Assembly: GCF_024282095.1 (NCBI RefSeq) | Contig: NZ_JAMWZS010000002.1 | Coordinates: 95,523-159,522 of the forward strand | DNA length: 64,000 nucleotides | Source of the DNA: Nitrosomonas sp. | Lineage (GTDB): Bacteria > Pseudomonadota > Gammaproteobacteria > Burkholderiales > Nitrosomonadaceae | Reading direction: 5' to 3' | In this document: positions 1-64,000 of the stretch, in pieces | Layout of the letters: each line of letters begins with the position of its first letter | How positions within the stretch are numbered: position 1 is the first letter of the stretch | Program-made: the position numbers and the translations under genes | Notes under the pieces: model-generated | The model's input: the letters and a program-made list of their open reading frames with translations, nothing else | The model's database searches: none | What the model was told of the DNA's origin: nothing

Positions 1-144
1 CACGATCAATGCGTTATATACAACATTTCGCGATTCAATGAAACAAACGGAATCACAATAAGCATTATCAATGTGTGTGGCCATAGTCATTCATCCGATC
101 TGTAGCAAACTGCAATCTGTTACAGCGTTATTGATGGCACTGCT

Positions 145-412
145 ATGAATAAATACTGGATACCCGATTATTATCAGGGGTAGCGGTGACGGTCTTGCTG
201 CGTTGCAAAAAGTAAGAAAGCACACGCAGAATTTTGTGATCATTAACGACGACCCGTAGGGCACTCTCTGTGCCCGAGTTGGTTGCATGCCATCTAAAGC
301 ATTAATCGAAGCAGCCAAGGCCTTTTACCATCGCAACACCTTTGCGGAATTTGGTATCCGAAGTGCAGATCCCCTTACACTTGATGAGACCTTTGCAAGA
401 CTTAGTTTTTAG
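145..412 (+). pseudogene. Dihydrolipoamide dehydrogenase remnant (N-terminal fragment, frameshifted and interrupted)
   Basis: Read in the frame that starts at 161, the translation begins YPIIIRGSGDG, a decayed FAD-binding loop. After a TAG at 257-259 it continues GTLCARVGCMPSKALIEAA, the redox-active disulfide region (CxxxxC) of pyridine nucleotide-disulfide oxidoreductases of the lipoamide dehydrogenase type. A plausible original ATG lies at 145 but is out of frame by one base with the rest. The reading ends at a TAG at 410-412 after about 85 codons, while the family is about 470 residues long. This is therefore a leftover of the first fifth of the gene. The permease gene follows 66 bp downstream. 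Confidence 0.8.
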
Positions 413-478
413 AATTTGAACCTAAAGATACTGCCGTTTTTTGAACGGCGTATGTGAGCAAACTGAAAGGAAATTAGT

Positions 479-1546
479 ATGTACAGACTCGAAGAGAAGA
501 CTTTCCTATTGCTCCTCGTCACAGCTTCGCTGGCCTTCGCCTGGATCTTATGGCCATTTTTCGGCGCAATTCTCTGGGGGACAGTGATGGCCATTGTGTT
601 TGCGCCGATGTTTCGGCGGCTATCAGGTTCAATGCGGCAGAGCCCCAGTGCCGCTGCACTGACTACAATCCTAATTATCATTGTGTTAGTGATCCTGCCA
701 TTGATGGTGATTGCAACATCCTTGATGCAGGAGGCTGCCGGTCTGTATGACATGATTCATTCCGGCAAGCTGGATTTTGGTCTCTATTTTCATCAGGTCT
801 GGGATGCTTTACCCGCTTGGATTCAAAATATGATGGCGCAATTGGGACTGACGAACCTTGGTGCGGTGCAGGAAAAACTGGCCGTCGGCCTTCGACAGGG
901 TAGCCAGTTTTTGGCCACACAGATCCTCAGCATCGGTCAATTCACATTTCACTTCATCGTCAATTTTTGTGTCATGTTGTATCTGCTTTTCTTTTTGCTG
1001 CGCGATGGGGACGCATTGTTCAAAAATATCAGGAAGGCAATCCCATTGCATGCTGAGCAGCAGCACGCACTCTTTACCAAGTTCACCACGGCCGTTCGTG
1101 CCACGGTTAAAGGCGGTATTTTCGTGGCTATACTGCAGGGCATGCTCGGCGGCCTGATTTTCTGGTTTCTGGGGATTCACGCACCACTGCTATGGGGTGT
1201 GATAATGGCCTTTCTTTCACTACTGCCTGCAATCGGGGCTAGTCTGGTCTGGCTGCCAGTGGCGATTTACCTACTGGCGACCGGTGCCGTATGGCAGGGC
1301 TTGGTTTTGATCGCCTTCGGCGCTCTCGTAATGGGGCTGGCGGATAATGTCTTGCGTCCCGCTTTAGTAGGCAAGGATACCAAGTTGCCTAACTATGTTG
1401 TGTTAATTTCTACACTCGGTGGCCTTCAGATGTTTGGACTCAACGGCCTTGTCATTGGCCCGGCCATCGCGGCCATGTTTATGGTTGTTTGGGAAATATC
1501 TTCAGCATCAAGGCAGGAGCATCGAAACGATACCGACAGCCTTTGA
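479..1546 (+). CDS. AI-2E family transporter (PerM/TqsA-type permease)
   Basis: This is an inner-membrane permease-like protein of 355 residues, the usual length of the AI-2E/PerM/YdiK family. The family has been linked to autoinducer-2 export, ion antiport or other efflux, so the substrate cannot be named. Hydrophobic segments lie near residues 8-45, 60-85, 150-175 and from 205 to the end. The C-terminal half carries the typical run LLWGVIMAFLSLLPAIGA and the family's ADNVLRP motif, followed by a last glycine-rich transmembrane pair. The start has an AAAGGAAA ribosome-binding site. It stands alone between a pseudogene and a small lipoprotein. Confidence 0.85.
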   Translation: MYRLEEKTFLLLLVTASLAFAWILWPFFGAILWGTVMAIVFAPMFRRLSGSMRQSPSAAALTTILIIIVLVILPLMVIATSLMQEAAGLYDMIHSGKLDFGLYFHQVWDALPAWIQNMMAQLGLTNLGAVQEKLAVGLRQGSQFLATQILSIGQFTFHFIVNFCVMLYLLFFLLRDGDALFKNIRKAIPLHAEQQHALFTKFTTAVRATVKGGIFVAILQGMLGGLIFWFLGIHAPLLWGVIMAFLSLLPAIGASLVWLPVAIYLLATGAVWQGLVLIAFGALVMGLADNVLRPALVGKDTKLPNYVVLISTLGGLQMFGLNGLVIGPAIAAMFMVVWEISSASRQEHRNDTDSL

Positions 1547-1725
1547 ACAGCACCACTGTCATAATTTTTACTATGCAATGATTATGAGTGGATTGTGTCT
1601 AAGGAATTTTGAACAAAGTTACAAATAGGGCATTTAACCCGTTTGTTTAAAGCAATAAGATGATTTTATAAATTTATACTTATCTTTCTGACTTTGATTT
1701 CTAAAATTCTAGCTGTGTTTGTAAC

Positions 1726-2100
1726 ATGATGAAAAATAAATTTATGCCAATAATTAGCGATATTGTTAACACGTCGTTATATCTCAGCATTATATTTGTC
1801 TTACTATTCGTTCTTTCAGCATGTCGGACAGAAAATCATTTACATCAGGCAATTAGATATTCTGAGGCTGCGGTCTTGGCAGATAACAGAAAAGTTATCT
1901 CTAAACATTTAGAACTTGCAAAATTTCACGCTCTTTCGACATTACACCAAAAAAATATGTCATCTGCAGATCGTATTCACTTGGCTGTCGGCATTGTAAG
2001 TTTGGATCAGGCAATTGAAAATGGAATACTTGAAGCTGATGATTCAACGAGGAGAGCTGCCAGGGTCGCGATGGCTCATTTTAAGGAAATAACACATTAA
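1726..2100 (+). CDS. SmbP-like small lipoprotein (putative helical metal-binding protein)
   Basis: A 124-residue protein with a hydrophobic N-terminal segment (about residues 15-32) ending in a lipobox-like LSAC, so it is probably exported and lipidated at Cys33. The mature part is all helical with regularly spaced residues (AIRYSEAAVLADN, HLELAKFHAL, AIENGILEADD, ARVAMAHFKEITH). This matches the repeated helix pattern of SmbP, the small periplasmic metal-binding protein described in Nitrosomonas europaea. It has far fewer histidines than SmbP, so metal binding may be weak or lost. Codon use is A+T-rich compared with the gltBD block that follows. The SmbP relation is an inference from pattern. 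Confidence 0.6.
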   Translation: MMKNKFMPIISDIVNTSLYLSIIFVLLFVLSACRTENHLHQAIRYSEAAVLADNRKVISKHLELAKFHALSTLHQKNMSSADRIHLAVGIVSLDQAIENGILEADDSTRRAARVAMAHFKEITH

Positions 2101-2133
2101 ACCATTTCTTTAACCTTTAGAGCTTTCCAGGAT

Positions 2134-2152
2134 CGCGCCGCCGTCCGGCGCG
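2134..2152. repeat. G+C-rich inverted repeat at the left edge of the GOGAT block
   Basis: CGCGCCG (2134-2140) and CGGCGCG (2146-2152) form a perfect 7-bp stem with a 5-base loop. No T-run follows, so it is not a standard intrinsic terminator for the gene upstream. It lies where base composition switches from A+T-rich to G+C-rich. The rest of the gap 2101-2480 holds a second small inverted repeat, ATTTTG/CAAAAT at 2221-2237, and no gene that I can support. Confidence 0.5.
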
Positions 2153-2480
2153 AAGGGTATGCCCCGGGAAGGACATGCTGCCCGATCCTTAACGCGGACT
2201 ATCCTGCCCCCGATCTCCTCATTTTGCTAAACAAAATTCAATTGCTGGATTAATTCAGACATAGATCATCTGATTTCTTGTCATCAAGCAGTGATTTGTC
2301 TTCTAGATCTCATTTTTGACAGCATACATCAAACCATCAGCGGCTGTTGGACGGAGGGGGGCAAAGAAACTTCAGTTTCCCATTCCCAGAAATATTTGGA
2401 TTCTCTCCCCTCATCCGCTATGATCATAATTCTGGAATTTGTCCGACTGGAACCAGCCCAGAATTAGAGCGACTAAAGCG

Positions 2481-5400
2481 ATGACAAAAGGCTATCCGCC
2501 CGCACAGGGCCTGTACGATCCACGGTTCGACCATGATTCCTGCGGTGTTGGATTCATCACCCACATCAAAGGAAAGGACTCCCATTCCATCGTCGAGCAA
2601 TCCCTGAAGATGCTGGAAAACATGGAACACCGCGGCGCCTGTGGGTGCGAGCCGGATTCCGGGGATGGGGCCGGAATCATGTGCCGGATGCCGGATAAGT
2701 TCATCCGGCGGGAAGCCAAGAAGATCGGTATCGAGCTGCCTCAACTGGGGCAATATGGGGTGGGAATGGTCTTTCTGCCCAAGGATGCGACCGCCCGCAA
2801 GCTGTGCGAGCAGGCGATGGAGAAAGTCGCGGTCGATTTCGGAATGGTGGTGTTGGGATGGCGGGATGTGCCGGTCAACGCCAAGGCGTGCGGACCGAGT
2901 CCGCGCAAGGTGGAGCCGATGATCCGGCAGATCTTTGTCGGAATGGGAGAGAGTTTCTACAACCGGCAGGATTTTGACCGGCGTCTGTACCTGGTACGCC
3001 AGCGAACGGAAAATACCATCGAGTTCGGTGACTTTCCGCCGCAGGCCGCGGAAGATTTCTACATTTGCTGCCTGTCCGCCAACCGGATAATCTACAAGGG
3101 AATGCTGACGGCAGCGCAAGTTCGACTGTATTTCCCGGATTTGTCGGACCCGGATTTCCTGTCATCCCTGGCGATCGTCCATTCGCGTTTTTCAACGAAC
3201 ACCTTCCCATCCTGGCGGCTGGCGCATCCGTATCGCTACCTCGCTCACAACGGCGAAATCAACACGCTGCACGGCAACCGGAACTGGATGCGGGCACGGT
3301 ATGGATCTTTGCAATCGGAAGTGTTCGGAGATGAGCTCCAGAAGATGTTTCCGATTCTGACGGAATCCGGCTCAGACTCGGCCACACTGGACAACGCGCT
3401 GCAATTTCTGTGCGTGAACGGTCGGAGCCTGGCCCATGCGGTGCTGATGCTCATCCCGGAGGCGTGGCAGAATCACGATCAGATGGATGAGGACCTCAAG
3501 GCGTTTTACGAGTATCACGCTTGCCTGATGGAGCCATGGGATGGACCGGCTTCTATTGCCTTTACGAATGGCGCGCTCGTCGGCGCGGTGTTGGATCGAA
3601 ATGGGCTGCGGCCGTCGCGATACTACGTAACGAAGGATGATCTGGTAATCATGGCCAGCGAGGTAGGCGTGCTGCCGATTCCACCGGAAAACGTGGCGCG
3701 GAAGTGGCGGTTGCAGCCCGGCAAGATTTTCCTGATCGACGCCAAGCAGGAAAGAATCATCGATGACAGCGAAATCAAGCGGCAACTCATAAACAAACGG
3801 CCTTGGAAGAGATGGCTGGAACAGAATCTGATCGAGTTGGACAATCTTCCAGCCCCGAGCAAGGTGCATCAGCCGGACCATGCAACGCTAATGGCGCGGC
3901 AACGCACGTTCGGGCACACCCATGAAGACCTCAAACTGATCATGACGCCAATGGCCGTAAACGGGGCCGAGGCGATCGGGTCGATGGGGACGGACACGCC
4001 GCTGGCATGTCTCTCCGAGAAGCCGCAGTTGCTCTACAACTATTTCAAGCAACTCTTCGCGCAGGTAACCAATCCGCCATTGGATGCGATGCGCGAGGAG
4101 CTGGTTACATCGGCATATACCTACATCGGACGCGAAGGGAATCTGTTGGACGAGACGCCGGATGCAGCGCACTTGATCAAGCTCAAAAGCCCGATCATCA
4201 GCAACGCCGATCTGGAAAAGCTGCGGGAAGTGGCTGTCGGTAAATTACGAGCGGTGACGCTCGAGATGCTCTTCAAGGTCAGCGCAGGCGAAACGGGATT
4301 GCAGCATGCACTGGAAGCATTGATGGAGCGGGCGGCTCACGCGGTTAAGGAAGGCGCATCCGTCCTCATTCTGTCGGACCGGGGCGTAGATGCCGGGAAC
4401 GTGCCGATTCCCAGCCTGCTGGCAACTGCAGCAGTGCATCATCACCTGATCCGCGCAGGCACACGCACGCAATGCGGTCTGGTGATCGAAACCGGCGAGG
4501 CACGCGAGGCGCATCACTTCTGTCTACTCATCGGATACGGAGCCGGGGCGGTGAATCCGTATCTGTCTTTCGAGACGCTGGCGGATTTAGATAAGAACGA
4601 ATTGCTTCCCAACGACCTGAACTTGGAGAAAGCGCAATACAATTATATCAAAGCGGCCAACAAGGCGATCCTCAAGGTCGCATCGAAGATGGGAATCAGC
4701 ACGGTGCAGAGCTACCGGGGCGCTCAGATCTTCGAAGCGATCGGGCTTGGCAAGGAGATGATCGACCGGTATTTCACCGGCACAGCGTCGCGCATCAAGG
4801 GAATCGAACTAGAGATCATCGCGCGTGAATCGTTGGAGCGGCATCGCCGCGGATTTCCGCCGATCCAGGTGAATGGGCAGGTGCTGGATACCGGTGGACT
4901 GTACCAATGGCGCCGCGACGGCGAATACCACATGTGGAACCCCGAGACGGTGGCCAAACTCCAGGATTCGGTCCGAGTAGGGGTCGAGAAGCCCATCGAC
5001 GGGTACAAGAAGTTCAAGGAATATACCGCGCTGCTGGACGATGAAGCGCGCAGCCGATGCACTTTGCGCGGATTGCTTAACTTCAGGAAAGCGGTCAATC
5101 CGATCCCGCTGGAAGAAGTCGAGCCAGCCAAAGAGATCGTCAAGCGATTCGTCACCGGCGCGATGTCGCTCGGATCAATCAGTACCGAAGCCCACGAGAA
5201 CCTGGCCATCGCCATGAATCGCATTGGCGGCAAGAGCAACACCGGCGAAGGGGGCGAAGACTCGCGGCGCTTCCAGCCCGATCCGCAGCCGGATGCGAAC
5301 GGCAACATCATTTTTCGCCGCAGCGCCATCAAGCAGGTGGCGAGCGCACGCTTCGGCGTCACCGCTGAATACCTGGCCAACGCCGATGAATTGCAGATCA

Positions 5401-7079
5401 AAATGGCCCAGGGTGCCAAGCCAGGCGAAGGCGGACAATTGCCGGGACACAAAGTGGATGCGTATATCGGGAAAATCAGACACTCAACGCCCGGCGTCGG
5501 ATTGATTTCACCACCACCGCATCATGATATTTATTCGATTGAGGATCTGGCGCAGCTCATCCACGATCTGAAGAACGCCAATCCCAAGGCGCGCGTCAGC
5601 GTAAAGCTGGTCAGCGAGGTGGGAGTCGGAACCGTCGCGGCCGGCGTCGCCAAGGCCAAAGCGGATCACATCCTGATCTCCGGCGATTCCGGCGGAACGG
5701 GCGCTGCGCCGCTGACCAGCATCAAGTACGCGGGCATCCCGTGGGAACTGGGACTTGCGGAGACACAACAAGTCCTGGTGATGAACAACCTGCGCGGGCG
5801 CGTGACCGTACAGACGGATGGGCACCTCAAGACCGGCCGCGATGTCGTCATCGCAGCGCTGCTCGGGGCGGAGGAATTCGGCTTCTCCACCGGGCCGCTG
5901 ATTGCCTCCGGATGCATCATGATGCGGGTCTGTCATCTGAACACCTGCCCGGTCGGCGTGGCGACTCAGGATCCCGAGCTGCGCAAGAAATTCGCCGGCA
6001 AACCGGAGCACGTCATCAACTTTTTCTTCTTCATCGCCGAGGAAGTGCGGCAATACATGGCTGAGATGGGATTCCGGAAGTTTGAAGACATGGTCGGGCA
6101 GACGCAATTGCTGGAGTTCATGGATGTCTCGAGCCATGACAAGGCGCGTCATCTGAATCTGGACGTGATCCTGCACAAACCCCAGGTCGGTGCGGATGTA
6201 GCCGTTCGCTGTGTGCAAAAGCAAGAGCACGGGCTGGGACAGGCACTGGACAACCAGCTCATTCAGCTGGCGGCACGGGCGATTGAGCGCGGCGAAAAAG
6301 TTACAGCCAACCTTGAGATCCGCAACGTCAATCGCACTGTCGGCACCATGCTGTCGCACCAAATCGCCTTGAAATACGGGCACAAAGGGCTTCCGGACGA
6401 CACGATCACATTCAAGTTCACCGGATCGGCGGGGCAGAGCTTCGGATGCTTTCTTGCTCGCGGCGTCACGCTGATGCTGGAAGGGGACAGTAACGACTAC
6501 CTGGGCAAAGGACTCTCCGGCGGGAAGATCGCCCTCTTCCCGCCGAAGCAGGCAACATTCAAGCCCGAGGAAAACATCATCGCCGGCAACGTCATTTGCT
6601 ACGGCGCAATCGCCGGCGAAGTCTATATCCGCGGCGTCGTCGGCGAACGCTTCTGCGTCCGCAACTCCGGCGCCCAGGCGGTTGTCGAGGGCGTCGGCGA
6701 TCATGGCTGCGAATACATGACCGGCGGGCGGGTCGTCGTCATCGGCCCAACCGGACGCAACTTTGCCGCCGGCATGAGCGGCGGAATCGCCTACGTCTAC
6801 GACGACAATGGCCAGTTTCCGCGCCTGTGCAATACCGAGATGGTGGCACTGGAAAAGCCCGACAAGGATTATGATCGCGAAACGATCAAGATCCTTTTGG
6901 AGAACCACCACAAGCTGACCGGATCGACTCGCGCCAAGGCGATCCTGGACGATTTCGAGAAGGCACTCCACTGGTTCGTCAAGGTAATGCCGACCGACTA
7001 TCGCAATGCACTGGAGAAAATGGGCGAGATTGAAGAAGCAGCCAGGAAGCTCAGCGAGCGCCAGGCGGGCGCAGTGTGA
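2481..7079 (+). CDS. gltB: Glutamate synthase (GOGAT) large/alpha subunit
   Basis: The large subunit transfers the glutamine amide nitrogen to 2-oxoglutarate in the cytoplasm, giving two glutamates, with electrons from GltD. It has 1532 residues from the ATG at 2481. The frame stays open to a TTG at 2439, but family members begin about where MTKGYPPAQG starts. Order: class-II amidotransferase with nucleophile Cys21 (HDSCGVGF), central domain, FMN/2-oxoglutarate synthase domain with GEGGEDSRRF and AKPGEGGQLPGHKV, then the 3Fe-4S cysteine cluster CIMMRVCHLNTCPVG (about residue 1145). The GXGXG-rich beta-helix domain closes the protein. It lies 74 bp upstream of gltD. Its G+C-rich codon use differs from flanking genes, suggesting transfer. 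Confidence 0.97.
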   Translation: MTKGYPPAQGLYDPRFDHDSCGVGFITHIKGKDSHSIVEQSLKMLENMEHRGACGCEPDSGDGAGIMCRMPDKFIRREAKKIGIELPQLGQYGVGMVFLPKDATARKLCEQAMEKVAVDFGMVVLGWRDVPVNAKACGPSPRKVEPMIRQIFVGMGESFYNRQDFDRRLYLVRQRTENTIEFGDFPPQAAEDFYICCLSANRIIYKGMLTAAQVRLYFPDLSDPDFLSSLAIVHSRFSTNTFPSWRLAHPYRYLAHNGEINTLHGNRNWMRARYGSLQSEVFGDELQKMFPILTESGSDSATLDNALQFLCVNGRSLAHAVLMLIPEAWQNHDQMDEDLKAFYEYHACLMEPWDGPASIAFTNGALVGAVLDRNGLRPSRYYVTKDDLVIMASEVGVLPIPPENVARKWRLQPGKIFLIDAKQERIIDDSEIKRQLINKRPWKRWLEQNLIELDNLPAPSKVHQPDHATLMARQRTFGHTHEDLKLIMTPMAVNGAEAIGSMGTDTPLACLSEKPQLLYNYFKQLFAQVTNPPLDAMREELVTSAYTYIGREGNLLDETPDAAHLIKLKSPIISNADLEKLREVAVGKLRAVTLEMLFKVSAGETGLQHALEALMERAAHAVKEGASVLILSDRGVDAGNVPIPSLLATAAVHHHLIRAGTRTQCGLVIETGEAREAHHFCLLIGYGAGAVNPYLSFETLADLDKNELLPNDLNLEKAQYNYIKAANKAILKVASKMGISTVQSYRGAQIFEAIGLGKEMIDRYFTGTASRIKGIELEIIARESLERHRRGFPPIQVNGQVLDTGGLYQWRRDGEYHMWNPETVAKLQDSVRVGVEKPIDGYKKFKEYTALLDDEARSRCTLRGLLNFRKAVNPIPLEEVEPAKEIVKRFVTGAMSLGSISTEAHENLAIAMNRIGGKSNTGEGGEDSRRFQPDPQPDANGNIIFRRSAIKQVASARFGVTAEYLANADELQIKMAQGAKPGEGGQLPGHKVDAYIGKIRHSTPGVGLISPPPHHDIYSIEDLAQLIHDLKNANPKARVSVKLVSEVGVGTVAAGVAKAKADHILISGDSGGTGAAPLTSIKYAGIPWELGLAETQQVLVMNNLRGRVTVQTDGHLKTGRDVVIAALLGAEEFGFSTGPLIASGCIMMRVCHLNTCPVGVATQDPELRKKFAGKPEHVINFFFFIAEEVRQYMAEMGFRKFEDMVGQTQLLEFMDVSSHDKARHLNLDVILHKPQVGADVAVRCVQKQEHGLGQALDNQLIQLAARAIERGEKVTANLEIRNVNRTVGTMLSHQIALKYGHKGLPDDTITFKFTGSAGQSFGCFLARGVTLMLEGDSNDYLGKGLSGGKIALFPPKQATFKPEENIIAGNVICYGAIAGEVYIRGVVGERFCVRNSGAQAVVEGVGDHGCEYMTGGRVVVIGPTGRNFAAGMSGGIAYVYDDNGQFPRLCNTEMVALEKPDKDYDRETIKILLENHHKLTGSTRAKAILDDFEKALHWFVKVMPTDYRNALEKMGEIEEAARKLSERQAGAV

Positions 7080-7081
7080 AC

Positions 7082-7139
7082 TAAAAATTAAAAATTGAAG
7101 GCGAAGATGGAATCCTGCATTTTTAACTTTTAATTTTGA
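7082..7139 (+). repeat. Imperfect A+T-rich hairpin between gltB and gltD
   Basis: AAAATTAAAAATTGAA at about 7083-7098 pairs imperfectly with the run CATTTTTAACTTTTAATTTT at about 7118-7137. The spacer is about 20 bases. It could act as an attenuating or processing hairpin between the two GOGAT cistrons, or be a donor-genome repeat. Its A+T richness stands out inside the G+C-rich block. Confidence 0.4.
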
Positions 7140-7153
7140 CGTGAGAGAAAACA

Positions 7154-8629
7154 ATGGGCAAACCCACAGGTTTCAAGGAATTCAAGCGTGAAACGGCGAC
7201 GCGCCGGCCGGTCGAGTCGCGCATTCTCGACTGGAACGAGGTCTATCTCGACATTGCCGAGGAGAAACTCAAGCGCCAGGGCGCTCGCTGCATGGATTGC
7301 GGGATTCCGTTCTGCCATGGCCCCACCGGATGTCCACTGGGGAACATCATTCCGGAGTGGAACGATCTGATCTACAAAGGGCGATGGCACGATGCCATCG
7401 AGATGCTGCACAAGACCAACAACTTCCCGGAATTTACCGGGCGCATCTGCCCCGCGCCGTGCGAAGAGGCATGCGTGCTGGGGATCAATGAGAAGCCGGT
7501 GACGATCAAGTCGATTGAGCAGAACATTATTGATCACGCGTTTGAAAACGGGTGGGTTAAGCCCTGCCCGCCAGCCACGCGGACGGACAAGAAAGTCGCC
7601 GTCGTCGGCTCCGGCCCGGCCGGACTCGGGTGCGCCGCCCAACTCAACAAAGCGGGGCATCTGGTGACGGTATTCGAGCGCGCCGACCGGGTCGGCGGGC
7701 TGCTCATGCACGGCATCCCCAACTTCAAGCTGGAGAAGCATATCGTCAACCGCCGCGTCGATCTGATGAAAGCCGAGGGAATCAACTTCGTCACCGGCGC
7801 CAACGTTGGCTTCAACATCAAGGTCGAAGACCTGCACCGCGATTTCGATGCGATCGTCCTCTGCGGCGGATCGACCAAGGCACGGGATATTGACGTCCCC
7901 GGCCGCGATCTGAATGGCATTCACCTGGCCATGACCTATCTGCCGATGCAGAACAAGATCAACTTCGGCGACCACATCCCCGAACGGGAATTTATCAGCG
8001 CCAAGGGCAAACACGTGATCATCCTCGGCGGTGGCGACACCGGAGCCGATTGCCTCGGCACCGCCATTCGGCAGGGATGCAAGTCTGTCCAACAATTCGA
8101 GCTGCTTCCCAAGCCGCCCGCTGGCCGGGTGCAGGACATGCCCTGGCCCTACTGGCCGATGATCTACCGCGTCAGTTCCGCCCACGAAGAAGCCGCCGCT
8201 CCCATCGGCCACGACGTTCGCGACTTCGCCATCAATACTCAATCCTTCTCCGGCGTAAACGGCGTCGTCAAAAAACTCCACGGAATCCGCCTGGAATGGG
8301 AAATGCAAGGTTCGCGCCCGGTGAAGATGAAGGAAATCCCCGGCAGCGAGTTCACGCTCGACTGCGACTTGTGCCTGCTGGCCCTGGGTTTCATCAGCCC
8401 CGAACCGGAAGGGCCGATCTCACAGCTCGGTGTGAAACTCGACCAGCGTGGCAATGTGTTGGTCGATCAAAACTACATGTCCAGCATCCCCGGCGTCTTC
8501 GCGGCCGGAGACATGCGCCGTGGGCAGTCACTGGTGGTCTGGGCGATCAGCGAAGGAAGGCAGGCGGCGCGGGGAGTGGACGAGTTTCTCATGGGACGGA
8601 GCGATTTACCGAAGATGAAATTGTTTTGA
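7154..8629 (+). CDS. gltD: Glutamate synthase (GOGAT) small/beta subunit
   Basis: The 491-residue small subunit oxidises NAD(P)H and passes electrons through FAD and 4Fe-4S centres to GltB. The N-terminus carries cysteine motifs [14 protein letters not shown] and [11 protein letters not shown] (residues 45-110) for the two 4Fe-4S clusters. [13 protein letters not shown] (about 155) is the FAD-binding Rossmann site, [17 protein letters not shown] (about 293) the NAD(P)H site, and [19 protein letters not shown] the C-terminal FAD motif. RBS-like GAGAG precedes the ATG. Codon use matches gltB. The last 30 codons and about 70 bp downstream recur at 19649-19809. Confidence 0.97.
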
Positions 8630-8699
8630 ACGGACACTGGATAAGCACAGGAAGAACGTCGAAATGCCGGAATACGCTACAAGGCGTTTGTTCCAATCG
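8540..8699 (+). repeat. Direct repeat T1: gltD 3' end plus downstream sequence
   Basis: This segment, covering the last 30 codons of gltD, its stop and about 70 bp beyond, is repeated at 19649-19809. By eye the copies differ at about a dozen positions and one single-base insertion. The similarity continues past the stop codon, so it reflects a DNA-level duplication or two related genes, not only protein conservation. The two copies bracket about 11 kb that includes the kdp genes. Confidence 0.9.
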
Positions 8700-8824
8700 T
8701 GCACGTTGTCCCGCGCCATGCCGGTGTGTTGGTAATGCAACTGGCGGCATCATAAGTGAGCGTGCGAATATCGCCGCCGATGGGATGGATTTTGAAGATT
8801 GCCAACCGAGTCAAAACTGTGTGT

Positions 8825-8911
8825 ATATCTGGCCATTTCCCCTACACCAAGCTTTCAAAATTTGGATCAAGTCGATTCCCGGATGACGCAAGCTTATCCG
8901 GGCTACTTGCT
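8825..8911. repeat. REP-like palindromic repeat R1
   Basis: CCCGGAT (8878-8884) and ATCCGGG (8896-8902) form a stem within a block that resembles enterobacterial REP elements (GGAT...TTATCCGGGCTAC). A diverged copy of the whole block lies at 19566-19650. It sits in the 459-bp gap between gltD and the kdp small ORFs. The G+C-rich character of the gap ends at about 8800. Otherwise I see no gene in 8700-9088. Confidence 0.65.
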
Positions 8912-9048
8912 GAAATACCTCTTTTGCCAAATCAATGCCAGACTGCCATGACGAATGGTAGTTTCTTGCAGCATCGGTGTAGCAGCCAATAAATTTTACA
9001 CAATTTTTACGCTACAACCTTTCAATTCAACTCCATTTTTACACACAA

Positions 9049-9076
9049 TTGCTTATATTGAATAAGTAAATAACTT
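9049..9076 (+). promoter_or_regulatory. Possible kdp promoter
   Basis: TTGCTT (9049-9054) and TAACTT (9071-9076), 16 bases apart, lie 12 bp before the first short kdp ORF in an A+T-rich stretch. KdpE operators elsewhere are also A+T-rich. The -10 match is weak, so this is a guess at the main operon promoter. Confidence 0.3.
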
Positions 9077-9088
9077 TAGTGTAAGTAT

Positions 9089-9175
9089 ATGGATCTTACT
9101 TATTATCTCTGTTTTGCCATTTTGTCTGTAGTATTGATCATAGGGTTGATCACCAACTACTATCATGAGGAATAA
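9089..9175 (+). CDS. 28-residue single-span membrane peptide upstream of kdpF
   Basis: The ORF encodes MDLTYYLCFAILSVVLIIGL followed by ITNYYHEE, a single hydrophobic helix with an acidic tail. It ends 3 bp before the ATG of kdpF, and its last codons supply the ribosome-binding site (GAGGAATAAAAG) of kdpF. The length, topology and tight spacing look like a real translated small membrane protein of the kdp operon. It is not KdpF, which follows. It may assist the K+ pump or couple translation to kdpF. The function is unknown, and translation is inferred only from context. Confidence 0.5.
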   Translation: MDLTYYLCFAILSVVLIIGLITNYYHEE

Positions 9176-9178
9176 AAG

Positions 9179-9271
9179 ATGAATTGGATTTATTGGCTAA
9201 CCGGTATTCTTGCTGTCTTATTGTTCTTATACCTGCTCTATGCATTATTCAACGCTGAGGAGGTGGCATGA
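9179..9271 (+). CDS. kdpF: KdpF small subunit of the K+-transporting ATPase
   Basis: This 30-residue, single-helix membrane peptide has the KdpF pattern, with a hydrophobic core ending LLYALFNAEEVA (compare the LVYALINAE-type end of known KdpF). KdpF stabilises the KdpABC complex in the inner membrane. The ATG follows GAGGAATAAAAG. Its TGA overlaps the kdpA ATG in an ATGA at 9268-9271, indicating coupled translation. It is too short for ordinary ORF lists. Confidence 0.85.
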   Translation: MNWIYWLTGILAVLLFLYLLYALFNAEEVA

Positions 9272-11055
9272 ACACATCACCTTGGATACAAATCGGTTTA
9301 TTTCTTATTGTCCTCTTTGTAGTCGCCTGGCCTTTAGGCCGCTATCTTGCAAACGTATTTGATGGGCAGCTAACGCGCCGCTTCATTTGGCTGGATAAAT
9401 TTGAACATAGATTCTGTCGTTTTATTGGCACTAATCCGGAAGAAGATATGCCATGGCAACGTTATGCAACAGCCATCGTGCTATTCAATGTTATAGGTGT
9501 AGCTGTTGTATATGGCTTGCAACGTTTTCAGAGTGAACTGCCTCTGAATCCTCAAGCATTTGGAGCTGTTTCTTCAGACTCGGCCTTCAATACAGCAATA
9601 TCCTTTGTCACCAATACCAATTGGCAAGGTTATGGCGGCGAGTCGACGATGAGTTACTTGACACAAATGCTCGCTTTGACGGTACAGAACTTCGCATCAG
9701 GTGCAACCGGCATTGCAGTTGTCATTGCACTGATCCGCGGTTTTACGCGAAGGAATGCTGCTGGTATCGGTAATGCCTGGCTCGATTTATCGCACTCAAT
9801 ATTCTATGTGCTATTGCCATTGTCTTTTATATTCTCATTAATTCTGGTGAATCAAGGGGTTATTCAGAATTTCAATGCTTATCAAGAAGTCAAACTGATA
9901 GAGCCGCTTGAATATGCCGCACCGAAGCAAGATCTTAATGGTCAGCCGTTGCAGGATGATCTAGGAAACGTGATCATGGAGGCGATCAAAACAGATAAAC
10001 AGTCCATTGCCATGGGGCCGGTTGCCTCGCAGGAAGCAATTAAACTGATAGGAACCAACGGTGGTGGTTTCTTCAATGCGAATTCAGCACATCCTTTTGA
10101 AAACCCGACTCCGCTCACTAATTTTCTGGAAATGATCAGTATCTTCCTGATTCCGACCGCACTCTGCTTTGCTTTTGGTCAAATGGTCGGAGACCAGCGG
10201 CAAGGATGGACGATTCTTGCTGCGATGACTGTGCTATTCATTACGATGGCAGCGGTAGCATTGTGGTCTGAATCCCACTCGAATCCACTTATCACCCAAT
10301 TGGGTGCGGATGGGTCAATGGGCAATCTCGAAGGCAAGGAAATACGGTTTGGCATCATTTCTTCTGCATTATTTGCGACAGTCACGACAGCCGCCTCCTG
10401 TGGAGCGGTCAATGCGATGCATGATAGTTTTCTGCCATTGGGCGGTTTAATTCCGATGGGATTGATGATGCTGGGTGAAGTTGTATTTGGTGGTGTTGGT
10501 GCGGGATTATATGGGATGCTCATATTCGCCATACTCGCCGTTTTTTTATCTGGATTGATGATCGGACGCACACCGGAATATTTAGGTAAGAAGATCGGCG
10601 TATTCGAGATGAAGATGGTGTCGATTGCGATTCTGATTGTGCCTTTGCTAGTACTCGGTGGTGCCGCAATCGCCGTTGTTACTGAAGTAGGCAAGGCAAG
10701 TATGGCCAACCCAGGCGCACATGGATTCTCCGAAGTGCTGTATGCATTCACTTCGGCTGGAAACAATAATGGATCTGCCTTTGCGGGGCTTTCAGCTAAT
10801 ACACCTTTTTACAACATTCTGCTTGCTATCGCGATGTGGTTTGGGCGATTCGGCGTCATTATTCCCGTGTTAGCCATTGCAGGCAGATTGGCAGCAAAGC
10901 CAAAGCTCGCTGTAACCAGTGGAACGCTGCCGACACATGGGCCATTATTTGTTGTGCTGCTAATCAGCACAATCATCATCATCGGAGCACTTAACTACGT
11001 ACCAGCGTTAGCACTTGGCCCTATCATCGAACACTTGCAGCTATTCTCACACTAA
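9268..11055 (+). CDS. kdpA: K+-transporting ATPase, K+-binding/translocating subunit A
   Basis: KdpA is the inner-membrane channel-like subunit that selects K+ for the Kdp P-type pump. The 595 residues match the family length, and about ten hydrophobic segments are visible. Selectivity-loop motifs include TNTNWQGYGGESTMSYLTQM (about residue 112), GTNGGGFFNANSAHPFENPT (about 262) and TSAGNNNGSAFAGLSANTPF (near 500), the repeated pore loops of the SKT superfamily. It overlaps kdpF by 4 bp and is followed 15 bp later by kdpB. Expression is expected at low external K+. Confidence 0.97.
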   Translation: MNTSPWIQIGLFLIVLFVVAWPLGRYLANVFDGQLTRRFIWLDKFEHRFCRFIGTNPEEDMPWQRYATAIVLFNVIGVAVVYGLQRFQSELPLNPQAFGAVSSDSAFNTAISFVTNTNWQGYGGESTMSYLTQMLALTVQNFASGATGIAVVIALIRGFTRRNAAGIGNAWLDLSHSIFYVLLPLSFIFSLILVNQGVIQNFNAYQEVKLIEPLEYAAPKQDLNGQPLQDDLGNVIMEAIKTDKQSIAMGPVASQEAIKLIGTNGGGFFNANSAHPFENPTPLTNFLEMISIFLIPTALCFAFGQMVGDQRQGWTILAAMTVLFITMAAVALWSESHSNPLITQLGADGSMGNLEGKEIRFGIISSALFATVTTAASCGAVNAMHDSFLPLGGLIPMGLMMLGEVVFGGVGAGLYGMLIFAILAVFLSGLMIGRTPEYLGKKIGVFEMKMVSIAILIVPLLVLGGAAIAVVTEVGKASMANPGAHGFSEVLYAFTSAGNNNGSAFAGLSANTPFYNILLAIAMWFGRFGVIIPVLAIAGRLAAKPKLAVTSGTLPTHGPLFVVLLISTIIIIGALNYVPALALGPIIEHLQLFSH

Positions 11056-11070
11056 CAGGTAGGAGTATTC

Positions 11071-13134
11071 ATGAAAAAAACACGAACCCTTCCGTTATTC
11101 GACCCGGTATTGATCAAGCCGGCGCTCATCAATGCGCTGAAGAAACTTACCCCGCAAGCGCAATGGCGTAATCCGGTGATGTTTGTAGTCTGGGTCGGTA
11201 GTGTCCTCACAACGATATTGGGTATTGATGCTCTCGTCGGCCATGGCGAAGCACCAGCAGGATTCATTTTTACGATAGCTGCATGGTTATGGTTCACCGT
11301 TTTATTCGCCAATTTTGCGGAAGCACTCGCTGAAGGTCGAGGCAAAGCACAGGCAGCAGCCTTGCGCGGTGCGCGGAAGAATATTATGGCAAAGAAATTA
11401 GCTGAGCCTAAGCTCGATGCAAAAATTACGACTATTGACTCCCTATCGCTGCGAAAAGGCGATATCGTACTCATTGAAGCGGGCGATTTCATTCCGGCTG
11501 ATGGAGAAGTCATTGAAGGCGTCGCTTCTGTTGATGAATCCGCCATCACCGGCGAATCTGCACCGGTTATCCGCGAATCGGGCGGCGATTTCTCAGCAGT
11601 TACTGGCGGTACGCGCATCCTATCGGATTGGCTGATAATTCGCGTGACAGCAAATCCGGGAGAGGCATTCCTGGATCGCATGATTGCAATGGTAGAAAAC
11701 GCCAAACGTAAGAAAACACCCAATGAGATAGCACTAACTATTTTGCTCGTTACGCTCACACTGATATTTCTATTCGTATGCGCAACGCTATTACCGTTTT
11801 CAATCTATAGTGTTGAGTCAGCAGGATCGGGCTCACCGGTATCCATTACCGTTTTAGTCGCACTCCTGGTTTGTCTTATTCCGACGACCATCGGCGGTTT
11901 GCTGTCAGCGATTGGCGTGGCTGGAATGAGCAGGATGATGCAAGTGAACGTGATTGCTACCTCTGGGCGTGCAGTTGAAGCCGCTGGCGATGTGGATGTA
12001 TTACTGCTCGACAAGACGGGAACAATCACACTGGGTAATCGGCAAGCATCTGCCTTCTTACCAGCACTCAATGTTCAGATTAAAGAATTAGCTGATGCCG
12101 CACAACTCGCCTCGTTAGCCGATGAAACACCGGAAGGCCGATCCATCGCAGTACTTGCAAAACAGGAATTTGGATTGCGTGGTCGTGAATTGCATAATGC
12201 AGTTTTCGTTCCTTTCACTGCGCAAACACGCATGTCCGGCGTAGACTTTGGTGACCGCAAGATCCGAAAAGGCGCAGCAGATACGATTCGTGCCTATATT
12301 GAAAACCTAGGGAGTACTTTCCCTGAAAATGTTGAAGTTCTAGTTGATCAAGTATCACGTCGTGGCAGCACCCCTTTAGTCGTAGCGGATGGCGCTCGCG
12401 TGCTCGGTGTCATTGAACTCAAGGATATCGTTAAAGGTGGTATTAGAGAGCGTTTTAGCGAATTACGGAAAATGGGCATTAAAACAGTGATGATCACGGG
12501 CGACAATCGCTTAACTGCTGCTGCGATAGCCGCTGAAGCGGGTGTTGATGACTTTCTCGCTGAGGCCAAGCCTGAGGATAAGCTTAAATTGATTCGTGAG
12601 TATCAGGTACAAGGGAGATTGGTTGCCATGACCGGAGATGGCACAAATGACGCACCGGCGCTTGCGCAAGCTGATGTAGCCGTTGCCATGAACTCGGGTA
12701 CGCAAGCAGCAAAAGAGGCAGGCAATATGGTTGATCTTGATTCCAACCCAACCAAGCTGATCGAAATTGTCGAAACCGGTAAACAAATGTTGATGACGCG
12801 CGGAGCGCTGACAACTTTCTCAGTCGCTAACGATGTCGCCAAGTACTTCGCAATTATTCCCGCAGCATTTGCCACTACTTACCCACAGTTAAAGATGCTC
12901 GATATCATGCAGCTTAACACGCCCTCATCGGCGATTCTTTCGGCTGTGATCTTCAACGCGATCATTATTGTGTTTCTGATTCCACTGGCGCTCAAAGGTG
13001 TGAAATACCAAGCATTGGGTGCTGCTTCGCTATTACGTAAAAATTTGCTGATTTATGGTCTGGGCGGTTTGCTCGTTCCATTTATCGGCATCAAACTGAT
13101 TGATGTCCTATTAGGTCTTTTAGACCTCGTTTAA
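11071..13134 (+). CDS. kdpB: K+-transporting ATPase, ATP-hydrolysing subunit B
   Basis: KdpB is the P-type ATPase subunit that energises K+ uptake. It has 687 residues. It shows the actuator motif TGES in [12 protein letters not shown], the phosphorylation motif DKTGTIT with the aspartate at residue 314, and MITGDN and [11 protein letters not shown] in the P domain. Transmembrane helices flank these, with a C-terminal group after [13 protein letters not shown] good AGGAG ribosome-binding site precedes the ATG. It is fourth in the transcription unit that starts with the 28-residue peptide. Confidence 0.98.
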
Positions 13135-13153
13135 TCGCAAATCAGGAGCTATG

Positions 13154-13729
13154 ATGAAAAACCTCATCCGTCCGGCCATCACATTATTTATTTTGATATC
13201 ACTTGTTACCGGCTTACTTTACCCGCTAGCAGTTACCGGCATTGCACAAATCGCTTTTCCGGAACATGCTGCTGGCAGTGTGATTAAACGTGGCGAAGAA
13301 GTCATCGGTTCTTCCCTGATTGGACAGAACTTTTCTGGGCCAACCTACTTTTGGAGCCGCCCTTCTGCGACTGCTCCAATGCCCTATAACGCGGCAAATT
13401 CAGGCGGCTCCAATCTGGGGCCAACCAATCCCGTATTGATAGAGGCAGTTAAAGAACGTGCCAAGAACATACTTGCAAGTCACCCAGACAAAGTGGAAAA
13501 AATTCCAACGGATCTCGTCACTACGTCAGCAAGTGGTCTGGATCCACATATTTCACCCGCCGCAGCATATTACCAAGTCGAACGCGTTGCAACAGCGCGT
13601 AATACCGATGCGGCTATAGTCAAATCTCTGGTTGATCGATCAATTGAAACGCCACAGTGGGGTTTATTGGGTGATTCGCGTGTCAATGTTTTACGACTAA
13701 ACTTAGCCCTTGATGCATTGGAAAAATAA
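13154..13729 (+). CDS. kdpC: K+-transporting ATPase subunit C
   Basis: KdpC is the periplasm-facing single-span subunit that helps assemble KdpABC and raises ATP affinity. It has 191 residues from the second of two adjacent ATGs (13151, 13154). AGGAG is better spaced for the second. One N-terminal transmembrane helix is followed by family motifs SGLDPHISPAAA and the region FWSRPSATAPMPYNAANSGG. Its stop overlaps the kdpD ATG (TAATGA), so the sensor kinase is translationally coupled to the pump. Confidence 0.96.
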   Translation: MKNLIRPAITLFILISLVTGLLYPLAVTGIAQIAFPEHAAGSVIKRGEEVIGSSLIGQNFSGPTYFWSRPSATAPMPYNAANSGGSNLGPTNPVLIEAVKERAKNILASHPDKVEKIPTDLVTTSASGLDPHISPAAAYYQVERVATARNTDAAIVKSLVDRSIETPQWGLLGDSRVNVLRLNLALDALEK

Positions 13730-16398
13730 TGACTGATGAGCGTCCTGATCCAGATCATCTGTTAGCGGAGATCAAGAAAGAGGAAATTGCTGCGCAACGT
13801 GGCAAGCTAAAAATCTTCATCGGTGCCTGTGCTGGAGTAGGCAAAACCTACGCCATGCTTAATGCCGCTCAACAACGGTTAGCTGAAGGGATTGACGTCG
13901 TTATCGGCGTGGTTGAAACGCATGGGCGTAGCGACACCATAAAGCTTTTGGAGAAGCTTCCCCTATTACCATTACATGAAATCAAATACCGGGGGAAATC
14001 ACTTCTTGAATTCGATATCGACGCTGCACTGCAACGAGCGCCGCAGTTAATCATCATTGATGAGCTCGCGCACACAAATATCGAAGGCTCAAGGCATATG
14101 AAACGCTGGCAGGATGTTGACGAACTCTTGGCACGTGGAATTGATGTTTATACGACGCTGAACGTTCAGCATCTTGAGAGTTTGAATGATGTGGTTGGCA
14201 GCATCACCGGCATCCGCGTCTGGGAAACGGTTCCAGATCGTTTTTTTGATAACGCAGATGATGTGACCTTAGTTGATCTGCCACCTGACGAGTTATTGGA
14301 GCGGCTTAGAGAAGGCAAAGTCTATGTGCCCGAGCAAGCCGAACATGCCGCCAAGAATTTCTTTCGCAAGGGTAATCTGATTGCATTGCGCGAACTCGCT
14401 TTAAGGCGCACAGCCGATCGTGTCGATTCACAAATGCGAGCCTATCGGGCAGATCATGCAATTGCCAATGTTTGGCAGACACGTGAACGTATTATTGCCT
14501 GTATTGGCCCAGATTCCATGGGTAATAAGCTGGTGCGCAGTGCCGCTCGCTTGGCAAATGAGCTAAAAGCTGACTGGCACGCAGTATATGTTGAAACACC
14601 AGCACTCCAGCGTTTATCCAAGGGTGATCGGCAACGTATTCTTGATCATCTTAAGTTAGCTGAAGAACTCGGCGCAGAAACGGCAACGCTAGCTGGCAGT
14701 GATTTGATTGCAACATTGATTGCATATGCACAAAGCCGGAACGCCAGCAAGCTGATCGTTGGCCGCCCAGCGGATTTCTCTTGGTTTCAGCATTTGCGTC
14801 CTCGTTTTATCGATGCACTAGCTCGATTAGCGCCCGATATTGACATCTATGTAGTTGTCGGCAATGAGAAACCTACTCGAATCAAGAACCGGGAAATCAA
14901 ACCTGGCGCGACCAAATGGCGGAACTATGCGTGGGCCACAATTGCGTGTGGAATAACGACCCTATTAGCTGAAGCATTGTTACGTATTTTCGATTTATCG
15001 AATGTCGTCATGATATTGTTGTTAACTGTCGTGGGCATTTCGATCAGATTCGGTCGTGGTCCCGGCGCATGGGCTGCAGCACTGTCAGTGTTGTTGTTTG
15101 ATTTTTTCTTTGTACCGCCACGATTCTCATTCTCTGTTTCCGATGTGCAATATTTATTCACTTTCGCCTTGATGCTACTAATCGCCTTAACCATCGGACA
15201 GCTTGCAGCAAAACTGCGATTTGAAGCGACTATTGCCAATTTGCGCGAACGGCGCGCCCAAGCACTGGCAGCCCTTTCCAAAGAGCTATCTGGCGCATTA
15301 ACCGTTGAACAAGTCGTTGAGATTGCAAACCGGAATGTCAGTGGAATATTTAATTCAGCAGTAGCGGTGCTCCTGCCCAGTAGTCAAGAGAAGACCAAAG
15401 TAGCTGGCACATCATCCTCTCAGCCAACAATTGATATCGCTGTTGCGCAGTGGGTTTATGATCATCAATTGCCTGCCGGTCTTGGTACACATACATTGTC
15501 TGCAGCCGCTTCACATTACCTTCCCCTTAAAGCCCCGATGCGCACTCGCGGGGTACTCGTTCTGGAAGCCAAGGATTTGCTTTTTCTTAATGAACCGGAG
15601 GAAAAACGCTTACTCGACACTTTCGCGGCACAAATTGCTCTGGCTCTGGAACGCGTCCACTATGTCGAGGTTGCGCAGGACGCATTGGTCTCAATGGAAG
15701 GAGAACGGTTGCGGAATTCATTACTTTCCGCGATCTCACATGATTTACGGACTCCATTGACCGCTTTGGTCGGATTGTCCAGCACGCTTGCAGACACCAA
15801 TATCCCAGAAAATACCCAGAAAGAACTTGCTCTTGCTATCCGGAATGAAGCGCAACAAATGACTGAGTTGGTCACAAATCTACTCGATATGGCACGATTG
15901 CAAGCCAGTGGCATAAAGCTGAAAAAGGATTGGCAATCAATAGAGGAGATTGTAGGCAGTGCATGCATGCAACTTCATCGCGTAATGACCACAAAAAAAC
16001 TGATTATTTCGATTCCTGCCAGCTTACCTTTATGTGAGTGTGATCCTATTTTAATACAACGGGTTATTGTCAATTTGCTCGATAATGCTGCCAAATATAC
16101 ACCCACTGGCAGTACGATTTCGGTTTCTGCCACTGCCGGAAATAATGAAATAACTATTGTAGTGGAAGATAATGGACCTGGTTTGCCACTCGGCCAAGAA
16201 ACCAAACTATTTGACAAATTCACACGCGGAGAAACTGAATCGAACAAACCAGGCGTTGGTCTTGGTTTGGCGCTTTGTAAAGCGATCATCGAAGCCCATG
16301 GTGGAAAAATTTCCGCAGAAAATCGAGTCGATGGTGGCGCTCGTTTTACTGTGACGCTGCCACTTGGTATTGCTCCTATACCAGAAGAACTGTTATGA
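13729..16398 (+). CDS. kdpD: Osmosensitive K+ channel histidine kinase KdpD
   Basis: This sensor kinase controls kdp expression in response to K+ limitation or osmotic upshift. Of 889 residues, the N-terminal KdpD domain begins with a Walker A (GACAGVGKT, residues 32-40) and includes DELAHTNIEGSRHMKRWQDV. A universal-stress-like segment (about 250-375) follows, then four clustered transmembrane helices (about 400-495), a GAF-like linker, and the kinase core. The phospho-acceptor lies in SHDLRTPL (His671), with ATPase boxes NLLDNAAKYTP, DNGPGLP and GVGLGLALCKAIIEAHGG. It overlaps kdpC and kdpE by one and four bases. Confidence 0.97.
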   Translation: MTDERPDPDHLLAEIKKEEIAAQRGKLKIFIGACAGVGKTYAMLNAAQQRLAEGIDVVIGVVETHGRSDTIKLLEKLPLLPLHEIKYRGKSLLEFDIDAALQRAPQLIIIDELAHTNIEGSRHMKRWQDVDELLARGIDVYTTLNVQHLESLNDVVGSITGIRVWETVPDRFFDNADDVTLVDLPPDELLERLREGKVYVPEQAEHAAKNFFRKGNLIALRELALRRTADRVDSQMRAYRADHAIANVWQTRERIIACIGPDSMGNKLVRSAARLANELKADWHAVYVETPALQRLSKGDRQRILDHLKLAEELGAETATLAGSDLIATLIAYAQSRNASKLIVGRPADFSWFQHLRPRFIDALARLAPDIDIYVVVGNEKPTRIKNREIKPGATKWRNYAWATIACGITTLLAEALLRIFDLSNVVMILLLTVVGISIRFGRGPGAWAAALSVLLFDFFFVPPRFSFSVSDVQYLFTFALMLLIALTIGQLAAKLRFEATIANLRERRAQALAALSKELSGALTVEQVVEIANRNVSGIFNSAVAVLLPSSQEKTKVAGTSSSQPTIDIAVAQWVYDHQLPAGLGTHTLSAAASHYLPLKAPMRTRGVLVLEAKDLLFLNEPEEKRLLDTFAAQIALALERVHYVEVAQDALVSMEGERLRNSLLSAISHDLRTPLTALVGLSSTLADTNIPENTQKELALAIRNEAQQMTELVTNLLDMARLQASGIKLKKDWQSIEEIVGSACMQLHRVMTTKKLIISIPASLPLCECDPILIQRVIVNLLDNAAKYTPTGSTISVSATAGNNEITIVVEDNGPGLPLGQETKLFDKFTRGETESNKPGVGLGLALCKAIIEAHGGKISAENRVDGGARFTVTLPLGIAPIPEELL

Positions 16399-17078
16399 AA
16401 ACACCTCGAATTCTGATTATCGAAGATGAAAATCAGATTCGTCGTTTCGTGCGTATAGCGCTGGAAGCAGAGAATTTTGATGTGAGAGAAGCGGATAGCG
16501 GTACACGAGGTTTAATTGAAGCTTCTACTAGGCAACCTGATCTTGTCATTATTGATCTTGGTCTGCCTGATCTCGAAGGAAAAGAAGTCATTCGGCAAAT
16601 TCGTGGATGGTCCGAAATGCCCATTGTTGTGTTGTCCGCCCGTGATCGCGAAGAAGAAAAAGTCGCAGCGCTTAACATAGGGGCTGATGATTATTTGACA
16701 AAACCGTTCGGTATACCGGAGCTGGTTGCACGCGTTCGGGCACACTTGCGACGACATCATTGCAATGAGAATCAGAGCAATCCGATAGCACACTTTGGTG
16801 ATGTAACCATAGATCTTTCAGCACATATAATAACGCGTGCTGGCACGGAGATTCACCTCACACCGATTGAATACCGATTACTATTGACTCTCATCAATGC
16901 GCGCGGGCGGGTAGTTACACATAATCAACTGATGCTGGCAGTATGGGGACCTAATTATTCAGAGCGCTCACATTATTTACGTATTTACATGGGACACTTG
17001 CGACAAAAACTAGAGCGTAATCCAGCTCAGCCTGAATTTCTGCTTACTGAACTTGGAGTTGGTTACCGGCTAGTATAA
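16395..17078 (+). CDS. kdpE: Response regulator KdpE (OmpR/PhoB type)
   Basis: The 227-residue transcriptional activator of the kdp genes has a receiver domain with acidic pair EDE (residues 10-12), phospho-acceptor Asp54 (VIIDLGLPD) and the conserved lysine in LTKPF. The C-terminal winged-helix DNA-binding domain runs from about residue 130 (HLTPIEYRLL to VGYRLV). Its ATG overlaps the kdpD stop (ATGA). It is the last gene of the kdp unit. The 187 bp after it hold no clear terminator or gene. Confidence 0.96.
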   Translation: MKTPRILIIEDENQIRRFVRIALEAENFDVREADSGTRGLIEASTRQPDLVIIDLGLPDLEGKEVIRQIRGWSEMPIVVLSARDREEEKVAALNIGADDYLTKPFGIPELVARVRAHLRRHHCNENQSNPIAHFGDVTIDLSAHIITRAGTEIHLTPIEYRLLLTLINARGRVVTHNQLMLAVWGPNYSERSHYLRIYMGHLRQKLERNPAQPEFLLTELGVGYRLV

Positions 17079-17265
17079 GACAATAGCCTCAGAACCATTT
17101 TAGTTTAGCGTGAATATGAATTAAACAAAGCATTGAGAAACCTGAATAGTAGTAGTTTGATTTTCCGTGTAAATTAGCCGAGAAGCCTCACTGATTCTAT
17201 AACGATTTGAAGTTTCCATTGATAATATTTGAGTTAGATTAATACAACCTTTGTAAATTTGATCC

Positions 17266-18927
17266 ATGATGACCACTACTACTTCAAATCATACTGTCCG
17301 CCATTTCCGCGAAGTGCTTTTCTGGCCAGTGCAAATGATGCCGCTTGCGGGCGCCAGAAACGCACAACCCTACTGGGAATTGCTGGCACAGGGCGACAAA
17401 GACAATCCATGGCGCAGGCTGAAGGACAGATTTCAGGCGGATGGGCTTGATTTTGATGAACGACACTACAAGGAATTCGTTACCTTTTTGCCATATGTCC
17501 AGCGCTTCATCTATGGCGAAACCCGCGGTCATATGTCCGATAATGCATCCGATCCGCCTGGCGGTTCGGCAATCAAAATATTCCGAAGATGCGGGGTTTC
17601 CGCCTTGCGACTGGTTCTGCGCGAGGGCGAAGCACCCATCACGCTGGATGTGGAGCATATCGAACTCTGGTTTTTCGACGACATCAACGTGGCTTTCCTC
17701 AAAGTGGAATTATCCGCCACCGATCTGCCATTCGCCTGGGTATGCGACCTGCTGTATCGTTTTGGCCGCGCCTACCCTACAGGCTGGGATGAAGACGGTC
17801 ATGGCAAGCACAATGTCCACCGAGCCGAGTGGTTATCTGTAGATGGTGCGGTTCTCGCCGTGTCAGATTCAGATAACCACAAAAAATTTCTCTCCTACAC
17901 CCGCGAGCATCGCTCACCAGGTGTTTCAGAACACTGGGATTTTCTCCTGCGCCCTTTGGTGCTGGATCCATCGAAAGAAACTGGCATCTTGCGCTACCGC
18001 CAGATCGAATACCATCGGATGCCATTGATGGCCTTCCTGGCAGTGGACAATCCGCGCGACATAGATCGGGAGAACTGGGTGCGCCTCGGTCTGGTCGCCA
18101 CCCTTCCTCCCGACGAGTCGTTACCAACGCATGATCCGGACGTGGTCGAATTCGAATCACGCTACTGCTATGACCGCTTTTGGACAGACACCAAGGCCGG
18201 CCCCAACACTCGCTTCCTCTGCACTGGTCGCGCCTTCCTTGTCGTTGGGGATGCACATGCCGATTATTTTCATGACAAGGCGCGCGGCATCCTGGCCCAG
18301 TTCCGCCATCAGTACGTTTTACTGTTCCTGATCGCACATTTTCACCGCGCCTCGCTGTTGGTATTTTCTAACCGCATGGTGGATGCGGTGCATGACTTGG
18401 ATATTCGCGTACCGCAATCTATAAATTGCTTCCGACGCAGGGTTTACGCCGGTTTCGAGGCTTTCTTGCGCTTCACCCACCGTTACTGGTATCACGAATT
18501 GTCCGAGAGATCCCACGTACAGGCGCTCTACCGCTTGTGCAGTAAACATCTGGGCAACGATTCCCTGTACCAGGAGGTGAAAGAAGATCTGCGGGACATG
18601 AGCCAATATCTCGACAGCAACACGCAGCGCCAGCAATCCACCACAATCGTCCGCCTCACCGTGGTGACCACGTTCAGTATGATCGGCACGGTGGCTACTG
18701 GGCTGCTCGGCATGAATCTCATTGCCGAAGCCGACGCACCCGTCTCCACTCGCCTGACTTATTTCTTAGTTACCACGCTGATCACGGCATTACTCATGTT
18801 GTTGGCCATTCTCAAGTCGAAGCAGCTCTCGAGTGTAATGGACATGCTGGCTGATGACCAGAAAAGCCTGCGCACCCGCTTGGCCGGACTGGGCAAGGCA
18901 TGGCAACGCAACCCGCCCAAGCCTTGA
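17266..18927 (+). CDS. Large CorA-like divalent-cation transporter homologue
   Basis: A 553-residue protein, long for CorA (about 315-370). Its first 460 residues are soluble and only partly helical. Two C-terminal transmembrane segments follow (about 465-484 and 498-520). The first ends in GLLGMNL with GMN at residues 482-484, the CorA-family selectivity signature. A charged helical tail closes the protein. This supports a CorA-type pentameric inner-membrane channel for Mg2+ or another metal. The N-terminal region is not one I recognise. The start is one of two adjacent ATGs without a strong RBS. It stands alone after kdpE. Confidence 0.7.
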   Translation: MMTTTTSNHTVRHFREVLFWPVQMMPLAGARNAQPYWELLAQGDKDNPWRRLKDRFQADGLDFDERHYKEFVTFLPYVQRFIYGETRGHMSDNASDPPGGSAIKIFRRCGVSALRLVLREGEAPITLDVEHIELWFFDDINVAFLKVELSATDLPFAWVCDLLYRFGRAYPTGWDEDGHGKHNVHRAEWLSVDGAVLAVSDSDNHKKFLSYTREHRSPGVSEHWDFLLRPLVLDPSKETGILRYRQIEYHRMPLMAFLAVDNPRDIDRENWVRLGLVATLPPDESLPTHDPDVVEFESRYCYDRFWTDTKAGPNTRFLCTGRAFLVVGDAHADYFHDKARGILAQFRHQYVLLFLIAHFHRASLLVFSNRMVDAVHDLDIRVPQSINCFRRRVYAGFEAFLRFTHRYWYHELSERSHVQALYRLCSKHLGNDSLYQEVKEDLRDMSQYLDSNTQRQQSTTIVRLTVVTTFSMIGTVATGLLGMNLIAEADAPVSTRLTYFLVTTLITALLMLLAILKSKQLSSVMDMLADDQKSLRTRLAGLGKAWQRNPPKP

Positions 18928-19201
18928 ACGATCAAAGTTCCACTTCCTTTAGGTAGCCCGCTTTTGATGGAATAAGAAAAACATGATTTGCGGGCTCCAC
19001 TGAAGCACGATACAGATATTCTCAACACCTCAGGATTTCAAAAACGTATATTTGTGATCGATACCAATCACTCACTGAATAAATTTGCTCAGATGCTTTT
19101 TAACAGATTGACTGTTAAACCGCAGTAGTCATCTTCGTTATCCCAAAGTTAACTGAGAAACGATCGCGCATAGAGGAGTCCGGAGAATGTGAACTAACGG
19201 G

Positions 19202-19543
19202 ATGGATAACCAAGTTGTGGAAATTAATGCATTGGTTGATACAGGAGCGACTTTTATGTATGTCACCGAAGCAATCGCTTTGCAGCTTGGTTTTGATATT
19301 ACTGAAGTTGGTCGGCAAATGGCCACGCTCGCAGATGGCCATCAACTCAAGGTGCCGAAAATCGCTCCAATAGAAATAGCATTTGAGAATCGTACTTACG
19401 TAACCGAAGCGGTTGTGCTGGGTAATGAGCCGTTACTCGGTGTCATTCCTTTGGAGGCAGTGGATTTGATTATTGACCCTCGCCAGCAGTCTTTGATTGT
19501 AAACCCTCAGCATCCCAATTACCCCGTAGCCTTGGCAAAGTGA
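19202..19543 (+). CDS. Small retropepsin-like aspartic protease (clan AA)
   Basis: A 113-residue protein with the catalytic signature LVDTGATFMYVTE at residues 11-23 and a second hydrophobic region ending LLGVIPLEAVDLIIDPRQQS. This matches stand-alone clan AA retropepsin-like proteins, which act as dimers. An in-frame TGA at 19190 lies just upstream, so the ATG at 19202 is the only convenient start. No good ribosome-binding site is placed for it, although GGAG occurs about 10 bp upstream of a two-codon ATGTGA. Such genes often belong to toxin-antitoxin or mobile regions, but no partner is seen here. Confidence 0.6.
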   Translation: MDNQVVEINALVDTGATFMYVTEAIALQLGFDITEVGRQMATLADGHQLKVPKIAPIEIAFENRTYVTEAVVLGNEPLLGVIPLEAVDLIIDPRQQSLIVNPQHPNYPVALAK

Positions 19544-19565
19544 CCTATAGCCATACGGCGTAACT

Positions 19566-19650
19566 TATCTGGTCATTGTCCATATTTAAGCTTTCAACGT
19601 TTGAATCAAATCAATTCCGGATGGAGTGAGCTTATCCGGGCTACTTGTTG
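19566..19650. repeat. REP-like palindromic repeat R2
   Basis: A diverged copy of the block at 8825-8911. CCGGAT (19617-19622) and ATCCGG (19634-19639) form the stem and GGCTACTTG ends the unit. It abuts the copied gltD tail directly, whereas at the other copy the order is gltD tail, 125 bp, then REP. A recombination joint therefore lies at about 19650. Confidence 0.6.
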
Positions 19651-19809
19651 GGCGATCAGCGAAGGAAAACAGGCGGCGCGGGGGGTGGATGAGTTTCTCA
19701 TGAGACGAAGCGATTTACCGAAGATGAAGTTGTTTTGAACAGACGCGGGATAAGCACAGGAAGAACGTCGAAATGCCGGAATACGCTACAAGGTGTTTTG
19801 TTCCAATCG
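19649..19809 (+). pseudogene. Direct repeat T2: orphan gltD 3' fragment
   Basis: The segment reads as the C-terminus of GltD ([20 protein letters not shown] then DLPKMKLF and stop at 19736-19738) without the rest of the gene. It continues about 70 bp beyond the stop, as at 8540-8699. It faces glnN and lies about 140 bp from its 3' end. The simplest reading is that gltD once stood directly beside glnN and the intervening 11 kb came between them. Two amino-acid changes and several silent ones show the copies have diverged. Confidence 0.85.
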
Positions 19810-19819
19810 CCACCGTTTA

Positions 19820-19947
19820 GTAGACCGTTGAGAAATGTTTTCGATCATGCAAAAACAGGCGAGAAAGCGCAGCTTATGCGTAATAAATGAGCATTTTTAG
19901 TCTGTTAACACCGCAGCGACAACGCAGATCGTTTTTTTGACGGCCTG

Positions 19948-19948
<1 letters not shown>
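19820..19948 (+). mobile_element. MITE-1 copy A (about 129 bp, internally shortened)
   Basis: A copy of the family best seen at 49203-49344: left end TAGACCGTTGAGAAATG, right end GACGGCCTGT, internal conserved CAGGCGAGAAAGCGCAG and TAATAAATGAGCATTTT. TA flanks both ends (19818-19819, 19949-19950). It lacks about 13 bp near the left end. The right flank supplies the glnN stop codon. It fills the gap between the gltD fragment and glnN. Confidence 0.8.
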
Positions 19949-22122
<2,174 letters not shown>

Positions 22123-22232
22123 GTCCTTCCCCTCTTGATTGAATTTTCCGCCGAAATTGTTCGGTCGAGCAGGCATACAGGAAAAATAAACACCCTTTTA
22201 TGCAAGATGAAAGTACTGGAAATCGAATGGGG

Positions 22233-22253
22233 TGTCAAACACCCGCTTTGACA
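22233..22253. repeat. Short inverted repeat upstream of glnN
   Basis: TGTCAAA (22233-22239) and TTTGACA (22247-22253) are perfect arms around CACCCGC. A related string GTCAAACACCCGC occurs at 34229. It overlaps the start of the half-MITE at 22252 and could be a protein-binding site for glnN or the cytochrome gene, or a repeat remnant. Confidence 0.4.
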
Positions 22254-22312
22254 GGTTGTTGAAAAACTATCTGCGTTACCGTTGCGGTGTTAAAAACAGG
22301 CTCAAAATGCTC
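22252..22312 (-). mobile_element. MITE-1 copy C (half element)
   Basis: CAGGTTGTTGAAAAACTATC and the following bases, up to GGCTCAAAATGC, match one end of the MITE-1 family in the orientation of copy B. Similarity stops at about 22312, so the other half is lost. It lies in the 378-bp gap between glnN and the decaheme cytochrome gene. The remainder of that gap shows no gene. Confidence 0.75.
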
Positions 22313-22500
22313 CTTTCTGCTGGACGCAAAGATTCGTGATCAATTCATTGAATCCGCAAGCGATTAGTCAGGCTGCAACAATTAACAGTACCAAGACTTC
22401 TATTCCTGTGTGAAAACTCACCGAGAATTTTAGCTGCATAACCAATAATGCGCTCACCAATGATTCTGTTGTTAATAATCAATTTAGTGAGTGAGTAAGC

Positions 22501-23451
22501 ATGTTAAGCAATGTAAAAGTTATTCGGTCGTGGCTATTGGTCATCACCCTCATATCCGGTATCGCGCTACTGTCTCAACATGCGCTCGCAGAAGACGATC
22601 TCGATGATGACGATCCGCCGCCGGACTATGTACTCAGAGGGGATGGCAAATGCACAGTGTGCCATGATGAAAATAGCGACAGGCCGGTACTTGGCATCGG
22701 AAAAACCAAACATGGCACAGTTGCGGATCATCGCACACCCACATGCACCAGTTGCCACGGCGAAGGCAACAGCCATGTCGATTCCCCTGACAAAGCGCTC
22801 ATGCCAGAGCGGACTTTCGGAAAGAATTCACTCAATCCCGTCGAAGAACGCAATGCAGCTTGCTTAGCATGCCACCAAGGCGGCAAGCGCATGCACTGGG
22901 CTGGCAGCTTGCATGCCAATCGCGATACGGCTTGTACGGCTTGTCACCAAATACATACCGAGCAAGACAAAGTACGCAACCGCATCACCCAGGCAGAAGT
23001 GTGCTTTAACTGCCATAAAGAGTTACGCACGCTGATTAACCGCCCATCCCGCCATCCCATACGTGAAGGCAAGGTGATCTGTTCCGATTGCCACAACCCG
23101 CACGGTTCCGCCGGGCCCAGCAACATGGTGCGTGACAGTGTCAATGACACCTGCTTCACCTGCCATATGGAGAAACGTGGGCCGTTTGTTTATAACCATC
23201 CGCCCGCACAAGAAAATTGCGCCATTTGCCACAACCCGCATGGCACCACTGCGCCCAATTTACTGAGATCACGTTCGCCCTTTTTGTGTCAGGAATGCCA
23301 TGAACCCAATACCCACCAAGGCAGTTCCGGAACACTGACGGGGTCATACGCCAGAAATACCTTGGCCAGGGGTTGCCTCAATTGCCATACCCAGGTTCAT
23401 GGCAGCAATAATCATGAAAATGTACGCAATGAAAGCATGTTTCAACGCTGA
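22501..23451 (+). CDS. Decaheme c-type cytochrome, MtrA/DmsE family
   Basis: A 316-residue periplasmic cytochrome with an N-terminal signal peptide (cleavage probably after QHALA, about residue 30). It carries ten CxxCH heme sites: CTVCH, CTSCH, CLACH, CTACH, CFNCH, CSDCH, CFTCH, CAICH, CQECH and CLNCH. Length and heme number are those of MtrA/MtoA/PioA/DmsE, which thread through an outer-membrane barrel and wire the periplasm to the outside. An MtrB/PioB barrel gene follows 10 bp downstream. The ribosome-binding site is weak (GAGTGAG). Direction of electron flow and inner-membrane partner are not shown by the window. Confidence 0.93.
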   Translation: MLSNVKVIRSWLLVITLISGIALLSQHALAEDDLDDDDPPPDYVLRGDGKCTVCHDENSDRPVLGIGKTKHGTVADHRTPTCTSCHGEGNSHVDSPDKALMPERTFGKNSLNPVEERNAACLACHQGGKRMHWAGSLHANRDTACTACHQIHTEQDKVRNRITQAEVCFNCHKELRTLINRPSRHPIREGKVICSDCHNPHGSAGPSNMVRDSVNDTCFTCHMEKRGPFVYNHPPAQENCAICHNPHGTTAPNLLRSRSPFLCQECHEPNTHQGSSGTLTGSYARNTLARGCLNCHTQVHGSNNHENVRNESMFQR

Positions 23452-23461
23452 TTGAAGAGAA

Positions 23462-25567
23462 ATGACAATGAACATCCGCATAATTAAAATGAAATTTCCT
23501 CAATCAATCCTTGCCATAACGCTCGCCTTGATTAATGCACCGGTTTGGTCATCGGATAATGACCCGATTAAGGAACTCACAAAACCCAAAAGCACCGTCA
23601 ACTTTGGCACAGGCTATCTGTTTAACGATAATGCCCGTTTTGGTCAGTACACCGGCCTGCGTAATGAAGGACCCTATGGCATTTTTAACATAGATATCGT
23701 ACGACGCAATGACGAAACCGGAACCTGGCTCAAACTACTCGGCCGCAATCTGGGATTGCAAAATCGTGATGTTCGGTTTGAACACAGTAAACAAGGCAAC
23801 TGGGGTTACTTTATCGACTACAGCCAGACGCCGCGCTATGAACCGTTCACTGTCAATACGGCGGTTACCGGCATCGGCACTGCCGATGTTCACGTGCCAA
23901 CTTCCCCGACTTCCGGAGATCCGGCGCAGCTCAAGACAGAACGCCAGTCGATTGGATTCGGCTACAATAAATTCCTGCCGGGCAATCTGGAATTCCAATT
24001 GCATTTCCGCAATGAAGACAAAGACGGCGCGCGCCTGTTCGGACGCGGCAATCGGCTCGGCGCACCGGGCCCCAAAGCTGTTGGCGGCTTTGAATTCATC
24101 CCCGAACCGATTAATTCGACCATTCGCCAATTCGGCGCTTCGCTGGATTACGTCGGCAAACAGCTGCAATTATCAGGCGGATACTATGGCACGATGTATA
24201 ACAACAAAAACTCGGTTTTGAATGTCACAGGCGGCAGTGACGTGGGCGGCATCTATGCACCCAGCGCATTTACCCCCATTGCATTGGCCCCTGATAACCA
24301 ATCGCATCAGGCATTTCTAGCAGGCGGCTACAGCTTCACCCCCACCACACGCGGCACATTCAAAGCGGCTTACACCCGCGCCACGCAAACGAATAGTTTC
24401 TCTCCCACCCTATTTTCCGCACCGGGCGTTGGCGCCAATCTGGGCGGCCGCATTGATACCGCGTTGCTGCAAGCCGGGCTCACGGCCAGACCACTTGCCA
24501 AGTTATCCATCAATACCAATTTTCGTTTTGAGGATCGCGATGATAAAACACCCGTATTACTCTATAACCCGATGGCAACCTTACTGGACTTGAATGGTAA
24601 TAGTTGGCACGGGTTTAATAATCCACGTTCTTTCAGGACAATTACCAGCAAATTTGAAGCAAGCTACGCATTACCCAAAGATTTTCGCCTGATTGGCAGC
24701 ATCGACCATGATCATCGGGATCGCAGCGGTTTTGCAACGAATACCAGCCATCGGCACCGCACCGATGAAATCTCTTATCGCGCTGAATTGCGCCGCTCAT
24801 TATCGGAAACCATAACCGGCACCATTGCCTATATTCTTAGTGATCGTTTCGGTTCCAGCTTTCTCACCAACACAACAGGCACAGGCGATCCTTTCTTCAA
24901 TCTGATTGCGCCCTTCAATCTCGCTGATCGCACACGCGATAAGGTACGCTTAATGGCTAATTGGGAACCCATCGAATCGCTATCGCTGCAATTGGCCATT
25001 GATGAATCACGCGATAACTACGGTCATCGCGCCGGCTCGGATTTAGGGCTGCAAAAAGGCTCGGCACGGAACTATTCACTGGATGCCACCTATACCTTCT
25101 CCGAAGCATGGCAAGCAACCGCCTGGTTCTCCAGGAACGAAACGCATATTGATCAGACATCCAGAAATCCTATTACAGACAGCGGATTCCGCGAAGTCTG
25201 GAACGCCAACCTGCAGGATATCGGTACTTCTTTTGGATTGGATATCAATGGCAAACCCACCGACAAACTTGAAACCGGCGCAAACTTACTCTATTCGGAT
25301 TTCACAAATAAATTCAACCAGAAAGTGATTCTCGACCCGCAAATCAACACCGTGCCCAACATCTCGACACAATACGGCAGCTTGCGATTGTATGCAAAAT
25401 ACGAGGTGCGCAAAAACCTGGGGCTGCGGCTGGATTACATCCTTGATCACTTCAAAACCAATGAGTGGACTTGGAATTGGCGCTATACCGACGGCACAAA
25501 ATTAACTCAGGACACCAATCAGATGATCAGCTTTGTTTTCCTGTCCGCTTTCTATAGCTGGCAATAG
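23462..25567 (+). CDS. MtrB/PioB-family outer-membrane beta-barrel of the decaheme conduit
   Basis: A 701-residue protein with an N-terminal signal peptide (hydrophobic run ILAITLALINAPVWS). The rest is dominated by alternating beta-strand sequence with aromatic girdles and ends FVFLSAFYSWQ, a typical barrel C-terminus. Size and partner gene fit the MtrB/PioB/MtoB porin that sheathes the decaheme cytochrome. I see no N-terminal CxxC as found in Shewanella MtrB. ATGs at 23462, 23468 and 23489 are possible starts, with GAAGAG in front of the first two. No extracellular MtrC-type cytochrome follows, as in MtoAB/PioAB systems. Confidence 0.9.
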   Translation: MTMNIRIIKMKFPQSILAITLALINAPVWSSDNDPIKELTKPKSTVNFGTGYLFNDNARFGQYTGLRNEGPYGIFNIDIVRRNDETGTWLKLLGRNLGLQNRDVRFEHSKQGNWGYFIDYSQTPRYEPFTVNTAVTGIGTADVHVPTSPTSGDPAQLKTERQSIGFGYNKFLPGNLEFQLHFRNEDKDGARLFGRGNRLGAPGPKAVGGFEFIPEPINSTIRQFGASLDYVGKQLQLSGGYYGTMYNNKNSVLNVTGGSDVGGIYAPSAFTPIALAPDNQSHQAFLAGGYSFTPTTRGTFKAAYTRATQTNSFSPTLFSAPGVGANLGGRIDTALLQAGLTARPLAKLSINTNFRFEDRDDKTPVLLYNPMATLLDLNGNSWHGFNNPRSFRTITSKFEASYALPKDFRLIGSIDHDHRDRSGFATNTSHRHRTDEISYRAELRRSLSETITGTIAYILSDRFGSSFLTNTTGTGDPFFNLIAPFNLADRTRDKVRLMANWEPIESLSLQLAIDESRDNYGHRAGSDLGLQKGSARNYSLDATYTFSEAWQATAWFSRNETHIDQTSRNPITDSGFREVWNANLQDIGTSFGLDINGKPTDKLETGANLLYSDFTNKFNQKVILDPQINTVPNISTQYGSLRLYAKYEVRKNLGLRLDYILDHFKTNEWTWNWRYTDGTKLTQDTNQMISFVFLSAFYSWQ

Positions 25568-25583
25568 TGACCTCAACATCTCC

Positions 25584-25601
25584 CGGTTACTCGTATAACC
25601 G
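25584..25601. terminator. Weak hairpin between convergent mtrB-like and catalase genes
   Basis: CGGTTA (25584-25589) and TAACCG (25596-25601) can pair around a 6-base loop in the 65-bp gap between the convergent stops. There is no T-run, so termination is only suggested by position. Confidence 0.3.
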
Positions 25602-25632
25602 CTTGCAAAACAAGTATGCCGCCAGCCTGCAA

Positions 25633-27093
25633 TTATTCCTTCCCGACTTCGCTCTGCGGAATACCCAGCGCCTGCGCGATGCCTGCACCATAAGCGGGAT
25701 CAGCTTTGAGGCAATTATTAATGTGGCGAATCTGAATTTCGCGCGGCACACTTTTGATAGAACGCGCGGTATTCTCAAATAAAGCTTGCTGTTGTGCTGG
25801 TGTCATTAAACGGAACAACGCACCCGGTTGCGAGTAATAATCCGTATCCTCACGGTGATTCCAATGATCAGCGGCGCCCTCCAAACTCAATGGCGGTTCG
25901 GCAAACTCCGGCTGCTCCTGCCATTCACCGCTGTTATTCGGCTCGTAACCCAGTGTGCCGCCGAAGTTTCCATCCACGCGCATGGCGCCATCCCGATGGT
26001 AGCTGTGCACCGGACAACGCGGCGCATTCACCGGAATCAGATGATGATTCACCCCCAGGCGATAACGCTGAGCGTCACCGTATGCAAACAACCGTCCCTG
26101 CAACATCTTATCTGGTGAAAAACCGATACCGGGCACGATATTGGCGGGATTAAAAGCCGATTGTTCCACTTCCGCAAAAAAGTTCTCAGGATTACGGTTC
26201 AGTTCCATGACACCGACTTCGATCAATGGATAATCCTTATGCGGCCATACCTTGGTGAGATCAAACGGGTTGTAGGAAACTTTGGCGGCATCCGCTTCCG
26301 GCATGATCTGCACGTACATCGTCCACTTGGGGAAATCACCTTTTTCCAGGCTTTCAAACAAGTCGCGCTGATGGCTTTCACGATCTTTGCCAATGATCGC
26401 TTCAGCCTCCGCATCGGTCAGGTTGCGAGTCCCTTGTTGCGATTTCAGATGAAACTTGACCCAATGGCGCACATTCTTGGCATTAATGAAACTGAAGGTA
26501 TGGCTGCCGAAGCCGTGCATATGGCGATATGTGGCCGGAATGCCGCGTTCGCTCATGACAATGGTAATTTGGTGCAATGCCTCCGGCAGTGATGTCCAGA
26601 AATCCCAGTTGTTTTTCGCGCTGCGCATATTGGTGCGCGGATCGCGTTTCACGGCATGGTTCAGATCGGGAAATTTCAATGGATCACGCAGGAAAAATAC
26701 CGGCGTGTTATTACCCACCAGATCCCAATTGCCTTCCTCGGTATAGAATTTCACTGCAAAACCACGAATATCCCGTTCCGCATCGGCTGCACCGCGTTCA
26801 CCGGCCACGGTGGTAAAACGCGCAAATAAATCGGTTTTCTTACCGATCGTAGAAAAAATCCTGGCACGTGTGTACTGGGTAATATCGTGCGTGACGGTAA
26901 ACGTTCCATACGCGCCGGAACCTTTCGCGTGCATGCGCCGCTCAGGAATGACTTCACGGTCAAAGTGTGCAAGTTTTTCAAGAAACCAAACATCCTGTAA
27001 CAGTTGCGGACCGCGTGGCCCGGCTGTCATCACGTGCTGATTGTGGGCGACCGGACATCCGGCATTGGTGGTTAATTTCTTTTTGTCACTCAT
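25633..27093 (-). CDS. katA: Monofunctional heme catalase (small-subunit clade)
   Basis: It converts hydrogen peroxide to water and oxygen in the cytoplasm. The 486 residues match small-subunit catalases. Visible sites are the distal histidine in [12 protein letters not shown] (about residue 54), [13 protein letters not shown] with the distal asparagine, and the proximal heme-ligand tyrosine in [14 protein letters not shown] (near 337), followed by [15 protein letters not shown]. The ATG follows an AAGGAG-type site. It has its own gap upstream (81 bp after the efflux operon's 3' end) and converges on the mtrB-like gene. Confidence 0.96.
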
Positions 27094-27173
27094 AGTGCAC
27101 TCCTTTTCGCTGACAAATTGTGAAGCGGTTGCTTGCTATCGATATTGCAAGGCTTAATAATCATCCTCCTGAA

Positions 27174-30100
27174 CTACTGCAGCTTTTCATCCTTTGGCGG
27201 ATCGTCCGCTTTATCTTCAACCTGTTTTATCTGACCAGTTGCTTGCGGGGTACGCCGCCCGATTTTACCGATCAGCACAAAGAACAATGGCACAAAAAAG
27301 ATCGCCAAAAATGTAGCCGCCAACATTCCTCCAAATACCCCCGTTCCGATCGAGTTGCGGCTGGCTGCACCGGCACCGGACGCCATCACAAGAGGAAGCA
27401 CACCCAGAATAAACGCCATCGAGGTCATGATGATCGGCCGGAAACGCAAACGCGCCGCGTCCAATGCTGCTTCCGTCAACGACAGTCCAGCTGTGACCCG
27501 TTGATTGGCAAATTCAACGATCAGAATGGCATTTTTAGCCGCCAACCCAATCAATGTCACCAAGCCGATCTGAAAATAAATGTCGTTGGTCATGTCCCGT
27601 GCCCAGATCGCCAGAAAAGCGCCCAGGATGCCAAAAGGAATCGCCAGAATAACCGCAAACGGGATTGACCAGCTTTCGTACAAAGCCGCCAATACCAGAA
27701 ACACCATCAGTAAAGCGAAGGCGAACACATAAGTGGATTGCCCGCTCGCCTTGCGCTCTTGCAACGATATTCCGCTCCAATCGATCGAATAACCTCTCGG
27801 CACTAGGATTTCATTAGCAACTTGTTCCAGTGCTTCAAGCGCTTGTCCCGAGCTATAGCCGGGCGCGGCACCGCCCAATATGAGTGCCGAATTGAATCCG
27901 TTGAAATGCGTTACCGGATCAGGTCCGCTATTAAATTCGGTAGTCACCACGGAATCCAGCGGAATCATGGTCTGCGCCGCACCATTCTGGGCGCGCACAT
28001 AGATTTTGCTGATGTCCTCCGGGTTGGAACGGTATTCCGGCAATGCTTCCGTTTGTACCCGGTAGATGCGGCCAAACTTCACAAAATCATTGACATACAG
28101 ATTGCCAAAGTAAGCCTGCATGGTATCGAACACTTCTGAGATAGGCACACCCAATGCTTTGGCCCGTTCCCGATCGACTTGCGCATACAGCCTGGGAGCA
28201 CTGACACGGAAATTGGTACTGGCAACCGCAATCGCGGGATGCTCCATCGCCTTGGTCACAAATTCCTGGGCAACGGCGGCAAATTCGGCAAAATCACCGC
28301 CCCCCGGATCTTGCAATTGTGCTGAAAAACCGCCGGTGGAGCCCAAACCTGGGATCGAGGGGGCATTAAAAGCCAGAATCAGCGCTTCCGGAATCTTGGC
28401 GAATTCCTGAAAAGCTGCGGCAATCAGGCTGGGAACCTGCTCGCTGGTATTTCTACGGTCATCCCAATGATGCAACGGAATAAACATCGTCGCTTGATTC
28501 GTGCCACGGGTGCCAAAAACAAAATTCTGACCGGCTAGGGTGTCCGTGGAATGAACTGACGGAATCGATTGAAAGTATCCTTCAATCTTCTCTAAAACCT
28601 CAATGGTGCGTGTCATGGATGCGCCATCCGGCAATTGCACAACCGTAATGAAATACCCCTGATCTTCTTCCGGCAAGAAACTTCCCGGAATCGTTCTGAA
28701 TAAACCAAAGATAACCAATATCAACGCCAAGAAAATAGTCAGCGCTATCACCGATCGTCTGATAACGACGCCGACCGTTCCGACATAGCGTGCCTGCGCC
28801 CAATCAAACGACCGGTTAAACAATACCCAGAAGCGCTTAGGAGAACCATGGCTCGGTTTGAGCACCAAGGCACACAGCGCTGGGCTGAGCGTCAACGCCA
28901 CGAATCCGGAAATAGCCACGGACAGCGCGATCGTGATGGCAAATTGCTTGTACAGTTCCCCGGTAATTCCTCCCAAAAAAGCAACGGGTACAAACACCGC
29001 TGCCAACACCAAGACAATCGCAATCACTGGCCCGGTGACTTCACTCATGGCTTTTTTTGCCGCATCCCTGGGTGAAAGCCCGCCTTGAGTCATATGCCGC
29101 TCGACATTCTCCACCACCACAATCGCATCATCCACCACGATACCGATGGCCAGAACCATGCCGAAAAGCGTCAAGGTATTGATCGAAAAACCCAACGCTT
29201 CCATGCCGGCCAGCGTTCCGATCAGCGAAATGGGAACAGCGATAGCCGGTATCAGCGTCGCACGCCAACTCTGCAAGAACAGGAAGACGACCAGAATCAC
29301 CAAGAGCATGGCCTCGCCAAGCGTCTTCACCACTTCGCGGATGGAAACATCGATGAACGCGGTGGTATCGTATGGAATATCGTACGACACGCCCGCCGGA
29401 AAACTCTTGGTCAGCTTATCCATTTCCTCGCGCACGCGCCGAACCGTGTCGAGTGCATTCGCACCCGGTGCCAGAAAAGTCAGCAAAAAAGTATTGGGTT
29501 TGCCATTCCACCGGCCTTGCAAATCATAGGACTGCGCCCCCAACTCCACCCGTGCGACATCGCGCATGCGCACCATGGAACCATCCGGATAAGCCCGGAT
29601 AATCATGTCTTCGAATTCCCTGACTTCACTCATGCGCCCGCGGGTGATGACCGGAATGGTCAATTCCGTACCACTGGGCGTCGGCTCGCGGCCAATTCTA
29701 CCGGCCGGAAAATCACGATTCTGCTCGCGCACGACTGCTGCAATTTCGGTCGGCGTAATATTGAGCTGCGCCATGCGGATAGGATCGAGGATCAAGCGCA
29801 TGGAATAACTCTGCCCGCCAAAAATTATCGCATCGCCAACGCCGGGCAGCCGTTTAACGCTATCGAGAATGCGCAGCAACGCGTAATTCGACAGAAAAAC
29901 CGTGTCATGCTTGGGATCGGTCGAACTCAGCGCGATCACCGCCAATAAATCGGGCGATGTTTTTTTTACGGTGATACCCTGTCGCACCACTTCATCAGGC
30001 AGTTGCGGTTCAGCAAGACGTTGCCGGTTCTGCGTCTGAACTTGTGCAATATCCACGTCGGTACCAATCTCGAACGTGAGCTTCATGGTCATATGCCCAT

Positions 30101-30356
30101 CGTTGGTACTGGTCGATTCGTAGTACAGCAGATTATCGATACCGGGAAGTTGCACTTCGATGGGACGCGCTACGGCTTCCGCGACGACTTCCGCACTTGC
30201 GCCCGGATAATCGGCATCGATCTGTACCATGGGCGGTGTGATTTGCGGAAACTGCGCGATGGGTAGCTTTTGCAAAGCAACCAAGCCAATGACGACAATA
30301 ATGATGGACAGGACCGATGCAAAAATGGGCCGGTCAATAAAGAAATGCGAATTCAT
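27174..30356 (-). CDS. RND efflux pump inner-membrane permease (HAE1, AcrB/MexB-like)
   Basis: A 1060-residue proton-driven trimeric exporter of drugs or other hydrophobic compounds. The N-terminus FIDRPIFASVLSIIIVVIG is characteristic, followed by the periplasmic porter domain and twelve transmembrane segments in two groups of six. Helix 4 carries GMVLAIGIVVDDAIVVVENV with the paired aspartates of the proton relay. GLAAKNAILIVEFANQ marks the second half. Its ATG overlaps the stop of the adaptor gene (30353-30356). The C-terminal tail is charged. Confidence 0.95.
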   Translation of the reverse strand: MNSHFFIDRPIFASVLSIIIVVIGLVALQKLPIAQFPQITPPMVQIDADYPGASAEVVAEAVARPIEVQLPGIDNLLYYESTSTNDGHMTMKLTFEIGTDVDIAQVQTQNRQRLAEPQLPDEVVRQGITVKKTSPDLLAVIALSSTDPKHDTVFLSNYALLRILDSVKRLPGVGDAIIFGGQSYSMRLILDPIRMAQLNITPTEIAAVVREQNRDFPAGRIGREPTPSGTELTIPVITRGRMSEVREFEDMIIRAYPDGSMVRMRDVARVELGAQSYDLQGRWNGKPNTFLLTFLAPGANALDTVRRVREEMDKLTKSFPAGVSYDIPYDTTAFIDVSIREVVKTLGEAMLLVILVVFLFLQSWRATLIPAIAVPISLIGTLAGMEALGFSINTLTLFGMVLAIGIVVDDAIVVVENVERHMTQGGLSPRDAAKKAMSEVTGPVIAIVLVLAAVFVPVAFLGGITGELYKQFAITIALSVAISGFVALTLSPALCALVLKPSHGSPKRFWVLFNRSFDWAQARYVGTVGVVIRRSVIALTIFLALILVIFGLFRTIPGSFLPEEDQGYFITVVQLPDGASMTRTIEVLEKIEGYFQSIPSVHSTDTLAGQNFVFGTRGTNQATMFIPLHHWDDRRNTSEQVPSLIAAAFQEFAKIPEALILAFNAPSIPGLGSTGGFSAQLQDPGGGDFAEFAAVAQEFVTKAMEHPAIAVASTNFRVSAPRLYAQVDRERAKALGVPISEVFDTMQAYFGNLYVNDFVKFGRIYRVQTEALPEYRSNPEDISKIYVRAQNGAAQTMIPLDSVVTTEFNSGPDPVTHFNGFNSALILGGAAPGYSSGQALEALEQVANEILVPRGYSIDWSGISLQERKASGQSTYVFAFALLMVFLVLAALYESWSIPFAVILAIPFGILGAFLAIWARDMTNDIYFQIGLVTLIGLAAKNAILIVEFANQRVTAGLSLTEAALDAARLRFRPIIMTSMAFILGVLPLVMASGAGAASRNSIGTGVFGGMLAATFLAIFFVPLFFVLIGKIGRRTPQATGQIKQVEDKADDPPKDEKLQ

Positions 30357-31582
30357 GGCGTGTTCTGCACGATGGGTTCCTCAGCAGGCGGCATTAAGGA
30401 ATTTTTTTCTTTTTGATAAGGAATGGCATTGACTTGAACACCCGGCAGAATGCGATAAAACCCCTCCACCACCACGCGTTCTCCCGGATGCAAACCATCT
30501 TCGATCAACCATTCCTTGCCGCGCCACATACTGGCCCGGATTGCCCGCAATTCCGCTTTCTCTTGTTTATCAATCACGTAGACAAATGAGCCGCTCGGCC
30601 CTTGCTGCACGGCGCGTTGAGGGATCAGAATGGCACCTGCGCGGGTATACCCTTTGATACGAATCTTCACGAACTGACCGGGATAGAAATAGGATTGTCC
30701 GGGAGAAAAGCCGCCTTCCGGATTGGGAAATACAAACCGCCCTTGTAACGTGCCGGTTTCAGGGCGCAAAGCAACGTCCGCAAAGTCCAGCACGCCTTCC
30801 TGGGGATACACGCTGCCATCGGAAAATGTCATCACGCCACGTAATTGAAAAATATCCGGCCGTTGCACCTTATGCTCGGCAAGCTCGCGGCGGCGGCGCA
30901 ACAGATAGCTTTCAGGAACGCTGACATTGACATACATCGGATCGAGCTGGTCGATAGTAGCCAGCAGCGTCGTCTGCGCGGAGATCAATCGCCCTTCGTA
31001 GAAATGGCTGCGGCCGATCCGGCCGTTTACCGGCGCGGTAATCAAGGTATTATCCAGATCAAATTTGGCTTTAATCAGGTCATTTTGTGCCGATTCCAGC
31101 GCCGCTTGGGCCCCTAGTACCTCTGCCTGCGCATCATCCACATTTTTTTTACTGACCGCTTGCTGCTCAAGCAGCGGCTTCACGCGCGCCAAATCCTGCT
31201 TGGCTAAACCAAGCCGGGCTTGCGCCTGGGCCACCTTGGCCTTGCTGCTCAGATAAATGGCTTTAAATGGCACAGGATCAATGAGATATAACTGATCGCC
31301 TTTCTTGACATTGCGGCCTTCAGTAAAAAAGACCTTTTTAATGATCCCGCTGACTTGCGCGCGAATCTCCACAGGGCGAAAAGCTTCGGTCTGCCCGATG
31401 AATTCGGGCTCATCCTGAATCGTTTGCGTCGCCACCGTAATGACTTCCACTTGCGGAGCCGGTGGTGCAGCATGCGGAGGCGGTTTTCCTGAGCAACCGA
31501 CCAGTAAAACCACGCATAGCCCGGCAATGGTCATGCCAATTTGCACGGTCAATCTAGCTAAGCTGGTGTTATGATTAATCAT
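30353..31582 (-). CDS. RND efflux periplasmic adaptor (membrane fusion protein)
   Basis: A 409-residue lipoprotein adaptor linking the permease to the outer-membrane channel. The signal peptide ends in a lipobox (VVLLVGC, Cys at about 30). The mature part has the lipoyl half-motifs around GQTEAFRPVEIRAQVSGII and NTLITAPVNGRIG, a helical hairpin between them (about residues 110-165) and the beta-barrel domain after residue 200. Translation of the permease is coupled through a 4-bp overlap. The FMN reductase gene ends 49 bp upstream. Confidence 0.93.
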   Translation of the reverse strand: MINHNTSLARLTVQIGMTIAGLCVVLLVGCSGKPPPHAAPPAPQVEVITVATQTIQDEPEFIGQTEAFRPVEIRAQVSGIIKKVFFTEGRNVKKGDQLYLIDPVPFKAIYLSSKAKVAQAQARLGLAKQDLARVKPLLEQQAVSKKNVDDAQAEVLGAQAALESAQNDLIKAKFDLDNTLITAPVNGRIGRSHFYEGRLISAQTTLLATIDQLDPMYVNVSVPESYLLRRRRELAEHKVQRPDIFQLRGVMTFSDGSVYPQEGVLDFADVALRPETGTLQGRFVFPNPEGGFSPGQSYFYPGQFVKIRIKGYTRAGAILIPQRAVQQGPSGSFVYVIDKQEKAELRAIRASMWRGKEWLIEDGLHPGERVVVEGFYRILPGVQVNAIPYQKEKNSLMPPAEEPIVQNTP

Positions 31583-31631
31583 CAGATTCGAATAATTGTT
31601 AGAAAATTTACAGAAAATACAGTATCACGCA

Positions 31632-32186
31632 TCAACAAGCGTGTTTATCCACCCAGGCAACATATCGATCCATCCAATTTTGCAGAAAATTCTTGCTGCC
31701 CGCACCGATATTTCCATCTGCGTCAAACAATCCATCTTTGACTTGAATAAACGCTTCAGGCTGACCCAGTGTCGGCACGTCCAAATAAGCAAGAATATTG
31801 CGCAAGTGCTGCTGCGCCATCGCCGTACCATTAGCACCCACAGAAACACCCAATATACCGGCAGGTTTACCCGCCCACGCGCTCTGCCCATAGGGCCGCG
31901 ACGCATGGTCAAGCGCATTCTTCAGCACACCGGGGAGTGAGCGGTTGTATTCCGGTGTGACAAACAGCAGTCCATGCGATGCCACGATTTCAGCTTTCAA
32001 CCGTTTCACCGCTTCGACCGGGTTCGTGTCACCGTCCTGATTATAGAGCGGCAAATCACCAATCTGAACTTGCTTGAATGAAAATTCGGGCGGCGCCAGT
32101 TTTATAATGGCGTTAGCCAGCTTGCCGTTGAATGAATCCTTGCGAAGGCTGCCGACGATAATGGCAATCTGATATCGACTCAACAT
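31632..32186 (-). CDS. NADPH-dependent FMN reductase / quinone reductase family
   Basis: A 184-residue flavodoxin-fold enzyme. The FMN phosphate loop is GSLRKDSFNGKLA (residues 12-24), and TPEYNRSLPGVLKNALDHAS (about 81-100) is the family's isoalloxazine-contact motif. Relatives reduce quinones, chromate, azo dyes or free FMN with NAD(P)H. A clean AGGAG lies in front of the ATG. It sits between the outer-membrane channel gene and the adaptor gene of an RND pump on the same strand, so it may protect against the same quinone-like or metal substrate that is exported. That link is inference. Confidence 0.9.
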   Translation of the reverse strand: MLSRYQIAIIVGSLRKDSFNGKLANAIIKLAPPEFSFKQVQIGDLPLYNQDGDTNPVEAVKRLKAEIVASHGLLFVTPEYNRSLPGVLKNALDHASRPYGQSAWAGKPAGILGVSVGANGTAMAQQHLRNILAYLDVPTLGQPEAFIQVKDGLFDADGNIGAGSKNFLQNWMDRYVAWVDKHAC

Positions 32187-32286
32187 GATCTCCTGTTATT
32201 GATATAAGATTTCTGATTCAGTATAACTTTACTCTACAACGTTAGCGCATTTTTTCTTTCCATCTGCCGGTGCCGATCACGCGGCG

Positions 32287-33660
32287 TCACGGCGACCATC
32301 CTCCACCCAACGCTTTATAGAGTTGCACCACGGACACCAAGCGGAAGCGATGTGTTGCACTGAGCGAAAATTCCGCATCAAACAGATTGCGTTTGGCAAG
32401 CAACACGTCCACATAGCTGGTAATGCCGCCCTGATAACGCAGGTTTGCCACATGCAAAGCCGAGTGCAGCGCTTCAACCTGCTGCTGTTGTGCTTGCAGT
32501 TGATCGTTGACGGTGCGAACCGCTACCAGCGCATCTTCAACTTCTTTGAACGCGATCAGGATCGTTTGTTCGTATTGTGCCAGCGCCTGTCTTGCTTGTG
32601 CTTCCGCAGCCCTTTGCTCGAAACCCAGACTTTGTGCATTGAGCAATGGACCCGCCAAGCCGAGCCCGCCTACGCCAAACTCGCTGCCGGATAACAATAG
32701 ATTGGACAAAGCCGGACTCGCCACACCGAGAAAACCGGTAATCGACAATTTGGGAAAGCGCGATGCCTTAGCGACGCCGATTCTGGCCGTGGCAGCCGCC
32801 AGATTTTGTTCCGCTCGCAAAATATCCGGGCGCCGCTGCAACAACTCGGAAGGCAAACCAGCCGGCACCTCAGGTGCAACCAGTTGCGCGGTAAGCGAAC
32901 GCCCGCGCGTTATCGACACCGGATTTCGTCCCAACAACACGCTGAGTTCATTTTCCTTCTGCACCGCTTTGCGTTCCAGTTCCGCCACCCGCGAAGCTGC
33001 ATTGGCGCGCTCTGCCTCGAACTGATCCAGATCCAGACGGGAAATGATGCCGCCTTGCAACTGCGCGCGTGAAATGGCGACCGATTCTTCCCACGAAGAC
33101 AATGCGCGATAGGCAATATCCCGCTGTATGTCAAATTGCAACAGATCGAAATATGACTGCGCCACTGCGCTGATCAGTGCTAGAACGATGGCGCGGCGAT
33201 TTTCCTCACGCGCCATCAAATCCGCTCGAGCTGCTTCGTTGGAGCGACGAATCCTGCCCCAGATATCGATTTCCCAGTTCAGGGTCGTCTGCCCGAAATA
33301 GTTGAAAGGCGTCGGAAATCCCGGAATCTGGAATCCACTCAGCGTACCGAACGCCGGTGCATTACCAGTAATCTGCATATTAGGCACAAAATCCATGAAT
33401 GCAATGCGTGAACGTGCCTGGAATTCGTCAACACTGGCCACCGCCTGTTTGAGATCCTTATTCTCCTGCAACGCCAGATTGATCAAGCGCTGCAGTTCTT
33501 CATCGCGCAGCAGCTCCCACCACGGAAGATTAGCGATGGATTGCCCCTCCGCCTGGCTGATGCGAAACTGTTCGGCGGTATCGATATGCGGGCGCAGATA
33601 GTCGGGACCCATCGCACAACCGGCTAGCAACATGCTCAAAAATAACACCAATCGACGCAT
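32287..33660 (-). CDS. RND efflux outer-membrane channel, NodT/OprM family lipoprotein
   Basis: A TolC-like trimeric channel of 457 residues starting at MRRLVLFLSMLLAGCAMGPDY, with lipobox LLAGC. The frame is open 81 codons farther upstream, but that extension runs through a MITE and is not expected to be part of the protein. The family's duplicated helical pattern is clear, with TLNWEIDIWGRIRRSNEAAR near the first coiled coil and the repeat QTILIAFKEVEDALVAVRT near the second. It is the first gene of the minus-strand set: channel, FMN reductase, adaptor, permease. Confidence 0.92.
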   Translation of the reverse strand: MRRLVLFLSMLLAGCAMGPDYLRPHIDTAEQFRISQAEGQSIANLPWWELLRDEELQRLINLALQENKDLKQAVASVDEFQARSRIAFMDFVPNMQITGNAPAFGTLSGFQIPGFPTPFNYFGQTTLNWEIDIWGRIRRSNEAARADLMAREENRRAIVLALISAVAQSYFDLLQFDIQRDIAYRALSSWEESVAISRAQLQGGIISRLDLDQFEAERANAASRVAELERKAVQKENELSVLLGRNPVSITRGRSLTAQLVAPEVPAGLPSELLQRRPDILRAEQNLAAATARIGVAKASRFPKLSITGFLGVASPALSNLLLSGSEFGVGGLGLAGPLLNAQSLGFEQRAAEAQARQALAQYEQTILIAFKEVEDALVAVRTVNDQLQAQQQQVEALHSALHVANLRYQGGITSYVDVLLAKRNLFDAEFSLSATHRFRLVSVVQLYKALGGGWSP

Positions 33661-33733
33661 CAGGCAGCCATACCAATGGTTCTTTCTGGATGAATGAACT
33701 CTCAACGGCGCTGCATCAGACCTCACAGACATA

Positions 33734-33875
33734 CCAGGCCGTTGAAAAACTATCTGCGTTGCTGCTACGGTGTTAGAAACAGGCTCAAGATGCGCATTGA
33801 TCGCGCATAAGCTGCGATTTCTCGCTTGCTTTTGCCTGTTACCGGCTGCCTCAAAAACGTTTTTCAACGACCTAC
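33734..33875 (-). mobile_element. MITE-1 copy B (142 bp)
   Basis: Full-length element flanked by TA (33732-33733 and 33876-33877), with terminal repeats CCAGGCCGTTGAAAAAC and GTTTTTCAACGACCTAC. It is inverted relative to copy D at 49203. Read on the minus strand it carries the same open frame as copy D (SLKNVFEAAGNRQKQARNRS). It lies just upstream of the efflux channel gene and may have changed its promoter. The rest of the gap 33876-34362 holds one hairpin and no gene that I can support. Confidence 0.88.
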
Positions 33876-34230
33876 TAACATATGACATATTAATCGCACC
33901 CATCCATTCAAAATACCCAGCTCAATTAGCTCATTGTTCTATGATAGTTGCTTTGTGGAAATATTATTTACTTTTCAAGTGCCGACAGAATACACAAACC
34001 AAGAATATCATATTCATTCGCAGACTCTGCTCATGCTGCCCATTCCATTTCGCGTGAGCACATGATAGAAAATAATATATTCAGCATGTTATGAGAAAAT
34101 TATCACGTGAATCATGACAGAATCAAGCTGTTTTTTATGTAGGACAATACCGATGTTAATCTCTTCCCCTTTTATGTTAGCTTACTCATTCCCTTAAAGT
34201 TGCTCCCTTATAGGGATGAGGCATGTCAAA

Positions 34231-34257
34231 CACCCGCGTTCATGCGGCGTGTTTGTT
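34231..34257. repeat. Hairpin-forming repeat upstream of the response-regulator gene
   Basis: AAACACCCGC and GCGGCGTGTTT pair with one mismatch around GTTCAT at about 34232-34256. The left arm is preceded by GTCA as in the repeat near 22233. No T-run follows. It might terminate or regulate transcription into the downstream GGDEF-EAL gene. Confidence 0.4.
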
Positions 34258-34362
34258 CATGCCTGTTAAAAAAATCAAGCTTCATAGTCCATCAGTTTTA
34301 TAAAAACGAGACCCCTAAAGTCACGGCTGATAATTCAATATAAATTACCCCTGTTTGGCGGA

Positions 34363-36810
34363 ATGATGATGAGTGGATACATCAAGATACTGATCGTTGA
34401 AGATGAAAGAATAGTCGCGCTTGATCTAAAAAGACGCTTGACCAAACTGGGCTACCAAGTCACAGGCATGGCTGCCAGTGGCGATAAGGCGCTTGCATTG
34501 ATCGACCAGGAGCTACCCAACATTGTGTTGATGGACATTCACATACAGGGGGACGTTGATGGTGTCGAAGTGGCCGCTATGTTACAAAAAATACATAGTA
34601 TCCCGATCATTTACTTGACGGCTTATTCTGAAGAAAAAACGCTCACTCGCGCTAAAACAACCAAACCCTATGGGTATTTGCTAAAGCCATTTTCAGATAG
34701 AGAACTACACATCATCATCCAAGTCAGCTTGGAACGTCATGAAAGTGACATTCTGCTCAAAAAAAATGAACAACATTTTCGCCTCGCTTTAGAGGCCGCC
34801 CATTTAGGTACCTGGGAGGTCATCAAGGATTCTCATGAAGTATTCATAGGAAAAAGCCCTGATGGAAACCTACAACCGATACCCGATTGGAACAGCTTCT
34901 TTCTTACAATTGATGACGATGATAAACCTAAGGTAGCTGATTTTATCAATAAATTGCGCAGAAAAAAAAGCACCACTGCTGAAATAGAATTTCGCGTTAA
35001 TTCTGGCTCCGCTGAAGATTATTGGTATAAATTGTATGGCAAGTCATTAACAAATAATGACTTAGGCATACATCAGGTAGTCGGTGTTTTGCAAGAAACA
35101 ACAGAAAATCGTCGCGCAAGGGATAAATTAGCGCAAGCAGCCACTGTTTTTGAATGTGCAGCAGAAGGTATCATCATTCTTGACAAGGAAAAGCGGTTTG
35201 ATAGTGCCAACCAAGCCTTCTATAAAATCACCGGGTTTCAGCAAAGTGATTTGAAAAATAAAGAGTTGCCATTCTTAACCCAGCATTATCTACATGAAGC
35301 CGCCTATAACAAAATATGGCAGGCGTGCAAAAAATATGGCCACTGGCAAGGCGAAATCAATGCATTTAAAGAAAATGCGGAAAAGATGTATGCGTGGCTA
35401 AATATCGGCCTCATCCCAGCGGGCGCGGGTATGGAGCAGCAGTTTGTTGTCATGATTTCTGATATCACTATTATTCGAAAATCAGAGGAACAGCTATCCC
35501 ATATTGCTTATTACGATAACCTGACTAGTCTGCCCAACCGTATGCTGATCATGGACCGGCTTAAACAGGCATTGGCCACAGCAACACGGGAACGTTCGCG
35601 GCTAGGCGTATTGTTTATTGATTTGGATAATTTCAAGAGGGTCAATGATACGCTGGGGCATGATAATGGCGATAAGCTGCTATGTTTGGTTTCTCAAAGA
35701 ATGCTTTCAGCGCTGCGCCAGAGCGATACTTTAGGAAGATTGGGCGGTGATGAATTTATTATTATCGTCACAAACTTGGAATCTTATGAAGCGCTTGAAA
35801 AAGTTGCTGAAAAAATACTGAAAAATCTTTCCAGACCGGTGAGCATCAACAATATGGAAATAATGCCATCCTGCAGCATCGGCATTAGCATTTTTCCAGA
35901 TCATTCTGCGCTTCCGGATGAATTAGTGCAGATGGCAGACACTGCAATGTATGAGGCAAAGAACAACGGACGAAACAACTACGCTTTTTACCATCCATCT
36001 TTTACGCAAAAAGCAGTCTATCATTTGACTCGAGAACGGGAGCTCCATCATGCGTTGGCAAAAAACCAGTTTCTGCTCCATTATCAACCACAATTTTCCC
36101 CAATAAAAAGAAAAATAACCGGCGTTGAAGCACTCATCCGCTGGCAGCATCCTATTAAAGGCCTATTATCTCCAATCGAGATTATTCCTGTCGCCGAATC
36201 CAGTCGACTGATTGTCGAGATTGGCGATTGGATTCTGACAGAAGCCTGTAGGCAGCTCAATCAATGGCGTGCGGAAGGACTGTGTGATTTGCGGATTGCT
36301 GTCAATATTTCCATACGGCAGCTCGCAGATAATCATCTGCAGAAATTTATCGCCGAACTATTACACCAATATTCCCTGCCTCCGCATTTACTGGAGCTGG
36401 AAGTCACGGAATCCTGCCTGCAGGATAAATTAATTTATATCAATTGCTTAGAGCAACTGGAAAACCTGGGTATATCCATCTCCATTGATGATTTCGGTAC
36501 CGGCTACTCCTGTCTGAGTTCACTGAAGAATCTTCCGATCAATCGATTAAAAATCGATCAAAGCTTTGTCAAGGGTATACCTCATGATAATAATGATTGT
36601 GCCATTGCAGCAGCTATTCTAGCCCTGGCGCAAAAGCTTAATCTGCAAGTGATTGCCGAAGGTATCGAAACACTGGATCAGGTCAATTTTCTAACCGATC
36701 TTGGGTGTAATGAACTACAAGGCTATTTACTAGGCAAACCAGTCTCCCCGGAACAAATTCCCGGATTAGTCAACCAATTAACCACACTTCCGCAAGCCAT
36801 TCAGCCTTAG
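34363..36810 (+). CDS. Response regulator with PAS, GGDEF and EAL domains
   Basis: An 815-residue cytoplasmic protein for cyclic-di-GMP signalling. The receiver domain (1-125) has acidic residues EDE at 13-15, phospho-acceptor Asp58 (VLMDIH) and lysine in LLKPF. Two PAS-like segments follow (about 135-260 and 265-385). The GGDEF domain has RLGGDEFIIIV, an intact cyclase signature. The EAL domain (about 560-805) has VEALIRWQHP, DDFGTGYSCL and the late lysine/glutamate motifs of active phosphodiesterases. Three consecutive ATGs open the gene. A histidine kinase gene follows 46 bp downstream, so they likely form a phosphorelay. Confidence 0.93.
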   Translation: MMMSGYIKILIVEDERIVALDLKRRLTKLGYQVTGMAASGDKALALIDQELPNIVLMDIHIQGDVDGVEVAAMLQKIHSIPIIYLTAYSEEKTLTRAKTTKPYGYLLKPFSDRELHIIIQVSLERHESDILLKKNEQHFRLALEAAHLGTWEVIKDSHEVFIGKSPDGNLQPIPDWNSFFLTIDDDDKPKVADFINKLRRKKSTTAEIEFRVNSGSAEDYWYKLYGKSLTNNDLGIHQVVGVLQETTENRRARDKLAQAATVFECAAEGIIILDKEKRFDSANQAFYKITGFQQSDLKNKELPFLTQHYLHEAAYNKIWQACKKYGHWQGEINAFKENAEKMYAWLNIGLIPAGAGMEQQFVVMISDITIIRKSEEQLSHIAYYDNLTSLPNRMLIMDRLKQALATATRERSRLGVLFIDLDNFKRVNDTLGHDNGDKLLCLVSQRMLSALRQSDTLGRLGGDEFIIIVTNLESYEALEKVAEKILKNLSRPVSINNMEIMPSCSIGISIFPDHSALPDELVQMADTAMYEAKNNGRNNYAFYHPSFTQKAVYHLTRERELHHALAKNQFLLHYQPQFSPIKRKITGVEALIRWQHPIKGLLSPIEIIPVAESSRLIVEIGDWILTEACRQLNQWRAEGLCDLRIAVNISIRQLADNHLQKFIAELLHQYSLPPHLLELEVTESCLQDKLIYINCLEQLENLGISISIDDFGTGYSCLSSLKNLPINRLKIDQSFVKGIPHDNNDCAIAAAILALAQKLNLQVIAEGIETLDQVNFLTDLGCNELQGYLLGKPVSPEQIPGLVNQLTTLPQAIQP

Positions 36811-36856
36811 ACGTATTCCTGGACATATTTTTATAAATACGGAGGATCAAATCAAC

Positions 36857-38248
36857 ATGCCGATCGTACAATTAGAAAATCTCAATGATACTGAAGAGAT
36901 GATGTATCTTGCTGTAGAAGCTTCTCCCAGCGGCATGATCATGACCGATTGCGATGGAAAAATTGTCATGGTGAATTCCATGACGGAGAAATTATTCGGT
37001 TATTCAAGGCAGGAACTCATGGGCAGTCCCCTTGAAATACTCATACCTGAACGATTTCGTCCACAGCACCCTGAGTATCGAAGAACCTATATCGGTGAAT
37101 CAAAAACCCGCCCAATGGGCCACGGAAGAGAGCTGTATGGTCTGCACAAAAATGGAAAAGAATTTCCGGTCGAAGTGGGTCTCAATCCCATTGAAACCGA
37201 ACATGGCATTTTTGTGTTGGCTGCGATAGTCGATATCACCGACCGCAAGTATGCCGAAGAAATGATACGCCTCGCAGTAGAGGCTTCCCCCAATGGCATG
37301 ATCATGACCAATCATGAGGGATGCATTGTCATGGTGAACACCACGACCGAAACACTATTTGGTCATCCGCGAGAAGAATTGATTGGCCGGTCCATTGAAA
37401 TCCTGATACCGGAAGCACACCGTGCACATCACCCGGGATTAAGAAAAAATTACCTAAGAAATCCGAGTGCGCGCGCCATGGGCCATGGCAGGGATCTGTA
37501 TGGACTGCACAAAAGTGGAAAAGAATTTCCGGTCGAAGTGGGCCTGAATCCGACACAAACACCTCAGGGTTTTATGGTACTGGCTTCAGTCATCGATATC
37601 ACGGAACGGAAACATCAGGAGGAGCGGCTTAAGGCAGCATTAAAAGAAAAAGACTTGTTATTATCGGAAATACACCACAGAGTCAAAAACAATCTGCAAA
37701 TCATCGACAGCCTGCTCGGCATGCAATCCGATATGTCTTTGAGTGACGTGACCACATCAATTCTGAAAGAAAGCCAAAACCGAGTAAAGTCCATGTCGTT
37801 GATTCACCAGATTTTATATGAATCATCTGATTTTTCTCATGTTGATTTTGCCAGCGTGGTGCAAAGCTTGGTCAGTAATCTTTCCGCTTCCTACGCATTG
37901 AATTCCTCCAGAATTCAAATCAATATCACTACAGACCAAGTGCTTCTTCCGATCGATATCAGTATTCCTTTAGGACTCATCCTGAACGAGTTGTGCACCA
38001 ACGCCATGAAGTATGCATTTGATGAAAGCCGCCACGGCAATATTGATATCACCCTGAAATATACGGCATTCAACAAGTTACAGGTTATCGTCAGCGATGA
38101 TGGCATAGGCATACCGGAAGAACTTGATATCGTAAATACTGCAACACTAGGCTTACAGCTTGTTCAGCTATTAAGTGAACAAATTTCTGCGGAATTGATC
38201 ATCCAACGCAAAAATCCCACCAGCTTTTCCCTCATTATCCCGCTGTGA
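36857..38248 (+). CDS. PAS-PAS-HisKA_2 sensor histidine kinase
   Basis: A 463-residue soluble kinase without transmembrane segments. Two PAS domains (about 12-125 and 134-250) are close copies: both contain EASP(S/N)GMIMT, MGHGR(E/D)LYGLHK and GKEFPVEVGLNP, indicating a recent internal duplication. The kinase core is of the HisKA_2 class, with EIHHRVKNNLQIIDSLLGMQ holding the phospho-acceptor (His273/274). Its ATPase domain shows ELCTNAMKYAF and DDGIGIPEEL. A GGAGG lies 12 bp before the ATG. The gene follows the receiver-GGDEF-EAL gene and probably phosphorylates it. Confidence 0.93.
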   Translation: MPIVQLENLNDTEEMMYLAVEASPSGMIMTDCDGKIVMVNSMTEKLFGYSRQELMGSPLEILIPERFRPQHPEYRRTYIGESKTRPMGHGRELYGLHKNGKEFPVEVGLNPIETEHGIFVLAAIVDITDRKYAEEMIRLAVEASPNGMIMTNHEGCIVMVNTTTETLFGHPREELIGRSIEILIPEAHRAHHPGLRKNYLRNPSARAMGHGRDLYGLHKSGKEFPVEVGLNPTQTPQGFMVLASVIDITERKHQEERLKAALKEKDLLLSEIHHRVKNNLQIIDSLLGMQSDMSLSDVTTSILKESQNRVKSMSLIHQILYESSDFSHVDFASVVQSLVSNLSASYALNSSRIQINITTDQVLLPIDISIPLGLILNELCTNAMKYAFDESRHGNIDITLKYTAFNKLQVIVSDDGIGIPEELDIVNTATLGLQLVQLLSEQISAELIIQRKNPTSFSLIIPL

Positions 38249-38252
38249 ATCT

Positions 38253-38267
38253 TTGACAGGCTGTCAA
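38253..38267. terminator. Palindrome between convergent genes
   Basis: TTGACAG (38253-38259) and CTGTCAA (38261-38267) are perfect arms around one base, at the point where the kinase gene and the minus-strand membrane gene converge. With the tiny loop only about five pairs can form. Its role as a two-way terminator is a guess. Confidence 0.3.
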
Positions 38268-38647
38268 CCATCAGCCCCATTCTGCCTGGAAACATAGAGA
38301 TAACCGCCGATCGCCCCCATAATCACGCCCAATGGCGCGGCAATGAATAGCCCGATCAATGGCCCTTGGCTGGTATCTTTAGCAAATGCCATGGGACCGA
38401 AGAAACCAATTACAAAACATAGTCCGCCGAGCATCAGCGCACCACTGATGGCTGCAACCCCGGCACCCATCTTCTCTCCGGCAACCAGTTTCCATGCAGA
38501 CCACCCTGCCAGTACTGCACAAACTAGCGAAAAAATCATGCACAACCAGGTAGGATAGCTGGTCGTGATCGACAAAATGGTGCTCATCGAAAACATGACA
38601 ATCAAAAACATCAAAAAAGATACCAGCGGTTTAAGTAGTTGAATCAT
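38264..38647 (-). CDS. Small four-helix membrane protein, unknown function
   Basis: A 127-residue protein with four hydrophobic segments (about 6-26, 34-52, 62-88 and 96-118) and glycine-rich helices, ending in a short polar tail. I do not recognise a family. It has no conserved catalytic motif. It converges on the histidine kinase gene and is divergent from the PhoX-like gene, so it is likely a single-gene unit. Codon use fits the neighbours. Confidence 0.6.
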   Translation of the reverse strand: MIQLLKPLVSFLMFLIVMFSMSTILSITTSYPTWLCMIFSLVCAVLAGWSAWKLVAGEKMGAGVAAISGALMLGGLCFVIGFFGPMAFAKDTSQGPLIGLFIAAPLGVIMGAIGGYLYVSRQNGADG

Positions 38648-38755
38648 TGTGAGTCGTTCTCATAATTAATGGTCATTTAATAATCCGGTATTGTAAACTA
38701 TCTCTAACCACAAGACCGATGACTCGTGGAAAGGCTCATTAAGGCTACTGATACC

Positions 38756-39922
38756 ATGAACACATTTGACGCACAACGCCGCAAGCTATTGCAATACGGA
38801 TTTATTGGATTGAGCGCGTTTTTTGGTAACACACTGTTACCGAATCCCATCCAAGCGGCATCTTTGTCGCTGGCATCACTCGGTGAGCTTCTGCCGCCCG
38901 ATCGAAATGGTGTGCGTTTGCCCGCAGGATTTACCTCCCGTATCGTGGCGCAATCCGGTCAAACGCTTTTTGGCTATCGCTGGCATGCGGCTCCGGATGG
39001 CGGAGCTATCTTTGCCACCGCAGAAGGTGGCTGGATTTATGTCTCGAATAGCGAAATTGACAATAAAGCAGGCGGTGTAGGTGCACTACGGTTCAATCGC
39101 CAAGGAGAACTCATTGATGCCTATAGTATTTTGAGTCACACCGATCGCAACTGTGCAGGCGGGCAGACGCCGTGGCAAACCTGGCTATCGTGCGAGGAGA
39201 TTGAGAAAGGCCGGGTGTGGGAATGTGATCCGTTTGGTCAGAAAGCGGCGCACATGAGAAATGCGCTGGGGTTATTCAGGCATGAAGCAGTGGCGGTCGA
39301 CACACACAGAAAACAGCTGTATCTCACCGAAGATGAGCCGGATGGATGCCTGTACCGTTATACCGCACACGCATTGGACGCCGCAGGCAATCCCGATTTG
39401 AACGCCGGAGTTTTAGAAGTCGCTGAAGTCATTGATGGAAGTATCGGTAAGGTACGCTGGCACCCTCTCCCCGATCCACTGGCAACCACGACACCAACGC
39501 GCAAACAGATCGCCCATTGCACTCGATTCGATGGCGGAGAAGGCATTTGGTATCACCAGGATGTGGTTTACTTTTCGACCAAAGGCGACGACCGCGTATG
39601 GGCATATCATGTGCGCTATCGCCATCTCATGATTATTTACAATGCGGCATTATTTCTGCAGCCTGTACTCACTGGTGTTGACAATATCACCGGCAATGCT
39701 GCAGGCGAATTGCTGGTGACCGAAGATAAAGGCAACATGCAGATCGTTGCCCTGACCGTGGATAAGATTGTTCCGGTGCTACAAGTCATCGGCCATGACG
39801 ATTCGGAAATCACCGGACCGGCCTTCAGTCCCGATGGCTCGCGCTTATACTTCAGCTCACAGCGCGGCAAAACCGGGCTAGCTCAAGATGGCGTCACGTT
39901 CGAGGTAACCGGACCGTTCTGA
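38756..39922 (+). CDS. PhoX-like secreted protein (DUF839 family), Tat-type signal
   Basis: 388 residues from the ATG at 38756. The frame can be extended to a GTG ten codons upstream. The N-terminus QRRKLLQYGFIGLSAFFG looks like a twin-arginine signal, so export in folded form is likely. The mature part follows the PhoX/DUF839 beta-propeller pattern: GGWIYVSNSE, NCAGGQTPWQTWLSCEE, HEAVAVD, LYLTEDEPDGCLYRY and VTEDKGNMQIV. These are metal-coordinating motifs of Ca2+/Fe-dependent alkaline phosphatases. It is shorter than classical PhoX (over 600), so the activity is uncertain. Confidence 0.8.
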   Translation: MNTFDAQRRKLLQYGFIGLSAFFGNTLLPNPIQAASLSLASLGELLPPDRNGVRLPAGFTSRIVAQSGQTLFGYRWHAAPDGGAIFATAEGGWIYVSNSEIDNKAGGVGALRFNRQGELIDAYSILSHTDRNCAGGQTPWQTWLSCEEIEKGRVWECDPFGQKAAHMRNALGLFRHEAVAVDTHRKQLYLTEDEPDGCLYRYTAHALDAAGNPDLNAGVLEVAEVIDGSIGKVRWHPLPDPLATTTPTRKQIAHCTRFDGGEGIWYHQDVVYFSTKGDDRVWAYHVRYRHLMIIYNAALFLQPVLTGVDNITGNAAGELLVTEDKGNMQIVALTVDKIVPVLQVIGHDDSEITGPAFSPDGSRLYFSSQRGKTGLAQDGVTFEVTGPF

Positions 39923-39988
39923 ACATCGAAGACAGACGCTTCTTTATTTCAGTTAACCATTCGCTCATGACAAGCGTATCTTAAGGTA

Positions 39989-40017
39989 CTTGATAAATCA
40001 GCACAGCGGACCCATTT
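39989..40017 (+). promoter_or_regulatory. Sigma-32 (RpoH)-type heat-shock promoter before cbpA
   Basis: CTTGATA (39989-39995) and ACCCATTT (40010-40017), separated by 14 bases, differ by one base each from the sigma-32 consensus CTTGAAA / CCCCATNT. Transcription would start near 40024, leaving a leader of about 100 nt before cbpA. The downstream genes encode a DnaJ-type chaperone, its modulator, a thioredoxin and a periplasmic protease, as expected for heat-shock control. Confidence 0.6.
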
Positions 40018-40126
40018 GAACGCAAATACGTAGCAGATTTTAATGTTCGCAAATAAGCTTCACGATCGGATTTAAAGCAATCATAATATTGATGATGTGA
40101 CAGCGTGACAAACAGGGAGAACTGAT

Positions 40127-41071
40127 TTGGAATTCAAGGATTATTACCAGACACTTGGCGTTTCACGCGAGGCAACGGCAGAAGAAATCAAAAAAGCATT
40201 TCGTCGTTTGGCGCGTAAGTATCACCCGGATGTTTCCAAGGAAACTGACGCCGAGCACAAAATGAAAGAGGTGAATGAAGCGTATGCAGTGCTTTCCGAT
40301 CCGGAAAAACGCGCGGCTTATGATCAACTGGGACAACGAGGATTTCAGGCAGGCAGCGATTTTCAGCCGCCACCTGGCTGGGACGCAGGTTTTGAATTCA
40401 GCGGGCAGGGATTTGGCGGCGCCCAGGCCGCAGATTTCAGTGATTTCTTTGCGGAATTATTCGGCAAACAAATGGGCGAAGGCGCCCGGCAAGCTCACCA
40501 CCGCATGCGCGGCCAAGACCATCACGCCAAAATCATGCTCGACCTGGAAGATACTTACCACGGGGCCACTCGCAGCCTGACGCTGCGCATGCCCAAACTC
40601 GACAATCAGGGACACACCGTGCTTGCCGAACATACACTGAACGTCCGCATTCCCAAAGGCGTGCATGCCGGACAGGTAATCCGGCTGGCCGGACAGGGCG
40701 GCCCGGGCCATGCCGGGGAAGCCGCCGGAGACTTGTTCCTGGAAGTTCATTTCAAACCGCACAGCCGTTACCGGATTGAAAACAAGGATGTCTACGCCAC
40801 GCTGCCGGTCGCACCCTGGGAAGCTGCGTTGGGTACCACAGTCAAAATACCGGTGCCGGACGGCTTGGTGGAAGTGCGAGTGCCGGAGAACTCCCAATCA
40901 GGCCGCAAGCTGCGATTAAAAGGACGCGGCATCCCCGCCGCCAATCCCGGCGACCTGTATCTGGTGTTGGAAGTTGTGTTACCACCTGTTACTACACCCA
41001 AAGAACGCGAGTTCTACCAAACCATGGCGCAGGAATTAGCGTTCAATCCGCGCCAACATCTCGGAGTCTGA
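40127..41071 (+). CDS. cbpA: Curved DNA-binding protein / DnaJ-type co-chaperone CbpA
   Basis: A 314-residue co-chaperone that stimulates DnaK and binds DNA. The J domain at the N-terminus (FKDYYQTLGVSREATAEEIK) has the HPD motif in KYHPDVS. A Gly/Phe-rich linker follows (about 75-110). There is no zinc-finger cysteine repeat, which separates CbpA from DnaJ. Two C-terminal peptide-binding domains then follow, with MPKGVHAGQ-like and LRLKGRGIP motifs. The start is a TTG after GGGAG, the only position that gives a full J domain. The next gene begins 3 bp after the stop. Confidence 0.94.
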   Translation: MEFKDYYQTLGVSREATAEEIKKAFRRLARKYHPDVSKETDAEHKMKEVNEAYAVLSDPEKRAAYDQLGQRGFQAGSDFQPPPGWDAGFEFSGQGFGGAQAADFSDFFAELFGKQMGEGARQAHHRMRGQDHHAKIMLDLEDTYHGATRSLTLRMPKLDNQGHTVLAEHTLNVRIPKGVHAGQVIRLAGQGGPGHAGEAAGDLFLEVHFKPHSRYRIENKDVYATLPVAPWEAALGTTVKIPVPDGLVEVRVPENSQSGRKLRLKGRGIPAANPGDLYLVLEVVLPPVTTPKEREFYQTMAQELAFNPRQHLGV

Positions 41072-41074
41072 GCC

Positions 41075-41392
41075 ATGTCGCACGAAATTGATGCCATTTT
41101 ACTTGAGGATACCAGGCTCAGCCTGGATGAGCTGGCAAGAAGCTGCCAGGTCAGCCGTGAATGGGTGATTGAGCGCGTTCAATGGGGTCTGTTGCTGAGT
41201 GAGGATCCGCGTACTGCCGATCCTGCTTCATGGCTATTCGACAGCCGCAGCTTCATGCGCGTCAAAAGAATCATCGCGGTTGAGAGAAACTTCGAGTGCA
41301 ATCCGGAATTGGCTGGCTTGGTCGCCGACATGATCGAAGAAATTGAGTTGCTGCGCGCCCGCCTGAAAGCAGCCAAACTGGATGAAGATTAG
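41075..41392 (+). CDS. cbpM: CbpA modulator CbpM
   Basis: A 105-residue helical protein (LSLDELARSCQVSREWVIER, WLFDSRSFMRVKRIIAVERN, MIEEIELLRARLKAAKL) with the MerR-like fold of CbpM, which inhibits the J-domain action and DNA binding of CbpA. It starts 3 bp after cbpA, a two-gene arrangement conserved in proteobacteria. No other function is suggested by the sequence. Confidence 0.9.
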   Translation: MSHEIDAILLEDTRLSLDELARSCQVSREWVIERVQWGLLLSEDPRTADPASWLFDSRSFMRVKRIIAVERNFECNPELAGLVADMIEEIELLRARLKAAKLDED

Positions 41393-41406
41393 AAAGGTGC
41401 TTGCTA

Positions 41407-41518
41407 AGGAAACTCTGAATAATTCATATTTGTCATTCCGAACAAAGTGAGGAATCTTTGTGAATCAATGTTATAGATTTCTCGCTGTGCTCGAAATGAC
41501 AGTTATTCAGAGTTTCCC
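41407..41518. mobile_element. MITE-2 copy 1 (112 bp)
   Basis: Perfect 15-bp terminal inverted repeats GGAAACTCTGAATAA (41408-41422) and TTATTCAGAGTTTCC (41503-41517), with TA on both sides (41405-41406, 41519-41520). The interior is itself near-palindromic, with CATTCCGAACAAAGTGAGGA facing ATTTCTCGCTGTGCTCGAAA. No coding capacity. The gap 41393-41664 between cbpM and trxC is filled by this copy and the next. Confidence 0.85.
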
Positions 41519-41520
41519 TA

Positions 41521-41633
41521 AGGAGCCTCCAAGTAATCCACATTTGTCATTCCGAACAGCAGTGAGGAATCTTTTGGATTAACCAGATAGATTTCTCGCT
41601 ATGCTCGAAATGACAGTTATCTAGAGGGCTCCC
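41521..41633. mobile_element. MITE-2 copy 2 (113 bp), adjacent to copy 1
   Basis: Same interior (CATTCCGAACAGCAGTGAGG and TTTCTCGCTATGCTCGAAAT) with diverged ends AGGAGCCTCC and GAGGGCTCCC. It shares the TA at 41519-41520 with copy 1 and has TA again at 41634-41635. Two elements thus lie side by side between the chaperone genes and trxC, where the RNA hairpins could separate expression of the two parts. Confidence 0.8.
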
Positions 41634-41664
41634 TAGAAAAACGAATTAAAAGGAGAAACTGCTC

Positions 41665-42096
41665 ATGTCTTTACATATCGTGTGCCCACACTGCCACGCC
41701 ACCAATCGCGTACCGGCTGACCGCCTCAGTGCATCACCCCAATGCGGCGCTTGCCATCAGGCACTGTTTACCGCGCAACCGATTGAACTCGCTGAAAGCA
41801 ACTTCAATCGACACATCGCTAACAATAATATTCCGGTACTGGTTGACTTCTGGGCCCCATGGTGCGGTCCATGCCGCATGATGGCACCGGCATTTGCCAA
41901 AGCAGCCGCCGCGCTGGAACCGGGAATGCGTCTGGTTAAAGTCAATACGGAAGAAGAACAGGGATTGGCTGCTTGTTACAACATTCGTAGCATCCCGACT
42001 TTGGTATTATTTAACGGCGGCCGGGAAATTGCCCGACAATCCGGCGCCATGAGTGAACACGATCTGGTGCGATGGGCACAGACAGCGAATAAATAA
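41665..42096 (+). CDS. trxC: Thioredoxin 2 (zinc-binding)
   Basis: A 143-residue cytosolic disulfide reductase. The N-terminal zinc ribbon has two CxxC pairs (CPHC at 8-11, CGAC at 27-30), which defines TrxC against plain thioredoxin. The catalytic motif is FWAPWCGPCRMMAP (about 66-79), and the cis-proline is in RSIPTLVLFNGG. AGGAG precedes the ATG. It lies between the cbpAM pair and a DegP-type protease. Confidence 0.96.
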   Translation: MSLHIVCPHCHATNRVPADRLSASPQCGACHQALFTAQPIELAESNFNRHIANNNIPVLVDFWAPWCGPCRMMAPAFAKAAAALEPGMRLVKVNTEEEQGLAACYNIRSIPTLVLFNGGREIARQSGAMSEHDLVRWAQTANK

Positions 42097-42133
42097 CAAC
42101 AATGGTCAATAATCAATAAAGGAGCAAGCATTC

Positions 42134-43288
42134 ATGCCCAATAGCGGATTTCTATCCCGTTTAATCTGGATTTCACTGGCGGTGGTATTGCTGACGCTGT
42201 TTCTGCACAGTTTCCTGTATCACTACTTTCCGGATGCGCTACACCCGGATTATTTTACCGGCAAAGACAAGGAAAATACCGAGCCGCGGGTAGTCCAGGC
42301 ACGCGGCAATCTGGCTGAAGACGAAAAAAGCACCATTGAGTTATTTGAAAATTCACGCGGCTCGGTAGTGTTCATCACCACCCGTCAGCGCGTCATGGAT
42401 GCATGGACGCGCAATATTTTTTCCGTCCCCAGCGGTAACGGCTCAGGCTTTATCTGGGATGATCACGGGCATATCATTACCAACTTCCATGTCATCAAAG
42501 GCGCCAGTGAAGCCATTGTGCGCCTGGCCGACGGACGCGATTACAAAGCGTCCCTGGTCGGTGCCAGTCCGGCACATGATATTGCCGTGCTGAGAATAGG
42601 CATTGGCTTCCAACGGCCTGCGCCCGTTCCGCTGGGCAGCAGTCACGACCTCAGAGTCGGACAAAAAGTATTTGCCATTGGCAATCCTTTTGGTCTGGAT
42701 TGGACACTGACAACCGGTATCATTTCAGCGCTGGATAGAGCACTGCCCAGTGGCGACGGACGCACCATCGACAACCTGATTCAAACCGATGCCGCCATCA
42801 ATCCGGGCAATTCCGGCGGCCCATTATTGGATTCCGCAGGTCGTCTGATCGGTATCAATACCGCTATTTACAGCCCCAGCGGCGCCAGCGCCGGCATTGG
42901 ATTTGCCGTGCCCGTCGATACCGTCAATCGTGTAGTACCTCAGGTCATCAGCCGAGGCAAATATATTCGCCCGGCGATGGGCATTACCGTCGATGGGAAA
43001 CTCAATAACCGCCTGACAGAACGCTTGAAAATAACCGGCGTCGTGATATTGAGCATCAGTCCTGGATCCGCAGCAGATTTAGCCGGCCTCAAAGGCGCGA
43101 CGATCACACCGGAAGGCAACATCATCGCGAACGACATCATCGTTGCCGTTGAAGGCAAATCCATTGATTCAGTGGATAAATTACTTGCGCGTATTGATGG
43201 TTATAAAGTTGGCGATACCGTTAAGATCACCGTGCTGCGGCAAGGTGAAACGATTGAGGTACCGGTTACGCTGCAACCTGGTGAGTGA
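42134..43288 (+). CDS. Membrane-anchored HtrA/DegS-like serine protease with one PDZ domain
   Basis: A 384-residue periplasmic protease anchored by an N-terminal helix (LIWISLAVVLLTLFLHSFLY). Catalytic triad: His in ITNFHVIKGA, Asp in HDIAVLRIG and Ser in NPGNSGGPLLD. One PDZ domain (about 285-380, GSAADLAGLKGA) follows. One PDZ plus an uncleaved anchor resembles DegS. The conserved GNPFGLDWTLTTGIIS loop is present. GGAG lies before the ATG. It ends the stress block and is followed by a strong hairpin. Confidence 0.93.
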   Translation: MPNSGFLSRLIWISLAVVLLTLFLHSFLYHYFPDALHPDYFTGKDKENTEPRVVQARGNLAEDEKSTIELFENSRGSVVFITTRQRVMDAWTRNIFSVPSGNGSGFIWDDHGHIITNFHVIKGASEAIVRLADGRDYKASLVGASPAHDIAVLRIGIGFQRPAPVPLGSSHDLRVGQKVFAIGNPFGLDWTLTTGIISALDRALPSGDGRTIDNLIQTDAAINPGNSGGPLLDSAGRLIGINTAIYSPSGASAGIGFAVPVDTVNRVVPQVISRGKYIRPAMGITVDGKLNNRLTERLKITGVVILSISPGSAADLAGLKGATITPEGNIIANDIIVAVEGKSIDSVDKLLARIDGYKVGDTVKITVLRQGETIEVPVTLQPGE

Positions 43289-43290
43289 TT

Positions 43291-43324
43291 AAGATCATCC
43301 CCTGTATAGTTGGGGGATGATCTT
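43291..43324. terminator. 12-bp perfect hairpin between convergent genes
   Basis: AAGATCATCCCC (43291-43302) and GGGGATGATCTT (43313-43324) pair perfectly around ten bases, right after the protease stop and before the end of the minus-strand cytochrome gene. There is no long T-run in either direction. The position suggests a two-way terminator. Confidence 0.65.
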
Positions 43325-43337
43325 ACTTAGTTAAATA

Positions 43338-44618
43338 CTAATAACCCCCGCCTTTACTTCGATCAACATCCACTGCCGTCACCAAGCTGCCACGATTTCC
43401 CCAAGCATTGCGGATATACGACACCACCAGTGCTGCTTCTTCATTACGCAAAATCTGCTGGAACGGTGGCATTCCATAGGGCCGGGGATTTTCCGCCGTT
43501 GTGGGTGGATAGCCGCCATTCAACACACTGCGAATGGCATTCAATGGCGACTTCATCGTCACACTGCGATTACCGGCCAGCGCAGGGTAAATGCCCGGCA
43601 TGCCTTTGCCATCAACGCCATGACATGTTTGACAATATTTTTCATACAGTTGTCCACCCAAATCCAAATGTCTCCGTAAGCTACCCGACATCACCGAGAA
43701 ACTGACACCAGGCGCGTTACCGCTCTCATTTTCTGTAAGTGATTTTAGATACACTGCCATGGCGTGAATATCTTCTTGCGATACATATTGCAGGCTTTGT
43801 CTTATGACAGTGGCCATGGGACCTGAAGCTACGGCGCGTTTTGTTATGCCCGTTTTTAGCAACGTAACGATTTCTTCGATAGTCCAATCACCCACACCCG
43901 CTTCCAGTTGCGAAGACAGGGATGGCGCATACCAATTCATACCCATGATTTGTCCGCCCGTCAGTGCATCATCCTGACCGGCACCTAATACATTGCGAGT
44001 AGTATGGCAGGCATTACAATGACCTAATCCCCGCACCAAATAAGCACCGCGATTCCATGCTTCACTTTGGGATTGATCCAATTGATAAACACCTGCTTTG
44101 AAATACAATGCGCGCCAGATCGCTAATAGCGGTCTGAAATTATAGGGAAAGAAGATATCGTTCGGTGGATTGGATTGCGAAACGGGCGGCAGTGATTGCA
44201 GATAAGCAAAAATCGCATTGGCATCTTGTCGCGTCACCTTAGTATATTCGGTATAGGGAAAAGCAGGATAAAGCAGCCGCCCATCACGCGACTTACCCTG
44301 ATGCAGCGCTTGCCAAAAATCTTCCTCACTCCAAAGGCCAATGCCCGTTTCTTTGTCGGGTGTAATATTGGGTGTCACGAAGATGCCGAATGATGTCGAC
44401 AAGCGGCGTCCACCCGCAAACGGCTGACCACTTTTAGTCGTATGGCATCCCATGCAATTGCCAACGCGGGCTAAATAAGCACCATGCACTACTTGTTGCG
44501 TTCCGGTGGAGCGTTCAGGTTCGTCAGTAATCGTATCTGCAGCAAATACGATACATCCCCATAATAAAGCAATGCATATCCAACTACTGGCCATGAATAT
44601 CATCGTTGGATGCCTCAT
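43338..44618 (-). CDS. Triheme c-type cytochrome, dehydrogenase cytochrome-subunit (AdhB-like) family
   Basis: A 426-residue periplasmic cytochrome with a signal peptide (cleavage near AADT, about 27). Three heme sites lie at residues 55-59 (CMGCH), 201-205 (CNACH) and 329-333 (CQTCH). The repeated pattern (FVTPNITPDKETGIG, LYPAFPYTEYTKVT) is that of the cytochrome subunit of membrane alcohol, gluconate or sorbitol dehydrogenases. No dehydrogenase subunit is encoded nearby, and no C-terminal anchor is visible. Its ATG overlaps the stop of the diheme cytochrome gene by 4 bp, so the two are coupled. It is last in the presumed sigma-54 operon. Confidence 0.9.
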   Translation of the reverse strand: MRHPTMIFMASSWICIALLWGCIVFAADTITDEPERSTGTQQVVHGAYLARVGNCMGCHTTKSGQPFAGGRRLSTSFGIFVTPNITPDKETGIGLWSEEDFWQALHQGKSRDGRLLYPAFPYTEYTKVTRQDANAIFAYLQSLPPVSQSNPPNDIFFPYNFRPLLAIWRALYFKAGVYQLDQSQSEAWNRGAYLVRGLGHCNACHTTRNVLGAGQDDALTGGQIMGMNWYAPSLSSQLEAGVGDWTIEEIVTLLKTGITKRAVASGPMATVIRQSLQYVSQEDIHAMAVYLKSLTENESGNAPGVSFSVMSGSLRRHLDLGGQLYEKYCQTCHGVDGKGMPGIYPALAGNRSVTMKSPLNAIRSVLNGGYPPTTAENPRPYGMPPFQQILRNEEAALVVSYIRNAWGNRGSLVTAVDVDRSKGGGY

Positions 44619-45337
44619 TTTGCACCTCCGTTTTCCAGAATGTTTTGGCTGCAGCGATGCGCCAGTTCAGGTGAAAGCACACTGAATGGACTTGGTTTTC
44701 CTGAAACAAATTGACTCGCCAGCCATTTCGCAATCGCATTGGCTTCTTCGTCAGTCAACTGCTGTGCAATCTCAGACATGCAATCCGCTGTTTGACCCCG
44801 CATAATGCCTCCGTTACGCCATCCGCCGAGCTGTGCAGTAATATACGCGCGAGACAATCCTAGCAAACCCGGAATAGCGGGCTCCACGCCCATCAAAATA
44901 TCTCCATGACAGGCGTTGCATGCCGGAATATTCTTCTCTGGATTTCCCGAATAGATAAGCCGCTCTGCCAGCTTGATTTCTTCGGGTTGCATGTGAATCT
45001 GCTCAGGTGCTGGATAGGGCAACTGTAGCGCAGAAAAGTATTGGGCTATTTCCAACAAGTACTCGTCTGTCATATTTTCCAGCAGAATGGCCATCGGCTG
45101 ATAATAGCGCCGAGCATCTCTGAAATTGCGTAACTGATTAAACAAATATCCCTGGGGTTTACCCGCTATGCGAGGATAATAGGCATCGCGCCCTACTTTA
45201 TCCTCAGCGCCATGACAAATGATACAAGCCTTAACGCGCTCAGCCATCGTATCAGGCACTTCGACCGGTGTGCCGCCATGAACATTAGCCACACAAGTGA
45301 TACAGAAAAATACCAATAGAATGAAGCAGCGCATCAT
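44615..45337 (-). CDS. Diheme c4-like cytochrome c
   Basis: A 240-residue periplasmic cytochrome with a signal peptide (FILLVFFCITCVANVHG). The two class-I heme sites CIICH (38-42) and CNACH (140-144) are about 100 residues apart, as in cytochrome c4. Each half repeats the pattern (Y)PRIAGKPQGYLFNQLRNFRD / IPGLLGLSRAYITAQLGGWR. It would carry electrons between the triheme cytochrome and a membrane or terminal partner. It starts 23 bp after the barrel gene ends and overlaps the triheme gene. Confidence 0.92.
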   Translation of the reverse strand: MMRCFILLVFFCITCVANVHGGTPVEVPDTMAERVKACIICHGAEDKVGRDAYYPRIAGKPQGYLFNQLRNFRDARRYYQPMAILLENMTDEYLLEIAQYFSALQLPYPAPEQIHMQPEEIKLAERLIYSGNPEKNIPACNACHGDILMGVEPAIPGLLGLSRAYITAQLGGWRNGGIMRGQTADCMSEIAQQLTDEEANAIAKWLASQFVSGKPSPFSVLSPELAHRCSQNILENGGAK

Positions 45338-45360
45338 TTAGGATTTCCTTGTCTAATTTA

Positions 45361-47151
45361 TCAAAAACGGATGTTGTACTGGACATAAAAAAGATCAGGC
45401 GAAATTCCCGGGACTTGTTTTTTCAGGAAATCACCACTCCACATTTTTGAATAGCCAATCAGTACATCTTGATGGCGGCTCACATGCAGGTTTAGTCGGA
45501 AATCAACTTCGTCCCCGACATGACTACCTGACTGACCTGTAATGTCTCTGAGTGTGGCCAAGCCAGCGGCGTTATACAAATAATCACGATCATTCGCCAG
45601 ATAGAATCTATGGTACTGGGAAATAAAGGTAATCCATGGCATTGGATGTAAGGTAAATTGTGCATTAATATCATGCATATTTTGGCGCCCAACCCGGTCC
45701 AGGAAACCTAAATAATAATGACCGAATGGAAAAAGTTGATTGAATGTATTGCTTCTAGCATCGGTAGAGTTGCTGTCACCAGATGCGAAATCATAACGTA
45801 TCCAACCTTGCGGGTTCATCGGCAGCGGCAAACGGTAACCTACACCAGTGGCTACGGCAAAAGCAGAAACATCCAGGTTGGACCGTTGACCAAACTGATA
45901 CATCCCTTCCAATTCATACAGGAAATTGTCAAAATTTCCAGCAAGACGGCTACCTAACGTATGAACATGGGAATTACCTTGCAGAATATTTCCCGTCAAT
46001 ACACTGGCTGCGCCTAGATTACGGTTGTTTTCCAGACTCAGGAAGTAGAGATCAATCAAGTGACCCGGTTTCGGTTTATGAGTAGCCCACAAACCATAAA
46101 AATTCTGTTGCGTATCCCAATTATCAAAATTACCTTTTTCGGTAATCATCGGACGTACCCAGAATGCATCAACATCCCATTCAGGTGTACGCCAGAAAGT
46201 TTTTACCCCTTGAAAGGTTCTACGGGTGTTGACCCAGTCCAAAGTGGAAATCAATCTTTGTGAACCATATAATAATTCTTGCCGCCCTACGCGAACATAA
46301 ACGGGACCATTATTCACATTGGCCAGTTTGATATCGGTGAACAGATTTAGCATATCGGTATGGTTCCTATCCGTCGCTAACGGAGGTAAATCAGCGCCGA
46401 GGATACGAGCGTCAATAAATTCAGCAAATAATCGCACCTTATCCCGATACCATAAATCCGCGTGAAATCGTGTACGTAGCAAATGAAAACTATTGTCAGT
46501 ACCGGCTGCATTTAAACGACTGTCTGTTTCATTCGTGTAGCGATACCAGAAATTACCGCCAAAAGCCAGCAACCAATCACTACCCAAATGCATTCTCTTG
46601 ATCGGATCAAAAATATCTTTTTCGTGCCCCGCAGTATCCAGGTAACGAAAGTCGATGTCGTAGGCTGGCGTAGTCATTAGTGCAAAGGGTGCATAAGGCG
46701 CAACCGGTGGTTTCTCACGCTTGTTACTCGTGACCATGTCCCAGAATGAGTAATAACCGGATCCAGTGGGAGGCAACATGAATAAACCGGGACGCGATGC
46801 TGCAGTGACTGGCGGTACTTTTGATTTATCAAAAACTCCGCTCGCTGTGCTGGTTGCAGCAGTTGCCGTGGCTGGTGCAGTGGCTGGCGTATTGGTATTT
46901 GCCGGAGATGGATTCGTCGCATGCGCCTGGAAAATCAGGCACATCATTCCTACAAAGCTGATTTTAAGTAATGATCCGCGAATACTTATTAGCAGAATCT
47001 TCTTTGTTCGTACAGTAGTCACCAATGAAGGTGTGAATAAGTTATTTTTTTCATCAATTAAATTTCCTTTGATTTTGTAAGACTGTTGATACCAATGATA
47101 AGGCCAAGTTTCAATAAAGCGGTTACAGCATTGTATCCACAAAAAAATCAT
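45361..47151 (-). CDS. Alginate_exp-type outer-membrane beta-barrel protein
   Basis: 596 residues. After a signal sequence (about 49-77, ending QAHA) and an Ala/Thr/Pro-rich linker comes a barrel of the alginate-export family: WLLAFGGNFWYRYTNETD, FHADLWYRDKVRLFAEFID, VYVRVGRQELLYGSQRLIST and RTFQGVKTFWR, with C-terminal FYVQYNIRF. Such barrels pass sugars or other solutes, and none is proven here. The ATG at 47151 has an excellent AGGAGAAGG site. This leaves a 48-residue extension before the signal core, and a GTG or TTG near 47022-47025 is an alternative start. It is first in an operon with two cytochromes, behind a sigma-54 promoter. Confidence 0.85.
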   Translation of the reverse strand: MIFLWIQCCNRFIETWPYHWYQQSYKIKGNLIDEKNNLFTPSLVTTVRTKKILLISIRGSLLKISFVGMMCLIFQAHATNPSPANTNTPATAPATATAATSTASGVFDKSKVPPVTAASRPGLFMLPPTGSGYYSFWDMVTSNKREKPPVAPYAPFALMTTPAYDIDFRYLDTAGHEKDIFDPIKRMHLGSDWLLAFGGNFWYRYTNETDSRLNAAGTDNSFHLLRTRFHADLWYRDKVRLFAEFIDARILGADLPPLATDRNHTDMLNLFTDIKLANVNNGPVYVRVGRQELLYGSQRLISTLDWVNTRRTFQGVKTFWRTPEWDVDAFWVRPMITEKGNFDNWDTQQNFYGLWATHKPKPGHLIDLYFLSLENNRNLGAASVLTGNILQGNSHVHTLGSRLAGNFDNFLYELEGMYQFGQRSNLDVSAFAVATGVGYRLPLPMNPQGWIRYDFASGDSNSTDARSNTFNQLFPFGHYYLGFLDRVGRQNMHDINAQFTLHPMPWITFISQYHRFYLANDRDYLYNAAGLATLRDITGQSGSHVGDEVDFRLNLHVSRHQDVLIGYSKMWSGDFLKKQVPGISPDLFYVQYNIRF

Positions 47152-47211
47152 AGCATCCTTCTCCTATTTTAAAATATCTGAACTCATAAACTTTCATTTC
47201 CAGAATATATT

Positions 47212-47229
47212 TAGCATTAACCATGCCAA
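47212..47229 (-). promoter_or_regulatory. Sigma-54 (-24/-12) promoter of the barrel-cytochrome operon
   Basis: Read on the minus strand, TTGGCATGGTTAATGCTA matches the sigma-54 consensus TGGCACG-N4-TTGCW at all but two positions. The invariant GG and GC are exactly ten bases apart. The start of transcription would fall near 47200, about 50 nt before the gene's ATG and upstream of its AGGAG. A sigma-54 activator gene lies divergently 109 bp away. Confidence 0.75.
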
Positions 47230-47231
47230 AA

Positions 47232-47247
47232 TTAATATCATGATTAA
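47232..47247. promoter_or_regulatory. Palindromic A+T-rich site between sigma-54 promoter and activator gene
   Basis: ATCATGAT (47237-47244) is a perfect palindrome framed by TTAAT and ATTAA. It lies between the -24 element and the activator gene, and so is at most a weak candidate for the activator's binding site. Upstream activating sites usually lie 80 or more bp from the promoter. Confidence 0.25.
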
Positions 47248-47337
47248 TATACATTTATTATAAATTTACAGAAACAATAATTTGTGATTGTCAATATTTT
47301 GAGATAGAATTCACAGAAATTTGAGAATCATTTTGTA

Positions 47338-49173
47338 ATGATCAATACTTTTAAAATACTATTCCAAGATTCCCCCTTGTTTCTTGCGATGATGGATGAC
47401 ACACTGATTTGTCGCGAAATCAACCAAACCTGGCGCAACTATCTGAATTTTGGCACAACAGACACAGTTACCTTGTCTGTCGAAGAATTATTCGATGACT
47501 TGCATAATGAATCCGCACTTCTGAGTCAGATCAAACAAGTGGCACATGAAGGCCATGTGATAAAAGAAATTCCGGCTACTTTATTAACCAAGCATCATGC
47601 TATCGAACTATCACACCGGGGATTATTATCGGCCTGGCGCGTGCAACCGGCGCATGATAAGCAAGTTTGGGTGTTATTGGTATTCAGTGATATCACTGGA
47701 TACAGTCAAACATCCAATGAATTGCGGCGCTTACAAACCATTCACGAATTGATCCTGAATGCGGCCGGAGAAGGCGTCTACGGAGTGGATTCCCAAGGCA
47801 ATACCATCTTCGTTAACGAAGCTGCAACTCAAATATTGGGCTGGCGTGGCGCCGATGTGATCGGCAAACCATTACACGACATCCACCATCATTCCTATCC
47901 TGACGGTTCACCTTACCCAAGTAGCGAATGTCCGATTTATGCAGCCATCAAAGACGGCAAAGTGCATCATGGCGATGACGAGGTTTTTTGGCATACCGAC
48001 GGTACTGCAGTTCCTGTTGAATATACCAGCACACCGATTCTGGAAGACAATAAACTCAAAGGAGCAGTAGTTATCTTCCGGGATATTACTGAGCGCAAAA
48101 AGAACGAGCAGCAGCGTGAAATCGCCTATGAGCAGATCAAGATCCTGAAAGATTTGCTAGAAGATGAGCGTGACTATCTACGTGATGAAATCAATATCAC
48201 CATCAACTTCGGTGAGATCATTGGCGAAAGCCAAGCCTTAAAACGTACGCTTGCCCAAATTGAAGCCGTTGCCAAAATGCCGACAAGTGTGCTGATTCTG
48301 GGTGAATCAGGTGTTGGAAAAGAAATGGTTGCACGTGCAATTCATGCAAATAGCACCAGAGCTGACAAGCAACTTGTGAAAGTAAATTGCGCCTCTATCC
48401 CAAAGAATCTTTTTGAGAGCGAGTTCTTTGGGCATGTACGCGGATCATTTACCGGCGCTCATCGCGACCGGGTCGGACGTTTTCATCTGGCTGCAGGCGG
48501 CACCCTGTTTCTTGATGAAATCGGTGAGATCCCTTTGGATTCACAAGGAAAATTATTACGCGTATTACAAGAGCATGAATTTGAACGCGTGGGAGATGAT
48601 AGAACGATCAAAATTGATGTACGCATTATTGCGGCAACCAACCGTGATTTAAAGGCTCAAGTCGATGCCGGGCGGTTTCGTGAAGACTTGTATTATCGCC
48701 TAAGTGTTTTTCCTATCGAAGTACCGCCATTGCGGGAGCGTGTCAAAGATATCGGCCCGTTAGCCACCCATTTCCTGGATAGCATCTGTACAGAACTGGG
48801 GCATGACGCTTTATCATTGACCCAGCAACAGCTGGATAGCTTGAGTAAATATCATTGGCCGGGCAATATCAGGGAGCTCAAGAACGTCATTGAGCGAGCT
48901 GTCATTCTTACAAAAGGCAAGCGACTCCGACTCGATCTTGCGATGCCCGGCAATCATGAAACCAAGCAAACCCAGGTATATATACCATCCGAAGAAACAG
49001 CGTTCGTAACAGACGCCGTTTTTCGTGAGAAAGAAAAAATAAACATGTACGCGGCCTTACAACACGCAGACTGGCGTATATCCGGTACAGACGGTGCCGC
49101 GGAACTACTGGGCATTAAGCCTTCTACATTTGCTTACCGGATGAAATTATATGGAATTCAGAAACCGGATTGA
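47338..49173 (+). CDS. Sigma-54-dependent transcriptional activator with PAS sensor domains
   Basis: A 611-residue enhancer-binding protein. Two PAS-type domains occupy residues about 1-130 (weak) and 135-260 (clear, ending VIFRDITERKK). A coiled linker and the AAA+ domain follow: Walker A GESGVGKE (322-329), sigma-54 contact loop GSFTGA (369-374, where most activators have GAFTGA), Walker B GGTLFLDEIGE and arginine-finger region FREDLYYRLSVFPIEVPPLR. A Fis-type helix-turn-helix ends the protein (AAELLGIKPSTFAYRMKLYG). It has no receiver domain, so it senses directly through PAS. It is divergent from the operon it probably controls. Confidence 0.93.
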   Translation: MINTFKILFQDSPLFLAMMDDTLICREINQTWRNYLNFGTTDTVTLSVEELFDDLHNESALLSQIKQVAHEGHVIKEIPATLLTKHHAIELSHRGLLSAWRVQPAHDKQVWVLLVFSDITGYSQTSNELRRLQTIHELILNAAGEGVYGVDSQGNTIFVNEAATQILGWRGADVIGKPLHDIHHHSYPDGSPYPSSECPIYAAIKDGKVHHGDDEVFWHTDGTAVPVEYTSTPILEDNKLKGAVVIFRDITERKKNEQQREIAYEQIKILKDLLEDERDYLRDEINITINFGEIIGESQALKRTLAQIEAVAKMPTSVLILGESGVGKEMVARAIHANSTRADKQLVKVNCASIPKNLFESEFFGHVRGSFTGAHRDRVGRFHLAAGGTLFLDEIGEIPLDSQGKLLRVLQEHEFERVGDDRTIKIDVRIIAATNRDLKAQVDAGRFREDLYYRLSVFPIEVPPLRERVKDIGPLATHFLDSICTELGHDALSLTQQQLDSLSKYHWPGNIRELKNVIERAVILTKGKRLRLDLAMPGNHETKQTQVYIPSEETAFVTDAVFREKEKINMYAALQHADWRISGTDGAAELLGIKPSTFAYRMKLYGIQKPD

Positions 49174-49202
49174 TTCTGTTTATTCAACACATAAAGTCCT
49201 TA

Positions 49203-49344
49203 TCAGGCCGTTGAAAAACGTTTTCGAGGCAGCCGATACCAGGCAAAAACAGGCGAGAAAGCGCAGTTTATGTGTAATAAATGAGCATTTTGAGCCTGTT
49301 TTTAACACCGTAGCGGCAACGCAGATAGTTTTTCAACGGCCTGT
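49203..49344 (+). mobile_element. MITE-1 copy D (142 bp, best-preserved)
   Basis: The terminal inverted repeats CAGGCCGTTGAAAAAC and GTTTTTCAACGGCCTG are perfect. TA (49201-49202, 49345-49346) flanks both sides, and TTAT can also be read as a four-base duplication. Internal marks are CAGGCGAGAAAGCGCAG and TAATAAATGAGCATTTTGAG. It occupies most of the 180-bp gap between the convergent activator and cytidylyltransferase genes. The element contains no transposase and must be moved in trans. Confidence 0.9.
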
Positions 49345-49353
49345 TATAGATCC

Positions 49354-50913
49354 CTACTGATTCTTTGTGCTCACTTCCCTACTTCCCGCACCTTCCAGAA
49401 TGCGCATGACCAGATCGGATGTTGAAATACCGGGCGTGTACGTTAGTTCATGAATCATTTCGGCTGGCAATGACTCGCAGAGTTTGTATTTATCCAAGCG
49501 TTCCTGTTCCGATGCGCATGCGAAGGTATAAATATCGAAACCATGCTGTTGCATAAATTCTGCAGAAACATTCGCCGGGGTTTCGGTCATGACGGCATCC
49601 ACATATTTGCAGGCGGCAACGACCATCGCACGTTCAGCCTGTTTCATGACCGGCAACTTGCCCTTATTTTCCACCACGCGCTCATCGGAAACCACGCAGA
49701 CCGTCAAATGCGTGCCCAATGCGCGGGCCGCCCGTAAAAAATTGACATGGCCTTCGTGAAACAGATCAGCCACCATGCGGGTATACACGCGTTTTTGCTG
49801 CTGATTTCTCGGCCACACGGGAATTTCCCGGTTTAAACGCGTCATGGCCCATTCTAACCACTGACGGCTGCGCAGCGCCCATACATCATCGGGATCCTTC
49901 AAAGCGACCTGATGTGCATAGCACCAGGCTTTAGCCAAATCGCCGATTAACCAGCATTGCACCAACCTGTGATACGCGTAACAGCGCACCAGCAAAGTGA
50001 AGCTTTCCAGATTGAGCGCAGATATCACCGTATCCCAATGCGGATTCGGTGTGCGCCAGTCTCCATAAAATGCCGTCAGGATTGTTTCCGGTTGCTGCGG
50101 AAACCAGACTGGGCCGTAGTCAGTACTGCGCTGCACCAAATCAAACCGAGGAAAAACCGACACGCGCTGATAGTCAGCGGGATGATCAGGTAACGAAAAA
50201 CCGCCTACTAACTGTTGTCCTCTCGTCTGCAAACCGCAAACATCCAGCGTCACCCCCAATTCCGGATGCACATAATCGCGATAACTCGCATAGTCAATCC
50301 GCATCGGGGGTCTGACCCACCCGGCCTGTTCCAGTACAGCGCAACACGCATCCCAGGATTCCATCCATACCGCAATGTCCAAGTCCTTGTCAAAATCCAG
50401 CAAACATCCGTTGCGCACCAGACCCAGTAAAGTCCCCGCATAAGGAAACGCCGGAATTCCCAATTCGGCCAATTGCGCACAAGTCGTCCACAATAGCTTC
50501 TCTGCTTTCCCAGAAACAAATATATTTTCATCGGATTGCCGGGTTTTCTTTTTTTCCCGATGGGGCGGAATCTTCCCCGCTTTCGCCAATACCAGCAAAT
50601 GATCTAAAGCACGGACAAAATGACCGTGTGCAGCGGATAAATCCAATAAAATGAAATTTGCTGTTCCCAGAACATGCGCCCAATGCGTTTTATGAAAATC
50701 ACTCTGTACATGTGCATAAATCTTTGCTGCATAAGCCGGCACATCGGCGGTGCGATCAGTGCGCATTGCCAGCGAGCACCACAATCGCGCAACATCCTGT
50801 GATAACGGATAGTCGTTTTTTAATGGCTCCAGAATCCTATCCGCGTCGTTCAGCTTGCCTGCGGAGATTAAATCCCTCGCCCGCAGCAACAATTCATCCA
50901 GCTTCTTGCTCAT
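49354..50913 (-). CDS. TPR-like / LicD-like nucleotidyltransferase / cytidylyltransferase fusion protein
   Basis: A 519-residue cytoplasmic protein with three parts. Residues 1-120 are helical and TPR-like. Residues about 130-330 resemble the LicD/fukutin-type transferase fold, with AGTLLGLVRNGCLLDFDKDL then DIAV (Asp-x-Asp metal site). Residues about 380-505 are a cytidylyltransferase of the glycerol-3-phosphate / phosphocholine / phosphoethanolamine type, with HEGH nucleotide motif (about 395) and ISTSDLV near the end (the ISTT motif). The fusion would link making a CDP-activated group to transferring it onto a glycan. The substrate is not known. It is a single-gene unit. Confidence 0.75.
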   Translation of the reverse strand: MSKKLDELLLRARDLISAGKLNDADRILEPLKNDYPLSQDVARLWCSLAMRTDRTADVPAYAAKIYAHVQSDFHKTHWAHVLGTANFILLDLSAAHGHFVRALDHLLVLAKAGKIPPHREKKKTRQSDENIFVSGKAEKLLWTTCAQLAELGIPAFPYAGTLLGLVRNGCLLDFDKDLDIAVWMESWDACCAVLEQAGWVRPPMRIDYASYRDYVHPELGVTLDVCGLQTRGQQLVGGFSLPDHPADYQRVSVFPRFDLVQRSTDYGPVWFPQQPETILTAFYGDWRTPNPHWDTVISALNLESFTLLVRCYAYHRLVQCWLIGDLAKAWCYAHQVALKDPDDVWALRSRQWLEWAMTRLNREIPVWPRNQQQKRVYTRMVADLFHEGHVNFLRAARALGTHLTVCVVSDERVVENKGKLPVMKQAERAMVVAACKYVDAVMTETPANVSAEFMQQHGFDIYTFACASEQERLDKYKLCESLPAEMIHELTYTPGISTSDLVMRILEGAGSREVSTKNQ

Positions 50914-51020
50914 AGCTTATCGTCGATCATTTTGTTTTTATTCATAAATTATGCGTTTCATACAAGCATAGCGCATGTCTAATATTAAACATTGCATTTT
51001 AACGATTATTCACTATAATA

Positions 51021-51039
51021 GGAATAATTCTCATTAGTG
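51021..51039. promoter_or_regulatory. Possible Fur-box-like site
   Basis: The stretch GGAATAATTCTCATTAGTG resembles half to two thirds of an iron-box consensus (GATAATGATAATCATTATC). It lies in the 310-bp gap between the divergent cytidylyltransferase and RTX genes, 185 bp from the latter. The match is partial. I see no gene in this gap. Confidence 0.25.
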
Positions 51040-51223
51040 TTTTTCCCCTTTAATGAGATGATAAACAAAATGATTGTATAAATCAGCGAGCATCTCCGGA
51101 AATTCAGAATTTCAGGCCGTCTATGTTTTTGCAAATAATCAATGTTTGATACGGTTTGGGTTTTTAGAAATGTTCGTAATCCATAAAAAGCTTTAATGCA
51201 GCAACACATTAGGAGACAACATT

Positions 51224-51892
51224 ATGGCAATAACCCGTGATCCCCGCCCGAGCCTGGGCTCAGGAAGCATCAAGTTTATTGATGGCTTCCCTTTTGAAGG
51301 ACTTGGATCTGCAGGATTCAGTGACAATGATTTATTGATCATCGGCGATGACTTAGACAATAACGGCGACAGCACAGACAATGATCTGACCGGTGGTTCA
51401 GGCAATGATGAAATAAGAGGTGCGGGCGGCAACGATATCCTGAGAGAAGGTCTCGGCAACGGCATATTGAATGGCGGAGACGGCAATGACGATCTGGACG
51501 GACAAGAAGGCACCGAGAAGCTGTTTGGTGGTGCAGGAGACGATATTCTGCGCGCAGGCGGTAGCATCCCGGCTAACACACCCGTCCCACCTGGCCAACC
51601 GGCTGGAGACTACGACAGACTCACTGGTGGCGAAGGCTTCGACACATTTGGATTCTATGGCGTAGGCACGTTTGAAATTACCGATTTTACACTGGGTCAA
51701 GACCGCTTGTTCTTCGATTCAGAAATACTCGGGATCCATCAACTCTCGGAATTGACCCCGTATATCACCGGCCTTGATGACCGTGGCGATAGCGGCTTTA
51801 CCGTTGAATTCGTAGGCGGCGCTGCATCTATTGAACTTGTCAATGTGAATATAGACTCCATCACAGCGGGGATGATCGTTTTCAATTTGTAA
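51224..51892 (+). CDS. RTX-type calcium-binding repeat protein (hemolysin-type)
   Basis: A 222-residue acidic protein. Nonapeptide glycine-rich repeats of the GGxGxDxLx type occupy about residues 50-110 (GGSGNDEIRGAGGNDILREG, GGDGNDDLDG, GGAGDDIL) and again near GGEGFDTFGF. The C-terminal region with ITDFTLGQDRLFFDS is the usual cap after RTX repeats. No N-terminal signal peptide is visible, so export by a type I system with a C-terminal signal is expected. No such secretion genes are in the window. AGGAG precedes the ATG. It has no enzymatic domain, so it may be a surface or matrix protein. Confidence 0.88.
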   Translation: MAITRDPRPSLGSGSIKFIDGFPFEGLGSAGFSDNDLLIIGDDLDNNGDSTDNDLTGGSGNDEIRGAGGNDILREGLGNGILNGGDGNDDLDGQEGTEKLFGGAGDDILRAGGSIPANTPVPPGQPAGDYDRLTGGEGFDTFGFYGVGTFEITDFTLGQDRLFFDSEILGIHQLSELTPYITGLDDRGDSGFTVEFVGGAASIELVNVNIDSITAGMIVFNL

Positions 51893-51926
51893 GCAGCTTA
51901 AAGCAAATCAACGTTAACTTCTCTCA

Positions 51927-51955
51927 GTTACTTCCAGTCTCCGGCTGGAAGTAAC
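51927..51955. terminator. 11-bp perfect hairpin after the RTX gene
   Basis: GTTACTTCCAG (51927-51937) and CTGGAAGTAAC (51945-51955) pair perfectly around seven bases in the 98-bp gap between convergent genes. No T-run is present. It probably serves both transcripts. Confidence 0.6.
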
Positions 51956-51990
51956 GATGCCAACCGCCAACTTAGAATACAGTAAAAAAC

Positions 51991-52959
51991 TCACTGTTCA
52001 GTTTTATTTCCCACCCCAAAGTACTGAGCAATAAGAACTATAAAATCAGCAATATCACGAATGCTCCTTGCCCCGGTAAAAAGCGTGCCATTCTCGATCA
52101 TGTCACTCCATAAGAAAATCCCCAACCCACCAAGCTTATCGTGTTGACTCAATACGTAAGCATAAGTGTACATTTGCTTCAGTATTGTTTCAGCACTGTC
52201 AAAGCTATGGTCTGCCAGAAATGCTCCGGTCACTAAAAACATCTTGCGCCCTATCGAATTAGTTGATTCCAGTGCGTGCATAGCATCCCACACCCATGTT
52301 CCATACTCGATTTGTGAGTTATAACCATGTTCCGATGACCCACAGTAATCAAATTCACCATAACAATCAAACCCCAAGTACTCCGCATCATCAAGCATGA
52401 TCACATTCTCATTGGGATATTGTTTCTTTTGCTGTACCAATTCAATCCAAGCCTCGATATGCATCACACCGGCCCCTGGGAATTGCTTCCTTAATAGCTG
52501 CCCCACCAATCGTAACGTCGACAAGGTTTCTACATAACGATTTTCAACATCGCGACAAGCTTTGGATTTGCCTTTTTCACATGCCGCCCTAACTGCCGCT
52601 AGAGGCTCATCCATTAAAAACAAAATTTCAGCGGGGCGTATGCTGGACTTTTGTATCGCATCGATGATCGCATCCGAATCATCGCGATACATCCCGGTTT
52701 CTTTATCAAACAATAGACTGCTGATGGTGATTACAGGCAACATCTGGTGTGTATTGGCATTGAGGTATTGCGTAATCTCGCTGGCAGTTTTCGGTGCAAC
52801 TCCAAACGCATTGCTGAACGTTTTGATTTCCTCAATGTGTTCCACCTGCGCCAGAAACGGTCCGATTATTTTCTGGGGTCGATCCGTATTAAAATAGGAT
52901 CCGTAGGTATTCATCGAAACCAGCAATGTAACTACGATAAAAGCAATGCGCTTACTCAT
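51991..52959 (-). CDS. Secreted protein of unknown function
   Basis: 322 residues from the last of several clustered ATGs, because GGAGGG is best placed for it (the frame opens at 52971). The N-terminal signal peptide is RIAFIVVTLLVSMNTYG. The mature part alternates strands and helices (LPVITISSLLF, EILFLMDEPL, GVMHIEAWIELV, NVIMLDDAEYLGFDCYGEFD, KMFLVTGAFL, GLGIFLWSDM), a rhythm reminiscent of a beta/alpha barrel such as a glycoside hydrolase. Acidic residues MDEP and WSDMIEN are at strand ends. I do not recognise the family, and no enzyme is claimed. The next gene upstream lies over 200 bp away. Confidence 0.6.
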   Translation of the reverse strand: MSKRIAFIVVTLLVSMNTYGSYFNTDRPQKIIGPFLAQVEHIEEIKTFSNAFGVAPKTASEITQYLNANTHQMLPVITISSLLFDKETGMYRDDSDAIIDAIQKSSIRPAEILFLMDEPLAAVRAACEKGKSKACRDVENRYVETLSTLRLVGQLLRKQFPGAGVMHIEAWIELVQQKKQYPNENVIMLDDAEYLGFDCYGEFDYCGSSEHGYNSQIEYGTWVWDAMHALESTNSIGRKMFLVTGAFLADHSFDSAETILKQMYTYAYVLSQHDKLGGLGIFLWSDMIENGTLFTGARSIRDIADFIVLIAQYFGVGNKTEQ

Positions 52960-53184
52960 CATACCCTCCATCTTCTAACCGATGGCTCAGTATGAAGTGG
53001 TGGTGAATATTGTTCTGTGAGAAAACCCACCAGCACTTATGCAATATAGCGCTTTCTTTTAATTGCATTAAATTTCAAATGAAAGGTAGTGAAAAGCTAT
53101 CGCGACAGCCGCATGACTGTTGTAAATTTAAAGTAACAACCGGAGGCAAATTGCCATCTTACTGTGGGCGACGACAATCCAATT

Positions 53185-53733
53185 TCATAACGTTTCATAG
53201 CGAATTTCCACCACCTCCAACTCTTCCACGCCAACCGGCGTGTGCAACGACACCGTATCGCCTTCACGCGCCTTGAGCAGCGCCTTGGCCAGCGGGGAAA
53301 TCCAACTGATGCGGCCACGACCGGGGTCTACTTCGTCCATGCCGACGATACTGTAGGTATGCTCCTCGCCTTTGGCATTACAGATAGTCACGGTGGCACC
53401 GAAAAATACCTGATCACATGCACCGCGCCGGGCGGGATCGACCACTTCAGCGTTATCCAGCCGTTTGGACAAGAAACGCAGGCGCCGGTCAATTTCGCGC
53501 AAGCGTCTTTTACCGTAAATGTAATCGCCATTTTCCGAACGATCACCATTGGAAGCCGCCCAGGTAATGGTTTTAACCAATTCCGGGCGCTCTACTTTCC
53601 ACAATTGATCGAACTCTTCCTTCAACCGCTGATGTCCGGCCGGGGTGATATAGTTCTTCACACCCTGAGGTAATTTCGGCGTGCCGTCGAGATCATCATC
53701 ATCTTCGTTTTCCTTGGTGAATGCTTTACTCAT
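53185..53733 (-). CDS. greB: Transcription elongation factor GreB
   Basis: It rescues backtracked RNA polymerase by stimulating transcript cleavage. It has 182 residues from the ATG at 53733 (a GTG at 53742 is also open), GreB length rather than GreA (about 158). The coiled-coil tip has the acidic catalytic pair in SNGDRSENGDYIYGKRRLRE, and the C-terminal FKBP-like domain includes GRISWISPLAKALLKAREGD. An acidic N-terminal stretch (ENEDDDDLDG) is a slight oddity. An SMR pump gene lies just upstream on the same strand (12-bp gap). Confidence 0.95.
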   Translation of the reverse strand: MSKAFTKENEDDDDLDGTPKLPQGVKNYITPAGHQRLKEEFDQLWKVERPELVKTITWAASNGDRSENGDYIYGKRRLREIDRRLRFLSKRLDNAEVVDPARRGACDQVFFGATVTICNAKGEEHTYSIVGMDEVDPGRGRISWISPLAKALLKAREGDTVSLHTPVGVEELEVVEIRYETL

Positions 53734-53745
53734 ACTGATCACTCG

Positions 53746-54078
53746 TTAATGTGTAACGGTTTGGGAAAAGATGTTGATGACCGCAACCCCGGCAATGATC
53801 AGCGTCAGACCGATCACAGCGGGAATATCCAGCGATTGTCCGAGAAAAAGCCAACCACTCAGCGCGATTAATACGATTCCTACACCAGACCAAATCGCAT
53901 AGGCTATCCCAACTGGAATGGTTTTGAGCGTCAGAGAAAGCAGGTAAAAAGCCAGCAGATAACCAACTACAACCACCAGCGACGGCCATAAGCGGGTAAA
54001 CCCTTCCGTCGATTTGAGGCATGACGTTGCAATCACTTCGCTGACAATCGCGATGGCAAGAAGAATCCAATTCTGCAT
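53746..54078 (-). CDS. Small multidrug resistance (SMR/EmrE-Qac type) transporter
   Basis: 110 residues from the ATG at 54078, which is preceded by GGAG. Four transmembrane helices. The first holds the essential glutamate in IVSEVIATSCLKSTEGFTR, a pattern of the Qac/EmrE drug-exporter branch rather than the guanidinium branch. The second carries AYAIWSGVGIVLIAL. It would export cationic hydrophobic compounds by proton exchange as an antiparallel dimer. It lies between hprA-like and greB on the same strand, with gaps of 33 and 12 bp. Confidence 0.93.
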   Translation of the reverse strand: MQNWILLAIAIVSEVIATSCLKSTEGFTRLWPSLVVVVGYLLAFYLLSLTLKTIPVGIAYAIWSGVGIVLIALSGWLFLGQSLDIPAVIGLTLIIAGVAVINIFSQTVTH

Positions 54079-54111
54079 TTTGATCACTCCAATGGTTTGC
54101 GCCAGCCGATA

Positions 54112-55077
54112 TTAGCCCGGCACGTCAATAATCTGATTAAACGATTTGTGCTGAAGAAAGTTGCTGATATTGCCGGCCAATTGATCCAGCAAACGCTGCC
54201 TGGATTCCCGGCTGGCCCAAGCGATATGCGGTGTGACAATCAGGTTCGCCGGTTGCTGCCGCAATATCAAGTTATCCTTGCCCGGTGGCTCGCCCTGTAT
54301 CACATCGATGGCGGCACCGGCAATGCGGCCGCTGGATAAGCACTGCAACAAATCCGCCTCATGCACCAACCCGCCGCGCGCAGTATTGATCAGATACGCG
54401 GAAGGTTTCATCAATTCAAATTCGCGGCGGCTGATCAGATGCCGGGTTTCTTGTGACAATGGACAATGCAGCGTTATAAAATCCGCCTGCTGCAACACGT
54501 CATCGAACGCTGTTCTGTCGGAACGCGGTGGTTTACCCTTATACTCCGCAATCAATACCCGCATGCCGAAGGCTTGCGCCATATGCGCCACCGCATGTCC
54601 CAGTTCGCCGTAGCCGATGATGCCAAGCGTTTTGCCCGACAGCTCTTGGATACCGAAATCCAGTGGACAGAAAAAAGTGCTGGCCTGCCAACCGCCCCGT
54701 TTCACCAATTCCTGATAGTCGACAAAACGGCGCGCCAGATTCAACATCAGCATCAACACATGCTGCACCACCGAAGGCGTGGCATAACCGCGCACATTGC
54801 AAACCGGAATATTGCGTTCAGCCGCAGCTTGCAGATCAATATTGTTGTACCCGGTAGCAGCCACGCAAATCAGCTTTAGGCGGTCCGCCGCCGCAATTGC
54901 CGCACGACTGATAAATACTTTGTTGCTGACAACCACCTCGGCTGCACGGATACGCACCAACACCTCCTGTTCGGAAGAGTCATGATAAAACTGCCATGGC
55001 GATATCGCTCGCTCCAGCGCCGTGCAATCCATATCGCCACGGGTCACAGAACCGAAATCAAAGAAAACAGCACGCAT
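54112..55077 (-). CDS. D-2-hydroxyacid dehydrogenase (glycerate dehydrogenase-like)
   Basis: 321 residues from ATG 55077, with GGAG eight bases before. Another ATG lies seven codons upstream. The NAD-binding Rossmann motif is GIIGYGELGHAVA (about residue 145). The catalytic set of the family is visible: Arg in INTARGG, Glu in QGEPPG and His in TPHIAWASRE. Relatives reduce hydroxypyruvate or glyoxylate, or oxidise D-glycerate, and the exact substrate cannot be fixed. A fragment of MITE-2 lies about 20 bp upstream of the start. Confidence 0.9.
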   Translation of the reverse strand: MRAVFFDFGSVTRGDMDCTALERAISPWQFYHDSSEQEVLVRIRAAEVVVSNKVFISRAAIAAADRLKLICVAATGYNNIDLQAAAERNIPVCNVRGYATPSVVQHVLMLMLNLARRFVDYQELVKRGGWQASTFFCPLDFGIQELSGKTLGIIGYGELGHAVAHMAQAFGMRVLIAEYKGKPPRSDRTAFDDVLQQADFITLHCPLSQETRHLISRREFELMKPSAYLINTARGGLVHEADLLQCLSSGRIAGAAIDVIQGEPPGKDNLILRQQPANLIVTPHIAWASRESRQRLLDQLAGNISNFLQHKSFNQIIDVPG

Positions 55078-55095
55078 CGAATCGCTCCAACCAAG

Positions 55096-55137
55096 CATTC
55101 CTCATTACGTTCGGAATGACAAATAAGGGTTACTCAG
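55096..55137 (-). repeat. MITE-2 fragment
   Basis: The minus strand reads TGTCATTCCGAACGTAATGA and GAGTAACCC upstream, matching the left half of the elements at 41407-41633. The right half is missing. It lies in the 80-bp gap between the dehydrogenase start and the lipoprotein stop. Confidence 0.6.
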
Positions 55138-55157
55138 CATTTTTCTAAAAAACTAAA

Positions 55158-56363
55158 CTATTTAGCAATCGTAATGCTCGGCACGCCGATACGTGGAATG
55201 TCAGTAACAGTCATCTGAAACAACAGAAACAATAACTGGAAAGCATCGCGATTCCAGCGTGCATGCGGGCCTGTGGTATTGACAGCATAAAAGCGGTCAT
55301 TCCAGCGGATAGAGAAATCGGCATCAGCAGGCGGCGTACTGGCAACCACGAATCCCATGGTCAGATCAGGATTCTCATCGCCAAGGATGGGCGGCGTTCT
55401 TGGGTCCTTTCTCACGTGATAACCCAGTTCGTCACCGAGCGCCTTGCCGAGAAAGCTTAGAATCGCATGGAAGCTTCTCAGCCGGAAAACCCCATTCATC
55501 GGCCACTCTCCGCCATAGTGACCGGCACGGATATCGAAAGCAATATCACTGACATCCCATTCCCGTGCGCGCTCATTGAGTTTTTCGCGGTCATCTTCGG
55601 AGAGCATATCGGGATCATAGTTGGTAATCAGAATCGGTCCCTGAATTTGCTTGCGCATTGTAAAAGTGTTGTCTTCGTTATTGTAATGCACGACAAATTC
55701 CTTTTGCAGCGACTGAAAGCTGTCGGGTGCAATCGAACTGGCGGGAATCGTCCAAGTGTGTATCAACGGCAAGGGCTCAGCGTATAATTGATTGCGATCC
55801 TGAATCGCCGAAAGGTGCAATACTACCCGGCGAAACATCTCATAACCGCCCGTGTCCGCCGGGCTGTTGTGATAGACGTTACGCTGTTCGTCCTGCAACA
55901 AGCGCACTTCCTGCGCCATCATGCGTAATAACAGATCAACATCAAAACGCTGGCGCAGCAGCAAAGTTAGTTTGCTCTGTGGAAAGGGTGTGAGCAAGCG
56001 CTTGGTAAAATCTTCCCCTTCGATTGGAACGATGCTGATGGTGGGACTTTCCGCAACACTGCCGCCAAAAACCGGCAGTATCGATGTGCCCGCAAGTCCT
56101 CCCAGTGCAGGCATTGCACCTGCATTGGCTTGAAAATTAAAGGTAGCCGCGATATTCGACACTGCGGTGAAATGAATTGGCTGACGGTGATGAGCACGTA
56201 CGATATTGATCAGTAGCTGCTGAGACAAGGCGTCGGTGACGGCGTCGTCATACGCCAACACGGCGCGATTCAACGCCAGCGGTGATATGCAGCCGGTAAG
56301 GATACTCAGGATCAGCACGATCTGCAGTAGTCGCAGCAAGCATGTATGACAAACGGATTTCAT
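55158..56363 (-). CDS. Lipoprotein of unknown function
   Basis: A 401-residue protein with a signal peptide and lipobox (ILSILTGC, Cys25). The segment DALSQQLLINIVRAHHRQPI then HFTAVSNI is a pattern I associate with a group of uncharacterised proteobacterial lipoproteins of similar length. The remainder mixes helices and strands with no visible catalytic motif. It is followed on the same strand by the dehydrogenase and preceded by a PAS-GGDEF-EAL gene whose stop lies 60 bp upstream. The function is unknown. Confidence 0.7.
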   Translation of the reverse strand: MKSVCHTCLLRLLQIVLILSILTGCISPLALNRAVLAYDDAVTDALSQQLLINIVRAHHRQPIHFTAVSNIAATFNFQANAGAMPALGGLAGTSILPVFGGSVAESPTISIVPIEGEDFTKRLLTPFPQSKLTLLLRQRFDVDLLLRMMAQEVRLLQDEQRNVYHNSPADTGGYEMFRRVVLHLSAIQDRNQLYAEPLPLIHTWTIPASSIAPDSFQSLQKEFVVHYNNEDNTFTMRKQIQGPILITNYDPDMLSEDDREKLNERAREWDVSDIAFDIRAGHYGGEWPMNGVFRLRSFHAILSFLGKALGDELGYHVRKDPRTPPILGDENPDLTMGFVVASTPPADADFSIRWNDRFYAVNTTGPHARWNRDAFQLLFLLFQMTVTDIPRIGVPSITIAK

Positions 56364-56422
56364 GGGTTTTTTTCAGTCCGGGTAATGAGATTGGCGCTAT
56401 CAAGCAGCATTCTCTCATTCTG

Positions 56423-59320
56423 TTACAGCGTGATCAATTTTTCGAATTCTTCGATAGGGATAGGCGGCGAATAAAGAAAGCCTTGCACATAATCGCAACC
56501 GAATTCAATCAGCAGATTTTGTTGTTCCTGTGTTTCCACCCCTTCGGCAATGGTCTTGATATCCAGCTTATGAGCCATCATGATAATGGCCTCGACCAGT
56601 GCCCGATCAATTGGATTGTTATTCAGGTTACTGATGAACGAGCGATCTATCTTGATATAGTCGATATCGAATTCCTTGAGATAGGAAAGTGATGAAAACC
56701 CGGTACCAAAATCATCGATCGATACTTGGATGCCGTTATTGCGAAATTCCAGCAAGAAATTTTGCACAGTCAGCGTGCTTCTCAATAACAAGCCTTCAGT
56801 AATCTCTACATTTATGCAGTCACCCGGCAAACCACAATGGACGAGCTTGTCATACCAGCCCGGTCGATCCGATGTCTGGAACTGAATCGGTGATTTATTA
56901 ATACTCACTTGAATAATATAACCAAATCGATCAAGCCATTGCTGAATATGCGCAATCGATTGATCAAATACCCATTCGCCTATTTTTACAATCAGCCCAC
57001 TTTCTTCTGCCAGCGGAATAAACGTATGTGGATTAATCATGCCACGGCAGGGGTGTTTCCAACGTAACAAGGCTTCCGCCTTAATAATGCGCCGTCGGGA
57101 CAAATCCAGGATGGGTTGATAATAGACATGCAATTCATTGCGTTCCAATGCTTTTCTCAAATCATTGGTGAGCATCATTTTTTCATTGGCTTTATGCTGC
57201 AACGACGGTGTGAAATAACAATAGCGATCGCGCCCCCCCTGTTTTGCCGCATACATTGCCTGATCCGCATGTTTCATTAAACTTTCAATATCCATGCCGT
57301 CTTCCGGATAGAAAACGATGCCGATGCTGGTAGAAATATGATAGTCGGCCTGGTCAGGCAGGAAATTGAACGGCTGATTCAGTTCACAAATAATGTGCCG
57401 CGCAATCTTTTCCACATGCTGCCTGAAATCGATACTGGGCAGAATAATGGCAAATTCGTCTCCGCCAAGACGAGCGACGGTATCGGTATCGCGGACGCAT
57501 GATTTAATACGCTGCCCGACTTCCTTCAGCAGTTGATCTCCCGCGGCATGACCCAGTGTGTCATTGATATCCTTGAAGTGGTCCAGGTCGAGATATATCA
57601 CTGCCAGTAGTTGTCCGCTACGGTGCGCTTTTCTGGTTTCCTGGCCTAATCGATCTTTAAACAAGAAACGATTGGGCAACATGGTCAATTGGTCGAAATT
57701 GGCTTGAAATAGGATGAGTTCCTCTTTCTGTTTCTTTTCAGTGATATCAGAGAATTGCGTTACATAACCATACACCTGGCCGTCCGGACGGTGAATCGCA
57801 CTGATGTTCAGCCAGCGGGTACGAATCGTGCCATCCCTGTGACACCCCCAAATTTCACCCTGCCAGTGATTTTTCTTCTGAATATCCTGCCATATGCTCC
57901 GGTAAAAAATCTTATCGTGACGTTCGGAGCAGAAAATTCGAGGATTCTTACCCACGACCTCTGATAACTCATAACCCGTCAAGCGCGTGAAGGCCGGATT
58001 TACCTGTTTTATCAGATTATTTTCATCGGTGATCATGATCGCTTCACCGCTGGTCTGATAAATTGCATCCGCCAGTAACATGGAATCAAACGTTTGCCTG
58101 AGGCTGGTAATATCCCGATTGGTACCGATCATGCGTATGGGCTGCCCGGCAGCATCGTATAATACGGTGGCGATAGCATGGATATAACAAATCGTGCCAT
58201 CCGGTCTGCAAATGCGGAATTCAGTATTGAAATCCCTTTTCTCGCATAGCGCTATTTGAATTTCTTTTTCTGTCTGTTGTAAATCTTCCGGATGAATACA
58301 CATACACCAATGCTCGTATTCTCCGCGAAAATTATCTTGCGAGACCCCATACAGCACAAACATTTGATGATCCCAAATCAGTTTGTTCTGAACGACATCC
58401 CATTCCCAGATACCGATGCCTGTCGTGCGTGTTGCCAGCGATAGGCGTTGCGAGGTCAGGCACAGCATGTCCTCAATTCGCTTGTGCGCAGTGATATTGA
58501 TGAGCGCTAAAACCCAGGTTTTCCCAAACAGGGGATGATCAAAAGTAGAAATCGTTACATAGCACCAGAAAATCGTTCCATCCTTCTTGAGGCTATAGGT
58601 CTCGCCAGTCCATATGCCGGCTCGCTCAATCTCAGTTGCAATCGAATCTGTGATGACCAGAGGACCTGCCAAAGTGGAAATATTGATACTGTTGATGTGT
58701 TGCCCGAGCAGTTCATCAACGCCACAGCCAAATCTGGTTTCAAATTGCGGATTAGCGTAAACGATCTGCTCATCGTTAGCGCGAATAAGGCATACCCCGA
58801 TGGGCAGGCCCTGTAATATATTGCTGTGAAAACGCAACATATCCTCCGCCAGCTTACGTTCGGTAATATCAGTGGAAATTCCAAATTCGCCAATGATCTG
58901 ACCTTGATCATTCATCATGGGGCTTTTGACGGTCCAGAAGAACCGTGTTTGTCCTGATGACTTGATGATCATTCTTTCTTCGCGCTTAATCGTTTGCCCA
59001 AACTCAATCACGCGACTGTCGTCAAATATCAAGTCATCCGATAGCGTCAAATCAAAGAATTCTTTATCTTCACGATCGATAATTCCTTCAGCCGGTGCAC
59101 CAAAAAGATCGACAACATTCTGATTGACATAAGTGTAGCGCCCCGCTCTGTCTTTCGTGTAAATGCAAGCATCCACCTGATTTAGAATGTCTTCTAGTTG
59201 ATTAATTTTGCTTTCCAATGAATTTATCATGGAACTTGCTGCTGAGTTGGATGAATGCTCCGCTGAAGACGGAATAAATGCTCTTTTGCGATCTGTTGTG
59301 GTTTTATCTTTCGATGACAT
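56423..59320 (-). CDS. PAS(x4)-GGDEF-EAL cyclic-di-GMP signalling protein
   Basis: A 965-residue soluble protein without transmembrane helices. Four PAS/PAC units lie at about 35-150, 157-280, 285-405 and 415-530, each closing with an ITE/ITA-type motif. The GGDEF domain (about 545-695) has RLGGDEFAIILPS, an intact cyclase site. The EAL domain (about 715-960) has KAEALLRWKHP, NVEITEGLLL, DDFGTGFSSLSYL and IAEGVETQEQ, the residues expected in an active phosphodiesterase. Its last PAS, GGDEF and EAL are closely similar to the 1108-residue protein 900 bp away, so the two are paralogues. Confidence 0.93.
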   Translation of the reverse strand: MSSKDKTTTDRKRAFIPSSAEHSSNSAASSMINSLESKINQLEDILNQVDACIYTKDRAGRYTYVNQNVVDLFGAPAEGIIDREDKEFFDLTLSDDLIFDDSRVIEFGQTIKREERMIIKSSGQTRFFWTVKSPMMNDQGQIIGEFGISTDITERKLAEDMLRFHSNILQGLPIGVCLIRANDEQIVYANPQFETRFGCGVDELLGQHINSINISTLAGPLVITDSIATEIERAGIWTGETYSLKKDGTIFWCYVTISTFDHPLFGKTWVLALINITAHKRIEDMLCLTSQRLSLATRTTGIGIWEWDVVQNKLIWDHQMFVLYGVSQDNFRGEYEHWCMCIHPEDLQQTEKEIQIALCEKRDFNTEFRICRPDGTICYIHAIATVLYDAAGQPIRMIGTNRDITSLRQTFDSMLLADAIYQTSGEAIMITDENNLIKQVNPAFTRLTGYELSEVVGKNPRIFCSERHDKIFYRSIWQDIQKKNHWQGEIWGCHRDGTIRTRWLNISAIHRPDGQVYGYVTQFSDITEKKQKEELILFQANFDQLTMLPNRFLFKDRLGQETRKAHRSGQLLAVIYLDLDHFKDINDTLGHAAGDQLLKEVGQRIKSCVRDTDTVARLGGDEFAIILPSIDFRQHVEKIARHIICELNQPFNFLPDQADYHISTSIGIVFYPEDGMDIESLMKHADQAMYAAKQGGRDRYCYFTPSLQHKANEKMMLTNDLRKALERNELHVYYQPILDLSRRRIIKAEALLRWKHPCRGMINPHTFIPLAEESGLIVKIGEWVFDQSIAHIQQWLDRFGYIIQVSINKSPIQFQTSDRPGWYDKLVHCGLPGDCINVEITEGLLLRSTLTVQNFLLEFRNNGIQVSIDDFGTGFSSLSYLKEFDIDYIKIDRSFISNLNNNPIDRALVEAIIMMAHKLDIKTIAEGVETQEQQNLLIEFGCDYVQGFLYSPPIPIEEFEKLITL

Positions 59321-59501
59321 GATTTGTGTTCACTTTCTCCAACTAATACTTTTAAACACAAATGCTTATGATAGCAATACTCTGCACGTGACTATTTACA
59401 ACTTTCCGTAGTGTGTTACAAAAAAACAACATTTACTATTACTATGTTCAGCCAGCAGGAAAGCTTATTGACACCTCTCTGCATAAATAAATGATACCCG
59501 G

Positions 59502-60179
59502 ATGAAAAAAGAATATTGGTTCGATCGATGGAAACGCGAAGAAATCAGCTTCCATCAAAGCACGGTTAATCCCTATCTGCGTAAATACTGGCACAGGCTA
59601 GCGCTGGCTCGAAACAGCACGGTATTTGTACCCTTATGCGGTAAAAGCCGCGATATGCTTTGGCTGCGTAAACAGGGACATGATGTGCTGGGTGTTGAAT
59701 TGAGCAGCCTTGCGGCGCAGGCATTTTTTATAGAAAGCGGCCATATACCGCAATGCACCACCAGCCATACATTCAAGCGCCTGGAGGCGGATAACATTCA
59801 TATTTTATGCGGTGATTTCTTCGATCTGTGCAGCGATGATCTGGCAAAAATCACGGCGGTATACGATCGCGCAGCACTCATCGCTTTGCCACCGGAAATA
59901 CGCGAGCAGTATGTGCATCATCTGTTGAACATCCTGCCACCGGAGGTGCAAATCTTACTCATCACACTGGATTACCCTGATTCCGAAATGGCAGGCCCGC
60001 CCTTTGCAGTTACTATCGATGAAGTCATGACACATTATCAGTCACATTTTGAGATCACACTGCTGACAAGCCAGGATGTGCTGACACAGAATCCGCGCTT
60101 TCGGGAGCGCGGTTTGAGCCGATTGCAGGAAAACGTCTTGTTACTGAAACCGTACCGCGTTATGGAAGCGGACAAATAA
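59502..60179 (+). CDS. tpm: Thiopurine S-methyltransferase family
   Basis: A 225-residue SAM-dependent methyltransferase of the bacterial TPMT family. EYWFDRWKREEISFHQ opens the protein. The SAM-binding stretch is VFVPLCGKSRDMLWLRKQGH (about 42-61), with GVELSS and CGDFFDL after it and VYDRAALIALPPEIR in the middle. Bacterial members methylate selenium and tellurium oxyanion products and thiols, and thus help metalloid resistance. It lies between two minus-strand GGDEF-EAL genes and converges on the larger one with an 18-bp gap. Confidence 0.93.
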   Translation: MKKEYWFDRWKREEISFHQSTVNPYLRKYWHRLALARNSTVFVPLCGKSRDMLWLRKQGHDVLGVELSSLAAQAFFIESGHIPQCTTSHTFKRLEADNIHILCGDFFDLCSDDLAKITAVYDRAALIALPPEIREQYVHHLLNILPPEVQILLITLDYPDSEMAGPPFAVTIDEVMTHYQSHFEITLLTSQDVLTQNPRFRERGLSRLQENVLLLKPYRVMEADK

Positions 60180-60196
60180 TGAGTCACTCTGGCGGA

Positions 60197-63100
60197 TTAT
60201 ATTGTTAATATACGGCCCGGTTGCTCGGCAAGCAGTTTCTCAAATGCCTTTCCTTTGATCGGTTTTGAATACAGAAAACCCTGCACATAGTCACAACCGA
60301 AATGACTGAGCAGATCTTGCTGTTCTTTCGTTTCCACACCTTCGGCAATGGTCTTGATATCCAGCTTATGCGCCATGACGATGATCGCTTCCACCAATGC
60401 ACGGTCAGTTTCACTGTCAATCAATTGATTAATAAAAGAATGATCGATCTTGAGATAATCAATATCAAATTTCTTGAGATAGGATAGCGAGGAAAACCCG
60501 GTGCCAAAATCATCGATCGATACTTCGATACCGTTATTGCGAAATTCCAGCAAGTATTCCTGAACAACAACCGAATCCTTTAACAACAAACCTTCAGTAA
60601 TTTCCACATTGATGCAATTTCCGGGCAATCCAAGCTGAGTCAAGCTGTCCAGCCAAGTGAATTTGTTCATGAATTTAAACTGGATCGGCGACATATTGAC
60701 GCTGATTTGAATGACGTAACCCTTGCGCCTTTGCCATTGATCGATCAGGGCAATCGATTGTTTAAATACCATCTCACCAATTTCCAGGATCAAACCGCTT
60801 TCCTCCGCCAGCGGAATAAAAATAGTTGGACTAATCATGCCCCGCCGCGGGTGTTTCCAGCGCACCAGCGCCTCCGCCTTAATCAGACGTCCGCTGGACA
60901 ATTCCAGGATCGGTTGATAATGAACTTGCAGCTCATTCTTTGCGATCGCCTGCCTTAGATCATGAATCAGTGCCATTTTTTCATGCGCTTCGCGCTGCAT
61001 GGAAGGCGTAAAGTGGCAGAAACGATTACGCCCTTCCAGTTTTGCGGCATACATTGCCTGATCAGCATGCTTCATCAAGCTTTTCATGTCCGTTCCATCT
61101 TGTGGATAGAACACAATGCCGATGCTGGTGGAAATATAATAATCCGTTCGATGCTGATTAAAATTAAACGGCTTATTCAAACTCTGAATAATACGCAATG
61201 CAACGGCTTCAACCTGTCGATTGTCCACGAAGTCCGATAGGATGATCGCAAACTCATCCCCGCCCAGGCGCGCCACAGTGTCAGTCTCGCTGATACAGGA
61301 TCCGAGGCGCGTGGCGACTTCTCTCAACAGATCATCGCCTTTGTCATGCCCCAATGTATCATTGATATCTTTGAAATGATCCAGATCCAGAAACAGCACG
61401 GATAGCGGAAATTTAGTGCGGCGCGATTTCTTGATTTTCATTTCCAACCGGTCTTTGAATAAATTGCGATTGGGCAGACCCGTTAACTGATCGTAGTTCG
61501 CTTGGGATAAGATGAGTTCATCTTTCTTCTTTTTCTCGGTAATGTCCGTGAACTGCGAGACATGGTAATGAATACGCCCATCCGGATGCCGGATGACACT
61601 GACACTGAGCCATTTGGCGTGAATTGTGCCATCCTTGCGCAAATCCCAAATTTCACCTTGCCAGTGATCTTCATTGGACAACCGTCGCCGTATATCCTGA
61701 TAAAAAACCGGATCATGCCGCCCTGAGCGAAACATTTCCGGGCTCTTACCCATGACATCCGCCATGTCATAGCCGGTCATACGGGTAAACGCCGGATTAA
61801 TTTGTATGATCAAATCATTCTCATCCGTCACCATGATGGCTTCATTACTCGACTGATAAATGGTCGCTGCCAAGCGCATCGACTCATAAACCCGCTTTTG
61901 TTTAGTAATATTCTGATAAATGCCGAGTACGCCGATGATTTCATTATGGCCGTCACGCAAAGGTACTTTGGACGTTCGCAACCAACTAATCTTTCCATCC
62001 GGGGTGGTTTGCGGTTCTTCATAGCCGAGCTTGGGAATGCCTGAATCGATCACCAGATGATCATCGTTACGATAGCGCTCCGCTTGCGCCGCCCAGCTCC
62101 ACTGAAAGTCATCCGTGCCAATCATGTCCTGTACGGATTGCGCCCCGGCATCCTTGGCAAAAGCGGAATTGCAACCCAAAAAACGTAATTGTTCGTCTTT
62201 CCAGAAAATGCGTACTGGTGCTGTATCGATGATCGTCTCGAGTAAATTGCGTGATTCGGCCAATGCGGCTTCCTTCATTTTTCGATCGGTAATATCAGTG
62301 ATGGTACCCACATAACCCAGTACATCGCCCTGCTGATCGCGCTCCGCCTGCGCATGACCCAGAATCCAGGTGATGACTTGTTCTTTGGTTTGAAAACGAT
62401 ACTCGGACATGAATTGCCGCTGGTACTGCACCGCCCTGTTCCACTCGTTCATCACCCGCTCACGATCATCCGGATGAATCGCAGTAATCCATCCATAGCC
62501 TGAGGCTGTTTCCATGTTCATACCGGTAATACTGCACCAGCGTTCATTGACATACAGGCATTTACCCGTGGCATCAGTACGGAATATCCCGACCGGTGCT
62601 ACTTCAGTCAGGCTGCGGAAAAGTTGTTCATTATTGCGCAGCGCCATTTCCATCTGTTTTTGCAGGGTAATATCAACCAATACGCCCTGCCAGTGCGTAC
62701 TGCCATCTTCTTCCCGATGCGGTATGGAATAACCACGCAGCCACTTCTCACCGATTGGCGATTGCACAGGATATTCGTACAGCCAAGGCAACAGCTTTTC
62801 CTGTGAATCAAGAATGGATATTTCCAACTCGGGTAATGCATCCGGGCGAATCTGTTGAAACACAATTTCAACATTGGCCATACATTCAGCGGGGGAACGC
62901 CCGATTAAATCAGTAATTCCCTCGCTCATGAAGGGAAGCGAGCGACGACCATGCGCATCAATACAAAACTCAAACACCGCGCCCGGTATGCTGGCGATAA
63001 GATTACGAAAACGTTTTTCACTCGTCTGCAGTTCTATGGTGCGCTGAATCACGGCTTGTTCAAGATTTTCTTTGAGCGCCAGAATTTCCGCTTCCGCTGC

Positions 63101-63523
63101 TTTACGCTCGGTAATATTGCGAAATATGCCGCGTGTCGCAATCGGCACATCGTCTATGGAATAAAGGCTCACATTGCCTTCCACCATGATAATCCGGCCG
63201 GTTTTTGTCAGAAATGGCACTTCAATGAGCCCAACATCTTCACCCGCCATGATACGTTGCATGAATTTCTGGCAGTGCGCATGATAATCGGGGTGAATGA
63301 TGCTGAAAACATTCAACGTTGCCACTTCTTCCGCTGTATACCCCAGTACTTCACGCCAGGCACGATTGACAAAGAGAAAATGCCCATCCGGCGCAACGCT
63401 CTGAATTAAATCTCTTATACCATCGAACAACTGACTCAGCTGTTCTTCGCTTAGGATAGTGGCAATTGGAATCGCCACATTCATTTGGGAAGATTTTTCT
63501 AGCGCTATATCATCGTTATTCAT
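60197..63523 (-). CDS. PAS(x5)-GGDEF-EAL cyclic-di-GMP signalling protein
   Basis: A 1108-residue soluble sensor. Five PAS/PAC units lie at about 30-145, 165-290, 295-410, 420-545 and 550-670. A coiled linker rich in Glu (EAEILALKENLEQAVIQRT) joins the first two. The GGDEF domain has RLGGDEFAIILSD, and the EAL domain (about 855-1100) has KAEALVRWKHPRRG, NVEITEGLLL and DDFGTGFSSLSYL. Both catalytic sites look intact. It shares domain order and long identical strings with the protein at 56423-59320, with one additional PAS. Its promoter would lie in the 369-bp gap to its right. Confidence 0.93.
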   Translation of the reverse strand: MNNDDIALEKSSQMNVAIPIATILSEEQLSQLFDGIRDLIQSVAPDGHFLFVNRAWREVLGYTAEEVATLNVFSIIHPDYHAHCQKFMQRIMAGEDVGLIEVPFLTKTGRIIMVEGNVSLYSIDDVPIATRGIFRNITERKAAEAEILALKENLEQAVIQRTIELQTSEKRFRNLIASIPGAVFEFCIDAHGRRSLPFMSEGITDLIGRSPAECMANVEIVFQQIRPDALPELEISILDSQEKLLPWLYEYPVQSPIGEKWLRGYSIPHREEDGSTHWQGVLVDITLQKQMEMALRNNEQLFRSLTEVAPVGIFRTDATGKCLYVNERWCSITGMNMETASGYGWITAIHPDDRERVMNEWNRAVQYQRQFMSEYRFQTKEQVITWILGHAQAERDQQGDVLGYVGTITDITDRKMKEAALAESRNLLETIIDTAPVRIFWKDEQLRFLGCNSAFAKDAGAQSVQDMIGTDDFQWSWAAQAERYRNDDHLVIDSGIPKLGYEEPQTTPDGKISWLRTSKVPLRDGHNEIIGVLGIYQNITKQKRVYESMRLAATIYQSSNEAIMVTDENDLIIQINPAFTRMTGYDMADVMGKSPEMFRSGRHDPVFYQDIRRRLSNEDHWQGEIWDLRKDGTIHAKWLSVSVIRHPDGRIHYHVSQFTDITEKKKKDELILSQANYDQLTGLPNRNLFKDRLEMKIKKSRRTKFPLSVLFLDLDHFKDINDTLGHDKGDDLLREVATRLGSCISETDTVARLGGDEFAIILSDFVDNRQVEAVALRIIQSLNKPFNFNQHRTDYYISTSIGIVFYPQDGTDMKSLMKHADQAMYAAKLEGRNRFCHFTPSMQREAHEKMALIHDLRQAIAKNELQVHYQPILELSSGRLIKAEALVRWKHPRRGMISPTIFIPLAEESGLILEIGEMVFKQSIALIDQWQRRKGYVIQISVNMSPIQFKFMNKFTWLDSLTQLGLPGNCINVEITEGLLLKDSVVVQEYLLEFRNNGIEVSIDDFGTGFSSLSYLKKFDIDYLKIDHSFINQLIDSETDRALVEAIIVMAHKLDIKTIAEGVETKEQQDLLSHFGCDYVQGFLYSKPIKGKAFEKLLAEQPGRILTI

Positions 63524-63892
63524 GAAATGGATTTACATAGGGAATATGGAAACGTGAATCGGAATAAGCGTATGCTTCAATTCTGGCAGTGCTGCACAAG
63601 CGGTATGATTTTAATCCAAAATATAAGAAAATATTAAGCAAAAATGACCGCACGCTATAACTATCTGATACTGAGTATCTTGAACCGGCGGTAATACTGC
63701 CAGCTTATACTTGACTCGATGCGATCATCATGCACTGACAATCACGATAATCCGCATCAGTTGATGCCGTCACCCACAAAAATTTGTTGAGTAGTAAAGC
63801 ACTATAGCATATCATATTGCGTAATTTTCAGTATCCTGTCCCACCAACGATCACTCCGACTTCCATAAAATCGAATTTTCACAGGCAATTTA
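63524..63892. other. Intergenic region before the right-edge gene
   Basis: A+T-rich gap between divergent genes. It contains the short inverted repeat GATAC-TGA-GTATC at 63667-63679 and GGCGG-TAATA-CTGCC close after it, possibly operators. I see no gene or RNA in it. Confidence 0.4.
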
Positions 63893-64000
63893 ATGTTCAT
63901 CAGCGTTAAATCTCAAAATAGGCATTGGCCCATCCAGCTCGCTGCGGTGGACCCATCATCCGCCAAGGATTTTCGCGACCGCATTCAGGCTTTTGTTGCC
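63893..64000 (+). CDS. Start of a gene cut by the window edge, unknown product
   Basis: An ATG at 63893, eight bases after AGGCAA, opens a frame of 36 codons that runs to the last base (MFISVKSQNRHWPIQLAAVD onward). Composition looks coding, with G+C-rich third positions. Too little is visible to name a family. It is divergent from the 1108-residue signalling gene. Confidence 0.5.
   Translation, partial: MFISVKSQNRHWPIQLAAVDPSSAKDFRDRIQAFVA

Follow-up and report, generated by a model that had tools for sequence, protein, structure and literature searches.

The locus analysed here has its closest described counterparts in the AdhB-type triheme subunits (PDB 8hdd, 8gy2, 7w2j), in cytochrome c4 (6q2u, 1etp and part of 5lo9), in the alginate exporter AlgE of Pseudomonas aeruginosa (3rbh, 4azl) and in operons driven by a divergently encoded sigma-54 activator. 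It lies in a 64,000-nucleotide stretch of Nitrosomonas sp. DNA, referred to below as the window, and joins relatives of all of these (Table 1). No description of such an operon was found in the titles or opening abstracts among the matches listed from the open-access literature.

Table 1. Features of the locus, with coordinates in the window.
Feature	Position	Strand	Description
TRI	43338..44618	-	426 aa, three CxxCH; triheme c-type cytochrome, AdhB-like; Cytochrom_C match
C4	44615..45337	-	240 aa, two CxxCH; diheme, c4-like cytochrome
BAR	45361..47151	-	AlgE-type outer-membrane barrel; PF13372 at 1.1e-115; true start codon uncertain
Candidate sigma-54-type -24/-12 promoter TGGCATGGTTAATGCT	47213..47228	-	pattern match and conservation in relatives
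Inverted repeat TGTGAATTCTATCTCA, putative activator site	47300..47315	-	begins 87 nt upstream of the promoter
S54	47338..49173	+	PAS-AAA+-Fis sigma-54 activator, divergent from BAR-C4-TRI

Gene order and probable sigma-54 control

All four open reading frames of the preliminary description, which had placed BAR, C4 and TRI on the minus strand with S54 divergent from them, were recovered where it had put them. The C4 and TRI frames overlap by 4 bp, as it had also noted, 23 bp separate BAR from C4, and the three genes are probably co-transcribed. Its remark that no dehydrogenase subunit is encoded here also holds, as none was found adjoining the operon among the open reading frames of the window and their Pfam matches.

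S54 matches Sigma54_activat at 3.3e-72, together with PAS, and has the AAA+ domain, Walker motifs, GAFTGA-type loop (in the variant GSFTGA) and Fis-type HTH of a sigma-54 activator, as well as the motifs GESGVGKE and GGTLFLDE. Its scores against the NCBIfam regulators (best 25 of 36) lie under the curated cut-offs. In all eleven S54-adjacent loci examined, the repeat TGWGA-N6-TCWCA (0-1 mismatch) is located 87-89 nt upstream of the promoter TGGCAYR-N5-TG(C/A), and four of them (G019, G004, G011, G026) have GA in place of GC at the -12 element. A survey of 68 loci, some of which overlap, gave 41 strict promoter rows; the repeat, with up to 2 mismatches allowed, stands at 84-92 nt in 14 of these, all S54-adjacent, and is absent from 27. 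Sigma-54 control of the operon, as the preliminary description proposed, is well supported at the sequence level by this fixed spacing and by the 27 other promoters without the repeat, and the repeat is probably the binding site of S54.

The canonical TTGC form of the -24/-12 promoter has no match in the window, and a looser pattern (≤1 mismatch), which was drawn up after the site had been seen, occurs there 4 times against 4.57 expected, which by itself is not above chance. The candidate promoter gains weight only through the upstream repeat and its conservation. The repeat alone (≤1 mismatch) occurs at 6 places in the same genome (0 for a reversed-pattern control), and among these a promoter at the right spacing was found behind the window copy only. 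RpoN was matched in 60 of 61 genomes; the sole genome lacking a match, G004, is 75% complete, yet carries S54. An S54 orthologue is absent from 27 of the 37 genus genomes, suggesting that this control is an overlay specific to certain lineages.

The barrel and the distribution of the four genes

The proposal that the four genes form one system was partly sustained: they lie on one contig in 6 of the 37 genus genomes, and probably in a seventh, but C4-TRI (33/37) and BAR (35/37) are nearly genus-wide, and the set of four is not obligatory. S54 stands beside BAR without C4-TRI in G010, beside C4-TRI without BAR in G011, and beside both elsewhere; G015 was left out of the former count because both of its contigs end inside genes.

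BAR exceeds the PF13372 cut-off, and its AlphaFold2 model, built from 27 diverse, N-terminally trimmed rows, has a pLDDT of 80.7 (38.2 with 8 similar sequences) and 18 main strands, counted by eye. The top Foldseek matches of the model are AlgE structures, at 12-15% identity. The core paralogue of BAR (85%) is encoded on another contig of the same genome (G000:C28), and the 470 nt preceding it contain no GG-N10-GC site. In G033, BAR ends differently and has lost the last strand region. BAR is a further copy of a channel gene that occurs genus-wide, and its product is predicted to be AlgE-like with 18 strands.

BAR and the cytochromes might share nothing except their expression, if a unit of S54, promoter and BAR had landed upstream of C4-TRI. 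The S54-BAR pair of G010 sits, by eye, among the genes that flank the lone BAR of the genome analysed here, the cytochrome-adjacent BAR copies do not form a clade, and C4-TRI elsewhere is independent of both S54 and BAR, all consistent with such a capture. We nevertheless consider it unlikely, since the full set of four is seen in 6 genomes and S54 also accompanies C4-TRI without an intact BAR, both in G011 and in the locus L110, where a 5' remnant of BAR precedes C4-TRI and the repeat and promoter are retained.

Another suggestion of the preliminary description was that barrel and cytochromes cooperate in electron transfer at the outer membrane; as a joint conduit they would carry electrons across it. 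Their occurrence in one operon in 6 of 37 genomes would agree with this, as would a c4-type shuttle proposed for iron oxidisers (PMC5371394) and an electrode activity reported for N. communis (PMC10415592). However, BAR is modelled as a channel and is mostly encoded away from cytochromes in the genus, C4 and TRI look soluble, and the operon encodes no extracellular cytochrome. These observations speak against electron transfer at the barrel and make a joint conduit very improbable.

The cytochrome pair and the search for a dehydrogenase

C4, with two c-type hemes and a c4-like sequence, matches cytochrome c4 entries of the PDB (6q2u at 2.8e-18, 5lo9 at 1.8e-17) and belongs to a group of its own, sharing only 26-38% identity with the order's weaker c4-like matches. 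TRI matches 8hdd_B at 9.8e-78, aligned to residues 30-428 of 482, and lacks the C-terminal membrane helix that the two dehydrogenase-linked relatives compared with it have, implying that TRI may be a soluble periplasmic protein. The C4-paired TRIs, which also lack this helix, form a separate clade. C4-TRI extends across much of the order; the two genes adjoin in 33 of the 33 genus loci fetched, one of which is cut by a contig end, and are fused into a single five-heme protein in 6 of the 12 loci inspected, a sample in which 8 had been chosen for their long frames. In G018, a TRI paralogue closes a COX2-COX1-COX3 cluster (by Pfam), and the same holds by clustering for G035; in the tree, these paralogues, from which the link to an oxidase is drawn, fall outside the C4-paired clade.

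The preliminary description had also suggested that a solute enters by the barrel and is oxidised by an enzyme encoded elsewhere. In such a scheme, a periplasmic dehydrogenase would oxidise an organic solute and its electrons would pass to TRI and C4. TRI is homologous to the cytochrome subunits found in dehydrogenases for glucose, alcohol, fructose and aldehyde. GMC matches are present in 8 of the 25 genus genomes searched, and in an outside relative (G288, locus L155) TRI is directly followed by a gene for a SoxYZ-like carrier of a quinoprotein-dehydrogenase-associated family (216.6 bits, the cut-off being 140), which favours such a partner in that relative. In the genome analysed here, however, no GMC oxidoreductase was matched and the single PQQ-repeat frame is of BamB size, while TRI stands outside the dehydrogenase-linked rows of the tree and is without their helix. 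Among the 3403 open reading frames of 81 loci, GMC and FAD-SLDH homologues occur in L079 and L082 only, and the 18 of 39 flanking frames with a Pfam match at 1e-12 include no GMC, PQQ or molybdenum dehydrogenase. With the genome covered for GMC and PQQ-repeat proteins, a dehydrogenase partner for C4-TRI is unlikely, and the full solute-oxidation scheme is, in our judgement, quite unlikely.

Proposed function and comparison with known systems

On balance, we modestly favour the view that the operon is switched on by a sensor-activator and supplies a further channel in the outer membrane together with a soluble electron carrier of five hemes. The PAS region of S54 would sense a signal, upon which S54 would bind the repeat and activate sigma-54 polymerase at the promoter to transcribe BAR-C4-TRI. 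BAR would then supplement the core copy as a solute channel of the AlgE type in the outer membrane. C4 and TRI would form a soluble five-heme periplasmic carrier without a dedicated dehydrogenase, exchanging electrons with the pool of periplasmic cytochromes on one side and with a further enzyme on the other, for which a terminal oxidase or reductase is the most plausible candidate. Within this scheme, the genes and their layout, the conserved promoter and repeat, the linkage and fusion of C4 with TRI and the missing helix of TRI are read from sequence and the barrel fold is predicted, while DNA binding, co-transcription, the location of the proteins, their electron partners, the solute and the signal are inferred. 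With barrel and cytochromes in one operon, outer-membrane permeability would be coupled to extra periplasmic electron-carrying capacity. More tentatively, C4-TRI could be an undescribed carrier of this kind, widespread in the order, which some Nitrosomonas have brought, together with an extra outer-membrane channel, under the control of a PAS/sigma-54 switch, so that it would act as a respiratory branch used only under certain conditions. The analysis brings a widespread cytochrome pair to attention and provides the ammonia oxidisers of the genus Nitrosomonas with a regulated electron-carrier operon that is open to testing and whose candidate control sites are mapped.

Compared with the described systems, TRI shares three hemes and strong sequence similarity with the AdhB-type subunits, but is paired with C4, has no C-terminal membrane helix and belongs to its own clade, and no GMC or quinoprotein-dehydrogenase candidate was found in its genome. 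C4 is diheme and c4-like, and differs from cytochrome c4 in having a triheme partner. BAR is predicted to share the 18-stranded barrel fold of AlgE, whereas a conserved stretch of ~80 residues before the barrel and the low identity set it apart. Finally, the locus resembles other pairs of a divergent sigma-54 activator and its target operon in having an AAA+ activator and a -24/-12 promoter with a repeat upstream of it, and departs from them in the PAS sensor region and in its targets, a barrel and cytochromes.

Operon layout and candidate control sites

The anatomy claimed in the preliminary description holds for all four genes, TRI (triheme AdhB-like cytochrome), C4 (diheme c4-like cytochrome), BAR (Alginate_exp outer-membrane barrel) and S54 (sigma-54 activator). 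The minus-strand order is BAR, C4, TRI, with a 23-bp gap between BAR and C4 and a 4-bp overlap between C4 and TRI, and S54 is divergent from them. A single PAS region of S54 exceeds the cut-off (residues about 138-254), and residues 1-130 look, by eye only, like a second, degenerate PAS. The host genome is a Nitrosomonas; the best named match in one scan was Nitrosomonas sp. Nm84 (93% identity in C4). The end sequence of a MITE-like element in the window recurs within 33735-33874, at 33735 and, with 2 mismatches, at 33859.

For the control sites, we scanned 68 loci (1.85 million strand-bases) by script with a strict promoter pattern, TGGCAYR-N5-TG(C/A), and obtained 41 rows, which are not all distinct because some loci overlap. 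An upstream repeat, TGWGA-N6-TCWCA with ≤2 mismatches, starting 84-92 nt upstream of the promoter, was present in 14 of the 41 rows, a positive count that is not independent since the consensus was derived from the same loci. All 14 adjoin S54, and the spacing seen was 87-89 nt. They come from the window, G026, G010, G015, G004, G033, G027, G020, G011, G019 and L110; the G033 site is counted in three rows (L099, L049, L107) and G027 has two sites. The proposed sigma-54 control is thus supported by repeat plus promoter in 14 S54-adjacent rows versus the remaining 27 promoter rows, our control set, which lack the repeat. Upstream regions of C4 without an adjoining S54 (19 x 300 nt) contained no GC-type site scoring ≥10 (best 9.5). 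The site rate across Nitrosomonas loci, S54 loci included, was 0.055 per kb of strand.

Features located in this analysis
Feature	Location	Context	Basis
SoxYZ-like carrier	L155 5903-6751 (G288)	directly after C4-TRI	NCBIfam quinoprotein-dehydrogenase-associated family
MITE-like short element	window 49201-49346		19-nt inverted repeats at both ends (49201-49219, 49328-49346)
Small exported-looking EF-hand protein	L043 12396-12683	between sigma-54 promoter and BAR	Pfam EF-hand, G027 copy

Distribution of the four genes

Among 37 genus genomes (the host genome and 36 others), TRI orthologues (E <1e-160) were found in 33, being absent or weak in G005, G006, G014 and G032, and BAR (E up to 1e-30) in 35, all except G003 and G014. 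The expected conservation of the four genes stood in part: the set lies on a single contig in six of the 37 (the host genome, G027, G033, G020, G019, G004). An S54 orthologue (residues 1-294, E <1e-100) occurs in ten. In G033, S54 extends past the contig end. G026 probably carries the same set, because its BAR pieces at contig ends adjoin S54 and C4-TRI, respectively. G011 has S54-C4-TRI together and BAR elsewhere, G010 has S54-BAR together and C4-TRI elsewhere, and in G015 one contig begins inside BAR by S54 and another stops inside C4 by TRI. Outside this set, L110 holds C4-TRI-S54 with a BAR remnant, and Nm84 holds BAR-C4-TRI on a contig beginning within BAR. An EF-hand small ORF lies between promoter and BAR in G027, G019 and G004; the latter two were recognised by eye in the intergenic regions, the Pfam match being on the G027 copy.

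Every one of the 33 loci fetched from the genus has C4 and TRI side by side: 32 plus L074, whose C4 is clipped by a contig end. Order-wide, C4 matched at E <1e-47 in 70 of 399 genomes (our count from the listing), well separated from the next match (1.6e-31). In other families, TRI was beside or fused to C4 in 17 of 18 loci, and the eighteenth contig stops after C4. Both halves share one ORF with five CxxCH motifs in six (L078, L147, L165, L167, L168, L169) of 12 loci, eight of which were chosen for long frames. We regard BAR-C4-TRI with S54 as a genuine sigma-54-type operon uniting two independently conserved modules.

Possible redox partners

The neighbourhood of C4-TRI has little in common among loci. 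Pfam, run on only ten neighbour proteins in the genus, matched among others FtsH, LysR, a peptidase and a decarboxylase, as well as a zinc alcohol dehydrogenase with an esterase a few genes off, which we take to be cytosolic. At 20 outside loci, 18 of 39 flanking ORFs had a Pfam match at 1e-12, and none of these 18 was a GMC, PQQ or molybdenum dehydrogenase; the flanking ORFs include, once each, a zinc alcohol dehydrogenase, an FAD_binding_3 protein and a SoxYZ-like protein. The last, quinoprotein-dehydrogenase-associated and next to TRI at L155, is evidence against extending a 'no dehydrogenase' reading to every locus; an OMP_b-brl protein follows it, and no dehydrogenase was found among four further genes tested there. 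In the search for a co-occurring dehydrogenase, the host genome (99.97% complete) showed no GMC_oxred_C match, whereas 8 of the 25 genus genomes screened for this domain did, and its three PQQ_2 matches all fall within a single 411-aa frame that we judge by size to be BamB.

In two Nitrosomonas genomes, a triheme TRI paralogue ends a COX2-COX1-COX3 cluster (L080, by Pfam; L081, by clustering). Such paralogues are the sole hint of a possible oxidase partner. We compared the C-termini of 60 TRI proteins (56 grouped as C4-paired, two oxidase-linked, two dehydrogenase-linked). The 56 C4-paired proteins have 94-104 residues beyond the last heme motif and no strongly hydrophobic C-terminal stretch (maximum 1.49), and the oxidase-linked pair resembles them; in the dehydrogenase-linked pair this tail runs to 136-139 residues, with a hydrophobic stretch that scores 2.56-2.72. 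A tree built from 33 of the 60 has its 29 C4-paired rows making up one side of a branch with support 100/99.

Barrel copies and fold

On a tree of 24 rows the S54-linked BARs require 5 changes, and the two BAR copies of G020 show no difference in the part that was compared, a pattern that points to exchange among copies. The BAR profile at 1e-25 matched 9 of 369 class genomes, including the host genome and one same-genus genome. In the host genome, L012 6607-9125 holds a P-II-like protein gene, then another Alginate_exp barrel. The BAR model reached pLDDT 80.7 and pTM 0.81; about 80 conserved residues that precede the barrel are mostly of low confidence in it. The predicted barrel has 18 main strands by our count, and the top 17 Foldseek matches of the BAR model are all AlgE.
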